Shown: one piece after another, positions 1 to 45,646 of the stretch
Layout: each line of letters opens with the position of its first letter
Position numbering within the stretch: the first letter of the stretch is position 1
DNA from: Chloroflexota bacterium
Lineage (GTDB): Bacteria > Chloroflexota > Limnocylindria > P2-11E
DNA: 45,646 nucleotides
NCBI GenBank assembly: GCA_027310565.1
Contig: DAIDAP010000010.1
Coordinates: forward strand, 1-45,646
Direction of reading: 5' to 3'
Translations under genes and position numbers: made by a program
The notes under the pieces: generated by a model
Told to the model about the DNA's origin: nothing
Databases searched by the model: none
Seen by the model: the letters and a program-made list of their open reading frames with translations, nothing else

Positions 1-138
1 CTCATGAGGCACATCAAGGCGTACATCGCGCGCTGGAACGAGCACCCCACTCCGTTCGTCTGGACCAAGGATCCCTCCCAGATCATCCGCAAGGCGGTCC
101 GGCGCGGTGTTAACAAGACTTCGCAGACGGCGCACTAG
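1..138 (+). pseudogene. IS630-type transposase, C-terminal end only (cut by window edge)
   Basis: The first reading frame is open from base 1 to a TAG at 136-138 and gives 45 residues. The segment with WNEHPTPFVWTKDP followed by a basic tail matches the C-terminus of IS630/Tc1-like DDE transposases, where a WN...PF.WT stretch follows the last catalytic acidic residue. The rest of the gene lies outside the window, so I cannot say whether it is intact. Its stop codon overlaps the csoR stop codon by two bases on the opposite strand, so there is no room for a normal IS right end with a terminal inverted repeat. The element is probably a remnant or was inserted very tightly against csoR. Confidence 0.7.
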
Positions 139-398
139 CGCTTCGTGATCTCGAAGATACCCGCGAGCTCCTCGACCATCTGCGCGCCGCGGCCGTCCTT
201 GAAGGCCGTGGGGACGCAGGTGGAGAGGTGGCCGCGCAGCAGCTCGGCCTCGAACTTCTGGAGGGCGCGCTCCACCGCGTGGGCCTGCTTCAGCACGTCG
301 ACGCAGTAGGTCTCGTCCTCGACCATCTTACGGATGCCGTGGATGTGCCCCTCGATCGAGGCGAGCCTGCTGTCGAGGATCTTGCGGTCCATTCCCAT
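135..398 (-). CDS. csoR: CsoR-family copper-sensing transcriptional repressor
   Basis: 87-residue all-helical DUF156/CsoR-type protein. The family Cu(I) ligand triad Cys-His-Cys is present as C32 (ETYCVDVLKQ), H57 and C61 (RGHLSTCV), which fits copper sensing better than the formaldehyde or nickel branches. CsoR proteins hold their operator until Cu(I) binds. The ATG at 398 is chosen because a strong GGGAGGAG lies 8-10 bases upstream; the frame stays open further upstream but without family similarity. The gene has no immediate co-transcribed partner. A GC-rich inverted repeat next to a TATACT -10 element lies upstream (474-504), so autoregulation is likely. Copper ATPases that CsoR could control are more than 20 kb away in this window. 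Confidence 0.9.
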   Translation of the reverse strand: MGMDRKILDSRLASIEGHIHGIRKMVEDETYCVDVLKQAHAVERALQKFEAELLRGHLSTCVPTAFKDGRGAQMVEELAGIFEITKR

Positions 399-691
399 CT
401 CAAACGCTCCTCCCGCGGGAAACCTTCCACGAACGTCCCGCCGCGGCCGTCGTCCCTGAAGCGAGCCTGACACAGTATACCCCCCTTCCCCAGGGGAGAG
501 GGGTCGAGCCCCGGCCGGGCCCGCCAGGAGACCCGGCCGCGATAAGAAGCGCGATACCGCGCCTCATCCCGCCGTGCCGTCGTCCCGGTCGCCGAGCGCG
601 ACCGGCATAGCGCGAGGGGCCGTATATGCTGTGCCCCGCCCAGTTGGTCCCGTTCCTACTAGGGCGGCTAGTAGTTGAGGAGGAGACGCAG
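399..691. other. Divergent intergenic region between csoR and the first ABC transporter
   Basis: 293 bases without a convincing gene. It contains the csoR ribosome binding site and promoter/operator. On the plus side there is a TATGCT -10-like hexamer at 625-630 without a good -35 box, and the GAGGAGGAG ribosome binding site (about 676-684) of the lipoprotein gene. Short open frames across it have no recognisable product. Confidence 0.5.
474..504 (-). promoter_or_regulatory. csoR promoter with putative CsoR operator
   Basis: On the minus strand a TATACT hexamer (479 to 474) fits a sigma-70 -10 box about 75 bases before the csoR ATG. Directly upstream is an imperfect inverted repeat: arms CCCCCTTCCCC (481-491) and GGGGAGAGGGG (493-503) around one A, with two mismatches. 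CsoR operators known from other bacteria are GC-rich C-tract/G-tract inverted repeats overlapping the promoter, often reading TACCCC...GGGG, and this site has that form. The assignment is by resemblance only. Confidence 0.5.
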
Positions 692-2356
692 ATGAGGCTT
701 TGGCGGAGGATGGCACTCGCGGTCATCGCGGCGGCCCTGCTCCTGGGGGCCTGCGCGCCGGCGCCGGCGCCCGGCGCCCAGACATCCCCGACCGCGGCGG
801 GACAGGCGTCGCCGACGGTGGCGGCGGCCAAGACCGTCGACCTGCTGAAGGTCGGCACGACGCAGGACGAATCGAGCTGGAACCCCTACACCTACAACTC
901 CGGCTACCCCGGCTGGACCGTGCTGCTCATGCAGTTCGACACGCTCATGGCGTTCGACCTGAACAACGTGCCGCAGCCGTGGCTCGCCAAGACCGTCGAG
1001 GCGAGCGCCGACAGCAAGACCTGGACGCTCACGCTCGAGTCGGGCGTGAAGTGGCAGGACGGCACGCCGTTCACCGCGCAGGACGTGAAGTTCACGATCG
1101 AGTACTTCCAGAAGAACATCCACGGCCGCTTCTCCACGCCGCTGCGTGACGTGGACTCGATCACGGTCCAGGGGACCGACAAGCTCGTCATCACGATCAA
1201 GGCCCCCAAGCCCGGCTGGCGCTCGCAGGCGCTCGCCGACGTCCCGATGCTCCCCGACCACATCTGGGGCGCCTACACCGGCGACCCGAAGAAGGCGACC
1301 GACCTCAAGTTCAGCATCGGCACCGGCCCCTACCAGCTCGTCGAGTACCAGCCCGACCAGCTGTACCGCTTCAAAGCGAACCAGAGCTACTTCAAGGGCA
1401 AGCCGCTGGTCAACGAGATCGTCATGCCGATCATCAAGGAGGCCAACTCGACGTTCGCCGCGGTGAAGACCGGCGAGCTCGACACGACCGTCCGCCCGCT
1501 CCAGCCCGAGCTGGTGGCCGACTTCAAGGCCACGGCCGGCATGAAGATCGCGCAGGGCCCGGAGTTCAACTCGTCGGGCTTCTGGGTGAACACCGAGCGG
1601 CCGGGTCTCAACCGCAAGGAGGTCCGTCAGGCCATCTCGCTGGCGATCGACCGGCAGAAGCTCATCGACACCGTGTACCTCGGCGCGGCGACGCTCGGGA
1701 GCCCCGGCTTCGTGCATCCGGAGAACGCCTTCGCGAACCCCGCCGTCACCAAGCCGGTTTACGACGTGGCCAAGGCGAACGCGCTCCTCGACGGAATCGG
1801 CGCGGCCAAGGGCGCCGACGGCGTCCGCGCGCTCGGCGGGGCGAAGTTCTCGTGGGAGATCATCGTCCAGAACACCGATCCGCTCGCGGTGCGCAGCGCC
1901 GAGCTGATGTCGCAGATGCTCAAGGGCATCGCCATCACCACGACGGTGAAGGTGCTCGACCGCAACGCCTGGGTGGCAAAGGCCTGGCCCGAGTTCGACG
2001 TCCGCAAGGGACGCGACTACGACCTCTCGCTCGCCGGCTGGACCGCCCCGACGCAGTTCGAGGCCGGACGGCTCGTCGAGCAGATCCACTCCGACCCGCT
2101 CGTGGGCAGCCTCAACGTCTACGGCTTCAAGGACGCGGCGGGTGACAAGCTCGCCGAGCAGCTGCGCGACGAGGGCGACCCCGCCAAGCGCAAGGCGCTC
2201 GCCCAGCAGATGCAGGCGTACATCGCGGACCAGCTCCCGATCATCACCACGCTCTACCGGGACGGGGTCTACGCGTACAAGCAGGCCACGTTCGACGGCT
2301 GGCGGTTCCAGAAGGGTCTCGGCATCTTCCAGAAGAACTCGTTCCTCCCGCGGTAG
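692..2356 (+). CDS. Peptide/nickel-type ABC transporter substrate-binding lipoprotein (first system)
   Basis: 554 residues, SBP_bac_5 family. The N-terminus has two Arg, a hydrophobic stretch and a lipobox ending LLLGAC, then an Ala/Pro/Thr-rich linker, so the mature protein should be a membrane-tethered lipoprotein. The body has the family hallmarks: WTLTLESGVKWQDGTPFTAQDV near residues 115-140, FSIGTGPY, and FWVNTERPGLNRKEVRQAISLAIDR near the middle. It should capture oligopeptides or similar solutes and deliver them to the permeases encoded next. The ATG at 692 is preferred over the upstream in-frame start at 626 because GAGGAGGAG precedes it and the signal peptide begins there. The substrate cannot be told from sequence. 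Confidence 0.93.
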   Translation: MRLWRRMALAVIAAALLLGACAPAPAPGAQTSPTAAGQASPTVAAAKTVDLLKVGTTQDESSWNPYTYNSGYPGWTVLLMQFDTLMAFDLNNVPQPWLAKTVEASADSKTWTLTLESGVKWQDGTPFTAQDVKFTIEYFQKNIHGRFSTPLRDVDSITVQGTDKLVITIKAPKPGWRSQALADVPMLPDHIWGAYTGDPKKATDLKFSIGTGPYQLVEYQPDQLYRFKANQSYFKGKPLVNEIVMPIIKEANSTFAAVKTGELDTTVRPLQPELVADFKATAGMKIAQGPEFNSSGFWVNTERPGLNRKEVRQAISLAIDRQKLIDTVYLGAATLGSPGFVHPENAFANPAVTKPVYDVAKANALLDGIGAAKGADGVRALGGAKFSWEIIVQNTDPLAVRSAELMSQMLKGIAITTTVKVLDRNAWVAKAWPEFDVRKGRDYDLSLAGWTAPTQFEAGRLVEQIHSDPLVGSLNVYGFKDAAGDKLAEQLRDEGDPAKRKALAQQMQAYIADQLPIITTLYRDGVYAYKQATFDGWRFQKGLGIFQKNSFLPR

Positions 2357-2380
2357 CGGAGAGGCAGGAGGCGAGCGCGT

Positions 2381-3355
2381 ATGGCGCGATTCTTCGCCGC
2401 GAAGATCGCCCAGTACGCGCTCGTCCTCCTGGTCGCGCTCACCCTGAACTTCCTGCTGCCCCGCTTCATGCCCGGCGACCCGCTCCAGTACATCGTGGGA
2501 GAGGACATCGGCCGCCTCACGCCCGCCGAGCGGGACGCGATCCGCGTGCAGTACGGCCTCGACCGCCCGGTGGTCGAACAGTTCGCGCGCTACGTCGGCG
2601 ACCTCGCGCGCGGCGACCTCGGCTGGTCCATCGGGCGCAAGGCGCCGATCGGCGACGTGCTGAAGGAGCGGCTGCCGCCCACCGTCCTGCTGACCGGCGC
2701 CGCGCTCATCCTGTCCACGCTCATCGGCGTCGCGCTCGGCGCCTTCGCCGCGTGGCGGCGGGGGAGGCGCTCGGACCTCGGGATCCTCACCGGCTTCATC
2801 TTCCTCGAGTCCATGCCCGCCTTCTGGGTGGGCATGCTGCTCATCGCGATCTTCAGCGTGAACCTGCGCGTCCTGCCGATCTTCGGCATGGAGACGCCCT
2901 ACGTGCGGTACGAGGGGCTGCGCCGCGTCGCCGACATCGGCCAGCACCTCGTCCTCCCGCTCGCGACCCTCACGATCGTGTCGATCTCGGCGATGTTCCT
3001 CACGGCGCGGTACTCGATGCTCGGCGTGCTCGGCGAGGAGTACATCACGGTCGCGCGGGCGAAGGGCCTGCGCGAGACGTGGGTGCTCTTCCGTCACGCG
3101 CTGCGCAACGCGCTCCTGCCGGTCGCGACGCTCTTCATGCTCCGCGTGGGCTTCGTCATCAGCGGGGCGGTCGTCGTCGAGACGGTGTTCAACTGGCCCG
3201 GCGTCGGCCGCATGCTCTTCGACGCGGTGCTCGCCCGGGACTACCCGCTCCTCCAGGCGGGATTCATCCTGACCACCTTCGCCGTCGTCGCCGCGAACGC
3301 GCTGGTGGACGTCGTGTACCCGTTCCTCGATCCGCGCGTGCGGGTCCATGGATAG
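2381..3355 (+). CDS. ABC transporter permease, DppB/OppB type (first system)
   Basis: 324 residues with about six transmembrane helices. The N-terminal signature of the DppB branch (helix 1, then MPGDPLQYIVGED) and the EAA loop region (YITVARAKGLRETWVLFRHALRNALLP) that contacts the ATPase are clear, and the C-terminus ends VVYPFLDPRVRV as is typical. It forms half of the translocation pore with the following permease. A ribosome binding site GGCAGGAGG lies upstream, 24 bases after the lipoprotein gene stop. The gene overlaps the next permease gene by 8 bases. No ATPase gene follows, so the ATP-hydrolysing subunits must come from elsewhere. Confidence 0.93.
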   Translation: MARFFAAKIAQYALVLLVALTLNFLLPRFMPGDPLQYIVGEDIGRLTPAERDAIRVQYGLDRPVVEQFARYVGDLARGDLGWSIGRKAPIGDVLKERLPPTVLLTGAALILSTLIGVALGAFAAWRRGRRSDLGILTGFIFLESMPAFWVGMLLIAIFSVNLRVLPIFGMETPYVRYEGLRRVADIGQHLVLPLATLTIVSISAMFLTARYSMLGVLGEEYITVARAKGLRETWVLFRHALRNALLPVATLFMLRVGFVISGAVVVETVFNWPGVGRMLFDAVLARDYPLLQAGFILTTFAVVAANALVDVVYPFLDPRVRVHG

Positions 3356-4220
3356 GGCGCAGCCGCTCGCCGTCGCCGCGCCCGCGCGCCGCCCGCGGCT
3401 GCCGCGGATCGGCGTCATCAGCGCGGTCGGCGGCGGCCTCCTGCTGATCCTCGCCGTCAGCGCGGTCTTCGCGCCCCTCGTCGCGCCGTGGGATCCGTCG
3501 ATCGCCACCGGCGCGCCGTTCGAGCGCCCGTCCGCGCGTCATCTGCTCGGCACCAACGACGTCGGCCAGGACATCCTCTCCGAGCTCATCTGGGGCAGCC
3601 GCATCTCGCTCACGGTCGGAGTGCTCGCCGCGCTCGTCGCGACGAGCATCGGTACGGTGGTCGGCGCGGTCTCGGGATTCTTCCGCGGCCCGGTGGACGC
3701 GTTCTTCATGCGGGTCGTGGACGTCGTCCTGTCCCTTCCCTTCCTCCCGCTCATGATCCTGCTCGCCGCGTTCCTCGGCCCGAGCCTGCTCACCATCGTC
3801 CTGGTGGTGGGCCTGGTGGTGTGGGCACGGCCGTCGCGGATCATCCGCTCGCAGGTGCTCTCGCTCGCCGGCCGCGAGTACATCACGGCCGCCCGCGCGG
3901 TGGGCGCGAGCGACACGCGGATCCTCGTGCGGCACATCATCCCGGGCGTCGGAGCGCTCATCGTCGTGGAGTTCGTGCAGGCCGCGGCCGGCGCGATCCT
4001 CATCGAGTCCTCGCTCTCCTTCCTCGGCCTGGGCGACCCGATCCAGAAGAGCTGGGGCTCGGTCCTCTACTACGCGCAGGCGCGCAGCGCCTTCCTCTCC
4101 GGCGCGTGGCTGTGGTGGGTCATCCCGCCGGGCGTCGCGATCACGGCCACGGTGCTCGGCTTCGCGCTCATCGCCTTCTCGCTCGAGCGCGTCGTCAACC
4201 CGCGGCTGCGCCAGCGCTGA
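3348..4220 (+). CDS. ABC transporter permease, DppC/OppC type (first system)
   Basis: 290 residues, DppC branch: a cytoplasmic N-terminus, one helix, a periplasmic loop with HLLGTNDVGQDILSELIWGSR (about residues 65-85), then five more helices. The EAA loop reads YITAARAVGASDTRILVRHIIPG. The C-terminus VVNPRLRQ is a short form of the usual ending. It pairs with the product of 2381-3355. The start codon lies inside the end of the preceding gene, which suggests coupled translation. The next gene, a NIF3 homologue, begins two bases after the stop. Confidence 0.92.
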   Translation: MDRAQPLAVAAPARRPRLPRIGVISAVGGGLLLILAVSAVFAPLVAPWDPSIATGAPFERPSARHLLGTNDVGQDILSELIWGSRISLTVGVLAALVATSIGTVVGAVSGFFRGPVDAFFMRVVDVVLSLPFLPLMILLAAFLGPSLLTIVLVVGLVVWARPSRIIRSQVLSLAGREYITAARAVGASDTRILVRHIIPGVGALIVVEFVQAAAGAILIESSLSFLGLGDPIQKSWGSVLYYAQARSAFLSGAWLWWVIPPGVAITATVLGFALIAFSLERVVNPRLRQR

Positions 4221-4222
4221 AC

Positions 4223-4972
4223 GTGCGCGCGCGCCTCGTCGACGTCGTCGCCTTCCTCGACGAGCGCCTGCGCATCGCCGCGTTCGACGAGCCGGGCGCG
4301 AACGGGCTGCTCGTCGACGGGCCGGCCGAGGTGGAGCGCGTCGCGGTCGCCGTGACGACCTCGTACCACGCGATCCGCGCCGCGCACGCGGCGGGCGCGC
4401 GGCTCCTGGTCACGCACCACCCGACGTGGGAGCGCTTCGACGGCGAGCACGCCGCGCGCAAGGTGGCCCTCCTGCGCGAGCTCGGGCTCGCGCACTACGC
4501 CGCGCACTCGTCGCTCGACGGCGCCGAGGGCATCAGCAACTCCGACGGCCTCGCGCGCGCGGCCGGCGTGCGCGTCGAGCGTCGGTTCCTCGCGTACTGC
4601 GGCGGGCTCGCCGGCGTGATCGGCTCCGCGGACGGGACGTTCGACGAGCTCGTCGCCCGCCTGCGCACGGCGCTCGGCCCGCACGTCGCCGTGTGGCGGA
4701 ACACCGACGCCTTCGGCCGCGTCGCCCTCGCGTCGGGACGCGCGGACGCGGCCGCGGCGATCGCCGAGGCGCGCGCGCTCGGCGCGGACACCTACGTGAC
4801 CGGCGAGGGGTCGATGTGGACGAAGCTCTACGCGCGGGAGAGCGGGGTGAGCCTCGTGTTCGGCACGCACCATCTCACCGAGACCTTCGGCGTGCGCTCG
4901 CTCGCGTCGGAGATCGAGCGGCGCTTCGGCCTGCCCACCGGCTACGTCGACGAGGAGGAGGACATCCGCTGA
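4223..4972 (+). CDS. NIF3-family dinuclear metal-binding protein
   Basis: 249 residues from a GTG start at 4223, two bases after the permease stop. The NIF3/YbgI family metal-site motifs are visible: LLVTHHPTWE (about residues 55-65), YAAHSSLDGAEG (about 92-103) and a C-terminal VFGTHHLTETFG that supplies the remaining His and Glu ligands. Family members form hexameric rings with two-metal centres; they are annotated as GTP cyclohydrolase type 2-like, but the cellular role is unsettled. This is the short form without the central PII-like insertion. The tight spacing puts it in the peptide transporter operon, so a link to peptide breakdown is possible but unproved. Confidence 0.88.
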   Translation: MRARLVDVVAFLDERLRIAAFDEPGANGLLVDGPAEVERVAVAVTTSYHAIRAAHAAGARLLVTHHPTWERFDGEHAARKVALLRELGLAHYAAHSSLDGAEGISNSDGLARAAGVRVERRFLAYCGGLAGVIGSADGTFDELVARLRTALGPHVAVWRNTDAFGRVALASGRADAAAAIAEARALGADTYVTGEGSMWTKLYARESGVSLVFGTHHLTETFGVRSLASEIERRFGLPTGYVDEEEDIR

Positions 4973-5011
4973 CGATCGCCTCCTCGCGCCGGCGCGACGC
5001 CGCGGGCGTGG

Positions 5012-5917
5012 TCAGTCGCGCAGGTGCGGATCGAAGGCGTCGCGCAGGCCGTCGCCGAGCAGGTTGAACCCCACGACGACGATGCTGATCGCGAGGCCGG
5101 GGAAGAGCATGAGCTGCGGCGCCGAGCCGATGAACGCCCGGCCGTCGTTCAGCATCGCCCCCCACTCCGGCGTCGGCGGCTGCGCCCCGAGGCCGAGGAA
5201 CGACAGTCCCGAGATCGTGAGGATGAGCCCGCCCATCTCGAGGCTGGCGAGGACGAGGATCGGCGGCAGGACGTTCGGCAGGAGGTGCCGCGCGAGGATG
5301 CGCGCGTCGCGCACCCCGGTGGCGCGCGCCGCCTCGACGTACTGCCGCTCGCGGGCCGCCAGGACCTGGCCGCGCATGACGCGCGCGTAGTCCGCCCACG
5401 CGACCGTGACGATCCCGATCATCACGCTCGCGATGCTCGGCCCGAGCACGCCCGCGATCGCGAGCGCCAGGATCAGCGCGGGGAACGCCAGCAGCACGTC
5501 GACGACGCGCATGAGCAGATCGTCGAGCAGGCCGCCGTAGAAGCCCGCGATCATGCCGAGCCCCACGCCGATGGTGAGGATGAGGAGCGCGGCCAGCCCC
5601 GCGGTTCCGAGCGAGAGGCGGGCACCCCAGATGAGGCGGCTCAGGATGTCGCGTCCGAGGTTGTCGGTCCCGAGCGGCGCGTCGGGCGAGGGCGGCGCGA
5701 GACGGCGGAGCGCATCGACCCGCGTCGGGTCGTCCGGCGCGAGCAGCGGCGCGGCGAGGGCGACGAGCGCGACGACGACGACGATGACGAGGCCCACCAC
5801 GCCGGTGCGATGCCCGAGCAGGGCCCGCAGCACGCCGGGGCGCGACGAGGCCGGCGCGAGCGCGTCGGCGTCCGCGACCGCCTCGGCGAGCGTGTCGCGC
5901 GACTTCGTGCCGATCAC
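5012..5917 (-). CDS. ABC transporter permease, DppC type (second system)
   Basis: 301 residues. The DppC hallmarks are present: APLGTDNLGRDILSRLIWGAR, the EAA loop YVEAARATGVRDARILARHLLPN, and a C-terminus LLGDGLRDAFDPHLRD typical of the family. The GTG at 5917 overlaps the stop of the upstream permease gene in a GTGA tetranucleotide (5914-5917), with GAGGA just upstream, so translation is coupled. The upstream in-frame extension is only the shadow of the other permease. It is the last gene of the second importer operon and converges with the NIF3 gene. Confidence 0.93.
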   Translation of the reverse strand: MIGTKSRDTLAEAVADADALAPASSRPGVLRALLGHRTGVVGLVIVVVVALVALAAPLLAPDDPTRVDALRRLAPPSPDAPLGTDNLGRDILSRLIWGARLSLGTAGLAALLILTIGVGLGMIAGFYGGLLDDLLMRVVDVLLAFPALILALAIAGVLGPSIASVMIGIVTVAWADYARVMRGQVLAARERQYVEAARATGVRDARILARHLLPNVLPPILVLASLEMGGLILTISGLSFLGLGAQPPTPEWGAMLNDGRAFIGSAPQLMLFPGLAISIVVVGFNLLGDGLRDAFDPHLRD

Positions 5918-6858
5918 CGGTTCCTCGCCCCCAGGCGTACGCGCGGGTCGAGCCACACGTAGGACACGTCCACCGTGAGGTTCACCAGGAGCACGATCGT
6001 GCCAGTGAACAGCACGAAACCCTGGATCGTCGGGTAGTCGCGGTTGAAGATCGAGTCGACGACGTACTTGCCGATGCCCGGCCAGGCGAAGATCGTCTCG
6101 ACGATCACCGCGCCGCCGAGCAGCGCGGCGAGGCGGATGCCGGTGACCGTGACGATCGCGGTGAGCGCGTTGCGCAGAGCGTGCCCGACGATGACGGCGC
6201 GCTCGCGCAGCCCCTTGGCGCGCGCGGTACGGACGTAGTCCTGGACGAGCTCCTCGAGCATGGCCGAGCGCGTGAGGCGGGTGAGGCTCGCGGCCGCGCC
6301 GATGGCCAGGGTGAGCGCGGGGAGGATGACGTTGCGGGGCTCGGCGGCGCCCGCGACCGGAAGCAGCCGCAACCGCACGGCGAACAGGAGGATGAGCAGG
6401 TACGCCAGCCAGAAGCTCGGGACCGACGCGCCGACGAGCGCGCCGATCCGCGCGAGCTGGTCGAGGGACGACTCGCGGAACAGCGCGGAGATGATCCCGA
6501 GCGGGATGGCGATGAGCAGACCGAGCGTCACGGCGATGAGAGCGAGCACCGCCGTGCGCGGAAAGCGGTCGGCGAGCGACTGGAGGACGGGCTCGCCCGT
6601 GCGGATGGACCGGCCGAGATCGCCGCGCACCGCGCTCGAGAGCCAGCGGACGTAGCGCACCGGCCCGGGCTGATCCAGGCCGAGCTCGCGGCGCATCGCC
6701 GTCACCTGCTCCGGGGACGGCGCGTCGATCCCGCCCTGCTGGAGCACCTGGCGCGCTGGATCGCCGGGGGCGATGAGCGACAGCGCGAAGGCGAGGATCG
6801 AGATGCCGATCCACACCGGAACGAGATACAGGAGCCGCCGGGCGATGTAGCCGAGCAC
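5914..6858 (-). CDS. ABC transporter permease, DppB type (second system)
   Basis: 314 residues with six predicted helices. It begins MLGYIARRLLYLVPVWIGIS, the usual DppB opening, followed by IAPGDPARQVLQQGG, and has the EAA loop VRTARAKGLRERAVIVGHALRNAL and the terminal VWLDPRVRLG. The GTG at 6858 has GAGGTGA about 7 bases upstream. The gene lies 84 bases after the lipoprotein gene stop, and that gap holds a perfect 17-bp stem-loop (6881-6922). It forms a heterodimeric pore with the product of 5012-5917. Confidence 0.93.
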   Translation of the reverse strand: MLGYIARRLLYLVPVWIGISILAFALSLIAPGDPARQVLQQGGIDAPSPEQVTAMRRELGLDQPGPVRYVRWLSSAVRGDLGRSIRTGEPVLQSLADRFPRTAVLALIAVTLGLLIAIPLGIISALFRESSLDQLARIGALVGASVPSFWLAYLLILLFAVRLRLLPVAGAAEPRNVILPALTLAIGAAASLTRLTRSAMLEELVQDYVRTARAKGLRERAVIVGHALRNALTAIVTVTGIRLAALLGGAVIVETIFAWPGIGKYVVDSIFNRDYPTIQGFVLFTGTIVLLVNLTVDVSYVWLDPRVRLGARNR

Positions 6859-6880
6859 GGGGTCACCTCGCCGTCGCGCG

Positions 6881-6922
6881 CCGTTGGGTCACCGGTGAGA
6901 ACGCACACCGGTGACCCAACGG
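6881..6922 (-). terminator. Perfect 17-bp stem-loop between lipoprotein and permease genes
   Basis: The arms CCGTTGGGTCACCGGTG (6881-6897) and its exact reverse complement (6906-6922) flank an 8-base loop. It lies 20 bases after the lipoprotein gene stop and 22 bases before the permease start on the minus strand. There is no run of T after the stem, so it is unlikely to be a full intrinsic terminator. Such intercistronic hairpins commonly stabilise the upstream part of importer mRNAs or attenuate read-through, giving more binding protein than permease. Confidence 0.7.
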
Positions 6923-6942
6923 ATGGTACGCGAGGAGCGCTC

Positions 6943-8544
6943 CTACTTCGCGAGCTTCACGCTGTCCCAGCGCTGCTGCACGCCCGCGGGGTGGACGACG
7001 AAGTCGAGCACCTTCTTGCTGATGCCGTTGATGCGGTACGTCCCCGCGAGCGGGATGACGACGAACTGCTCGTCGACGAGGAGCTTCATCGCGTCCGCCG
7101 CCGCCTTCTGCACGTCCGCCGTGGACGTCGCCTCGCGACAGCGCTTGATCGTCGCGTCGAACGATTCGCCGGGCGCGAACGAGTTGCCGTACATGTTCGA
7201 CTCCTCGTCGCCACCCGGGATCGGGCTCGAGAAGAGGAGGTCGGGGAGGAAGCACGGGTTGCCGTCGTTCTGGCTGCCCGCCTCGACCCAGAGGTCGCCG
7301 TCGCCCTTCGCGAGGCGAGCCTCGTAGCTCGCGGTGTCGGGGGTGGTCACGATCTTCGCGTCGATGCCGATCTCCTTGAGCTGCGCCTGCGCGAACTCGG
7401 GCATCGGCTTGTGCGTGTCGGCGTTCGGGAAGCCCACGACCATCGTCAGCTGGAGCTTGCGGCCGTTCTTCTCGCGGATGCCGTCGGACGCGGCCTTCCA
7501 GCCGGCGTCGTCGAGGATCTTCTTCGCCTTGGCGACGTCGCGGTCCGTGCCGGTGATGCGGCCGGCCTCGGAGCCGAGGATGGCCGGCGGGATCATCGTC
7601 TGGATGACCTCGGCGTTCCCCTGCCAGACGCTCTCGACGACCTGCTTCTTGTCGATGGCGTAGGCGAGGGCCTGGCGGACGGCCTTGTCCTGGCCGAGGT
7701 CGTAGCCCTCCTTCGGACGGATCTTCACGTAGATCGCCTCGTAGGCGCCGACCTTCGAGCGGCTCACGGTGAAGTCACCGGTGATCGTCTTCGCCGACTC
7801 CTTCGGGATGTCGCTGATCTGCACCTCACCGGCCTGGAGGGCGAGGACGCGCGTGTTCGCGTCCGGGATGAAGCGGAAGGTGATCTTGCGCAGCGTGGGC
7901 TTGCCGCCCCAGTAGTCGTCGTTCGCCTCGACCACGATGCGCTGGTCCTTCACGTATTCCACGAACTTGAACGGGCCGGTCCCCATGGGCTTCGCCGCGT
8001 CCGAGCCGGCCTTGGCGATGCTCCAGGTGGGGTGGACGAGCTGCTGGAGCGCGCGCAGGTTCTGCCCCTTCGGCGTGATGTCCACGGTGAGGTCGTCGAC
8101 GGCGACGGCCGACTGCTCGGAGACGCCCACGGTCCCGCCGCCCTGCTTCGCGATGCGCTGGATCGACCAGACCACGTCCTTCGAGGTGAAAGGCGTGCCG
8201 TCGTGGAACTTCACCCCCGAGCGCAGCGTGAACCGATAGGTGTTCGGCGACCGGAACTCCCACTTCGTCGCCAGCCCGGGCATGACCTGGTAGTCCGGTG
8301 ACAGGGTCACCAGCGTGTCGAAGATGTTCGCGTTGAGCGGGTACATGCCGATCGTCGTGCGCTTGTCGTCGTTGCGGTAGCCGTCGGCCGCCGTCGCGAC
8401 CGTGAGCTCCTGCACCGCCGCGAGCTCCGCCTTCGCGGTCCCCGTCGCGCCGGGACCGCCTGTCGTCCCGCTGCACGCCGTCGCGACGATGAGCGCGACC
8501 AGACCCATGACCGCCGCGCGAAGCACGCGTCTCTTCCTGAGCAC
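6943..8544 (-). CDS. Peptide/nickel-type ABC substrate-binding lipoprotein (second system)
   Basis: 533 residues, SBP_bac_5 family. The N-terminus is basic (LRKRRVLR), then hydrophobic, ending in ALIVATACSG, a plausible lipobox, followed by a Gly/Thr linker. Family motifs: YRFTLRSGVKFHDGTPFTSKDV (split here only by function, about residues 105-127), PMGTGPFKFVEY and KAVRQALAYAIDKKQVVE. I take the GTG at 8544 as start because GGGAGGG sits 7 bases upstream; the TTG at 8550 has this site too close. A promoter is visible upstream (8574-8602). The solute is unknown. Confidence 0.92.
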   Translation of the reverse strand: MLRKRRVLRAAVMGLVALIVATACSGTTGGPGATGTAKAELAAVQELTVATAADGYRNDDKRTTIGMYPLNANIFDTLVTLSPDYQVMPGLATKWEFRSPNTYRFTLRSGVKFHDGTPFTSKDVVWSIQRIAKQGGGTVGVSEQSAVAVDDLTVDITPKGQNLRALQQLVHPTWSIAKAGSDAAKPMGTGPFKFVEYVKDQRIVVEANDDYWGGKPTLRKITFRFIPDANTRVLALQAGEVQISDIPKESAKTITGDFTVSRSKVGAYEAIYVKIRPKEGYDLGQDKAVRQALAYAIDKKQVVESVWQGNAEVIQTMIPPAILGSEAGRITGTDRDVAKAKKILDDAGWKAASDGIREKNGRKLQLTMVVGFPNADTHKPMPEFAQAQLKEIGIDAKIVTTPDTASYEARLAKGDGDLWVEAGSQNDGNPCFLPDLLFSSPIPGGDEESNMYGNSFAPGESFDATIKRCREATSTADVQKAAADAMKLLVDEQFVVIPLAGTYRINGISKKVLDFVVHPAGVQQRWDSVKLAK

Positions 8545-8573
8545 TTCCAAACCCTCCCGTCCCGTGAACCGCG

Positions 8574-8602
8574 AACCTACAGCGGCGCTCGGTGCGCGTC
8601 AA
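8574..8602 (-). promoter_or_regulatory. Sigma-70-type promoter for the second importer operon
   Basis: On the minus strand TTGACG (8602-8597), a 17-base spacer, and TAGGTT (8579-8574) match a housekeeping promoter well. The predicted start point near 8567 leaves a leader of about 23 bases before the GTG at 8544, which includes the ribosome binding site. It sits in the 93-base gap after the third importer operon. Confidence 0.6.
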
Positions 8603-8637
8603 AGCCGGCGCGCGACGATCGAGCGGGGGACCGGGGC

Positions 8638-9540
8638 TCAGCCGAGGGTGCGCGGGTCGAGCGCGTCGCGCAGGCCGTCGCCCAGCGCGTTGAACGCGAG
8701 CATGATGAGCGAGATGAGCCCCGCCGGGATGGCGAGGCGCCAGACCTCGCCGCTGAGCATGGTGATGAGGCCGTCGGAGACCATGGTCCCGAGCGAGGCG
8801 AGCGGCGCCGGGACGCCGAGGCCGAGGAACGACAGCGTCGCCTCGGTGAAGATCGCGTGCGGCACCGAGAAGGTCACCGCGACGACGAGCGGCCCGAGCG
8901 CGTTCGGCAGAAGGTGCCGCGCGAAGAGGCGCGGGAAGCGCACGCCGATGCCGCGCGCCGCGACGATGTACTCCATCTCGCGCAGCTGGAGGATCTGCCC
9001 GCGGACCAGGCGCGCCGAGCCGAGCCAGCCGGTCACGATCATCGCGAGGATGATCGAGAAGAGGCCCGGCTGGAACACGACCGTGAGCAGGATCACCAGC
9101 AGCAGGTACGGGATGCCGTAGAGCATGTCGACGAAGCGCATCATCAGCTCGTCGGCGCGGCCCCCGCGGTAGCCGGCGACGCCGCCGTAGACGATCCCGA
9201 TGAGCAGGTCGAGCAGCGCGGCGGTCACGCCGATGAACAGCGAGATGCGCGCGCCGGACCAGGCCCGCGCCCACATGTCCCGGCCGAGGTCGTCGGTGCC
9301 GAACCAGTTCCCGGCCGACGGCGGCTGGTTCGCGTTGAGCAGGTCCTGCGCGTCGTAGCTGTACGGCACCAGCAGGGGCCCGGCGACCGCGAGGACGACC
9401 AGGATGATGAGCACGACGGCCGCGGCCATCGGCAGCGGCCGGCTGCGCAGGCGCCGCAGCGCGTCGCGCCAGAAGCCGCGGGCCGCGCGCCGCGCGTCGG
9501 CGTCGGGCACCGTCGCGAGCCGCTTCGTCGCGCTGGTCAC
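8638..9540 (-). CDS. ABC transporter permease, DppC type (third system)
   Basis: 300 residues of the DppC branch. It has a cytoplasmic basic N-terminus, one helix, the periplasmic NWFGTDDLGRDMWARAWSGA motif, five further helices, the EAA loop YIVAARGIGVRFPRLFARHLLPN and a C-terminus LGDGLRDALDPRTLG. The GTG at 9540 overlaps the stop of the upstream permease gene as GTGA (9537-9540). It completes an importer with the genes at 9537-10466 and 10560-12176. No ATPase gene is attached. Confidence 0.93.
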   Translation of the reverse strand: MTSATKRLATVPDADARRAARGFWRDALRRLRSRPLPMAAAVVLIILVVLAVAGPLLVPYSYDAQDLLNANQPPSAGNWFGTDDLGRDMWARAWSGARISLFIGVTAALLDLLIGIVYGGVAGYRGGRADELMMRFVDMLYGIPYLLLVILLTVVFQPGLFSIILAMIVTGWLGSARLVRGQILQLREMEYIVAARGIGVRFPRLFARHLLPNALGPLVVAVTFSVPHAIFTEATLSFLGLGVPAPLASLGTMVSDGLITMLSGEVWRLAIPAGLISLIMLAFNALGDGLRDALDPRTLG

Positions 9541-10466
9541 GACATCGACCGCTCGACCCGGATCCGCGGGTCGATGACGCCGTACGCCAGGTCGACCGCG
9601 AAGTTGAACGCGAGGAGCAGCGTGCTGTAGAAGACCGCGCTGCCGAGGATCACCGGATAGTCCCGCTCGAAGATCGCGCGCACCAGCATCCTGCCGGTGC
9701 CCGGGATGCCGAAGATGAACTCGATGACGAAGCTCCCGACGAGGATCCCCGCGGTGATCGGACCGAGGATCGTCACGACCGGGATGAGCGCGTTCGGGAG
9801 CGCGTGGTGCACCAGCACGCGCAGCGGGGGCTGTCCCTTCGCGTGGGCCGTCCGGATGTAGTCCTGCCCGAGCGTCTCGAGCACGCTCGCGCGGGTGAGG
9901 CGCGCGATGTACGCGAGCGGCGCGACGGCGAGCGTGACCGTGGGCAGGATGGTGCTCGCGAAGCTGCCCCATGCCGCGACGGGGAGCCACCCGGCGCGCA
10001 CCGCGAACAGGTCGATGAGCAGCGGCGCGACGACGAAGCTCGGCACGGAGATCCCCAGCGTGCCGACGAGCATCGTGAACCCGTCCACCAGCCCTCCGGC
10101 GCGCGACGCGGCGAACATCCCCAGACCGAGCCCGAGCGCGAGCGCCAGGACGAGCGCCTGGAGCCCGAGCTGGGCCGACACCGGGAAACCGAGCGCGATC
10201 TGCTCGTTCACCCCGAGCGTGTCCGACTTGAACGAGGGCCCGAGGTCGAGCCGCAGCAGGCCGCCGAGGTAGCGCACGTACTGCTCCCCCAGCGGCCGGT
10301 CGGTCCCGTAGTAGGCGCGCAGGTTGGCGAGCACGGTCTCGGGCAGGCGCGCCTCGGTGACGAACGGGTCGCCGGGGATGGCGTGCATGATGACGAAGGT
10401 CGCGCTGACGATGAACCACAGCGTCACGACCATCGCCGCCACGCGACGCAGGATGTACCGCGTCAC
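9537..10466 (-). CDS. ABC transporter permease, DppB type (third system)
   Basis: 309 residues, opening MTRYILRRVAAMVVTLWFIV followed by HAIPGDPFVTEARLP, with an EAA loop YIRTAHAKGQPPLRVLVHHALPNAL and the terminal VIDPRIRVE. GTG start with GGGAGG about 9 bases upstream. It is separated from the lipoprotein gene by 93 bases that contain a 12-bp stem-loop (10513-10548), the same arrangement as in the second importer. The protein should form half of the membrane channel. Confidence 0.93.
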   Translation of the reverse strand: MTRYILRRVAAMVVTLWFIVSATFVIMHAIPGDPFVTEARLPETVLANLRAYYGTDRPLGEQYVRYLGGLLRLDLGPSFKSDTLGVNEQIALGFPVSAQLGLQALVLALALGLGLGMFAASRAGGLVDGFTMLVGTLGISVPSFVVAPLLIDLFAVRAGWLPVAAWGSFASTILPTVTLAVAPLAYIARLTRASVLETLGQDYIRTAHAKGQPPLRVLVHHALPNALIPVVTILGPITAGILVGSFVIEFIFGIPGTGRMLVRAIFERDYPVILGSAVFYSTLLLAFNFAVDLAYGVIDPRIRVERSMS

Positions 10467-10512
10467 TGCGCGCTGCCTCCCCTCACGTCAGCGATCCGGC
10501 GTGGGCGGCGCG

Positions 10513-10548
10513 GATCCCCGGCGGAGCCCGACGGCCCCGCCGGGGATC
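10513..10548 (-). terminator. 12-bp stem-loop between lipoprotein and permease genes
   Basis: GATCCCCGGCGG (10513-10524) pairs perfectly with CCGCCGGGGATC (10537-10548) around a 12-base loop. It begins 12 bases after the lipoprotein gene stop on the minus strand. No T-tract follows. Position and lack of a T-tract match the 6881-6922 hairpin, so the two probably do the same job, although the stem sequences are unrelated. Confidence 0.6.
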
Positions 10549-10559
10549 GCCCGGGATAG

Positions 10560-12176
10560 CTACTTGACGCTGGCGCGGCTGTAGTCGTTGGTCGCGGCGG
10601 TGAAGATGCGGACGCCCTTGAGGTTCGGCTGCTGGACCTGCGTCTGGGTCCCGTAGTAGAGCGGCACGATGCCCATGTCCTGGACGATGAAGATCTTCTC
10701 CGCGTCCACCATGGCCTGCGCGCGCTTCTCGGCGTTCGGCTCCTTCAGCGCCACGTCGATGAGCGCGTCGTACTGCTTGTTCGAGTACTTCCCGTAGTTG
10801 TACCCGTCGCCGGTCTGGAACTGCGTGAGCAGGTTGATGGCGTCGTCGAAGTCGGCGCCGGTGCTGTAGAGCTGCCAGTTGTACTGCCCGGCGCGCATCG
10901 CGGCGATGAGCGTGCTGCGCTCCATCGCGTTGAGCTTCACGTCGATCCCGAGGTTCTTCTTCCACTGCGCCTGGAGGACCTCGACGATCTTCTTGTTGAC
11001 GTCGCCGGTGATGTAGTCGAGCGCCACGTCCGGGAACGCGGTCAGATTCAGCTCCTTGAGGCCGTCGGCGAGGAGCGTCTTCGCCTGCGCCGCGTCCTCC
11101 TTGAAGATGGTCGCTCCGGCCTTCGCGCGGAACTCACCGGCGCCGCTCGACAGGCCGACCGGGATGAAGCCGAGCCCCGGCTTCTGCTGGCCCTGGAGCA
11201 CCTGGTCGACGAGGGGCGTCCGCTCGAGCGAGTACGCGAGGGCCTTGCGCACCTTGGCGTTCGTGAACGGCGCCTTGGTGTTGTTCAGGCGGACGAAGTC
11301 CGTGCGCGCCGCGGGGTAGACCTTGGCCTTGCCGTCCTTGATGAGCTGCGCGGTGAGCGCCGGAGGCGGCGTGACGGCGTCGAGCTCGCCGGCGAGGAAC
11401 GACTGGTACGCGGTGTTGGAGTCGTTGATCATCTTCCAGGTGATCTCGTCGAGCTTGACCTCGCCCTTGTTCCAGTAGTCCGGGTTCCGGACGACCGTGA
11501 TCTCCTGGTTCGGCGTCCAGCTCTTCAGCTTGAACGGCCCGTTCGAGATGTACGTCTCCGGCTTGGTCGTCCAGTCCTTCTTCCCCTCCACCGTCTCCTT
11601 GTGGACGGGGAGCATGTTGAAGAAGGCGGTGAGCTTGAGCCAGAAGGTCGTGGGCGCCTCGAGCGCGGTCATGAGCGTGTAGTCGTCCATGGCCATGAGC
11701 CCGAGCTGGCTCGCGTCCTTCAGCGTGCCCTTGTTGTAGGGGATGCCGTTCTTGATGTAGTAGAGGTTCGCCGCGAGCGGCGCGGCCGTCTCGGGACGGA
11801 GCGAGCGCTCGTAGCTGTACACGAAGTCCTGCGCGGTGACGTTGTGACCGTCGGTCCATTTCGCGTTCTTGCGCAGGGTGAACGTGTAGGTGAGGCCGTC
11901 GGGCGAGACGCTCCACTTCTCGGCGATGCCCGGCGCCGGCTCGCCCTTGTCGTCGAGCCGGACCAGGGATTCGAACAGCGTCGTGACGATCTCACCCGGG
12001 ACGCGGCTCGCGATGAGCGCCGGGTCCATGCTGTCGGGGTTGATCGCGCCGTTGAGCCGCAGCACGCCTCCTCCGGCGGGCGCCTGGGTGCCGCCGCCGG
12101 GCGTCGTCGCGCCGCTGCAGGCCGACAGCAGCAGCGCGAGCGCGGTCGTGGCGGCGAGCATGGTTCGTACACGCAT
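10560..12176 (-). CDS. Oligopeptide-type ABC substrate-binding lipoprotein (third system)
   Basis: 538 residues, SBP_bac_5 family, nearer to the OppA branch than the other two: LNGAINPDSMDPALIASR near the N-terminus, YTFTLRKNAKWTDGHNVTAQ, YISNGPFKLKSW and RKALAYSLERTPLVDQVLQG. The signal peptide is MRVRTMLAATTALALLLSAC with a clear lipobox, followed by a Gly/Thr/Pro linker. ATG at 12176 with GGAGGGGG about 6 bases upstream. It heads the third importer operon. The last 60 residues contain NDYSRASVK, typical of OppA-like endings. Confidence 0.92.
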   Translation of the reverse strand: MRVRTMLAATTALALLLSACSGATTPGGGTQAPAGGGVLRLNGAINPDSMDPALIASRVPGEIVTTLFESLVRLDDKGEPAPGIAEKWSVSPDGLTYTFTLRKNAKWTDGHNVTAQDFVYSYERSLRPETAAPLAANLYYIKNGIPYNKGTLKDASQLGLMAMDDYTLMTALEAPTTFWLKLTAFFNMLPVHKETVEGKKDWTTKPETYISNGPFKLKSWTPNQEITVVRNPDYWNKGEVKLDEITWKMINDSNTAYQSFLAGELDAVTPPPALTAQLIKDGKAKVYPAARTDFVRLNNTKAPFTNAKVRKALAYSLERTPLVDQVLQGQQKPGLGFIPVGLSSGAGEFRAKAGATIFKEDAAQAKTLLADGLKELNLTAFPDVALDYITGDVNKKIVEVLQAQWKKNLGIDVKLNAMERSTLIAAMRAGQYNWQLYSTGADFDDAINLLTQFQTGDGYNYGKYSNKQYDALIDVALKEPNAEKRAQAMVDAEKIFIVQDMGIVPLYYGTQTQVQQPNLKGVRIFTAATNDYSRASVK

Positions 12177-12279
12177 GTGGGTCCCCCTCCAACGCGACCG
12201 GCCATCTCTGCACGTGGCCGGACGGGTTCCCGGAATGCTACCGCGCAGCTACGAGATCGCGTAGTAGGAGGAGGCGGGG

Positions 12280-12295
12280 GCCGCCCGCGGGCGGC
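12280..12295. terminator. GC-rich palindrome after the M23 gene
   Basis: GCCGCCCGCGGGCGGC is a perfect 16-base palindrome placed 24 bases after the stop of the M23 gene and 103 bases before the start of the third-importer lipoprotein gene on the same strand. It could fold as a 7-bp hairpin, but no T-tract follows and such palindromes are frequent at this base composition, so a terminator role is only tentative. Confidence 0.3.
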
Positions 12296-12319
12296 GCCGG
12301 GCAGCGGGGGGTGGCGCGC

Positions 12320-13618
12320 TCAGGGCAGGTAGGGCAGCGGATCGACGGCCTTGCCGTTCAGGTAGACAGAGAACTGGAGGTGCGGGCCGGTGGAGAAGCC
12401 GCTCGACCCGTTGTAGGCGATCGTCTCGCCGGCCTGGACGAACTGGCCGGGACGAACGATCGGCGGCTTGACCCGGTCGTCGAGATGGCCGTAGAGGGTG
12501 ACGAAGTTCCCGGCGTGCTGGATGATCACCACCTCCGCCGAGTCGCCGTAGGCGAGGTACGGCTTGCCCACGACCTTGACGGTCCCGGCCCCCGCGGCGA
12601 CCACCGGCCGGTAGAACGGAGCGGCGATGTCGATCCCGGGGTGGAAGCCGCCCCAGCGCGGACCGAAGTACGAGGTGATCGGCCCCTTCATCGGCCACAC
12701 CGGGAGCTTGCCTCCGCCCCACGGCGCCCCGCCGCCCTGGAGGGCCGCGACGAGCTGCGCGTAGCGGGCCTCCGCCTCGTCGCGCTGCTGCTCGAAGGCC
12801 GCGCTCTCCCGCGCGGCAGCCGACGCCGACTGCGCGGCCGACGCCGCGTTCGCGGCGGCGACCTGCCGATCCGCCTCGCTCGACGCCCGCGCGGACGCCG
12901 CGGTCGCCGAGAGCGACTCGTAGCGCGTGCGCTCTTCGGCGAGCTGGTCACGCTGGGCGGCCACCTGGGCGCCGAGCCCCTCCAGCTCCTTGCGCTTCAG
13001 GTCGGCCGCGGCACGCTGGTCCTGCGCCGCGGCCCTCAGCTGGCGCAGCTCCGAGGCGAGGCGCCGGTCCTGGACCGACACGAAGGACATCTGCTGCACC
13101 CTGGTCGCGAAGTCGGCCAGCGAGCTCGACGAGAGCAGCATCTCGAGCGGGCTCACCAGCGCGAGGCGATAGGTGGCGCGGAGGTCCTCGGCGTAGATCC
13201 GCTCGCGCTGCGCGAGCGCCGCCTCGTTCTCGGCGAGCGCCTGGTCGACCGCGGCGATCTCCGAGCGCGTCTGCTCCATCTGGAACGCCGTGAGCGAGAG
13301 CTGCTCCTCGGCGATCGCGATCTCGAGAGCGAGCGCCTCGGCCTCGCTCCGCGCCGCCCGCTCCTGCGAGGCGTACTCGGCGATGCGCGCCTGTGCGGCT
13401 GCCGCCACGCTCTCGAACTGGGCGGAGGACCGGCGGTAGCGGTCGGTGGCCTGGCGGCTGTTCTGGATCGCGCGGTCGAGCGCGTCGATCTGCTGCCGCG
13501 TGTGCTCGATCGTGTGATCGGCGCGCGCGGGCACGCTCCACGCGAGCATCAAGGCCGCGGCGAGGACGATCGCTCCGGCGATCCGCGGACGCGCGGCGGC
13601 GGTCCCTCGCACCGGCAT
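12320..13618 (-). CDS. Secreted M23-type (LytM-fold) protein with long coiled coil, one zinc ligand missing
   Basis: 432 residues. Signal peptide with cleavage probably after VPARA (about residue 34), then about 230 residues of Ala/Glu/Gln/Arg-rich coiled coil as in EnvC-type murein hydrolase regulators, then an M23 domain from about residue 310. The first zinc ligands H326 and D330 (HPGID) and the active-site H378 (YGHL) are present, but the last motif is HLQ (413-415) instead of HxH, so the third zinc ligand is replaced by Gln. It may bind peptidoglycan or activate another hydrolase instead of cutting. ATG at 13618 follows GGAAGGGAG. A good promoter lies at 13666-13694. Confidence 0.9.
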   Translation of the reverse strand: MPVRGTAAARPRIAGAIVLAAALMLAWSVPARADHTIEHTRQQIDALDRAIQNSRQATDRYRRSSAQFESVAAAAQARIAEYASQERAARSEAEALALEIAIAEEQLSLTAFQMEQTRSEIAAVDQALAENEAALAQRERIYAEDLRATYRLALVSPLEMLLSSSSLADFATRVQQMSFVSVQDRRLASELRQLRAAAQDQRAAADLKRKELEGLGAQVAAQRDQLAEERTRYESLSATAASARASSEADRQVAAANAASAAQSASAAARESAAFEQQRDEAEARYAQLVAALQGGGAPWGGGKLPVWPMKGPITSYFGPRWGGFHPGIDIAAPFYRPVVAAGAGTVKVVGKPYLAYGDSAEVVIIQHAGNFVTLYGHLDDRVKPPIVRPGQFVQAGETIAYNGSSGFSTGPHLQFSVYLNGKAVDPLPYLP

Positions 13619-13665
13619 GCTCCCTTCCTCGTTCGGCTACCTACTCGACGCTCGGGAGACCTGCT

Positions 13666-13694
13666 ACGTTACGCGACCCGCTCGCCGCTGTCAT
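13666..13694 (-). promoter_or_regulatory. Promoter of the M23 gene
   Basis: On the minus strand ATGACA (13694-13689) is followed by a 17-base spacer and TAACGT (13671-13666). Six A residues lie just upstream of the -35 box and could act as an UP element. The predicted start point near 13659 gives a leader of about 40 bases before the ATG at 13618. Confidence 0.5.
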
Positions 13695-13867
13695 CCCTTT
13701 TTTGGGCGCGGCCGCGAGAAGCTCACCCCGTGCACTCTCGCCGAAGGCGATGTCACCGCGGTGTCAGGCGGCGCCGCCTCGGGAGCGGACGCGACGGCGC
13801 GGAGGCTGGCGACCGCCCTCCAGCTCGTCTGGTGGCTCCGGTCCCGCGGCGGGCGCGCCTCGCCGTC

Positions 13868-13894
13868 CTGAGCGCGGCCTGAGAGTCCGCTGGG
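13868..13894 (-). promoter_or_regulatory. 11-bp direct-repeat array (CTGAG x2 + CTGGG) upstream of the oxidase operon
   Basis: CTGAG at 13868, CTGAG at 13879 and CTGGG at 13890 lie exactly 11 bases apart. Read on the minus strand the units are CCCAG, CTCAG, CTCAG. The array ends 46 bases before the ctaC ATG and about 28 bases before a TATAGT box. Its orientation relative to the downstream gene is opposite to most other arrays in the window. It is proposed as a binding site for the OmpR-type regulator encoded at 36043-36819. Confidence 0.6.
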
Positions 13895-13922
13895 CGGCGG
13901 GCTTCGCCCGCAGACCAGCCGC

Positions 13923-13928
13923 TATAGT
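13923..13928 (+). promoter_or_regulatory. Possible -10 box of the oxidase operon
   Basis: TATAGT stands out in this GC-rich region, 12 bases before the ctaC ATG, so the transcript would have a very short leader. There is no good -35 hexamer at the right distance, which would fit a promoter that depends on an activator bound at the upstream repeat array. Confidence 0.4.
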
Positions 13929-13940
13929 CCTGCCCCGTAC

Positions 13941-14732
13941 ATGCGGACGAACGAGGGGGCCGCACGGGGTCCCGCCACGAGCGTGCGGCGCCACACCCTG
14001 GCGTTCGTCGTCGCGTGGCTCGCGGCCACCGCCCTCGCGTTCTGGATCGTGTCGGGCACCGAGTTCAATCCCCCGGGCGGCAGCGCCGAAGCCGCGATCA
14101 TCGACGAGGCCTTCCGCTTCCTCGCGCTACTCGCGGTGCCGGTGTTCACGTTCGTGCTCGTCGGGCTCGCGTACAGCGTCGTCGTGTTCCGCCGCTCCGG
14201 CCCGCCTGGCGACGACCCGAGGCCGCTGCCGGAGCCGCGCGGCGTCGCGCTCGGCTGGATCGTGGTGACGTCGGCGCTCGCGATCTTCGTCATCGTGAAC
14301 CCGGGCCTCACCGGCATGGCCGCGCTCGGGTGGTTCGAGGATCGCCGACCCGACCTCGTCGTTCGCGTCGAGGGGCAGCAGTGGAGCTGGAACATCACGT
14401 ACGACGGGTACGGCGTCACCGTCCCGAAGGCGACCGAGCTCGTGCTGCCGAGGGACCGCCGCGTGCGCTTCATCGTCACCTCGAAGGACGTGATCCACTC
14501 CCTGTGGATCCCCGCCTTTCGCGTGAAGATCGACGCGGTCCCGGGGATCGAGACGACGGCGGACGCGACGCCGAACCGGCTCGGATCGTTCGATGCCGAC
14601 CCGCTGTACCGCCTCCAGTGCGCCGAGCTGTGCGGGACGGGCCACGCCCGGATGACCGCTCGCGTGAGGGTCGTCGAGCAGGCTGAGTTCGAGCGGCAAA
14701 TGGCGTCGCTGCGCGCCGAGGCGGGGCGATGA
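13941..14732 (+). CDS. ctaC: Cytochrome c oxidase subunit II (CuA)
   Basis: 263 residues. Three hydrophobic stretches (about 20-40, 62-84 and 102-122) precede a cupredoxin domain. All CuA ligands are present: H186 (VIHSLWIP), then C227, E229, C231, H235 and M238 in LQCAELCGTGHARM. The domain accepts electrons from a periplasmic donor and passes them to haem a in subunit I. There is no fused cytochrome c domain, unlike caa3-type oxidases. The stop overlaps the ctaD start as ATGA (14729-14732). No obvious ribosome binding site precedes the ATG, consistent with a short-leader transcript. Confidence 0.93.
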   Translation: MRTNEGAARGPATSVRRHTLAFVVAWLAATALAFWIVSGTEFNPPGGSAEAAIIDEAFRFLALLAVPVFTFVLVGLAYSVVVFRRSGPPGDDPRPLPEPRGVALGWIVVTSALAIFVIVNPGLTGMAALGWFEDRRPDLVVRVEGQQWSWNITYDGYGVTVPKATELVLPRDRRVRFIVTSKDVIHSLWIPAFRVKIDAVPGIETTADATPNRLGSFDADPLYRLQCAELCGTGHARMTARVRVVEQAEFERQMASLRAEAGR

Positions 14733-16537
14733 TCCGCGGACTCGCCGGTGCGCTGGCGGGCTACGCCGTCGGCGCGGCGCTCGTCGCGGCGATCCGCGCG
14801 CTCACGGGCGTCGACCCCCTCGCCGCCGAGCCGCTCGTCGTCGCGGGATTCCCCTTCGCGCTGATCGGCTGGCTCCTCGGCGTCGGCGTCTGGCAGGCGT
14901 GGGCACGCGAATGGGTCGGCCTCGACGCGCGGCCGGCCGCGCCGCCAGGCTGGCGCCGCTACTTCGCCTACTCCACGGACCACAAGGTCATCGGCGTGCA
15001 GTACCTCGTCACGTTCACCGTCATCTTCCTGCTCGCCGGACTCTCCGCGCTGCTCTTGCGCGTCGAGCTCGCCGCACCCGGGCAGGCCATCCTGCCGCCG
15101 GCCACCTACAACCAGGTCATGAGCCTCCACGGCATCCTGATGATCGCCGTCGCGGTGTCGGTGATCATCGCGGGCTTCGGGAACTACCTGGTGCCGCTGC
15201 TCATCGGCGCAGAGGACATGGCGTTCCCGCGGCTCAACGCGCTCTCGTACTGGCTCATCCCGCCCGTCGCGCTCCTGCTCCTCACGAGCACCGTGCTGGG
15301 CGGCTGGGATTCGGGCTGGACCGGCTACGCGCCGCTCTCGGAGCGCAACCGCGTCGGGCAGATCTTCTTCAACCTGTCGTTCATCCTGGTCGGGCTCTCG
15401 TCGATCATCGGCGGCCTCAACTTCCTCGTGACGATCATCCGCCTGCGCGCGCCGGGGATGACCTGGGGCCGTCTGCCGATCTTCGTGTGGGGGATCTTCC
15501 TGACCTCGCTCATGAGCGCGGTCTTCACCCAGTCGGTCGCCGTCGCGATGCTCCTCACCTTGCTGGACCGTGTGTTCGGCACGGGCTTCTTCGCCGCGGC
15601 GCGCGGCGGATCGCCGCTCCTGTACGAGAACCTCTTCTGGTTCTACAGCCACCCCGCCGTCTACGTCATGATCATCCCCGGCTGGGTGCTCGCGCTCGAG
15701 GTCCTCCCCCACTTCGCGCGCCGCGCGCTCTTCGCCTACCGCTGGGCGGTCGGCGGCCTCGCCGGGGTCGTCGCGCTCTCCGGCGTCGTCTGGATCCATC
15801 ACATGTTCACGTCCGGCGTGCCGTTCGTGTTCCTCCCGGTCTTCCTGGCGACGACCGAGCTCATCTCGATCCCCACCGGGGTCATCTTCCTCTCGGCGCT
15901 CGGCACGCTCTGGCTCGGGCGGCTGTGGCTGCGGACGCCGATGCTCTTCGCCATCGCCGTCTTCTTCAACTTCCTCATCGGCGGCATCACCGGCATCTTC
16001 CTCGCCGACGTCCCGACCGACGTGCAGCTCCAGGACACCTACTTCGTCGTCGCGCACTTCCATTACACGATCGTGGGCGGGGAGATCTTCGGCCTCTTCG
16101 CCGGGATCTACTACTGGTTCCCGAAGATCACCGGCCGCATGTACGACGAGCGTCTCGGCCAGCTGCACTTCTGGTGGATGTTCATCGCATTCAACCTGAC
16201 CTTCTTCCCGATGTTCGGGCTCGGGCTCGCCGGTATGAACCGCCGGATCGCCGACTACGACGCCGCGCTCGCGAACACGAACCTCTTCGTGAGCATCGCG
16301 TCGTTCGCGCTCGGCGCGAGCTTCCTCGTCTTCCTCTGGAACGTGATCGTGTCCTGGACGCGCGGCCCGATGGCGCAGGCGAATCCCTGGCGCGCGCGCA
16401 CGCTGGAGTGGCAGACGTCGTCGCCGCCACCGCTCGAGAACTTCCCGGTGCCGCCGACCGTCGTCGCCGGACCGTATGAGTACGGCACCGGCAGGGCGCA
16501 CGCGGTCCTGGGCGGCGCGGCGGGCGGGGACGACTGA
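14729..16537 (+). CDS. ctaD: Cytochrome c oxidase subunit I, A2-type
   Basis: 602 residues, at least 12 core helices plus about 70 extra N-terminal residues containing two hydrophobic segments. Redox-centre ligands are present: a His in MSLHGILMI for haem a, H308 in FYSHPAVYV with its cross-linked Tyr, HH in WIHHMFTSG for CuB, and the two His in VVAHFHYTIVGG for haems a3 and a. The proton-channel Glu of A1 oxidases (HPEV) is absent; YSHPAV is the diagnostic A2 motif described for Rhodothermus-type oxidases. It reduces oxygen to water and pumps protons. Translation is coupled to ctaC by a 4-base overlap, and ctaE follows after 2 bases. Confidence 0.95.
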   Translation: MIRGLAGALAGYAVGAALVAAIRALTGVDPLAAEPLVVAGFPFALIGWLLGVGVWQAWAREWVGLDARPAAPPGWRRYFAYSTDHKVIGVQYLVTFTVIFLLAGLSALLLRVELAAPGQAILPPATYNQVMSLHGILMIAVAVSVIIAGFGNYLVPLLIGAEDMAFPRLNALSYWLIPPVALLLLTSTVLGGWDSGWTGYAPLSERNRVGQIFFNLSFILVGLSSIIGGLNFLVTIIRLRAPGMTWGRLPIFVWGIFLTSLMSAVFTQSVAVAMLLTLLDRVFGTGFFAAARGGSPLLYENLFWFYSHPAVYVMIIPGWVLALEVLPHFARRALFAYRWAVGGLAGVVALSGVVWIHHMFTSGVPFVFLPVFLATTELISIPTGVIFLSALGTLWLGRLWLRTPMLFAIAVFFNFLIGGITGIFLADVPTDVQLQDTYFVVAHFHYTIVGGEIFGLFAGIYYWFPKITGRMYDERLGQLHFWWMFIAFNLTFFPMFGLGLAGMNRRIADYDAALANTNLFVSIASFALGASFLVFLWNVIVSWTRGPMAQANPWRARTLEWQTSSPPPLENFPVPPTVVAGPYEYGTGRAHAVLGGAAGGDD

Positions 16538-16539
16538 CC

Positions 16540-17097
16540 GTGGAGACGACGATGGTCGGGCGCGAGCGCCACGCCGAGCGGCCCGGGCACGACCGGACCT
16601 CGATCGAGAGCCTCGGGCTCTGGATCTTCATCGCCTCAGAGGCCTTCCTCTTCCTCGTCCTCATCTCGACGCGCTTCGCGCTGGTCGGCTTCGAGCGGCC
16701 CGCGGAGCTGAATCAGCCCCTCGGGGCCGCCGTGACCGCCGTGCTCCTCTCCAGCAGCGTCTCCGCGTACGCCGCCACGCGCGCTCTCGCCGGCGGCGAG
16801 GCCGGCCGCTTCCGGCTGTTCGTCCGGCTCACGCTCGCGCTCGGGGTCGTCTTCCTGGGCGGGCTCGCCCTGGAGTGGGCCGAGGGCTTCGCCGCGTTCC
16901 CGCCGGCTCGCGGCTACGGTTCGGTCTTCTTCACCCTGACCGGCTTCCACGGCGCCCACGTCCTGAGCGGACTCGTCGTCCTCTGGCTGGCGACGCGCCG
17001 GGCCCGCGATCCATGGCCGGTCCGCGCCGCGGTGCGCTACTGGACGTTCGTCGACGCGGTCTGGCTCTTCATCTACCCGACGCTCTATCTGCTCTGA
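16540..17097 (+). CDS. ctaE: Cytochrome c oxidase subunit III
   Basis: 185 residues with five helices, the short bacterial form lacking the first two helices of the mitochondrial protein. The family pattern is visible in LGLWIFIASEAFLFLVLIS, the conserved EW of ALEWAEGF, FTLTGFHGAHVLSG and the terminal YWTFVDAVWLFIYPTLYLL. It stabilises subunit I. The GTG at 16540 is used because it is nearest to the preceding stop; an ATG at 16552 with GGAG upstream is an alternative giving a protein four residues shorter. It is the third gene of the oxidase operon. Confidence 0.92.
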   Translation: METTMVGRERHAERPGHDRTSIESLGLWIFIASEAFLFLVLISTRFALVGFERPAELNQPLGAAVTAVLLSSSVSAYAATRALAGGEAGRFRLFVRLTLALGVVFLGGLALEWAEGFAAFPPARGYGSVFFTLTGFHGAHVLSGLVVLWLATRRARDPWPVRAAVRYWTFVDAVWLFIYPTLYLL

Positions 17098-17111
17098 ACG
17101 GAGGCCTTCGC

Positions 17112-17594
17112 ATGCGCAGGGGCATCGCCCTCATCCTCGCCGCGGCCGTCCTCGGCTCGTCCTGCGGCAGCCCGGCCACCGGCGACGTCACGGTCTCGGC
17201 GACGGACTTCAAGTTCGCGCCGAACACGCTCCGGTGGAAGGTGGGCGAGGAGCTCCGCATCACGCTCGCCAACGACGGGGAGAAGGACCACGAGTGGGTC
17301 GTCGGCCGGGATGTCATGAGCATGCCCGGTATGGCGGAGACGTTCGGCAGCCAGTTCTTCGAGGGTGTGGACGTGCGGTTCGAGCAGGACGGCCAGGCGG
17401 TCGATCCGATGATGGTCTGGATGACGGGGATGGGCCCGAACGAGCGCGCCGTCAATCTCCCGGCCGGGGTGCGTCCGACGACGATGATCTTCACCGTGCC
17501 GAACAAGCCGGGCGAATGGCAGATGGCCTGCTTCGCGGACAACGGAACGCACTACGAGGACGGTATGAGGGGCAAGGTCACCGTCGTGCCCTAG
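17112..17594 (+). CDS. Cupredoxin-type copper lipoprotein
   Basis: 160 residues. The signal peptide has a lipobox ending LGSSC (about residue 18), so the mature protein is anchored outside the membrane. The cupredoxin domain runs to the C-terminus with likely type 1 copper ligands: His in KDHEWVV, Cys in QMACFADN, His in GTHYEDG and a following Met (GM). An internal Met-rich loop (VMSMPGMAE, PMMVWMTGMG) is unusual and could bind further Cu(I). Its position directly after the oxidase genes, 14 bases from ctaE, makes it a candidate electron donor to CuA or a copper-loading protein. ATG with GGAGG upstream. Confidence 0.88.
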   Translation: MRRGIALILAAAVLGSSCGSPATGDVTVSATDFKFAPNTLRWKVGEELRITLANDGEKDHEWVVGRDVMSMPGMAETFGSQFFEGVDVRFEQDGQAVDPMMVWMTGMGPNERAVNLPAGVRPTTMIFTVPNKPGEWQMACFADNGTHYEDGMRGKVTVVP

Positions 17595-17616
17595 TGTCGT
17601 GACCCCTCCCGCGTTT

Positions 17617-17654
17617 CTCAGCCGCCGCTCAGCCGCGCGCCAGCCTGCTGTCAG
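17617..17654 (+). promoter_or_regulatory. Four-unit 11-bp direct-repeat array upstream of the YHS gene
   Basis: CTCAG at 17617, CTCAG at 17628, GCCAG at 17639 and GTCAG at 17650 are spaced exactly 11 bases apart, in the same orientation as the downstream gene, whose ATG is 49 bases beyond the array. It lies in the 109-base gap after the cupredoxin gene, so the YHS gene and its neighbour can probably be transcribed separately from the oxidase operon. Confidence 0.65.
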
Positions 17655-17703
17655 CGAGCGCTGCGAGCCTCGACCGAGAGCGACGCGACAAGGAGTGGAC
17701 GCG

Positions 17704-17850
17704 ATGGCGAAGGACCCGGTCTGCGGCATGGACGTGAAGGTCGGCGCGGGCACGGCGAGCGCGACGCACGCGGGGAAGACCTACTACTTCTGCTCGGACG
17801 GCTGCAAGCGCTCGTTCACGAAGGAGCCGGCGCGCTACGCCGGGAAGTGA
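17704..17850 (+). CDS. Small YHS-domain metal-binding protein
   Basis: 48 residues forming one complete YHS domain: DPVCGMDV at the start, then YYFCSDGCKRSF in the second half, which supplies the conserved Cys residues. YHS/TRASH-like domains bind soft metals and often stand alone or fused to copper P-type ATPases, where they act as metal chaperones or sensors. ATG at 17704 with AAGGAG upstream. It sits between a cupredoxin gene and a small unknown gene and behind a CTCAG array, so a cytoplasmic copper-buffering role is likely. Confidence 0.88.
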   Translation: MAKDPVCGMDVKVGAGTASATHAGKTYYFCSDGCKRSFTKEPARYAGK

Positions 17851-17858
17851 GGCGAACG

Positions 17859-18116
17859 ATGCCTGACGACGAGCTGCGCGCGCTCAGCGAGCGCGTGGCA
17901 GCGCTCGAGCGGCGCCTGGCGTCCATCGGCACGCGCAGGCGCGCCCTGCCGGCGCCGCGTCAGCTCTTCGACACGCTGCTGCCGCGCGAAGCGCGCGGGC
18001 ACCTGCGCGCGTCGGGACGAGAGCAGCTGCGCGCCGTCCGCGCCGCGCTCGACCGCTGGATCGAGGGAAGCGAGCGCGAGGACGAGCGCCGGCGCGGGCG
18101 CATCCGCGTCGAGTAG
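17859..18116 (+). CDS. Small helical protein of unknown function
   Basis: 85 residues, rich in Arg, Glu, Leu and Ala, no membrane segment and no Cys or metal motif. The first 25 residues (LRALSERVAALERRLASIG) form a short heptad-like coiled coil, and the C-terminal half is another charged helix ending in a basic tail. The ATG at 17859 follows GAGGCGAACG, 8 bases after the YHS gene stop; a GTG at 17847 overlapping that stop is an alternative. It is probably co-transcribed with the YHS gene and may be a partner of it. I do not recognise the family. Confidence 0.6.
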   Translation: MPDDELRALSERVAALERRLASIGTRRRALPAPRQLFDTLLPREARGHLRASGREQLRAVRAALDRWIEGSEREDERRRGRIRVE

Positions 18117-18122
18117 CGCCGC

Positions 18123-18488
18123 TCAGTACCAGGAGAGGGCGCGCTTCCGCCACGCGTAGTAGAGGCCGACGACGAGGATGGCGAGGAAGAGCGCGATCTC
18201 GATGACCCCGCGCCACCCGAGCTCGCGCAGCAGGACGGCCCACGGGAAGAGGAAGATCACCTCGACGTCGAAGACGACGAAGATGAGCGCGAAGACGTAG
18301 AAGTGCGTCGGGTAGCGCCCCCAGGCCTGCCCGATGGGCTCCTCGCCAGATTCGTAAGCCGTCAGCTTCTCGCGCGTCGGATTCCGCGGGGCGAGCATGC
18401 GCGACATCATCATCATCATCGCGACGATGCCCACGCCGGCGCCGAAGAAGGCGAGCACGTAGACGTAGCTGAGGTTGTAGTCAGGCAC
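18123..18488 (-). CDS. nuoA: NADH-quinone oxidoreductase subunit A, solitary
   Basis: 121 residues with three helices. The central family motif is clear: AYESGEEPIGQAWGRYPTHF, then FALIFVVFDVEVIFLFPWAV. The usual Cys of the YECG loop is Ser here (YESG). Start GTG at 18488 overlaps the stop of the upstream glucan phosphorylase gene by 8 bases. Normally nuoA leads a nuoA-N operon; here it is the last gene of a long operon and is followed by a convergent gene, so the other complex I genes are elsewhere or absent. It could be a displaced true subunit or a duplicate with a new job. Confidence 0.88.
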   Translation of the reverse strand: MPDYNLSYVYVLAFFGAGVGIVAMMMMMSRMLAPRNPTREKLTAYESGEEPIGQAWGRYPTHFYVFALIFVVFDVEVIFLFPWAVLLRELGWRGVIEIALFLAILVVGLYYAWRKRALSWY

Positions 18489-20208
18489 CGACGTGCAGCG
18501 TACCGCCCGGGCCGCCATCGCGCACCAGATAGGCGTTCTCCAGGTACTGCTCCACCATGCGCTGCGCGTTGAAGAAGGAGCCGTTGTGCGCGATCGCGGC
18601 GCGCATCACCTCGGCGTACCCCGCCGGGTCGCGGTGGAAGAGCGGGAGGATGATCCGCTCGAGCTTGTCGTACAGCGAGCGCGCCTCGAGGACGTCGTCG
18701 CTCTCCGCCGAGGCGTCGCCGACGCTCCACCCGGTCACGCCCTCGATGTGCCCTTCGACCCACCAGCCGTCGAGGACGGAGAGGCTCGGCACGCCGTTCA
18801 GCGCCGCCTTCATGCCGCTCGTCCCCGAGGCCTCGAGCGGCTTGCGCGGCGTGTTCAGCCAGAGGTCCACGCCGGCGACGAGGAGCCTGGCGAGCGCGAG
18901 GTCGTACTCCTCGAGATAGACGACGGGGAGATCGCCCCCCAGCGCCGCCGCGGCGGCGAAGACCCGGCGGATGCCCTCCTTGCCTCCGCCGTCGCGCGGA
19001 TGCGCCTTCCCCGCGTAGACCACCTGCAGCGGCCCGGCGGAGCGCGCGATCGCGCGCAGGCGGTCGATGTCCGAGAAGAGCAGGTCGGGCCGCTTGTACT
19101 CCGTCGCTCGGCGCGCGAACCCGATGGTGAAGGCGGCCCGGTCGAGGGCGCGTCCGGTGCGGCGCGCGACCTCGGCGAGGAGCTCGTCCTTCGCGCGCGC
19201 GTGCGCCGAGCGGATCTCGTCGAGCGGGCACTTGATCGCGTAGCGCAGGTAACGGTTGTCGTGGCGCCACTGCGGGATGTGCCGGTCGTGGACCTCGGCC
19301 ATCGCCGGAGCGGTCCAGGTGGCCGCGTGCACCCCGTTGGTGATCGCGTTCACCGCGTGGCCGGGGAACATGCCCGCCGCCACCTCGCCGTGGCGGAGCG
19401 CGACGCCGTTCACGTAGCGCGAGAAGAAGAGCGCGAGCCTGGCCATGTTGAGGACGCCCTCGGGGCAGCAGCCGTTCGCCACGATGGCGCGCGCGAGCTC
19501 CTCGCCGAGCACCTCGCGGACGAGCCCGAGCGGGAACTGGTCGAACGCCGCCTGGAGCGGGGTGTGCGTGGTGAAGACGCAGCGCTCCCGCACCCGCTCG
19601 CGCTCCGCGTCGCCTATGGTCCGCAGCTCGCCTCCGGTCGCCTCCTCCGCGAGAAGCGCGAGGGTGAGCAGCGCGGCGTGGCCCTCGTTGAGGTGGTAGA
19701 CGCGCGGCGTCGCGATCTCGAGCGCCCGCAGCAGCGCCACCCCGCCGAGCCCGAGCACGGCCTCCTGCTTCAGGCGGTAGCGCTCGTCGCCGCCGTAGAG
19801 CGTGTCGGTGATGGCGCGATCCTCGGGCGCGTTCTCGGGCAGGGCCGTGTCGAGGAAGTACACCGGCACCTCGCCGCCTCCGGCGCCGGTCACCGTCGCG
19901 CGCCACGCGCCGACGCGCACGACGCGCCCCTCGATGACCACCGACGCGCGCTGGGCCACCGGCGCGAGCCGCGCCTCCGGCGACCAGTCCGCGGGCGTTT
20001 CGGTCTGCGTGCCGTCGGCCGCGAGGTGCTGCCGGAAGTAGCCCTTCCGGTCCACGAGGGTCAGCGCGACGAGCGGCACGCCGTGGTCGGCCGCCGCGCG
20101 GACGGTGTCGCCGGCGAGGACGCCGAGCCCGCCCGAGTACGTCGGCATCGCGTCGTCGAGCGCGAGCTCCATCGAGAAGTACGCGGCGAGCGAGGCGGGA
20201 GGTCTCAC
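18481..20208 (-). CDS. glgP: Alpha-glucan phosphorylase (short GlgP type)
   Basis: 575 residues, glycosyltransferase family 35, the compact alpha-glucan phosphorylase subtype. The start SLAAYFSMELALDDAMPTYSGGLGVLAGD is the substrate/phosphate-site region; VYHLNEGHAAL, FTTHTPLQAAFDQF and the pyridoxal-phosphate lysine segment EASGTSGMKAALNG are all intact. It releases glucose-1-phosphate from alpha-glucans in the cytoplasm. The GTG at 20208 overlaps the upstream reductase gene stop as GTGA (20205-20208). It is the only carbohydrate enzyme in a copper/lipid operon, so its placement is odd. Confidence 0.9.
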   Translation of the reverse strand: MRPPASLAAYFSMELALDDAMPTYSGGLGVLAGDTVRAAADHGVPLVALTLVDRKGYFRQHLAADGTQTETPADWSPEARLAPVAQRASVVIEGRVVRVGAWRATVTGAGGGEVPVYFLDTALPENAPEDRAITDTLYGGDERYRLKQEAVLGLGGVALLRALEIATPRVYHLNEGHAALLTLALLAEEATGGELRTIGDAERERVRERCVFTTHTPLQAAFDQFPLGLVREVLGEELARAIVANGCCPEGVLNMARLALFFSRYVNGVALRHGEVAAGMFPGHAVNAITNGVHAATWTAPAMAEVHDRHIPQWRHDNRYLRYAIKCPLDEIRSAHARAKDELLAEVARRTGRALDRAAFTIGFARRATEYKRPDLLFSDIDRLRAIARSAGPLQVVYAGKAHPRDGGGKEGIRRVFAAAAALGGDLPVVYLEEYDLALARLLVAGVDLWLNTPRKPLEASGTSGMKAALNGVPSLSVLDGWWVEGHIEGVTGWSVGDASAESDDVLEARSLYDKLERIILPLFHRDPAGYAEVMRAAIAHNGSFFNAQRMVEQYLENAYLVRDGGPGGTLHVGA

Positions 20209-21296
20209 ACCCCGCCCAGCACGAACGGCGCGCGGCGTCCGGCGACCACGTCGACCACGCTCTCGCGCGCCGCCTCGCTCGCCCGGATCAGCAGGAGCGC
20301 CACGCTCGGCGAGCGGTCCACGGCGCGCGCGACCCACCGCAGCCGGGCGAACGCCGGCCCGAGCGAGGCGCGCAGCCGGGTGTCGTAGGCGCGCAGGTCC
20401 GGCGCCTCGCCCGCCATCCACTCCGCCGCGGCCGCCGCGGCGAGGCCCGCGGAGTGCAGCGCGTACGAGATGCCCTCGCCGAACAGCGGGTCGGTGGTGG
20501 CCGCCGCGTCACCGACGAGGACGACGCGGCGGCCCGCGACCGGGCCCGTGCGCAGACCGATCGGGATCCAGTGCCCGCGCACGCGCCCGCTCTCGACGCC
20601 GAGCCCGAGCGTCGCGGCGAACCGCGTGAGGATCTGATGCAGTGCGTGCGCACGGAGCGGCCGGGCGCTCGCCGCGCCGAGGCTCGCGTGGCCGCGCTTG
20701 GGGAAGTACCAGGCGTAGCCGCCGCGCACGGTGAACGAGACGACGGCGGTGTCCTCCGGCACGGCGCTCGACACGGCGGCGTCGACCTCCAGCCCGAGCC
20801 CGGAGAGCGCGGGCCTGCTCGCCAGGCCGATGCGGCCCGCGATCCGGCTCGGCTCGCCGTCGGCCGCGACCAGCAGGTCCGCGCGCAGGCGCTCCCCGTC
20901 GGTCAGGACCCACACCCCGTCGTCGTCCTCTCCCGCGTCGCGGACCGGGACGCCGTCGCGGACGTCGACGCCGGACCGCGCCGCGGCCTCCACCAGCGCG
21001 AGATCGAAGGCCTCGCGCCTGACCATCGCGACGGCCGCGTCCGGACGCGTCAGACGGTAGGGCGGCACGCGGCCGCCGCGGAGCTCCACGGTGTCGACGC
21101 GACGCTCGACCGTCGCGAGCGCGCTCTCCGGGACCAGTCGCTGCGCCTTGGGGGTGAGGCCGCCGCCGCAGAGCTTCGCCCGCGGCAGGCGGCGCGCCTC
21201 GAGCAGCGTGACGCGCGCCCCCCGCGCGGCGAGCAGCCGCGCCGCCGTGCTGCCCGCGGGCCCGCCGCCGACGACGAGGACCGAGGGAGCGCTCAC
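20205..21296 (-). CDS. Geranylgeranyl-reductase-family FAD oxidoreductase
   Basis: 363 residues. It has an N-terminal FAD-binding fold VLVVGGGPAGSTAARLLAA, the family motif KLCGGGLTPKAQ, the DG-type motif ADLLVAADGEPSRIA and the second FAD motif VVLVGDAAATTDPLFGEGI. Members saturate isoprenoid chains of archaeal lipids, chlorophyll or menaquinone side chains; the quinone or carotenoid/hopanoid branch would fit here, but the substrate is not determined. The GTG at 21296 overlaps the upstream methyltransferase stop (GTGA, 21293-21296); GTG 21299 is an equal alternative. It sits beside a lipid methyltransferase and a thioesterase, so a membrane-lipid role is inferred. Confidence 0.85.
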   Translation of the reverse strand: MSAPSVLVVGGGPAGSTAARLLAARGARVTLLEARRLPRAKLCGGGLTPKAQRLVPESALATVERRVDTVELRGGRVPPYRLTRPDAAVAMVRREAFDLALVEAAARSGVDVRDGVPVRDAGEDDDGVWVLTDGERLRADLLVAADGEPSRIAGRIGLASRPALSGLGLEVDAAVSSAVPEDTAVVSFTVRGGYAWYFPKRGHASLGAASARPLRAHALHQILTRFAATLGLGVESGRVRGHWIPIGLRTGPVAGRRVVLVGDAAATTDPLFGEGISYALHSAGLAAAAAAEWMAGEAPDLRAYDTRLRASLGPAFARLRWVARAVDRSPSVALLLIRASEAARESVVDVVAGRRAPFVLGGV

Positions 21297-22579
21297 CACC
21301 ACTGCCGCAGCGGGCGGGCCGCTGGCGCTCCCTCGCCGGGACGCGCGAGGAGGAGCTGCGCCACGTCGAGGTCGCCGCGCTCGAAGCCGACGCGCGACCC
21401 GGCCATGTAGAGGCGCCAGGTGCGATACACCTCCTCGCCCGCGAGCGCGACGGCCGCGGCGCGGGACGCCTCGAGCCGGCGGACCCACCGCTCGAGCGTG
21501 AGCGCGTAATGCGGCCGCAGCGACTCGAGGTGGACGACCTCGAACCCGGCGCGCGCCGCCCGCGCGGCCGCCCCGCTCACCGGAACGAGCTCGCCGTCGG
21601 GGAAGACGTGTCTGCCGATGAAGTCGGCGCCGGCGCGCGAGGCGGATGCTGCGCCGGCGGCGATGCCGTGGTTGAGGAAGAGCCCGCCCGGCCGCAGCGC
21701 GCGGTGCGCGGCGGCGAAGTACGCGGGCAGCATCGCGCGGCCGACGTGCTCGAACATGCCGATCGAGGCGACCGCGTCGAACCGGCCGAGCCGCTCGAGC
21801 TCCCGGTAGTCGAGCACGAGCGCGCGCGCCCGATCGGCGACGCCCGCCGCCCGCGCGCGCTCGTTCGCCTCGCGCGCCTGCGCCTCGCTCAGCGTGACGC
21901 CCACGGCCTCGACGCCGCGGCGCTCGGCGGCGAACACGACGAGCGACCCCCAGCCGCACCCGATGTCGAGGAGGCGCTGACCACCCCGCAGCGCGAGCTT
22001 GCGGCAGACCAGGTCGAGCTTGGCCTCCTGCGCGGCGTCGAGGTCCATCTCGGGCGAGGCGAAGTAGGCGCAGGAGTAGGTCATGCGCCGGTCGAGCCAG
22101 AGCGCGTAGAAGGCGTTGCCCACGTCGTAGTGGAAGCGCACCGCCGCCCGATCGCGGGCGATGGAATGGCGGCGGCCGACCAGGCGCGCGCGCCGCGAGA
22201 GCGCGGGGCCGCGGCCCGCGAGGCGCCGCAGCCGCAGGACGTCTCGGAGCAGCGCGGCGCGCTCGGGCCACGAAAGGCGCGCGAGGTCGAAGGCGGCTCC
22301 GGCGCGCGCGACCTGGGCGACGTCGCCCTCGATGTCGAGGTCGCCACGCAGGTACGCGTCGGCGAGCGTGTCGGCGCTCGGCGGCCAGAGCGCGCGGCCG
22401 AGCGCGCCGGGCGAGCGGAAGATGACGCGCGTCGGCGCCTCGCGCGGCGCGGGGTCGTCCGCGAAGGCGAGGGCGATGCCGGCGTCCTCCGGCAGCGCTC
22501 GCGCGATGCGGGCGAGCGTCTCGCGGCCGAGCGACGCGGAGCCGGGGATCCGGGCGACCGCGCTAGCCGGCGGCACCAT
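21293..22579 (-). CDS. Cyclopropane-fatty-acyl-phospholipid synthase-like methyltransferase
   Basis: 428 residues. An N-terminal region of about 140 residues resembles the lipid-binding part of CFA synthases, followed by [23 protein letters not shown] and the SAM-binding core [17 protein letters not shown], then IGMFEHVGR and the late [20 protein letters not shown], all CFA signatures. The enzyme adds a methylene or methyl group from SAM to unsaturated acyl chains of membrane lipids. Its 5' end overlaps the copper ATPase gene by 17 bases, so the exact start is somewhat uncertain. Membrane modification next to metal efflux may reflect a stress-response operon. Confidence 0.88.
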
Positions 22580-24950
22580 AGCGGCGGATGCCCGCGAGCC
22601 TGGTGCGCTTGAGCAGCAGCGCGTTCACCGCGACGATGAACGAGGACCCCGCCATCGAGAGCGCCGCGATCTCGGGACGCAGCAGCAGCCCGATCGACGG
22701 GTAGAACACGCCCGCCGCGATGGGGAACGCGATGGTGTTGTAGCCGACCGCCCAGAAGAGGTTCTGTCGCATCTTGCGCACCGTGGCGCGGCTGAGGGCG
22801 ATCGCGCCGATCACGTCGAGCGGGTCGCTCTTCATCAGCACGACGTCCGCGGTCTCCATGGCCACGTCGGTCCCCGCGCCGATCGCGATCCCCACGTCGG
22901 CCTGCGCGAGCGCCGGCGCGTCGTTGATCCCGTCGCCGACCATCGCGACGAGCTTCCCGGTGCGCTGGAGCTCCTCGACCTTCGCGGCCTTCTCGCCGGG
23001 GAGGACCTCGGCGAAGACGGTGTCGAGGCCGAGCTCGCCCGCGATGCGCTCGGCGGTGGCGCGGTTGTCGCCGGTGAGCATGGCGACCTGGACCCCGAGC
23101 GCGTGGAGCCGCTCGATCGCCTCCTTCGCCGACGGGCGGACCGCGTCGGCGATGGCGATGATCCCGGCGGCCGCGCCGTCCACCGCCGCGTAGACGACGG
23201 TGCGGCCGGCGCCCTCGAGCGCCGCCGCCCGCTCGCCGAGTCCGTCGAGCGCGACGCCCCGGTCGCGCATGAGCTTGCGGTTCCCCACCAGGACGGCCCG
23301 GCCGTCGACGCGCGCCTGGAGGCCGTGGCCGGGGATGGCCTCGAAGTCCGCGGCGGCGGGGACGGTCACGCCTTTCGCCTTCGCCGCCTCGACGACGGCG
23401 GCGCCCAGCGGATGCTCGCTCGACGACTCCGCGGCGGCGACCAGTCGCAGCAGCTCGCTCTCCGAGACCGGGTTGCCCGCGGCGACGACCTGCACCACCT
23501 GGGGCTTGCCGACGGTGAGCGTGCCGGTCTTGTCGAAGATGACCGCGCCGACCTTGGACGCCTGCTCGAGCGCGGTGGCGTTCTTGAACAGGATGCCGTT
23601 GAGCGCCCCGAGCCCGGTGCCGACCATGATCGCGGTCGGGGTCGCGAGGCCGAGGGCATCCGGGCAGGCGATGATCACGACGGTGATCGCGAGCGTGAGC
23701 GCGAAGACGAGCGTCGCGCCGGCGAGCCAGTACCAGCCGGCGAAGGTGAGCAGGCCGAACACGACCGCCGCCGCGACGAGCCACTGCGCCGCGCGGTCGG
23801 CGAGGCGCTGGGCCGGGGCCTTGGAGTTCTGCGCGAGCTGCACGAGGCGCACGATCTGCGCGAGCGCGGTGTCCGCGCCGACCTTCGTCGCGCGGAAGCG
23901 GAGCGAGCCGGTCTTGTTGATGGTCGCGCCGACCACCGTGGCGCCGGGCTTCTTGTCCACCGGGAGGCTCTCGCCCGTCACCATCGACTCGTCCACGCTG
24001 GAGCTGCCCTCGATGACCTCGCCGTCGACGGGGATCTTGTCGCCGGGCCGGATGAGCACGACGTCGCCGACGACGACCTCGGAGGTGGGCACCTCGACCG
24101 GCTGGCCGTCGCGGATCACCGTCGCCTTCGGCGGCGCGAGGTCGAGGAGCGCACGGATGGCGTCCGACGCGCCGGCGCGGGCGCGCATCTCCAGCCAGTG
24201 GCCGAAGAGCACGAACGCGAGGAGCACGACCGCGGCCTCGTAGAAGACCTCGCCCTCGAAGAGGAACGTCGCCGCGACGCTGAAGAGGTACCCGCTGCCC
24301 ACGGACAGCGCGACCAGGACGGACATGTCGAGCGTGCGGTTGCGCAGCGCGCGGTACGCGCCGACGAAGAAGATCTGGCCGCTCCAGACCACCGCCGGCG
24401 TCGAGAGCACGAAGAGCAGGATCGCGGTCGGGATGCCCAGCGGCAGCGGCAGCTCCACGCCGAAGACCTCGGTCGCGAGCGGCGAGTAGAGGAACACCGG
24501 GACGGCCAGCACGAGCGCGACGAGGAAGCGATTGCGCATGTCGCGGACCATCTCGTCCATCGACATCCCCGCGCCGTGGCCCATCGCGTGCGCCATCTGG
24601 GCCATCTCACCCGACGGCATGGCGGCGGGCATCGCGTGACCGGCGTGCTCGGCCGCGGCGGGCATCGCGTGCTCCGCGTGCGGCACCGCGCTGCCGACGA
24701 CCGCCGCGCACTCGTCGCGGCAGACGTGCGCCGGGACGATCTCGCCGCCGCAGCCGCAGCCGAAGTCGGTGATGAGCCGGCGGATGCGCTCGGGGTCGAT
24801 GCGCGTCTCGTCGTAGCCGACGGTCACCGTCTGGCTCACCGGATTCGCGTCGGCATGGTGGATCGCGCCCTCGCGCCGCAGGTAGCGCTCGAGCGCCGCG
24901 GCGCTGCTGGCGCGCAGCAGCCCGGCGGCCTCGAAGACGGTCTCCGTCAC
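22563..24950 (-). CDS. Copper-type P1B ATPase with CPD transmembrane motif
   Basis: 795 residues. An N-terminal ferredoxin-like domain has GCGCGG in place of CxxC, followed by a His/Met-rich linker (about residues 85-125, with [28 protein letters not shown]). Eight helices and the catalytic motifs TGES, DKTGTLT, SSEHPLG, MLTGDN and GDGINDAP are intact. The ion-path motif, normally CPC or CPH, is C429-P430-D431. The last helix carries [15 protein letters not shown], nearer the CopB than the CopA form. With the His/Met-rich head this suggests a copper or related soft-metal exporter. GTG start overlaps the thioesterase gene stop (GTGA, 24947-24950). Confidence 0.9.
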
Positions 24951-25786
24951 ACCGGCTTCCCGGACGCGCCCGGTCCGGCGAGGAGCGCGCGCATCATCTC
25001 CTGCGGCGCGGGCTGGACGTTCCCCTCGAGGTCGAGGAAGGCGCCGCGCGAGTCGTCGAGGGCGACGAGCTCGCCGTCGCGGCGGCGCACCTCGTGCCGC
25101 CAGATGCCGGACACGCGCCGCACGTCGATGAGCCGGCTCTCGATGCGCAGCTCGTCGCCCGCGCGTGCGGCGGCGCCGAGCGAGAGGTGGTGCCCGACCT
25201 GGAGCGTGACGAAGCTCGCGCCGCGCATCCGCTCACGCGTCCAGCCGACGCGCTCCGCGGCGAGGAAGACGGCGTGCTCGAGCCACTGCAGGATCGCGGT
25301 CGGCTTGGCCTCGCTGTCCGGGCCCACCTCGTAGCTGCGCACGCGGTGCTCGGACACGAACGGCACACCCCCCGCGTCGCGCTGCGGCGCCTCGAGCCAC
25401 GCCACGAGGGGCCCGCCCCGCATCCAGCGTGCCGCGGCGGCCGCGCATCGGCGGCCGCCGACCTCGAAGTCGTACTCCAGCGCGATGGCGGCAGCGTCCG
25501 AGGACCGGACCTGGAGCCGGACGTCGACCACCTCGCAGGCGCGGACCGGCTCGCGGTAGGCGAGCTCCGCCTCGGCGAGCCGGGCGCCGGCCAGGGCGTC
25601 GCGGGCGCCGAGCGCCGCCAGGCCCTCGTCGGTGGCGGCCCGTGCCAGGGCCAGGTACATCGCGTTGTTCACGTGACCGTACATATCGCAGTCGTCCCAG
25701 CGAGCGCGCAGCCGCACCACGATACGCCGCGCGGCGAGCGCGTCCATACGGCGCCCCATCGTACGCGGCGCGACGCTCGTGGCCAC
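24947..25786 (-). CDS. Tandem hotdog acyl-CoA thioesterase-like protein
   Basis: 279 residues with two 4-hydroxybenzoyl-CoA-thioesterase-like folds in tandem. The first has the catalytic pattern [20 protein letters not shown] (about residues 30-50) with the active-site Asp; the second (from about 148) has a weaker [21 protein letters not shown] version. Such double-hotdog proteins resemble acyl-ACP thioesterases, which set free fatty-acid chain length. GTG at 25786 has GGAGG 9 bases upstream. It lies immediately before the CPD ATPase gene and in the same operon as the lipid methyltransferase and isoprenoid reductase. Confidence 0.83.
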
Positions 25787-25790
25787 CGGT

Positions 25791-26264
25791 CTAGGCCTCC
25801 ACGACGCGCCGCGAGACGACGTGGTAGCCCGCGCGCATCCGCCGCAGCTGGCGCAGCATCACGACGACACCCGCGAAGTTCGTCGCGATCCCGATGAGCA
25901 GGAGCGGCGTGCGGAGATCCACCAGGAGCACCGCGAGCCCGGAGAGCCCGACGATCGGGAGCACGTCGGCCAGGTGGTGCGCGCAGCAGGCGACCATCGC
26001 GACGCTCGAGGTCGCCGTCCCGGCGCCGGCGAGCGCGGCCGTCTCGCGGTCCATCGCGCGCTGGAGCAGCCGTATGTAGGTGAAGAGGCCGATCTGCGTC
26101 CCGAAGCCCGCGCTGACGAGGCCGACGTAGACGCGATCACCCCACAGGAGCTCCAGCGCGTGCTGGGCGCCCTGCGCCCAGGTCACAAGGCCGAGGTAGA
26201 GCGCGACGAGCGCGAGCCCGCCGAGGATGCCTGCCGCGATGGAGAGCGGCACGCGATTCGTCAT
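25791..26264 (-). CDS. Membrane protein with Cys-Cys-Ala-His-His motif, function unknown
   Basis: 157 residues with about four transmembrane helices. Helix 3 contains TSSVAMVACCAHHLADVLP; the adjacent Cys and His pairs at the membrane face look like a soft-metal site. The C-terminus is a basic cytoplasmic tail. I take the ATG at 26264, which overlaps the upstream gene stop in TGATG and has GGGAG at a suitable distance. It sits between an unknown lipoprotein and the thioesterase in the copper operon. A role in copper transfer across or within the membrane is inferred from the motif and position only. Confidence 0.7.
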   Translation of the reverse strand: MTNRVPLSIAAGILGGLALVALYLGLVTWAQGAQHALELLWGDRVYVGLVSAGFGTQIGLFTYIRLLQRAMDRETAALAGAGTATSSVAMVACCAHHLADVLPIVGLSGLAVLLVDLRTPLLLIGIATNFAGVVVMLRQLRRMRAGYHVVSRRVVEA

Positions 26265-26737
26265 CAGGGGCGCTCCCATCGCAGCAGGCGGGAGGGAGAG
26301 GCGACGTCACGGATCTCGAGCTCGACGACCTTCGCGCTCGCGAACGCGGCCGGGTCGAGCGACGCGAAGGCGAGCGTTCCGGAGCGGTGGTGGCCGCCCT
26401 TGGGCGCGTCCCACACGGTGGGCGCGACCCAGGCGCCGCCGTCGAGACGGACGCGTGCGAGGGTCGCGAGATCGAAGCCGTCCAGGTCCACCGAGTGCGT
26501 GTCCATCACGACCTCGGCGGTCGGCACCGCTCCCTTGAGCCAGCTCACCACGACGGTCACCGACCCGGCGTCGCTCGTCTGCTCGCCCGATCCGCTGTCG
26601 GCGGCCTGCGCGCTCGCGCCCGCCGACGGCGACGGCGCGGGAGCCGAGAGCGCCGGCGCGGCGCATCCGCCGACGAGCGCGACCGCGAGAGCGAGGACGA
26701 TCGCGCGGGCCGCGAGCCGAACGGGATCGCCGATCAT
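26264..26737 (-). CDS. Lipoprotein of unknown function with His-rich conserved-looking core
   Basis: 157 residues. The lipobox ends LVGGC (about residue 25), followed by an Ala/Pro/Ser-rich tether to about residue 58, then a compact beta-rich domain containing MDTHSVDLDGFDL and WDAPKGGHHRSGTLAF. The isolated His and the GGHHRSG pattern could bind metal. ATG at 26737 overlaps the upstream gene stop (ATGA, 26734-26737) and has GGAGGTG upstream. It is an extracytoplasmic member of the copper operon; no enzymatic function is evident. Confidence 0.7.
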   Translation of the reverse strand: MIGDPVRLAARAIVLALAVALVGGCAAPALSAPAPSPSAGASAQAADSGSGEQTSDAGSVTVVVSWLKGAVPTAEVVMDTHSVDLDGFDLATLARVRLDGGAWVAPTVWDAPKGGHHRSGTLAFASLDPAAFASAKVVELEIRDVASPSRLLRWERP

Positions 26738-27408
26738 GTGCCCACCTCCTCATGCGTGCGCTCGCGCGTGGACCCCGCCTCGCGCCGCGCGCCGGGGACG
26801 TGCACCGGATGCGTGCGGCAGCACGGCGGGAGCTCGTCGCGCACCAGGTCGAGCGCGAGACGCACCTTCGTCACGAAGTCGGTCGTCGCATCGACGACGA
26901 GCACGCGGGGGTGGCCGTCCCACTCGAGCGCGATCCGCTCGTCCACGCGCGCGGCCTCCTCGGCGGTCTCGATGCGGTGCGCGTCGGTGTGGTACCCCTG
27001 CGCGCTCGTCGGCGTGCGCAGGTGCACGACGACGTCGTAGCGCGCGAGCTCGGTCAGCCGGCTCACGCCGACCGACGACCACAGCGTGTCCGGTCCGGGC
27101 CAGTACGCCGCGCCGTCCACGGTGCCGCGGTCGCACAGCAGGATCGCGGGATTCGCCCCCTCGGCGGCGGCCTCGAGCTCGCGCTGGACGAAGAAGATCG
27201 CCCGCTGCGCCGCGCGCCGGCTCGCGTCGTCCGTGCGCCGGGGGAAGCCCCCGCCGAAGACGATGCCGGCCGACTCCGGGAGCACGACGACGTGCTCGCA
27301 CATCGCCTGGCGCAGGAGCTCGAGTACGGCCGTCTTCCCCGCGCCGGGTCCGCCGGTGAGCACGACCCGCCGCAGCGGGTGCGGCTCGCGGCACGGGCAG
27401 GGTCTCAT
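26734..27408 (-). CDS. P-loop ATPase (AAA_28-like)
   Basis: 224 residues. A Cys-containing basic N-terminus (MRPCPCREPHPLRR) leads into the Walker A motif VVLTGGPGAGKTAVLELL; LLCDRGTVDGAAYW provides the Walker B-like acidic residue. The C-terminal part has ELPPCCRTHPVH, another Cys pair. The general form resembles the AAA_28/NadR-like kinase-type ATPases, whose substrate is often unknown. ATG at 27408 overlaps the cupredoxin gene stop (ATGA, 27405-27408). A soluble nucleotide-binding protein with terminal Cys clusters in a copper operon might sense or move metal, but that is inference. Confidence 0.75.
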   Translation of the reverse strand: MRPCPCREPHPLRRVVLTGGPGAGKTAVLELLRQAMCEHVVVLPESAGIVFGGGFPRRTDDASRRAAQRAIFFVQRELEAAAEGANPAILLCDRGTVDGAAYWPGPDTLWSSVGVSRLTELARYDVVVHLRTPTSAQGYHTDAHRIETAEEAARVDERIALEWDGHPRVLVVDATTDFVTKVRLALDLVRDELPPCCRTHPVHVPGARREAGSTRERTHEEVGT

Positions 27409-27782
27409 CGCACGACGAGCCTGCCGCGCAGCATCGCCATCCCGCACTGGAAGAGGTACTCGCCCGGCTTGGCCGCGGGCAGATCGATCGCGACCTGCTT
27501 GCCCTCGGGCAGCTCGGCGCTCTTGTGGAAGTCGGCGAAGACGACGCGCTCCGAGCAGGCGCCCGATTCCTCGCGCAGGAAGGTGAGCCGGATGGGCTTC
27601 CCCGATTCGGCGACGATGACATCGGGGCTGTAGCCGCCCTTCACGAGCACCAGCGCCTCCTGGAAGCCGGACGAGCTGAGCACCGCGCGCGTCTCGCCGC
27701 CCTTGGGGAGCAGGAAGAACGCGGCCACCCCGAGGATGGCGAGCGCGCCGACGACCGTGACGATGATCTGATCGAGGGTCAT
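27405..27782 (-). CDS. Membrane-anchored cupredoxin-domain protein
   Basis: 125 residues: one N-terminal helix (about 6-26) and a cupredoxin_1-type domain outside. The characteristic ending YLFQCGMAMLRGRLVV carries Cys and Met copper ligands; an upstream ACSERVVFADFH supplies Cys and His. Such domains accompany or are fused to CopA ATPases and probably accept exported Cu(I). ATG at 27782 has GGAGGTCC upstream and directly follows the CPC ATPase gene with a short bridging frame. A paralogue is encoded at 30550-31074. Confidence 0.85.
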   Translation of the reverse strand: MTLDQIIVTVVGALAILGVAAFFLLPKGGETRAVLSSSGFQEALVLVKGGYSPDVIVAESGKPIRLTFLREESGACSERVVFADFHKSAELPEGKQVAIDLPAAKPGEYLFQCGMAMLRGRLVVR

Positions 27783-27838
27783 GAGAGGACCTCCATGAGT
27801 TCGGGACGTGGCCCGTCGTGGTGAAGTGGACCGGTCAC
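27779..27838 (-). CDS. Possible 19-codon bridging ORF between copA and the cupredoxin gene
   Basis: The GTG at 27838 overlaps the ATPase gene stop as GTGA, and its own TGA overlaps the cupredoxin gene ATG as ATGA, so ribosomes could pass from one gene to the next without leaving the mRNA. The predicted peptide contains a HHDG stretch and spans the Shine-Dalgarno of the cupredoxin gene. No ribosome binding site of its own is obvious apart from the end of copA. Likely a coupling device if translated. Confidence 0.3.
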
Positions 27839-30309
27839 GACAGCGCCTCCGTGGGGCGGAAGCCCCGCAGGCGGTTCGCGTTGCTGATGACGGTCACCGA
27901 GCTGAAGCTCATCGCCGCGGCCGCCAGGATCGGCGACAGCAGGATGCCGAAGAAGGGGTAGAGCACCCCGAGCGCGATCGGCAGGCCGAGCGAGTTGTAG
28001 ACGAAGGCGCCGAAGAGGTTCTGGTAGACGTTGCGCATCGTGGCGCGCGACACCTCGATCGCGAGGACGACGCCCTTGAGGCTCCCGCCGATGAGCGTCA
28101 CGTCCGCCGCCTCGATGGCCACGTCGGTGCCGGTGCCGATGGCGAAGCCGACGTCGGCCTGCGTGAGCGCCGGCGCGTCGTTGGTCCCGTCGCCGACCAT
28201 GCCCACGCGCTTGCCCTCGAGCTGCAGCTTGCGCACCTCGGTGGCCTTGTCGCCGGGGAGCACCTCGGCGCGGATGCTCGTCACGCCGACCTGGCGCGCG
28301 ATCGCCTTCGCGGTGCGCGCGTTGTCGCCGGTGAGCATGACGACCTCGAGCCCGAGGTCGCGCAGGCGCTTGATCGCGCGGAGCGAGTCCTCCTTCACGG
28401 TGTCGGCGACCGCGACGAGCCCGGCGAGCCTGCCGTCGACGCTCACGTACATCGGGGTCTTGCCGTCCTCGGCGAGCGTGCCGAACGGGGTCAGGAGAGC
28501 GTCGGGCTCGATGCCGGCCCCACGCAGGAAGCGCTCGTTGCCGACGCGCACCTCGCGTCCGCCGACGCGCGCGACGATGCCGCCGCCCGTGACGGCGCTG
28601 AAGTCGGCCACCGGCTCGAGCTGGATGCCGCGGTCGAGACCACCCTTCACGATGGCCGCTCCGAGCGGGTGCTCCGAGCCGTGCTCCGCGCTCGCGACGA
28701 GCCGGAGCAGCTCCTCCTCGCCGAACGGCGCGAGCGGCACCACGTCGGTGAGCGCGGGCTCGCCCTTGGTGATCGTCCCGGTCTTGTCCAGCACGATCGT
28801 CTGGAGGCGCTGGGCGCCCTGCAGGGCCTCGCCGGAGCGGATGAGCACGCCGTGCTCGGCCGCCTTGCCGATGCCCGTCGTGAGCGACATCGGCGTCGCC
28901 ATCCCGAGGGCGCACGGGCACGCGATGATGAGCGCGGTGACCATGACGATGGTCGCGTAGGCGAAGGCCGGCGCGGGTCCGAAGTCGTACCAGACGACGA
29001 AGCCGGCGATCGCCAGGATGACGACGGCCGGCGTGAAGAACGCCGACACGCGGTCGACGATGCGCTGGATCGGCACCTTGGTGGCCTGCGCGTCCTGGAC
29101 CAGGCGAACGATGTTCGCCAGCGCCGTGTCCGCGCCGATCTTGGTCACGCGCATGGTGAAGGAGCCGTGGCTGTTCATGGTCGCGCCGATGACCTCGTCG
29201 CCGACCGCCTTGTCCACGGGCATCGACTCGCCGGTAATCATCGACTCGTCGATCGAGGACGAGCCCGAGACGATCGCGCCGTCGAGCGGGATCCGCTCGC
29301 CGGGCCGGACGACGAGCAGCTCGCCGACCCGGACCTCGGCGACCGGGACGGTCGTCTCCACGCCGTCGCGGATCACCCGCGCGGTCCGTGGCTGGAGCCC
29401 GATGAGCTTGTTGATCGCCTCGCTGGTCCGCCCGCGCGCCCTGATCTCCATGGCCATACCGAGGACGACCAGGGACACGACCACCGCCGTGACGTCGTAG
29501 TAGACGTCGGTGAACTCCGCGGACGGGAAGAGCTGCGGCGCGGCGAGCGCGATGCTCGAGTAGAGCCACGCGGTCCCGGTGCCGATGGCGATGAGCGTGT
29601 GCATCGTCGCCGAGCGGTGCTTGATGCTCTCGACGAGACCGACGAAGAACTGGCTACCCGAGTACCACAGCACGGCGAGGCTGGCGAGCCCCATGACCAC
29701 CCAGAGGTGGTGCAGCTGCACGCTGCCGCGCGGGAAGATGTCGCGCAGCACCGGGAAGAGCCAGGGGTAGGACAGCACCATGGTCGGCGCGGCGACCGCC
29801 GCCCCGAACCACCACTTGCGCATGAGCCGCCGGTACTCGCGCTCGCTGTCGCTGGGCTCGGCGGAGGCCTCGGCGGGCGCGGTGGCCTGCGGCTCCTGTT
29901 CCGCGGAGCCCCCGCGCAGGACGCGCGCCAGCTCGGCGACGCTCGCGCTGTCGCCCTGCGCCTCGATGTGCAGCTCGTTCCGCGACGCGTCCACCCGCAC
30001 CGCGGCGATCGCCGGCGCGCCCTCGCGCGCCGCGCGGGCGACGGCGTCGTGGTCATCGGCGGAACGCAGGTCCACTCCGACGCGGACGACCTTCGCTCCC
30101 GCGTCGCGCACGAGCGCGGTGAGCGCGACGAGGTCGAGGTCGGCGAGATCGCCGTCGATGGTGACGCGCTCGGTCGCCGGATTCACCGAGACCTGCCGCG
30201 TGCCGACGGCGGGCCGCAGGATGCGCTCGAGGCTCTGCGCCTCGGACGCGCAGCCGAGGTCCGAGAGCTCGAGCGTGAGCGTGGACTGGAGCGGAAGCGC
30301 GCTAGCCAT
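27835..30309 (-). CDS. copA: Copper-exporting P1B-1 ATPase with CPC motif
   Basis: 824 residues. Two degenerate N-terminal ferredoxin-like domains ([11 protein letters not shown] has one Cys only; the second has none) lead into eight helices. C464-P465-C466 ([13 protein letters not shown]), [27 protein letters not shown] and GDGTNDAP are all present; the usual GDGIND is GDGTND. The last helix has [17 protein letters not shown] with the Met-Ser-Ser signature of Cu(I) pumps. It exports Cu(I) from the cytoplasm. ATG at 30309 has GGAGGG upstream. A four-unit CTCAG array (30406-30443) precedes it, and it leads a 12-gene overlapping run down to nuoA. Confidence 0.95.
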
Positions 30310-30358
30310 CCCGCTGCCCTCCGCTGTGCGGCCGCGCCGCCGTGATGAGACGTTCCAT
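30302..30358 (-). CDS. Possible 18-codon leader ORF before copA
   Basis: ATG at 30358 has a strong GGAGGT 9 bases upstream; the frame runs 18 codons and ends with TAG 8 bases inside the copA gene. The peptide is polar and has no clear motif. As copA has its own GGAGGG, this could be a translated leader that tunes copA expression, or chance. A GTGGG/CCCAC stem with a four-base loop (30376-30389) lies just upstream in the presumed leader. Confidence 0.3.
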
Positions 30359-30405
30359 GTCGAGTGACCTCCGTGGTGGGTTGCCCCACACGTTGCGGCC
30401 GGCGG

Positions 30406-30443
30406 CTGAGCCCAAACTGGCCCCGGACTGAGGATCGGCTGAG
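30406..30443 (-). promoter_or_regulatory. Four-unit 11-bp direct-repeat array upstream of copA
   Basis: On the plus strand CTGAG at 30406, CTGGC at 30417, CTGAG at 30428 and CTGAG at 30439, exactly 11 bases apart; read in the direction of copA transcription the order is CTCAG, CTCAG, GCCAG, CTCAG. It lies 96 bases before the copA ATG and 47 bases before the possible leader ORF, and downstream of the small membrane protein gene. Confidence 0.65.
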
Positions 30444-30476
30444 AGTTCGCGCGTCGATCGGCGGCTACTGGCGACG

Positions 30477-30659
30477 CTACCGGCTGCGGCGCGCCGGGTC
30501 GGCGGCGCGCTCGTCCTTCGCGGCCGCGGCGTCCCGCAGCCGCGCGAGCTCATCGCGTTCGCCGGCTTCGTGCCCGGAGCCGCGATGCATGGACCGCATC
30601 AGCAGCGGGCACAGGAGGAAGAGCAGCGCGAGGGGCAGGATCGCCGGCAGCGTTTCCAT
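30477..30659 (-). CDS. Small DUF2933-like membrane protein
   Basis: 60 residues: one hydrophobic segment (about 5-22) containing [20 protein letters not shown], then a charged tail. The CPLL-M...MHRG-GH pattern resembles small DUF2933-type membrane proteins found in copper and mercury gene clusters. Cys, Met and His residues at the membrane edge suggest soft-metal contact. ATG at 30659 with AGGGGAG upstream. The gene overlaps the end of the upstream cupredoxin gene by 110 bases in another frame and precedes the copA array. Confidence 0.72.
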
Positions 30660-31074
30660 CCGTGGCTCCCCTTACGTTCACGTTCTTTCGCCGGGCCGGG
30701 CGCACGACGAGCTCGCCCGAGTACATGCCCAACCCGCAGGTGAACACGTATCGTCCCGCCTGCTGCGGCGTGAAGCGGATCTCGGTCGCGCCGTGCGCGA
30801 CGAGCCGATGCGCGCTGGGCCAGAGCTCCGAGACGAGCAGCTCGGTGCAGGGGTCCTCCTCACGGCGCTCGAATCTGAGCACCGCGGGAACACCGGCTTC
30901 GAGCTCGATCCGCGAGGGCGCGTAGCCGCGATCGACGACCACGGCGGCCCGCTGCGTGCCGTCCGCTCCGCGCGCCGCGCGCCGCGAGCGCACGCGCGTA
31001 CGCTCGTACACGCAGAAGCAGACGACGGCCAGGGCCGCGAGGAAGACGACCCCGCCGAGCAGGATCAGCGGCAC
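30550..31074 (-). CDS. Membrane-anchored cupredoxin-domain protein (second copy)
   Basis: 174 residues from GTG 31074: an N-terminal helix (about 2-22, with CFC near its end), a basic stop-transfer segment, then a cupredoxin_1-type domain with DPCTELLVSE, AHRLVAHG and the signature RYVFTCGLGMYSGELVV. The copper ligands Cys, His and Met appear conserved. After residue 138 comes a 36-residue Pro/Ala/Arg tail that overlaps the next gene by 110 bases; the tail has no domain look and may simply be read-through before a stop. The ribosome binding site is weak. A CTGAG array (31108-31134) lies 33 bases upstream. Confidence 0.78.
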   Translation of the reverse strand: MPLILLGGVVFLAALAVVCFCVYERTRVRSRRAARGADGTQRAAVVVDRGYAPSRIELEAGVPAVLRFERREEDPCTELLVSELWPSAHRLVAHGATEIRFTPQQAGRYVFTCGLGMYSGELVVRPARRKNVNVRGATDGNAAGDPAPRAALPPVPAADAVHASRLRARSRRTR

Positions 31075-31107
31075 CGATCGAGCGTCACGGTGCCCCCTTG
31101 CCTGCGC

Positions 31108-31134
31108 CTGATACGCCGCTGAGTCGTCGCTGAG
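31108..31134 (-). promoter_or_regulatory. Three-unit 11-bp direct-repeat array before the cupredoxin gene
   Basis: CTGAT at 31108, CTGAG at 31119 and CTGAG at 31130, exactly 11 bases apart on the plus strand; in the direction of the cupredoxin gene this reads CTCAG, CTCAG, ATCAG. The proximal end is 33 bases before the GTG at 31074, a position suited to activation or repression of that gene. Confidence 0.6.
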
Positions 31135-31247
31135 AAGATGCCCTGATGGGCGATCGATGCGCGGGCGCGCGCGGGACCAACGGCCCGACAACTGGGGTCC
31201 GTTCGGACCTTTCCTGAGGGCGGCAAGCCGGACACGCTTCGCCATCA

Positions 31248-31263
31248 CTGAGAGCTGGCTGAG
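31248..31263. promoter_or_regulatory. Two-unit 11-bp direct repeat before the iron-sulfur protein gene
   Basis: CTGAG at 31248 and at 31259, 11 bases apart, 40 bases before the ATG at 31304. The orientation is the same as the 31108-31134 array, so relative to the plus-strand gene it is inverted, like the array before ctaC. A further CTGAG at 31214 is out of phase. The two arrays together make the 31075-31303 gap a shared divergent control region. Confidence 0.5.
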
Positions 31264-31303
31264 TCGGACACAGGACGGAAAAGGATTGGGAACGGAGCAC
31301 GCC

Positions 31304-32209
31304 ATGCCGGGTCTGCCCAAAGCGCTCGCGCCGAGCCTTGCCCCGATGGGGCGCCGCACGCTCTTCCAGCAGATGGCCCGTGCCGCCGCGGCTACGGCGG
31401 TCGTCGGCGCCGCGGGACCGGCCCAGCCCGCAGCGGCGACCGAGGTCGATCCCGGCTCGCGCCTGCGCCGCTGGGTCATGGTCGTCGACCTGCGCCGCTG
31501 CGACGGCTGCGCCGGTCTCGGCGTGCCGCCGCAGTGCAGCCAATACTGCAACTGGGGCCGTTTCGTCCCCGAGGGCCAGCAGTGGCTCGAGGTCTACCAG
31601 CGCGGGCTCGCGCCCGACGCGCCGTCGGACGCCGTCGGGTACCTGCCCGCGCCGTGCATGCAGTGCCAGAACGCACCGTGCGTGAACGTCTGCCCGGTGG
31701 GGGCGACGTTCCACGCGCCCGAGGGCACCGTGCTCATCGACCAGTCTCGCTGCATCGGCTGCCGGCTCTGCATGGCCGCCTGCCCGTACGACCGGCGCTT
31801 CTTCAACTGGGGCGAGCCCGTCCAGCCCGCGCAGGTGAAGGAGACGACCTACAACGTGCTGACGCAGACCCCCGCGTTCCGCGGCACGGTGATGAAGTGC
31901 GACTTCTGCACCGACCGCGCCGCCGCCGGCGGGCTCCCCTACTGCGTCGAGGCGTGCCCGCGCGAGGCGTACTGGTTCGGCGACCTCGAGACCGACGTCG
32001 CGACGAACGGGAAGGACGTGGTCAAGCTCTCGAAGCTCCTGGAGGAGAACGAGGCCTTCCGCTACAAGGAGGAGCTCGGGACCCGGCCACGCGTCTACTA
32101 CATCAACGGCCACGGTGAGGAGGCCCCGCGCGCGACGGCGCACGAGAGCGCCTTCCTCAAGGACCGGCTCGAGTGGCCGTGGCGCGAGATCAACGAGGCG
32201 AGCGCATGA
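31304..32209 (+). CDS. Tat-exported 4Fe-4S ferredoxin-like subunit (DmsB/PsrB/NrfC type)
   Basis: 301 residues. The N-terminus has a twin-arginine signal (GRRTLFQQM, then an Ala-rich stretch ending QPAAAT). Four Cys clusters follow: CDGCAG...CSQYC, CMQCQNAPCVNVCP, CIGCRLCMAACP and CDFCTDRAAAGGLPYCVEACP, the arrangement of four-cluster electron-transfer subunits of molybdopterin oxidoreductases. The ATG at 31304 has GGAG 6 bases upstream. It is coupled to the NrfD-type gene by an ATGA overlap. No molybdopterin catalytic subunit is in the window, so it may serve a distant enzyme or form an electron-transfer module. Confidence 0.9.
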   Translation: MPGLPKALAPSLAPMGRRTLFQQMARAAAATAVVGAAGPAQPAAATEVDPGSRLRRWVMVVDLRRCDGCAGLGVPPQCSQYCNWGRFVPEGQQWLEVYQRGLAPDAPSDAVGYLPAPCMQCQNAPCVNVCPVGATFHAPEGTVLIDQSRCIGCRLCMAACPYDRRFFNWGEPVQPAQVKETTYNVLTQTPAFRGTVMKCDFCTDRAAAGGLPYCVEACPREAYWFGDLETDVATNGKDVVKLSKLLEENEAFRYKEELGTRPRVYYINGHGEEAPRATAHESAFLKDRLEWPWREINEASA

Positions 32210-33552
32210 ACGCCACCGAGCGCGACCTCGAGTCGACCGTCCTCGAGCCGCTCGTCGGGCTCGGCCGGCGCTTCCTCTTTCTCGCCGGAGGTCTCGCCGT
32301 CGTCGTGCTCATCGGCGTCGTCGCCTACGCGACGCAGCTCGCCGAGGGCCTCCGCGTGACCGGCATGGCCGCGACGCTGAACAAGCAGATGTACGGCATC
32401 TACATCATCAACTTCGTCTTCTTCATCGGCATCAGCCACGCCGGGACGCTCATCTCGGCGATCCTGCGCGTGGCGAAGGCGGAGTGGCGTTTGCCGATCA
32501 CGCGCATGGCCGAGTTCATCACCGTCGTCGCGCTCTCCGTGGGCGGCCTCATGCCGATCATCGATCTCGGCCGTCCCGACCGGATCCTCAACCTCCTCCA
32601 GTACGGCCGCTGGAACTCGCCGATCCTGTGGGATTTCTTCTCGATCACGACGTACCTTTTCGGGAGCCTCATCTACCTCTTCATCCCGCTCATCCCGGAC
32701 CTCGCGCTCTGCCGGGACCGCCTCGCCGGGCGTGTCTCCGCTCCGAAGCGCTGGTTCTACGAGGTCTCGTCGGTGCGCTGGCGCGGCACCCCGCGCCAGT
32801 GGCGGAGCCTCGGCACGGCGCTCACGGTCATGATGGTCGTCATCATCCCGGTCGCGGTGTCGGTGCACACCGTGGTGTCCTGGATCTTCGCCATGACGCT
32901 CCGCGTCGGGTGGAACACCGCCGTGTTCGGCGCGTACTTCGTCGCCGGCGCGCTCTTCTCCGGCACCGCGACGCTCATCCTCGTCATGGCCGTCCTGCGG
33001 CGCGTCTTCCGGCTGCACGGCGTCATCAAGGACCGCCAGTTCACCAACCTGGGGTTCATGCTCGCGGGATTCTCCGGGATCATGCTCTACTTCAACCTCA
33101 ACGAGCTCGTGACGAGCGGCTACAAGCTCGCCGAGGGCGAGGGGTTCTTCCTCGACTCGATCCTCGTCGGCCCGTTCGCGCCGTGGTTCTGGGCGTACAT
33201 CCTCGGGCTCGCCTCGCCGGCGATCATCATGCTCATCCCGAAGACGCGCTCGTTCTGGGGCGTCATCGTCGCGTCGCTCATCGTCGACATCGCGATGTGG
33301 ATCGAGCGCTACATCATCGTCGTCGCGACGCTGCGAGCGCCGCAGATGCCGTACACCAACCTCGCGGAGTACTTCCCCTCCACGGCCGAGCTCGCGATCA
33401 GCCTCGGATCGGTCGCGCTGTTCGTGCTCCTCATCGCCGTCTTCTCGAAGCTCGTCCCCGTCGTGAGCGTGTGGGAGCTGCGGCACGAGCGGGCGCCCGA
33501 GCCTCGCGAGCCCGAGGCGGTGCCGGCGGGGCCCGCGGCGGTGCGGGCATGA
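32206..33552 (+). CDS. NrfD/PsrC-family quinone-interacting membrane subunit
   Basis: 448 residues, about ten transmembrane helices. Features typical of the long NrfD/ActC-like branch include FVFFIGISHAGTLISAILR (helix 2), the conserved DLGRPDRILNLLQYGRWNSP, and the ERYIIVVATL region near the C-terminus. Members exchange electrons between membrane quinone and an iron-sulfur partner, here the product of the preceding gene. Start ATG at 32206 is inside the previous stop (ATGA). The C-terminal 25 residues are a Pro/Glu/Ala-rich cytoplasmic tail. Confidence 0.9.
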   Translation: MNATERDLESTVLEPLVGLGRRFLFLAGGLAVVVLIGVVAYATQLAEGLRVTGMAATLNKQMYGIYIINFVFFIGISHAGTLISAILRVAKAEWRLPITRMAEFITVVALSVGGLMPIIDLGRPDRILNLLQYGRWNSPILWDFFSITTYLFGSLIYLFIPLIPDLALCRDRLAGRVSAPKRWFYEVSSVRWRGTPRQWRSLGTALTVMMVVIIPVAVSVHTVVSWIFAMTLRVGWNTAVFGAYFVAGALFSGTATLILVMAVLRRVFRLHGVIKDRQFTNLGFMLAGFSGIMLYFNLNELVTSGYKLAEGEGFFLDSILVGPFAPWFWAYILGLASPAIIMLIPKTRSFWGVIVASLIVDIAMWIERYIIVVATLRAPQMPYTNLAEYFPSTAELAISLGSVALFVLLIAVFSKLVPVVSVWELRHERAPEPREPEAVPAGPAAVRA

Positions 33553-34634
33553 TCCGCCGCTGGGCCGGCGCCGCCGCGCTCACGATCGCCCTCGCGCTCG
33601 CATTGGGCACCGCGGCCGCGGCCTCGTCGCACCGCGGCGTGCCGACGCTCAGCATCACGGTCGACGGCGAGAGCCGTCTCGGCGCGACGGTCACGGCGAC
33701 CGCGCGTCTGGTCGACGCGAGCGGCCGGCCGGTGCAGGGCGCCGAGGTCGCCTTCGGCATGCCCGCCGCGTGGGGCGAGATCCAGGGCGAGATGCTCCTC
33801 GGGAGCGGGCGGACGGACTCGTCGGGCGTCGCGCGCCTCGCGATCCCGCTGCGGATATCCGGCGAGGTCGACATCACCGCCCGCTTCGCGGGCGACGAGC
33901 GGCTCGAGCCCGCTATCGCGGACGCCCCGCTCACGGTCCAGGGGAATCAGCAGCTGTACGAGCCGCTCATGCCGGCGGTGAGCACGCTGATGGCCGCGGT
34001 CGGCAACTGGGCCCTTGCCGCGGTCCTGGCGATGGTCTGGGGGCTCTACTTCTTCGTCGCGCGGCTGGTGCTGCGCATCGCGACCGCCGATGACGACGCC
34101 GTCCCCGTTCCGGCGCCGACGGGCCGCCGCCGGCTGTTCGGGCTGCTCGTCCCGGCGGGAATGCACGCGCTCGTCGCGCCGGTCGGGCTCGGCCTCATCA
34201 CCGTGATCGCCCGCAGCCCCTACACGCACACCAACCTCGAGGGCCACCGGCCGGGCAGCGGCTACGCGCGCACGCCGTACGCGCACGTGCCGCCGCGCGA
34301 GCGCGCGGCGATGGAGATGCCGCGCGCGCTCCCCGCCGTGCTCGACCGCCAGGTGAGCTTCGCCGCCGAGGTGCTGCCGATCTTCCGCCGGCGGGCCGGG
34401 CCGCACGCGTACCAGCCGAAGAACTCGCCTCCGCCCAAGGGGGTGCGGCTCGACGCGTACGCGCGCGTCATGGCGCGCGAGGGCCTGGTCGTGCCCGGGA
34501 AGCCCGAGGAGAGCGAGCTCGTCCGCGTACTCGTCGACGACGCCATGCGCATGCCGCCCTCGCTGCCGCCCCTGCCCGAGGAGGAGATCCGGGTCATCGT
34601 CTCCTGGGTCGCGCAGGGAGCGAAGGACAACTGA
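33549..34634 (+). CDS. Ig-like and cytochrome-like (PSCyt1-type) membrane protein lacking the haem motif
   Basis: 361 residues. Signal peptide to about residue 26 (ATAAAAS), an Ig-like beta domain (about 30-135) with a carboxypeptidase-regulatory-like look (DASGRPVQGAEVAFG), helices near 148-172 and 199-220, then a C-terminal domain whose pattern GVRLDAYARVMAREG, VPGKPEESELVRVL, MPPSLPPLPEEEIRVIVSW and GAKDN matches planctomycete-type cytochrome C domains. Where CxxCH should be, the protein has R282-A-G-P-H286, so no haem can be attached. Start overlaps the NrfD gene stop (ATGA). It is probably a structural or docking subunit of the Fe-S/NrfD module. Confidence 0.8.
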   Translation: MIRRWAGAAALTIALALALGTAAAASSHRGVPTLSITVDGESRLGATVTATARLVDASGRPVQGAEVAFGMPAAWGEIQGEMLLGSGRTDSSGVARLAIPLRISGEVDITARFAGDERLEPAIADAPLTVQGNQQLYEPLMPAVSTLMAAVGNWALAAVLAMVWGLYFFVARLVLRIATADDDAVPVPAPTGRRRLFGLLVPAGMHALVAPVGLGLITVIARSPYTHTNLEGHRPGSGYARTPYAHVPPRERAAMEMPRALPAVLDRQVSFAAEVLPIFRRRAGPHAYQPKNSPPPKGVRLDAYARVMAREGLVVPGKPEESELVRVLVDDAMRMPPSLPPLPEEEIRVIVSWVAQGAKDN

Positions 34635-34646
34635 CGAGAGCGGACG

Positions 34647-36029
34647 CTACGCCGCGGTGCTCGCCGCGTCGGCCGTGGCCACGACCGGCAGCCGCACGAT
34701 CACGCGGGTGCCGCGCGGCGCGCGCGGCTCGAGCGCGATCGATCCGCCGTGCCGCGCGACGATCCAGTGCGCGATGGACAGCCCGAGCCCGGTGCCGGCG
34801 GGGTCGAGGCGCTGCGCCTCTCCGCCGCGATAGAAGCGCTCGAAAGCGCGCCGCGCCACCTCTGACGTGATGCCGATCCCCTCGTCGTCCACGACGAGCA
34901 CAGCCTCGCTCCCCGAGAGCGTGAGTGAGAGGCGCACGCCGCCGGGCGGCGGCGTGTAGCTCAGCGCGTTGTCCAGCACGATGAGCAGGAGCTGCTTCAG
35001 CCGGTCGCGCTCGCCGCTGACGACCGCGGCCTCGAGGTCGACGACGCCGAGCCGCGGGCCGGCCTGACCGCGCAGCTCGCGGAAGGTCTCCATGACGAGC
35101 TCGTCGAGCTGGACCGGCCGCCCGACGAAGGGCTGCGGCCCGGCGTCGGCGCGCGCCAGCACGAGCAGATCGTCCACCAGGCGCGCGAGACGACGCGTCT
35201 CCTTGCGCGCCTCGCCCACGACCGAACCGACCTCGGCGGGGGGAAGACCGCCGCGCGCGAGGAGCTCGAGGTCGCCCTGGATCGCTGTGAGCGGCGTGCG
35301 CAGCTCGTGCGAGACGTCGGCCACGAAACGCTGCTGCCGCCGGTACGCGTCGTCGAGGTTCGCGAGCATGTGATTGAAGGTGCGCGCGAGCTCGCTGAGC
35401 TCGTCCCCGCCGTCGCCGCGGACGTCGATGCGCCGCGCGAAGCCGCGCGACAGCGCGATCGCGCGCGCGGTCTCGGTCATCCTCGCGATCGGACGGAGCG
35501 CGCCGGCGGAGATCAGCCAGCCTCCGGCGACCGCGATCGCGATCCCGGCGACAGCCATGAGACCGAAGATCACGCCGAGATCGGCGACGGACGCGTCGAA
35601 CGCCGCCATCGAGGCGGCGACGACCACGCGGGCTCCGCCGGTGCCGGGCACGCTGCCCGCGAACGAGCGGACCCGGCCGCCGGGGAGGCCGGTGTCCGCG
35701 ATCCCGTCGGGCGCCGCGGCCGGGCGGTACCGCGCGAGGAGCGGGTCGCCGGTGTCACCCGCGCCGGGAGACGGCGTGCCGCCGGGAGGGATGAGCCAGA
35801 TCGCCGTCGGAGAGTTCGCCGCCCGCGTCGGCGCCGTGAGCGTCGCCGGAGCGGGGCCGGCGGACGCGGTGATCTCGGAGACGGCGTGGTCCCACGACGT
35901 GCGCAGCGACGTCGCGGCATCGGTCTCGTGCGACGCGGTGTGCACGACGAACGCCATGGCGAGCGTGCCCACCAGCACCAGCGCGAGCAGCGCGCCGTAC
36001 CAGAGCGAGAGCCGCAGACGGATGCTCAC
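34647..36029 (-). CDS. Sensor histidine kinase (HAMP-HisKA-HATPase)
   Basis: 460 residues. Helices at about 7-29 and 150-176 enclose a periplasmic sensor domain of about 115 residues rich in Pro, Gly and Ala. A HAMP domain follows (to about 230), then HisKA with phospho-acceptor H241 (DVSHELRTPLTAIQGD), the N box LLIVLDNALSYTPP, and ATP-lid motifs DDEGIGI and GTGLGLSIAHWIV. It phosphorylates the response regulator encoded 13 bases upstream. The sensed signal is not evident: there is no His or Met cluster typical of CusS-type copper sensors. GTG start with a weak ribosome binding site, suggesting dependence on the upstream gene for translation. Confidence 0.92.
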   Translation of the reverse strand: MSIRLRLSLWYGALLALVLVGTLAMAFVVHTASHETDAATSLRTSWDHAVSEITASAGPAPATLTAPTRAANSPTAIWLIPPGGTPSPGAGDTGDPLLARYRPAAAPDGIADTGLPGGRVRSFAGSVPGTGGARVVVAASMAAFDASVADLGVIFGLMAVAGIAIAVAGGWLISAGALRPIARMTETARAIALSRGFARRIDVRGDGGDELSELARTFNHMLANLDDAYRRQQRFVADVSHELRTPLTAIQGDLELLARGGLPPAEVGSVVGEARKETRRLARLVDDLLVLARADAGPQPFVGRPVQLDELVMETFRELRGQAGPRLGVVDLEAAVVSGERDRLKQLLLIVLDNALSYTPPPGGVRLSLTLSGSEAVLVVDDEGIGITSEVARRAFERFYRGGEAQRLDPAGTGLGLSIAHWIVARHGGSIALEPRAPRGTRVIVRLPVVATADAASTAA

Positions 36030-36042
36030 GGCGGGGCGCCGC

Positions 36043-36819
36043 TCAGGAGGCGGGCTCGCGCAGGACGTAGCCCGCGCCGCGCAGCGTGTGGATGAGGCGC
36101 GGCTCGCCCGCGGCCTCGAGCTTCTGGCGCAGGTAGCGGACGTACACCTCGAGGACGTTGTAGTTGCCGCCGAAGTCGTAGCCCCAGACCTTCTCGGTGA
36201 GCTGCTCCTTCTCGAGCACCTGGCGGGGATGGCGCATGAACTGGAGGAGGAGCTCGTACTCGGTCGTCGTGAGCGCGATCTCGCGAGAGCCTCGGCGCGC
36301 GCTGCGGGTGCCGGTGTCGAGCGTCAGGTCGCCGAAGCGCAGCGACTCGGCCTCGCTCGGCTCCTTGCGGCGGAGGAGCGCGCGGATCCGCGCGGTGAGC
36401 ACCTCGAGCGTGAAGGGCTTCACCAGGTAGTCGTCGGCGCCGGCGTCGAGCCCGATCACCTGGTCGGCCGCGGCGTCACGCGCGGTGAGCATGAGGATCG
36501 CGAGCTGCGGATCGCCCGCGCGCAGGCGCCGCGCGACCTCCACGCCGTCGATGCCGGGCATCATGATGTCGAGCACCACCAGGTCCGGCGCGAACTCCAG
36601 CGTCTTCTTCAGCGCCTCGGCGCCGTCGCGGGCGGTCGCGACCGTGTAGCCCTCGAACGAGAGCGCGCGGCGCAGCATGTTCGTCACGTTCTCGTCGTCG
36701 TCGACGACGAGCAGTCGCCCCGGGTGGTTCGCGGTCTGGGCGTCGCTCGGGACGGTGGCCATCTCGGAAGAGAGTATCGGTGTTCGGACCTCGCGAGGGC
36801 CGGTCGTGTCGGGAGTCAT
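36043..36819 (-). CDS. OmpR/PhoB-family response regulator
   Basis: 258 residues. Receiver domain from about residue 35, with acidic pocket DDDE, phospho-acceptor D84 (LVVLDIMMPGIDG), the LTAR Thr and the KPF Lys, then a winged-helix DNA-binding domain (about 160-255) with TTTEYELLLQFM and VRYLRQKLE. The ATG at 36819 overlaps the stop of the ABC-transporter wreck as ATGA and has GGGAGG 6 bases upstream; ATG 36762 is weaker. OmpR-family dimers bind direct repeats spaced about one helical turn apart, which is the geometry of the CTCAG arrays in this window, one of which (37455-37492) lies upstream of this gene. Confidence 0.93.
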   Translation of the reverse strand: MTPDTTGPREVRTPILSSEMATVPSDAQTANHPGRLLVVDDDENVTNMLRRALSFEGYTVATARDGAEALKKTLEFAPDLVVLDIMMPGIDGVEVARRLRAGDPQLAILMLTARDAAADQVIGLDAGADDYLVKPFTLEVLTARIRALLRRKEPSEAESLRFGDLTLDTGTRSARRGSREIALTTTEYELLLQFMRHPRQVLEKEQLTEKVWGYDFGGNYNVLEVYVRYLRQKLEAAGEPRLIHTLRGAGYVLREPAS

Positions 36820-37432
36820 CGGGGGCCTCCCGCGCGCACGGCCTCGTACCGGACGGCCTCCCGCGGGGCGGCCTCGTGCCGGCCGGACGCCGCCATCGCG
36901 GTCGCCTCTTTGAGCTCGCCGTCCTCGAGCCAGAGGACACGATCGGCGATGTCCTTGATGGGCTGGTCGTGCGACACGATGAGCACCGAGCGGCCCTGAT
37001 CCTTCACGATCGATCGGAGCAGCCGCATGATCTCGTGGCCGACCTTCGGGTCGAGGTTCGCGGTCGGCTCGTCCGCGAGGATGAAGGTGAAGATGAAGGT
37101 CGTCATGCACGATGCCGTCCCCTCGGAGAGACCCGCGATGGTGAAGCGGCGGCCCATCAGGTCGAACCGGTCGACGACCGCGAGGTCGTAGCGGCGGGCG
37201 AGCGCGCGGTCGACGACGGCCTCGTCGTCCGCCGCCACGTCGCGGCCGCGGCGAGGCTCCAGGGCCCTCCGCCCGGCGCCGGATCGGATCCGACGACGTA
37301 GGCGGAGCGCTTCTCGCCGCGCGGCTCGAGGATGACGAACGATGAGAGGATTGGAACGGCTGAAGCGACGCCGGCGATCGAGAGTCCAAGTCGAGCGCGG
37401 TCGCGCGTGAGGTTGCGGGCGGCGAGCCGCAT
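36816..37432 (-). pseudogene. Wreck of a MacB-like ABC exporter (permease fragments fused to ATPase C-terminus)
   Basis: Starting at ATG 37432 the first 24 codons (RLAARNLTRDRARLGLSIAG) are the N-terminus of an FtsX/MacB-like permease. The frame then jumps to a later permease segment (VPILSSFVIL, GGGPWSLA), suffers a frameshift near 37230-37260, continues in another frame (DDEAVVDRALARR, DRFDLMGRRFTIAGLSEG), and then changes into an ABC ATPase C-terminus (FILADEPTANLDP with Walker B and D-loop, LIVSHD). Walker A and the ABC signature are missing. A 9-base direct repeat GATGAAGGT (37080-37088 and 37092-37100) marks the last junction, suggesting deletion between short repeats. The remnant still ends in ATGA with the response regulator start, so it may persist as a translated leader. 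Confidence 0.75.
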
Positions 37433-37454
37433 GCCCGCAGCGTCGGGCCGCCTG

Positions 37455-37492
37455 CTGGTGCCGCCCTTGAACGGGGCTGAGCGCCCGCTGAG
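37455..37492 (-). promoter_or_regulatory. Four-unit 11-bp direct-repeat array upstream of the ABC wreck/regulator/kinase operon
   Basis: On the plus strand CTGGT at 37455, CTTGA at 37466, CTGAG at 37477 and CTGAG at 37488, all 11 bases apart; in the direction of transcription CTCAG, CTCAG, TCAAG, ACCAG. It lies between the multicopper oxidase stop (37493) and the ATG of the wreck (37432), so it could give autoregulation of the two-component system. Confidence 0.6.
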
Positions 37493-38674
37493 TCAGTCGA
37501 CCTGGATGATGAGCGTCAGCCCGCCGGCTCCCTGCTCCTCGCGCTGGTCGTTCCGCGTGTGGTGGTTGATGTGGCAGTGGAGCAGCCAGCGCCCCGGCGC
37601 GCGCGCTTCCCAGACGACGTCGTAGCGCTCCCCGGGCCCGACGTTCACGGTGTCCTTCTCAATCCGGCCGGCCTCGGGGACCGCCTGGCCGTCGGTCGCG
37701 ACGATGGTGAACGGCCCGCCGTGGATGTGCATCGGATGGATGAAGCCGCTCTGCGAGCCGATGAAGCGCACGAGGAGGCGCTCGCCGACGCGCATGCGCA
37801 CGACCTCGGTCTCGGGGTAGGCCTTCCCGTTGATGGTGAAGAAGTTCGGCTGCATGCCGTCCATCGGCATCGCCGGGAACGTGTATCCGTCCTTGAACAT
37901 CCACTCCTGCAGCTGGACCACCAGCTCCCGGTCGTAGGCGGCGAGCGGCCGCGGCCCGTCGACGATGAGGGCACCGTAGAGCCCGAGCGCCTCCTGCCGG
38001 TCGGCGTCGTCGTGCGAGTGGTAGAAGAACGTGCCCTGCTGGCGCGCCGTGAACTCGTAGGTGTACGACCCGCCGGGCGGGATCGGCTCCTGCGTGATCC
38101 CGGCCGGCCCGTCCATCGCGTTCGGGAGGACGAGCCCGTGCCAGTGCACCGTCGTCGTCACCGGGAGGGAGTTCCTCACGACGAACCGGACGCGGTCGCC
38201 GACGCTGATCCGGATGCGCGGCCCCGGCACCTGGCCGTTGTACGCGTACGCCGCGACGCGCGCCCAGGGCAGGATGTTCCAGCGGATCACCGCGGCCTCC
38301 AGCTCGAACACCTTCACCCCGTTCTCGATCCGCGGCTCGAGCGGCTGGTCGCCGCGGGCGTCGGCCGGCGCTTCGTAGCGCACCGCACGGAGGTCGACCG
38401 CCGCCATGTCCCGCATCGCCTCGGCGGAGAGGTCGCGCCGCGACACCATGCCCGGCGGCATGACCACGCCGCCGACCTCGTGCGCGTTGAGCGTGAGGTT
38501 CGCCGAGCGCGCGGACGCGACGAGGCCGACGACGAGCGCGAGCACGGTGAGGCCGCTCACGGCCACGAGCTGCGCGCGCGTCACGACGAAGACGGGATCG
38601 CGCGAGCGGCGCGGCGCGCGCGCCGGCGCGGCCTTCGGCCGCGTGCCGCCGTGGGCCTCGTGGTCCATGGTCAT
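37493..38674 (-). CDS. Membrane-anchored multicopper oxidase
   Basis: 393 residues. An N-terminal cytoplasmic segment with basic residues is followed by one helix (about 30-52), then two visible cupredoxin-type domains. The four copper-ligand motifs are present: HWHGLVLPNAMDG, FFYHSHDD, HPMHIHGGPF and LLHCHINHH. The residue after the last motif is not the usual Met or Leu context (HHTRNDQ), as in other short bacterial copper oxidases with a Gly-rich ending (GAGGLTLII). It probably oxidises Cu(I) or another substrate outside the cell. ATG at 38674 overlaps the DUF4396 gene stop (ATGA, 38671-38674). It is the last gene of an eight-gene operon. Confidence 0.92.
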   Translation of the reverse strand: MTMDHEAHGGTRPKAAPARAPRRSRDPVFVVTRAQLVAVSGLTVLALVVGLVASARSANLTLNAHEVGGVVMPPGMVSRRDLSAEAMRDMAAVDLRAVRYEAPADARGDQPLEPRIENGVKVFELEAAVIRWNILPWARVAAYAYNGQVPGPRIRISVGDRVRFVVRNSLPVTTTVHWHGLVLPNAMDGPAGITQEPIPPGGSYTYEFTARQQGTFFYHSHDDADRQEALGLYGALIVDGPRPLAAYDRELVVQLQEWMFKDGYTFPAMPMDGMQPNFFTINGKAYPETEVVRMRVGERLLVRFIGSQSGFIHPMHIHGGPFTIVATDGQAVPEAGRIEKDTVNVGPGERYDVVWEARAPGRWLLHCHINHHTRNDQREEQGAGGLTLIIQVD

Positions 38675-39480
38675 GCGCCGGCGGCCTTCCCGACCTTCTC
38701 GGCGAGATCGCCCGCGGCGCGGCGACCCGTCCGCACCATGTCCTCCCAGACGTCCTCGAGGTCCATGCCGTGCCCGCCCTTCCCGAGGGCGCGCTCGGTG
38801 CCCATGCCGTGCTTCAGGCCGACGGCGACGAGCCAGACGTTCACCGGATACGCGACGACGAAGCCGACGACCACGCTGACGGACATGGCGGCCCAGTACA
38901 CGACGTTCGCCGGGTGCATCGCGCGCATGTCCTGGCCCATCATCAGGACGACCATGGTCGGGATCATCCCGGCCATGACCATGTTCATCGAGAGCCATTC
39001 GGGGATGAGCGACATGCCGAGCGCCCGGCGGTACGAGCCGCCCATCATGCCCCTCATGAACAGCGCCTGGAACACGAGGAGCCCGAAGGAGAACCCGAGC
39101 GCGTACTCGACGATGAAGTCGATCCACATCGGGAAGCCGACGGCCGCGGTGACCGTCGCGGCGAAGACGATGCCGGTCGCGTCGCCGGCGACGCAGTGGA
39201 TCGTCGAGCCGACGCCCTGCTTCCACAGCGGGCTCACGAACCGCTCGTGCGTCCCGCGCCGCGGCTCCTTGCACGAGAGCACGTAGAGCGCCGCGCCGAG
39301 CGGCCCCGTGTACAGCGTCACGAGGAGCCAGCCCCACCTCATGACCTGGAGCTCGGGGTTGTTGACGAAGGCATCCCACGCGACGTACGCGGCCGACGCG
39401 ACCAGGAGGGCGAGCCAGACGAGCGCGACGACGTCGATCCACGCGAGCGGCCCGAGGAGCGGGAGCGTGAGATCGGTCAT
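38671..39480 (-). CDS. DUF4396 membrane protein
   Basis: 269 residues with about six helices. The DUF4396 hallmark CVAGDATGIVFAA (about residues 96-108) is present, as are Met-rich loops (MRGMMGGSYRR, MNMVMAGMIPTMVVLMMGQDMRAMH) that look suited to Cu(I) or Ag(I). The C-terminus is a charged cytoplasmic tail. Function in the family is unknown; members are often encoded beside multicopper oxidases, as here. ATG at 39480 with a poor ribosome binding site, 43 bases after the SpoIIM-like gene. Confidence 0.82.
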   Translation of the reverse strand: MTDLTLPLLGPLAWIDVVALVWLALLVASAAYVAWDAFVNNPELQVMRWGWLLVTLYTGPLGAALYVLSCKEPRRGTHERFVSPLWKQGVGSTIHCVAGDATGIVFAATVTAAVGFPMWIDFIVEYALGFSFGLLVFQALFMRGMMGGSYRRALGMSLIPEWLSMNMVMAGMIPTMVVLMMGQDMRAMHPANVVYWAAMSVSVVVGFVVAYPVNVWLVAVGLKHGMGTERALGKGGHGMDLEDVWEDMVRTGRRAAGDLAEKVGKAAGA

Positions 39481-39523
39481 CGCAGGGGCGACATGGTACC
39501 CGCCCCCGGTCCCGGCGACGCGC

Positions 39524-40129
39524 TCAGCGGGCGAGGAACTCCCAGAGCGACGCGACCAGGAACAGGGGCACGATCACGACGTACGCGAGGGCGGCGTCGC
39601 GCAGCCGGTCCTTCGGCAGGCCCAGCCAGGTATCGGTGCGCGGCCGCCGGAGCGCGCGCCACGCATCGAACCCGACCCGCACGCCCACGCCGCCCGCGAT
39701 CGAGTACGGGATGAGCTGGAGCGCGAGCGTGACGAGGTAGTAGAGCGCCTCACCGGCGTCGGCCAGGCGGCTCTGGTGGCGAGCGTCGGCGGACACGATC
39801 CCGCCGACCCAGCCGCGGTAGGCCACGGCCGGGTACGAAAGCACGACGCCGAACCCCAGGAGCGTGCTCGGGACGGCGCCGAGCGCGAGGTTCGACCCGA
39901 AGTCCAGCAGCGCGGCCCGCAGCGGCTCCCCCGCACCGCGAGCCGCGATGATCTCGCTCGACTGGGCTCCGCCCACGATCTCGTCGCGGCGCTCGAGCGC
40001 GAAGGCGCTCCCGGTGCTCACCATCGCGATGCCGGCCGCGACCGAGAGGACGTAGGTCGCCGCGACGGTGAGGATCGCCACCCTGGCCCGACCGATCGCC
40101 GCGAGCGACGCGCGGACGAGCGCGAGCAT
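39524..40129 (-). CDS. SpoIIM-like (stage II sporulation M family) membrane protein
   Basis: 201 residues, four or five helices, with a long extracytoplasmic loop after the first helix. The order of segments, including YPAVAYRGWVGGIVSADARH and the ALYYLVTLALQLIPYSIAGG stretch, fits the SpoIIM-like integral membrane family; members occur widely in non-sporulating bacteria and are not specific to sporulation. ATG at 40129 with GGAGAGAG upstream. The gene lies between lgt and the DUF4396 gene. Its role in this copper operon is not evident. Confidence 0.65.
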   Translation of the reverse strand: MLALVRASLAAIGRARVAILTVAATYVLSVAAGIAMVSTGSAFALERRDEIVGGAQSSEIIAARGAGEPLRAALLDFGSNLALGAVPSTLLGFGVVLSYPAVAYRGWVGGIVSADARHQSRLADAGEALYYLVTLALQLIPYSIAGGVGVRVGFDAWRALRRPRTDTWLGLPKDRLRDAALAYVVIVPLFLVASLWEFLAR

Positions 40130-40153
40130 CTCTCTCTCCGGCGCGCGGCGGCC

Positions 40154-40930
40154 TCAGGCCGCCGGCCGCGCGGCGAGCGCGCGCGGCCACGCGGCCCACA
40201 GCGCGGCGACGCCCAGCGCGACGAGCGCGAGGAGCTGCGCCTCCTGCAGGCCGGCGAGCCACACCGTCTCCGTCCGGCGGAACGACACCGCGAACTTACC
40301 GACGGCGTAGAGCGCCAGGTACACCGCGAAGAGACCGCCCTCGAGACGCAGCCGCGGGCGCAGCCACCACAGCAGCGCGAACACGCCGAGGTCCCACGCC
40401 ATCTCGTACAGGAAGACCGGCTCGTACGCGACGCCGAGCCGCGGGACGAGCGCGCCCGGGTTCAGGTAGGTGATCCCGAGACCGGTCGTCGGCGCGCCGA
40501 CGGCGTCGCCGGTGAAGAGGCACGCGAAGCGGCCGATGGCCTGGCCGAGGATCGCCGCGGGCGCGACCGCATCGGCGATCGCGCGGATGGGCAGCCCGCG
40601 GCGCCACGCGACGACGAGCCCGGTGAGGGTCCCGCCGAGGACGCCGCCGAGGATCGCGAGGCCCCCGTTCCAGATCGCGAGCGCCGCCATCGGATCGGCG
40701 GCGTAGAGGTCCCAGCGATCGACGACGTGCAGCAGCCGTGCGCCGACGAGGCCGCCGGCGATCACCCAGGACGCCAGCGACTCGATCTCGGCCACCGGCA
40801 GTCCCGCGCGCTTCGCCTCGCGCAGAGTCAGCCACACGCCGACGCCGAGGGCGAGGACGACGAAGAGGCCGTACCAGCCCAGCGTGAGCGGGCCGAGGCG
40901 GAGGATGACCGGATCGACGTTGATCGTCAC
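40154..40930 (-). CDS. lgt: Prolipoprotein diacylglyceryl transferase
   Basis: 258 residues with seven helices. Lgt signatures are visible: LTLGWYGLFVVLALGVGV near the start, GGLVGARLLHVVDRWD, and the family motif GQAIGRFACLFTGDAVG followed by YEPVFLYEMAWDL. It transfers diacylglycerol to the lipobox Cys of prelipoproteins, such as the four lipoproteins encoded in this window. GTG at 40930, three bases after the CcdA-like gene stop. Placement inside a copper/cytochrome operon instead of a housekeeping cluster suggests a second, specialised copy, which should be checked in the genome. Confidence 0.9.
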   Translation of the reverse strand: MTINVDPVILRLGPLTLGWYGLFVVLALGVGVWLTLREAKRAGLPVAEIESLASWVIAGGLVGARLLHVVDRWDLYAADPMAALAIWNGGLAILGGVLGGTLTGLVVAWRRGLPIRAIADAVAPAAILGQAIGRFACLFTGDAVGAPTTGLGITYLNPGALVPRLGVAYEPVFLYEMAWDLGVFALLWWLRPRLRLEGGLFAVYLALYAVGKFAVSFRRTETVWLAGLQEAQLLALVALGVAALWAAWPRALAARPAA

Positions 40931-40933
40931 GCG

Positions 40934-41641
40934 TCAGAGCGCGGCGAGAGCGGCGAGCGACACGAGCGCCGTGGTGAGCCCGAGCGCGAGCTTCAGCGAG
41001 GCGCGGTTGTGCAGCTGCCAGCGCGTGAGCGCACGCATCGCGGCGGGCGTGGCGGCCGCGCCGAGGAGCGCGATGAGCGGGACGACGAACGCGAGGTTGT
41101 ACACGACGAGGTACCCGAAGGCCTGCGCCATGTCGCTGCGGGCCGAGAGCAGCGCCAGGACCGCGAGGTAGACGTTGCCCGAGCAGGGCACGGTGCAGAG
41201 GCCGATGAGCGAGCCGGCGACGAAGAGGCCCGGCACCGACGCGCGCGAGACCCAGCTCTGCGCGCGGCTGTGGAGCATCGGCGGCATCCGGAGGCGCTCG
41301 CCGAGCTCGGGGAGGAGCGCCTCCTGCAGCGCGAGCACGCTCCAGCCGATGGCCACGACCGCGAAGATCTTCGTCCCGATGTGGTCCTGGCGGAGCGCGC
41401 TCGCGAAGCCCATGAGCCCGAGGCCGATGAGCAGGTACGTGATGAACATGCCCGCGACGTAGGCGGCGCCGCCCCGGAAGAGGGCGCGGCGCCGCTCTCC
41501 GAGCGCGCCCTCCATCGTGGCGCCGACGGCGAGGAGCGTCGCGGAGACGAATACCAGCAGGACCGCGATGGCGCACGGGTTGATGCCGTCGACGAGCCCG
41601 GCGAGCACGACGGTCGCGAGGTTGAGATCGACGCCGCTCAT
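40934..41641 (-). CDS. ccdA: CcdA-like thiol-disulfide transporter
   Basis: 235 residues, six helices. The two conserved Cys lie in GINPCAIAVLLVF (helix 1) and GLCTVPCSGNVYLAV (helix 4), with accompanying Pro residues as in CcdA/DsbD core proteins that carry reducing power across the membrane. In most bacteria this serves cytochrome c maturation; here no CxxCH protein is seen in the window, so reduction of CuA or cupredoxin thiols is an alternative. ATG at 41641 overlaps the cupredoxin gene stop (ATGA, 41638-41641). Confidence 0.87.
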   Translation of the reverse strand: MSGVDLNLATVVLAGLVDGINPCAIAVLLVFVSATLLAVGATMEGALGERRRALFRGGAAYVAGMFITYLLIGLGLMGFASALRQDHIGTKIFAVVAIGWSVLALQEALLPELGERLRMPPMLHSRAQSWVSRASVPGLFVAGSLIGLCTVPCSGNVYLAVLALLSARSDMAQAFGYLVVYNLAFVVPLIALLGAAATPAAMRALTRWQLHNRASLKLALGLTTALVSLAALAAL

Positions 41642-42081
41642 GCGGCTCTGAGCTTCAACGTCCCGCGCATCGCCGGGTTCTCCTTGCCGCCGCAGCAGTT
41701 GTCGCACCAGAAGGTGAACTCACCGGCCGCGGACGCGGGGATGGTCACGACCTGCGCCGTCTCGGGCTGGACGAGCTCTCTGACGCCCAGGGCGGCGATG
41801 GCGAACTCGTGGACACCGCCGCCGTCGCTGTGCAGGCTGGAGTCGGGGTTGACGACGCGGACGCGCACCGACCGGCCGGCCGGCGCCGTGATCGTCGCCG
41901 GGACGAAGCCGTTCATGCTGATCTGCACGGTCGCGTCGACCGGCGCCGTATCGGCCGACGCCAGGTCCCTCGGCCAGAGCGCGTACGCGGCTCCGCCCGC
42001 GACGGCGAGCGCGAGGATCGCGAAGATCGTCATACGGACGCGGAGTCTCGATGACCGCCGCTGCGGTCGTCTGCGTGGCAT
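41638..42081 (-). CDS. Membrane-anchored cupredoxin with extra cysteines
   Basis: 147 residues. A very basic N-terminus (PRRRPQRRSSRLRVR) precedes one helix, then a cupredoxin_1/COX2-like domain. Likely copper ligands are His in GGGVHEFAIA, Cys residues in FWCDNCCGGKENPAMRG and the Met of AMRG. The C-x-x-C-C spacing goes beyond a simple type 1 site and could host a CuA-like or two-metal centre. ATG at 42081 with AAGGAG upstream. Encoded between cytochrome b and the CcdA-like protein, which could keep its cysteines reduced; a role as electron carrier or copper chaperone is inferred. Confidence 0.82.
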   Translation of the reverse strand: MPRRRPQRRSSRLRVRMTIFAILALAVAGGAAYALWPRDLASADTAPVDATVQISMNGFVPATITAPAGRSVRVRVVNPDSSLHSDGGGVHEFAIAALGVRELVQPETAQVVTIPASAAGEFTFWCDNCCGGKENPAMRGTLKLRAA

Positions 42082-42150
42082 GCCCTTACTCCTTCTCTCT
42101 CCCCGACCTCGTCGACGGGGCGTCGAGGTCCATCGGATCCACCGTATTCC

Positions 42151-42339
42151 CTACTTTCGAGCGCTGCGTGCGGTGTCGTACTGCACGCGTGCGAGGAGGA
42201 AACCTGACAGGAGCAGCCCCACGAGCGCGAGGGCATCGGGCGCTCCGAACGGCCCACCCCGGTCGAACGTCGACCAGAGACGCCCGAGCGATGCCGTCGC
42301 GACCGCGAACCAGAACCAGAAGGCGACCGTGTGAATCAT
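42151..42339 (-). CDS. Small two-helix membrane protein after cytochrome b
   Basis: 62 residues with two hydrophobic segments (about 4-22 and 36-54) and a basic end. Its ATG overlaps the cytochrome b stop (ATGA, 42336-42339), so it should be made together with cytochrome b and may be a small accessory subunit. No family recognised; a His and several Trp near the N-terminus are the only conspicuous residues. Confidence 0.6.
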   Translation of the reverse strand: MIHTVAFWFWFAVATASLGRLWSTFDRGGPFGAPDALALVGLLLSGFLLARVQYDTARSARK

Positions 42340-43454
42340 CCTCCGAGGTGCTTCACCACCGGCGAGAAGAACACGATGAGCGAGAGGCCCACGATGGCGA
42401 CGATCACCGCGGCGGCCAGCACCGTCACGACCGGGCGGCGGCGCAGGCTCCGCCAGGGCGAGCGATCGACGAACGGGACGAGCACCAGCGCCGCCCCGAA
42501 GGCGAGGCCCGCGTACAGGATCGCGCTGACCCCGAACTTGTCCTCGAACCAGTACAGCCAGTAGAAGAAGAACGGCGGCTTGGTGATCTCCAGATCGGGA
42601 TTCGGCGCCTCTCCGAGCGGGGCCGGGAAGACCAGGCCCAGGCCCGCGGCGACCACGGCGAGCACAAGACCGCCGCCGAACATCCACCTGAGGTGCGTGC
42701 TGTAGCGGGCGGTGAGCTGCGGGGCGGGGACCTTGCCGCGCGGCGCCTCACCGCGGTCCGCGGCGGCGGGAAGCGGCGAGATTCCGTGGTGCTTGATGAG
42801 GAAGAAGTGCCCGATGAAGAGCAGCGTGGCGAGGAGCGGCAGGAGGCTCACGTGCGTGGCGTACAGCCGCACCAGCACGGGCACCGAGGTGGTGAAGGAG
42901 GCGGAGAAGAACGTGCCGAGCCCGCCGAGGATCTCGGCGATCTCGAGGTTGTGCTGGAGCGCCTCGTAGGCCTCCTGGTCCCACTTCAGCACGCTGCCGG
43001 TGAACGCGAAGGCGATCGTGACGCCGAGGAGCCCCACGCCGACGAGCCAGTTCAGCTCGCGCGGGCGCTTGAACGACGCCGTCGCGAAGACGCGGACCAG
43101 GTGCAGGACCACGGTGACCACGACGATGTTCGCGACCCAGAAATGGATCCCGCGCACGAGCCCGCCGAGCGCGGCCTGCGTCTGGATGTACTCGACCGCG
43201 CCGCGCACCCGGTCCGGCATCGGGTCGTAGAACTGGGCGAGCCAGAACCCGGTGAGCGCCAGCACGAGGAACCCGACGAAGCTGATGCCGCCGAGGGTGT
43301 ACGGGAGGGTGTTCGCGTGCGCGGGCACCGGGTACGTGAGGGCGGACAGGCCGGCCCGGTCGTAGATCCAGCGCCACAACCCCATGCGCTCGGTCTGTGT
43401 GTGGTCGGCCGGCGCCGGAGACGGCATCTGGACAGGTACGGGTGCGGTCGCCAT
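42336..43454 (-). CDS. Cytochrome b (bc-complex type), no Rieske partner nearby
   Basis: 372 residues, about eight helices, so it contains both the b6-like haem-binding part and a C-terminal subunit IV-like part. Two His pairs suited to two b haems are visible: GIHFWVANIVVVTVVLHLVR and ATHVSLLPLLATLLFIGHFF. The region TGSVLKWDQEAYEAL and KPPFFFYWLYWFEDKFG correspond to quinol-site loops, with YWLYWFED in place of the usual PEW-type motif. ATG at 43454 with AAGGGGA upstream. It heads the eight-gene operon ending with the multicopper oxidase. No Rieske or cytochrome c1 gene is adjacent, so its electron acceptor is unknown. Confidence 0.88.
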   Translation of the reverse strand: MATAPVPVQMPSPAPADHTQTERMGLWRWIYDRAGLSALTYPVPAHANTLPYTLGGISFVGFLVLALTGFWLAQFYDPMPDRVRGAVEYIQTQAALGGLVRGIHFWVANIVVVTVVLHLVRVFATASFKRPRELNWLVGVGLLGVTIAFAFTGSVLKWDQEAYEALQHNLEIAEILGGLGTFFSASFTTSVPVLVRLYATHVSLLPLLATLLFIGHFFLIKHHGISPLPAAADRGEAPRGKVPAPQLTARYSTHLRWMFGGGLVLAVVAAGLGLVFPAPLGEAPNPDLEITKPPFFFYWLYWFEDKFGVSAILYAGLAFGAALVLVPFVDRSPWRSLRRRPVVTVLAAAVIVAIVGLSLIVFFSPVVKHLGG

Positions 43455-43514
43455 GAGCAGTTTCCCCTTCCGCGCAGCGCGCAGGTTCTGTGTTGGTGAG
43501 GCTCGCGGGTCCGG

Positions 43515-43552
43515 CTGGGACCTCGCTTGGCCCCGTCTGAGACGGCGCTGAG
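43515..43552 (-). promoter_or_regulatory. Four-unit 11-bp direct-repeat array facing the cytochrome b operon
   Basis: On the plus strand CTGGG at 43515, CTTGG at 43526, CTGAG at 43537 and CTGAG at 43548, exactly 11 bases apart; in the direction of cytochrome b this reads CTCAG, CTCAG, CCAAG, CCCAG. The order of strong and weak units matches the 37455-37492 array. The proximal end is 60 bases before the cytochrome b ATG. Confidence 0.65.
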
Positions 43553-43563
43553 AATCTCCCGTT

Positions 43564-43601
43564 CTCAGCCGGCCGACAGCGCACGCCAAGCGGTGGCTCA
43601 G
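43564..43601 (+). promoter_or_regulatory. Four-unit 11-bp direct-repeat array facing the gene at 43642
   Basis: CTCAG at 43564, GACAG at 43575, CCAAG at 43586 and CTCAG at 43597, exactly 11 bases apart, 40 bases before the GTG at 43642. It mirrors the 43515-43552 array: the two are joined by a perfect inverted repeat CTGAGAA (43548-43554) and TTCTCAG (43562-43568) with seven bases between. Confidence 0.6.
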
Positions 43602-43641
43602 ACGTCCCCGCGAGTCTGCTCCCTCGAGGAGGTATACGCCT

Positions 43642-44304
43642 GTGCAAGCAACCGTGGCGCCCACCACTCGCCGACCCGCGAGGGCATCCTCATGGCTGGC
43701 CTGGCCGCGACTCGCCATCGTGCTCGTGGCGGCGGCCGCCGTCGTCGCGCTCAGCTTCGGCCTCGCGATCTCGGCCGAGCAGCAGGCCGCTCGGCAGCTC
43801 GAGGACGCACAGGCCGAGCTGGCCGGCGCCCGCTCGGCCATCGCGGCGCACGCGACGGTCATGCGCACGCAGGGCGAAGCGCTCGTCGCCGCGGCGCAGA
43901 GCTCCACCGGCCCGAACCGCGACCACGTCATCCTCGACGCGCAGTCGATGATCGCCGACGCCGCGCGCCTGGACGCCACCGCGAGCCTGCTCGCGAGCCA
44001 GGCTCGGCTCCTCGGCGAGCACCCCGGTCAGTCCGTGCGCTCGAACCTCGCGTACATCCACGAGACCGGCGCCGCGCTCGTGACCGAGGGTGACCAGCTC
44101 GTCGCGCAGGCCGCGGCGGTCCGCGACCACGCCGCGGGGATGGAGGCGCTCGCCGGAGCGGGCGGGGACGACATCGTGGCACGCAGCATCACGATGCTTC
44201 GCGATGACGCCGACCGTCTCGCCGACGCCGGCCAGCGGACGCGATCGATCGGCGCGGCGCTGAGCCAGGTGGGCGAGCAGTTCATGCGGAGCCTCGGCCG
44301 CTAG
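43642..44304 (+). CDS. Membrane-anchored helical protein of unknown function
   Basis: 220 residues. Basic N-terminus, one helix (about 24-45), then about 175 residues that look entirely alpha-helical and Ala/Glu/Gln-rich, outside the membrane by the positive-inside rule. Scattered His and Met residues (AAHATVMRTQ, DHVILDAQSM, ITMLRDDADR) could bind metal, but no known motif is present. GTG with GAGGAGG upstream. Divergent from the cytochrome b operon and preceded by a CTCAG array, so it probably belongs to the same regulon. It resembles the extracytoplasmic part of a chemoreceptor or a four-helix bundle; no family recognised. Confidence 0.72.
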   Translation: MQATVAPTTRRPARASSWLAWPRLAIVLVAAAAVVALSFGLAISAEQQAARQLEDAQAELAGARSAIAAHATVMRTQGEALVAAAQSSTGPNRDHVILDAQSMIADAARLDATASLLASQARLLGEHPGQSVRSNLAYIHETGAALVTEGDQLVAQAAAVRDHAAGMEALAGAGGDDIVARSITMLRDDADRLADAGQRTRSIGAALSQVGEQFMRSLGR

Positions 44305-44317
44305 CGCGGCGTACGAC

Positions 44318-44590
44318 ATGACGCGGCAGACCGTCGCGTACGTCTGCGTCCGGCCGGATCATCACCGTCGCCGGTCGGCGACGCTGCGCCTGACGAGGTA
44401 CCAAGACTGCTGCGCGTTCTGTCCCGCCGACAGCGACGAGGGCCACGACTGGAGCGTCGTTCCTGAGACGACGCTCGAGGCCATGGAGGAGATGGGCTGG
44501 CTCCCGTCGGGCGCGGCGCGGCGCTGCCGCGAGGAGATCGCGCGCGACGCCGGCGACCAGCGCGACGAGCACGAGACGGTGCCGAGCTAG
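44318..44590 (+). CDS. Small Cys/His-rich protein, probably zinc-binding
   Basis: 90 residues. TVAYVCVRPDHHRRR near the start and YQDCCAFCPADSDEGHDW in the middle place five Cys/His residues in two clusters, a likely zinc-ribbon-like site. The rest is charged and helical. ATG at 44318, 13 bases after the preceding stop, without a clear ribosome binding site. It may be co-transcribed with the helical membrane protein. Function unknown. Confidence 0.55.
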   Translation: MTRQTVAYVCVRPDHHRRRSATLRLTRYQDCCAFCPADSDEGHDWSVVPETTLEAMEEMGWLPSGAARRCREEIARDAGDQRDEHETVPS

Positions 44591-44715
44591 CGATCCGGCT
44601 CAAGCTCGCCCCGAGCGCCCGCTCAGCCGCGGCGGTGGAACTGCCGTGGGCTGACGTGGTCGTTCACGTTCGGCCGTTCTCCCATGGCCGCGAGCCGGCT
44701 CGTAGCCTACCGCTC

Positions 44716-44907
44716 GTGAGGCGTGATGAGCCACCACCGTACTCGGCCGAGCTCGCGGTGCGCCTCACGCGAAGGTGGCGGTGCGAGGTTTGCGAGAGGT
44801 CGATCCGAAAGGGATCGATGGCCCGCGTGACGATCACCGCCGGACAGGGCCGCAATCGCGTCACGCACCCCGACTGCCGTGATGAGCGGAGCGAAGGCCA
44901 CTCGTGA
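44716..44907 (+). CDS. Small putative zinc-finger protein
   Basis: 63 residues from GTG 44716. Contains WRCEVCERSIRKG and, 20 residues later, THPDCRDE, giving a C-x2-C...H-x2-C pattern compatible with one zinc. The frame remains open upstream to 44635, so the start is uncertain; the chosen GTG is where the sequence begins to look protein-like. No ribosome binding site is clear. Function unknown. Confidence 0.4.
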   Translation: MRRDEPPPYSAELAVRLTRRWRCEVCERSIRKGSMARVTITAGQGRNRVTHPDCRDERSEGHS

Positions 44908-45002
44908 TGCTCACGCCGTGCTATCAACGCTAGCGCGCCGCATCACGTGAGCTACTGACCTGCCTGACGGATCCGGATGATCGCCGAGCTCCCGGTCGCG
45001 CC

Positions 45003-45191
45003 TCAGCGAGGGCTCGCGCGAAGTCTCGCGACGGCGCGCTCCAGGGGCGCGAGGTCGCGGTCGACGATCTTGCGGATCGTGTCCATCTCGAGGCGGAAGC
45101 ACTCGTGTGTCAGTAGGTCCCGCAAACCCGCGATCCGGCGCCACGGTATGGCGGCGGCTCGTCCTGTTGTCTCGTCGCTGAGGCGCTTCAC
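45003..45191 (-). pseudogene. hepT: Truncated HepT/DUF86-like toxin, C-terminal half
   Basis: 62 residues that match the second half of HepT-type (DUF86) proteins: IPWRRIAGLRDLLTHECF with the R-x4-H pattern of the RNase/nucleotide-transferase target site, then DLAPLERAVARL. Full-length proteins are about 110-140 residues and have an N-terminal helical half that is absent here; upstream of 45191 the sequence is unrelated. The MntA-type nucleotidyltransferase partner is not seen. It is probably a remnant of a toxin-antitoxin pair left at an island edge. Confidence 0.65.
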
Positions 45192-45646
45192 GTCCTGCTC
45201 GTGCCCCGGCCTGCGATCGGGAGTTCCAGCAGAGGTCGGGGGAGACGGCGTGGTACGACCTGAGCCGACGGGCAGACTCGAACTGCCGACCGGCGGTTTA
45301 CGAAGTGTCGCGACGCACGCACGACCTCGCGAGTTCTCGAACGTTCCGACCCGCCGCGACCCGCCCCGTACCGCGCTGTTCCGCCCGCGTTGCTACGCGC
45401 TGCTACGCGGAACTGCGACCCGGCGCACGTTCGATCAAGTGCCACGGGTTCTCGAACGACTGCCCGCCGTCCGCGACCACGGCGGCTCGCGAGACGTCAA
45501 TCCGACCGCCCGGATACGACCGTTTGGAAACGCCCCACCTCCCTGAACGGAATAACGCAGACGTGCGGTGCCGGCATCGCGGCCGTGGGCTTGTCCGCGA
45601 CACCGCGTCGCACCTGGACCCGCCGTCAACATGCTCACGCGCAGGC
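45192..45646. other. Gene-poor end of the window with integration-scar features
   Basis: About 455 bases with no supported gene. It holds a tRNA-Thr 3' fragment (45261-45304), an 11-base direct repeat GTTCTCGAACG (45333-45343 and 45448-45458), and a tandem TGCTACGCG (45391-45399 and 45401-45409) near a TTCCGC/GCGGAA inverted pair. Open frames across it have the composition of random GC-rich sequence. Confidence 0.5.
45261..45304 (-). tRNA. 3' half of a tRNA-Thr (CGT anticodon), truncated
   Basis: On the minus strand the fragment starts at an anticodon loop TTCGTAA (anticodon CGT), continues through the 3' side of the anticodon stem, a 5-base variable loop, and a perfect T-arm GGCAG-TTCGAGT-CTGCC, to a CGTCGGC acceptor strand. 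No D-arm, no 5' anticodon stem strand and no 5' acceptor strand are present upstream, and CCA is not encoded. Integrases that recombine at tRNA anticodon loops leave exactly such 3' halves at the far end of an island. Confidence 0.6.

Follow-up and report, generated by a model that had tools for sequence, protein, structure and literature searches.

In Escherichia coli, the promoters controlled by PhoB carry 11-bp tandem pho boxes which replace the -35 element and are placed about 10 bp before the -10 hexamer. In Mycobacterium tuberculosis, PhoP binds as a tandem dimer to direct TCACAGC repeats, which must be separated by a 4-bp spacer, its affinity being higher for three or four repeats than for two; in the same report, the base contacts are made by Asn212, Val213, Glu215, Ser216, Tyr217 and Tyr220, with Asn212 and Ser216 sharing a water molecule at one motif base (PMC4832192). 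The motifs given in two further reports, TAWATAAA for CutR (PMC12802291) and TKTTAAGAAM for MprA (PMC12113857), were different from the boxes described below, and the htrA site of MprA, TTTTCAGCAA, had some likeness to them (PMC12113857); the CssR-binding terms tried gave no match in the available part of PMC12802291. Judged by title, no related report on the box motif with either a response regulator or copper was found in the open-access literature.

The locus compared here with these systems lies in a 45,646-nt stretch of DNA from a Chloroflexota bacterium, whose full length is referred to as the window, and consists of two arrays of 11-bp-spaced boxes arranged as mirror images between a copper/cytochrome operon and an unannotated gene. 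Judging from the arrangement of the sites, the genes on both sides are very probably members of a single copper and respiration regulon. The kind of system has already been described, the regulon and the partner gene being new members of it.

Structure of the mirror array and its genomic context

Eight CTGAGA-like units, each exactly 11 bp from the next inside its arm, occupied the 87 bp at 43515–43601, confirming what had been noticed earlier in this DNA. They started at 43515 (CTGGGA), 43526 (CTTGGC), 43537 (CTGAGA) and 43548 (CTGAGA) on the plus strand and at 43568 (CTGAGA), 43579 (CTGTCG), 43590 (CTTGGC) and 43601 (CTGAGC) on the minus strand. The inverted repeat described by the earlier note, CTGAGAA (43548–43554) and TTCTCAG (43562–43568) with a 7-nt gap, was also present, although its true perfect length was 8 nt (43547–43554/43562–43569); CTGAGAA-N7-TTCTCAG occurred only once in the 2.79-Mb genome. 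This central dyad, GCTGAGAA-N7-TTCTCAGC (43547–43569), is formed by the two facing gene-distal boxes and is what two facing consensus boxes yield. A longer pair, 43499–43531/43585–43617, was 76% complementary and included the outer parts of the element, and the mirror symmetry extended to 43499–43617, past the span first given, once the -10-like hexamers were counted.

The arms had been described as directed away from each other, which holds in the TCTCAG reading, the one usually facing a gene, while in the CTGAGA reading they face each other. Read as TCTCAG, the left arm (43515–43554, minus strand) consisted of the 11-bp-spaced boxes TTCTCAG, TCTCAG, GCCAAG and TCCCAG running toward cytochrome b, and the right arm (43562–43601, plus strand) of TTCTCAG, CGACAG, GCCAAG and GCTCAG running toward the unannotated gene. 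The right arm was the weaker one because of its degenerate second unit (CTGTCG), for which reason the stricter two-unit scan missed it; the promoter matrix did detect it. In the direction of its own gene, each arm stopped exactly 10 bp short of a -10-like hexamer; of these, GAGCCT at 43499–43504 (minus strand) is predicted for the cytochrome b operon and GAGTCT at 43612–43617 (plus strand) for the unannotated gene.

The strand spanning the element folded strongly (-61.9 kcal/mol, z -4.1), as might be expected if the inverted repeat worked as an RNA hairpin or terminator, but such a fold is expected of any mirror array, the element lies upstream of both predicted start sites, and no intrinsic terminator (a G+C-rich stem followed by a T run) was found in 43440–43660. 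This reading was scarcely credible and was rejected.

On the left, the element was followed by the gene for cytochrome b (42336–43454, minus strand; Pfam Cytochrome_B), the first of the left operon, and by a run on the same strand (37493–42339) of a small ORF and genes for a cupredoxin, a CcdA/DsbD-like protein, Lgt, a SpoIIM-like protein (an assignment below the Pfam cut-off), a DUF4396 protein and a multicopper oxidase. Gene calling gave eight genes from 43454 to 37493, which fits the eight-gene copper/cytochrome operon proposed earlier. On the right, the unannotated gene (43642–44304, plus strand, 220 aa) began with GTG 9 nt after GAGGAGG (43626–43632).

Four single arms were present in the window in addition to the mirror pair. 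Those on the minus strand were located at 30406–30445 upstream of the P-type ATPase gene copA (27835–30309; -10 CAACGT), at 31097–31136 before a reading frame for a cupredoxin domain (-10 GACGCT) and at 37455–37494 before a short ORF and the two-component genes, the last of these arms bordering directly on the multicopper oxidase stop codon and having its -10 hexamer GACGCT at 37439–37444. The fourth, on the plus strand at 17615–17654 (-10 GAGCCT), preceded a YHS-domain gene (17695–17850). In the stretch 37432–37455 the -10 hexamer is only 6 nt ahead of the ATG at 37432, and the transcript could be leaderless. The two-component genes, both on the minus strand, encode an OmpR/PhoB-type response regulator (36043–36762) with the recognition helix NVLEVYVRYLR, proposed here as the binder of the arrays, and a sensor histidine kinase (34647–36029) with HAMP, HisKA and HATPase_c domains. 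The multicopper oxidase gene is separated from the response regulator gene by two short open frames without a Pfam match (36816–37432), which by eye resembled pieces of an ABC transporter; stretches similar to one of them were found near regulators in other genomes.

Specificity and placement of the arrays

The two-unit pattern with at most one mismatch was found in nine places genome-wide, six of them inside the window, and the reversed control gave none; the corresponding binomial value of 1.5e-9 is not unbiased, since the window was chosen for this finding. A promoter matrix was built from five arms, all located outside the window: four came from two relatives and one from contig C37 of the same genome. 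It recognized six sites in the 45.6-kb window at 27–41 bits, with the mirror arms scoring 40.7 and 36.0. These six sites precede cytochrome b, the unannotated gene, copA, the cupredoxin frame, the YHS gene and the short ORF before the two-component genes. The seventh-best match, at 9.3, repeated one of these sites in a shifted register; the maximum was 13.4 in five mononucleotide shuffles and 18.0 in the reversed sequence. Two further sites with two-unit matches, 13868 (upstream of cytochrome oxidase genes) and 31248, had no promoter-matrix match and were rejected as regulon members; at 13868–13895, three CTGAGA-like units, with an M23 peptidase gene on one side and the cytochrome c oxidase operon on the other, are oriented opposite to that operon.

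An 11-arm matrix, which included the window arms, found 45 sites of at least 20 bits over 60 loci against none in the reversed control, and a three-unit pattern with two mismatches gave 89 matches versus four for the reversed control. The looser scan with three mismatches gave 55 versus 11, and some of the loci picked from it may be chance matches. Of the periods tried around the regulator loci, 11 bp gave arrays, and 9, 10, 12, 13 and 22 bp as well as the reversed motif gave none.

Altogether, the window and 35 loci in related genomes yielded 48 distinct arrays, of which none was inside a called gene, with a simple codon-usage caller assigning 79% of that sequence as coding. Where a divergent gene start was present within 400 bp on one side only, TCTCAG pointed toward the gene in 22 arrays and against it in five (sign test 0.0015), the remaining arrays having gene starts on both sides (16) or on neither (5). 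In 38 arrays the orientation toward a gene was the usual one. Of these, 26 were followed exactly 10 bp on by a hexamer whose second base was A and sixth base T, against an expectation of 2.7%, and 12 lacked such a match. The next-best offsets, 32 (six arrays) and 21 (three arrays), correspond to 10 plus whole 11-bp steps. We take this hexamer as the presumptive -10 element. No sigma-70 -35/-10 consensus pair was found in 43440–43660, a scan which says little because the shuffled sequences also gave none.

On the level of sequence, the view of the mirror array as two co-regulated back-to-back class II promoters is strongly supported, and it is highly likely that these belong to one regulon activated by the window-encoded regulator through their tandem boxes. 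The phosphorylated regulator would bind each arm head-to-tail, every 11-bp unit taking one subunit for a maximum of four, and the gene-proximal subunits would stand in for the -35 element, bringing RNA polymerase to a weak -10 hexamer 10 bp downstream. The left arm would thereby drive cytochrome b, cupredoxin, CcdA, Lgt and the following genes through the multicopper oxidase, and the right arm the unannotated gene, while the single arms would drive copA, the cupredoxin gene, the YHS gene and the stretch ending in the two-component genes, the last being a case of autoregulation. The co-regulation of both sides predicted by the earlier note is well supported at the sequence level, each side having an array of the same kind and its own -10-like hexamer at the same distance. 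Copper or a periplasmic redox change would be the probable signal.

Regulators of the OmpR family are also able to repress, and the sequence alone carries no sign of the direction of regulation, so that the same sites might mainly serve for repression, the regulator keeping the polymerase off both promoters as long as no signal is present. This appears distinctly unlikely: the boxes stop 10 bp upstream of the -10 hexamer without overlapping it, and most of the hexamers are without the initial T of TANNNT. Boxes upstream of the -10 element and a -10 element without its first T are both typical of promoters that need an activator, and we infer activation rather than repression.

The candidate regulator

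The window regulator matched Response_reg (2.5e-30) and Trans_reg_C (2.3e-26) and was thus assigned to the OmpR/PhoB type. Its closest solved structures were PrrA (E 2e-63) and PhoP (9e-63) of M. tuberculosis, and in the NCBIfam model for CopR/CusR/SilR heavy-metal regulators (TIGR01387) it scored 204.8 bits, below the cut-off of 279.2. Searches with this regulator produced 39 strong (at least 262 bits) and 32 weaker matches, and the neighborhoods of 20 from each group were scanned: 22 array clusters were present around the strong matches, in 12 of the 20 loci (the other eight had no array at the threshold), in comparison to a single cluster around the weaker ones. Across the genomes of the class, a three-unit array was present in 23 of the 31 genomes with a strong regulator match versus 13 of the 146 lacking one (Fisher 2e-13). 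Eight genomes with an ortholog had no strong three-unit match and 13 with matches had no detected ortholog, the regulator search having scored at most 15 candidates per genome, by which orthologs can be missed.

The recognition helix NVLEVYVRYLR was nearly invariant among the orthologs, with few exceptions. Five of the six base-contacting residues of PhoP were identical in the window regulator, and the sixth, Ser216, was replaced by Val206, a change which may be paired with the changed base of the motif. The residue at this position cannot set the specificity alone, because the array-poor paralogs mostly have Val as well. From the shared neighborhoods and the conserved helix we infer that the response regulator encoded nearby (36043–36762) is most likely the protein binding the arrays. 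The genome does encode additional regulators of the OmpR type, found on C36 (53% identical) and on C37 (39% identical, near another mirror element), and a paralogous response regulator of this sort might bind the boxes instead. We regard this as very unlikely, given that a different helix, N[SA]LDVY[VI]GYLRRK, is carried by the regulator on C36 and by most of the 20 weaker matches examined, one of whose 20 neighborhoods contained an array, and that the helix of the C37 regulator is RTVDAHVKNLRRK.

Mirror elements in related genomes

At the matrix threshold six mirror pairs were detected, with outer spans of 84 bp (L038, L042 and L045), 86 bp (L076), 87 bp (the window) and 121 bp (L087). The gap between the arms was 7 bp in the window, 4, 4, 4 and 6 bp in the other compact pairs and 41 bp in L087. 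The mirror elements of L045 and L076 adjoined cupredoxin/CcdA genes and a SHOCT protein, that of L042 the same cupredoxin/CcdA genes and a protein judged by eye to be similar, and that of L038 an M50 protease and a YHS protein. Since the flanking genes differ, the partner gene varies among the mirror elements, and among those found the unannotated gene was the partner in the window only.

The proposal that the eight units make up one switch did not find support, as the single arms stand alone before copA, the YHS gene, the cupredoxin frame and the ORF ahead of the two-component genes, and it is further weakened by the variable gap at the dyad. Fixed spacing across the dyad, as in a palindromic operator bound by a dimer with two-fold symmetry, was not found and arms without a dyad also exist; a palindromic operator was rejected on account of the varying arm gap and of single arms having all of the features. 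A single cooperative operator, in which a regulator complex across the dyad would couple both promoters with neither firing alone, might explain why compact elements recur with such similar spans in five of the six pairs and in three gene contexts. It remains unlikely: the extremes of the gap among the compact pairs amount to approximately 100 degrees of helical twist and the gap of L087 is far wider, so that a rigid joint complex is disfavored; further, looser mirrored arrays exist (e.g., in L031), four single arms are present within the window alone, and three of the five compact elements (L042, L045 and L076) adjoin the same cupredoxin/CcdA genes and may share descent.

The compact mirror element (84–87 bp, in four genomes of one family) might also be under selection as a unit, with two chains of the regulator meeting at the center and coupling a copper/respiratory operon to a partner operon that varies, the partner here being a lineage-specific membrane-anchored helical protein handling envelope copper; this we consider rather unlikely. 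Two back-to-back promoters of one regulon remain our preferred reading. A reverse arrangement, with two-unit arrays each pointing past the other, was observed in L080 (3794–3846) and L095 (8773–8824), near a more distant regulator adjoining FeS/NrfD genes.

The unannotated partner gene

The protein encoded to the right of the array matched nothing in Pfam or NCBIfam at the thresholds applied, and nothing below E 0.049 was found in PHROGs. The structural model (mean pLDDT 70) predicted one N-terminal helix and four long helices, and a fold search with this model gave no PDB match at E 0.001 or lower. No homologs were found in the named genome collection, which may omit the source genome and very near ones. 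Relatives were detected in four other genomes of the 177 in the class, all from the same family, and a search of 28 genomes of this family recovered three of these four and one further weak match. The gene is lineage-specific and its product is a predicted helical protein. Three residues, H70, M74 and H163, were conserved in four of four sequences, suggesting a copper site formed by the conserved His and Met; the idea is weak because a fifth homolog lacks the first His.

The relatives of the gene had no array within approximately 1.3 kb, and among those found only the window copy had one. Two relatives (L207 and L208) are located approximately 3 kb from FeS/NrfD genes, without arrays. Regulon membership of the window copy is proposed because it has its own arm and -10 hexamer, and these would place it, as the earlier note anticipated, in the functional context of copper and respiration.

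Comparison with known systems

The described array and its -10 hexamer at a fixed 10 bp offer a readable regulon code for an uncultured lineage and tie an unannotated gene to copper and respiration. A close counterpart with a solved structure, M. tuberculosis PhoP, is likewise an OmpR/PhoB-type regulator with a 7-bp motif and a 4-bp spacer, i.e., an 11-bp period, and with tandem arrays reaching three and four repeats (PMC4832192). In contrast to that system, the window motif is TCTCAGC instead of TCACAGC, the differing base being the one at which the shared water of Asn212 and Ser216 is located in PhoP, Val206 stands in place of Ser216, and the gene context is that of copper and respiration; as a single motif base and a single contacting residue have both changed relative to PhoP, the pair makes a compact test of helix specificity in OmpR-type regulators. 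The pho box promoters of E. coli PhoB share the 11-bp tandem boxes and the distance of about 10 bp to the -10 hexamer, but differ in the sequence of the box, the signal and the target genes. The CopR/CusR-type regulators (TIGR01387) share the OmpR type and the copper gene context, although the window regulator scored below the cut-off of that family.

The same architecture was present outside the class. Around the best 79 named regulator loci in the matches listed, 11 arrays were detected, nine of them in Streptomyces (L125–L128, L130, L131, L134, L137 and L141, beside a related regulator), and all 11 had the -10 positions at 10 bp. L130 and L131 had four boxes and the other Streptomyces arrays three, the final box usually being TCTCAT. 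In L128, the sole Streptomyces locus examined, the downstream gene encoded a trypsin-like (HtrA-type) protease. These loci resemble the window in having TTCTCAG-like boxes 11 bp apart which end exactly 10 bp before the -10 positions, and differ from it in the recognition helix of the regulator, NSLDVYVMYLRRK, and in the presence of a protease instead of copper genes, thus providing a cultivable system with the same architecture.
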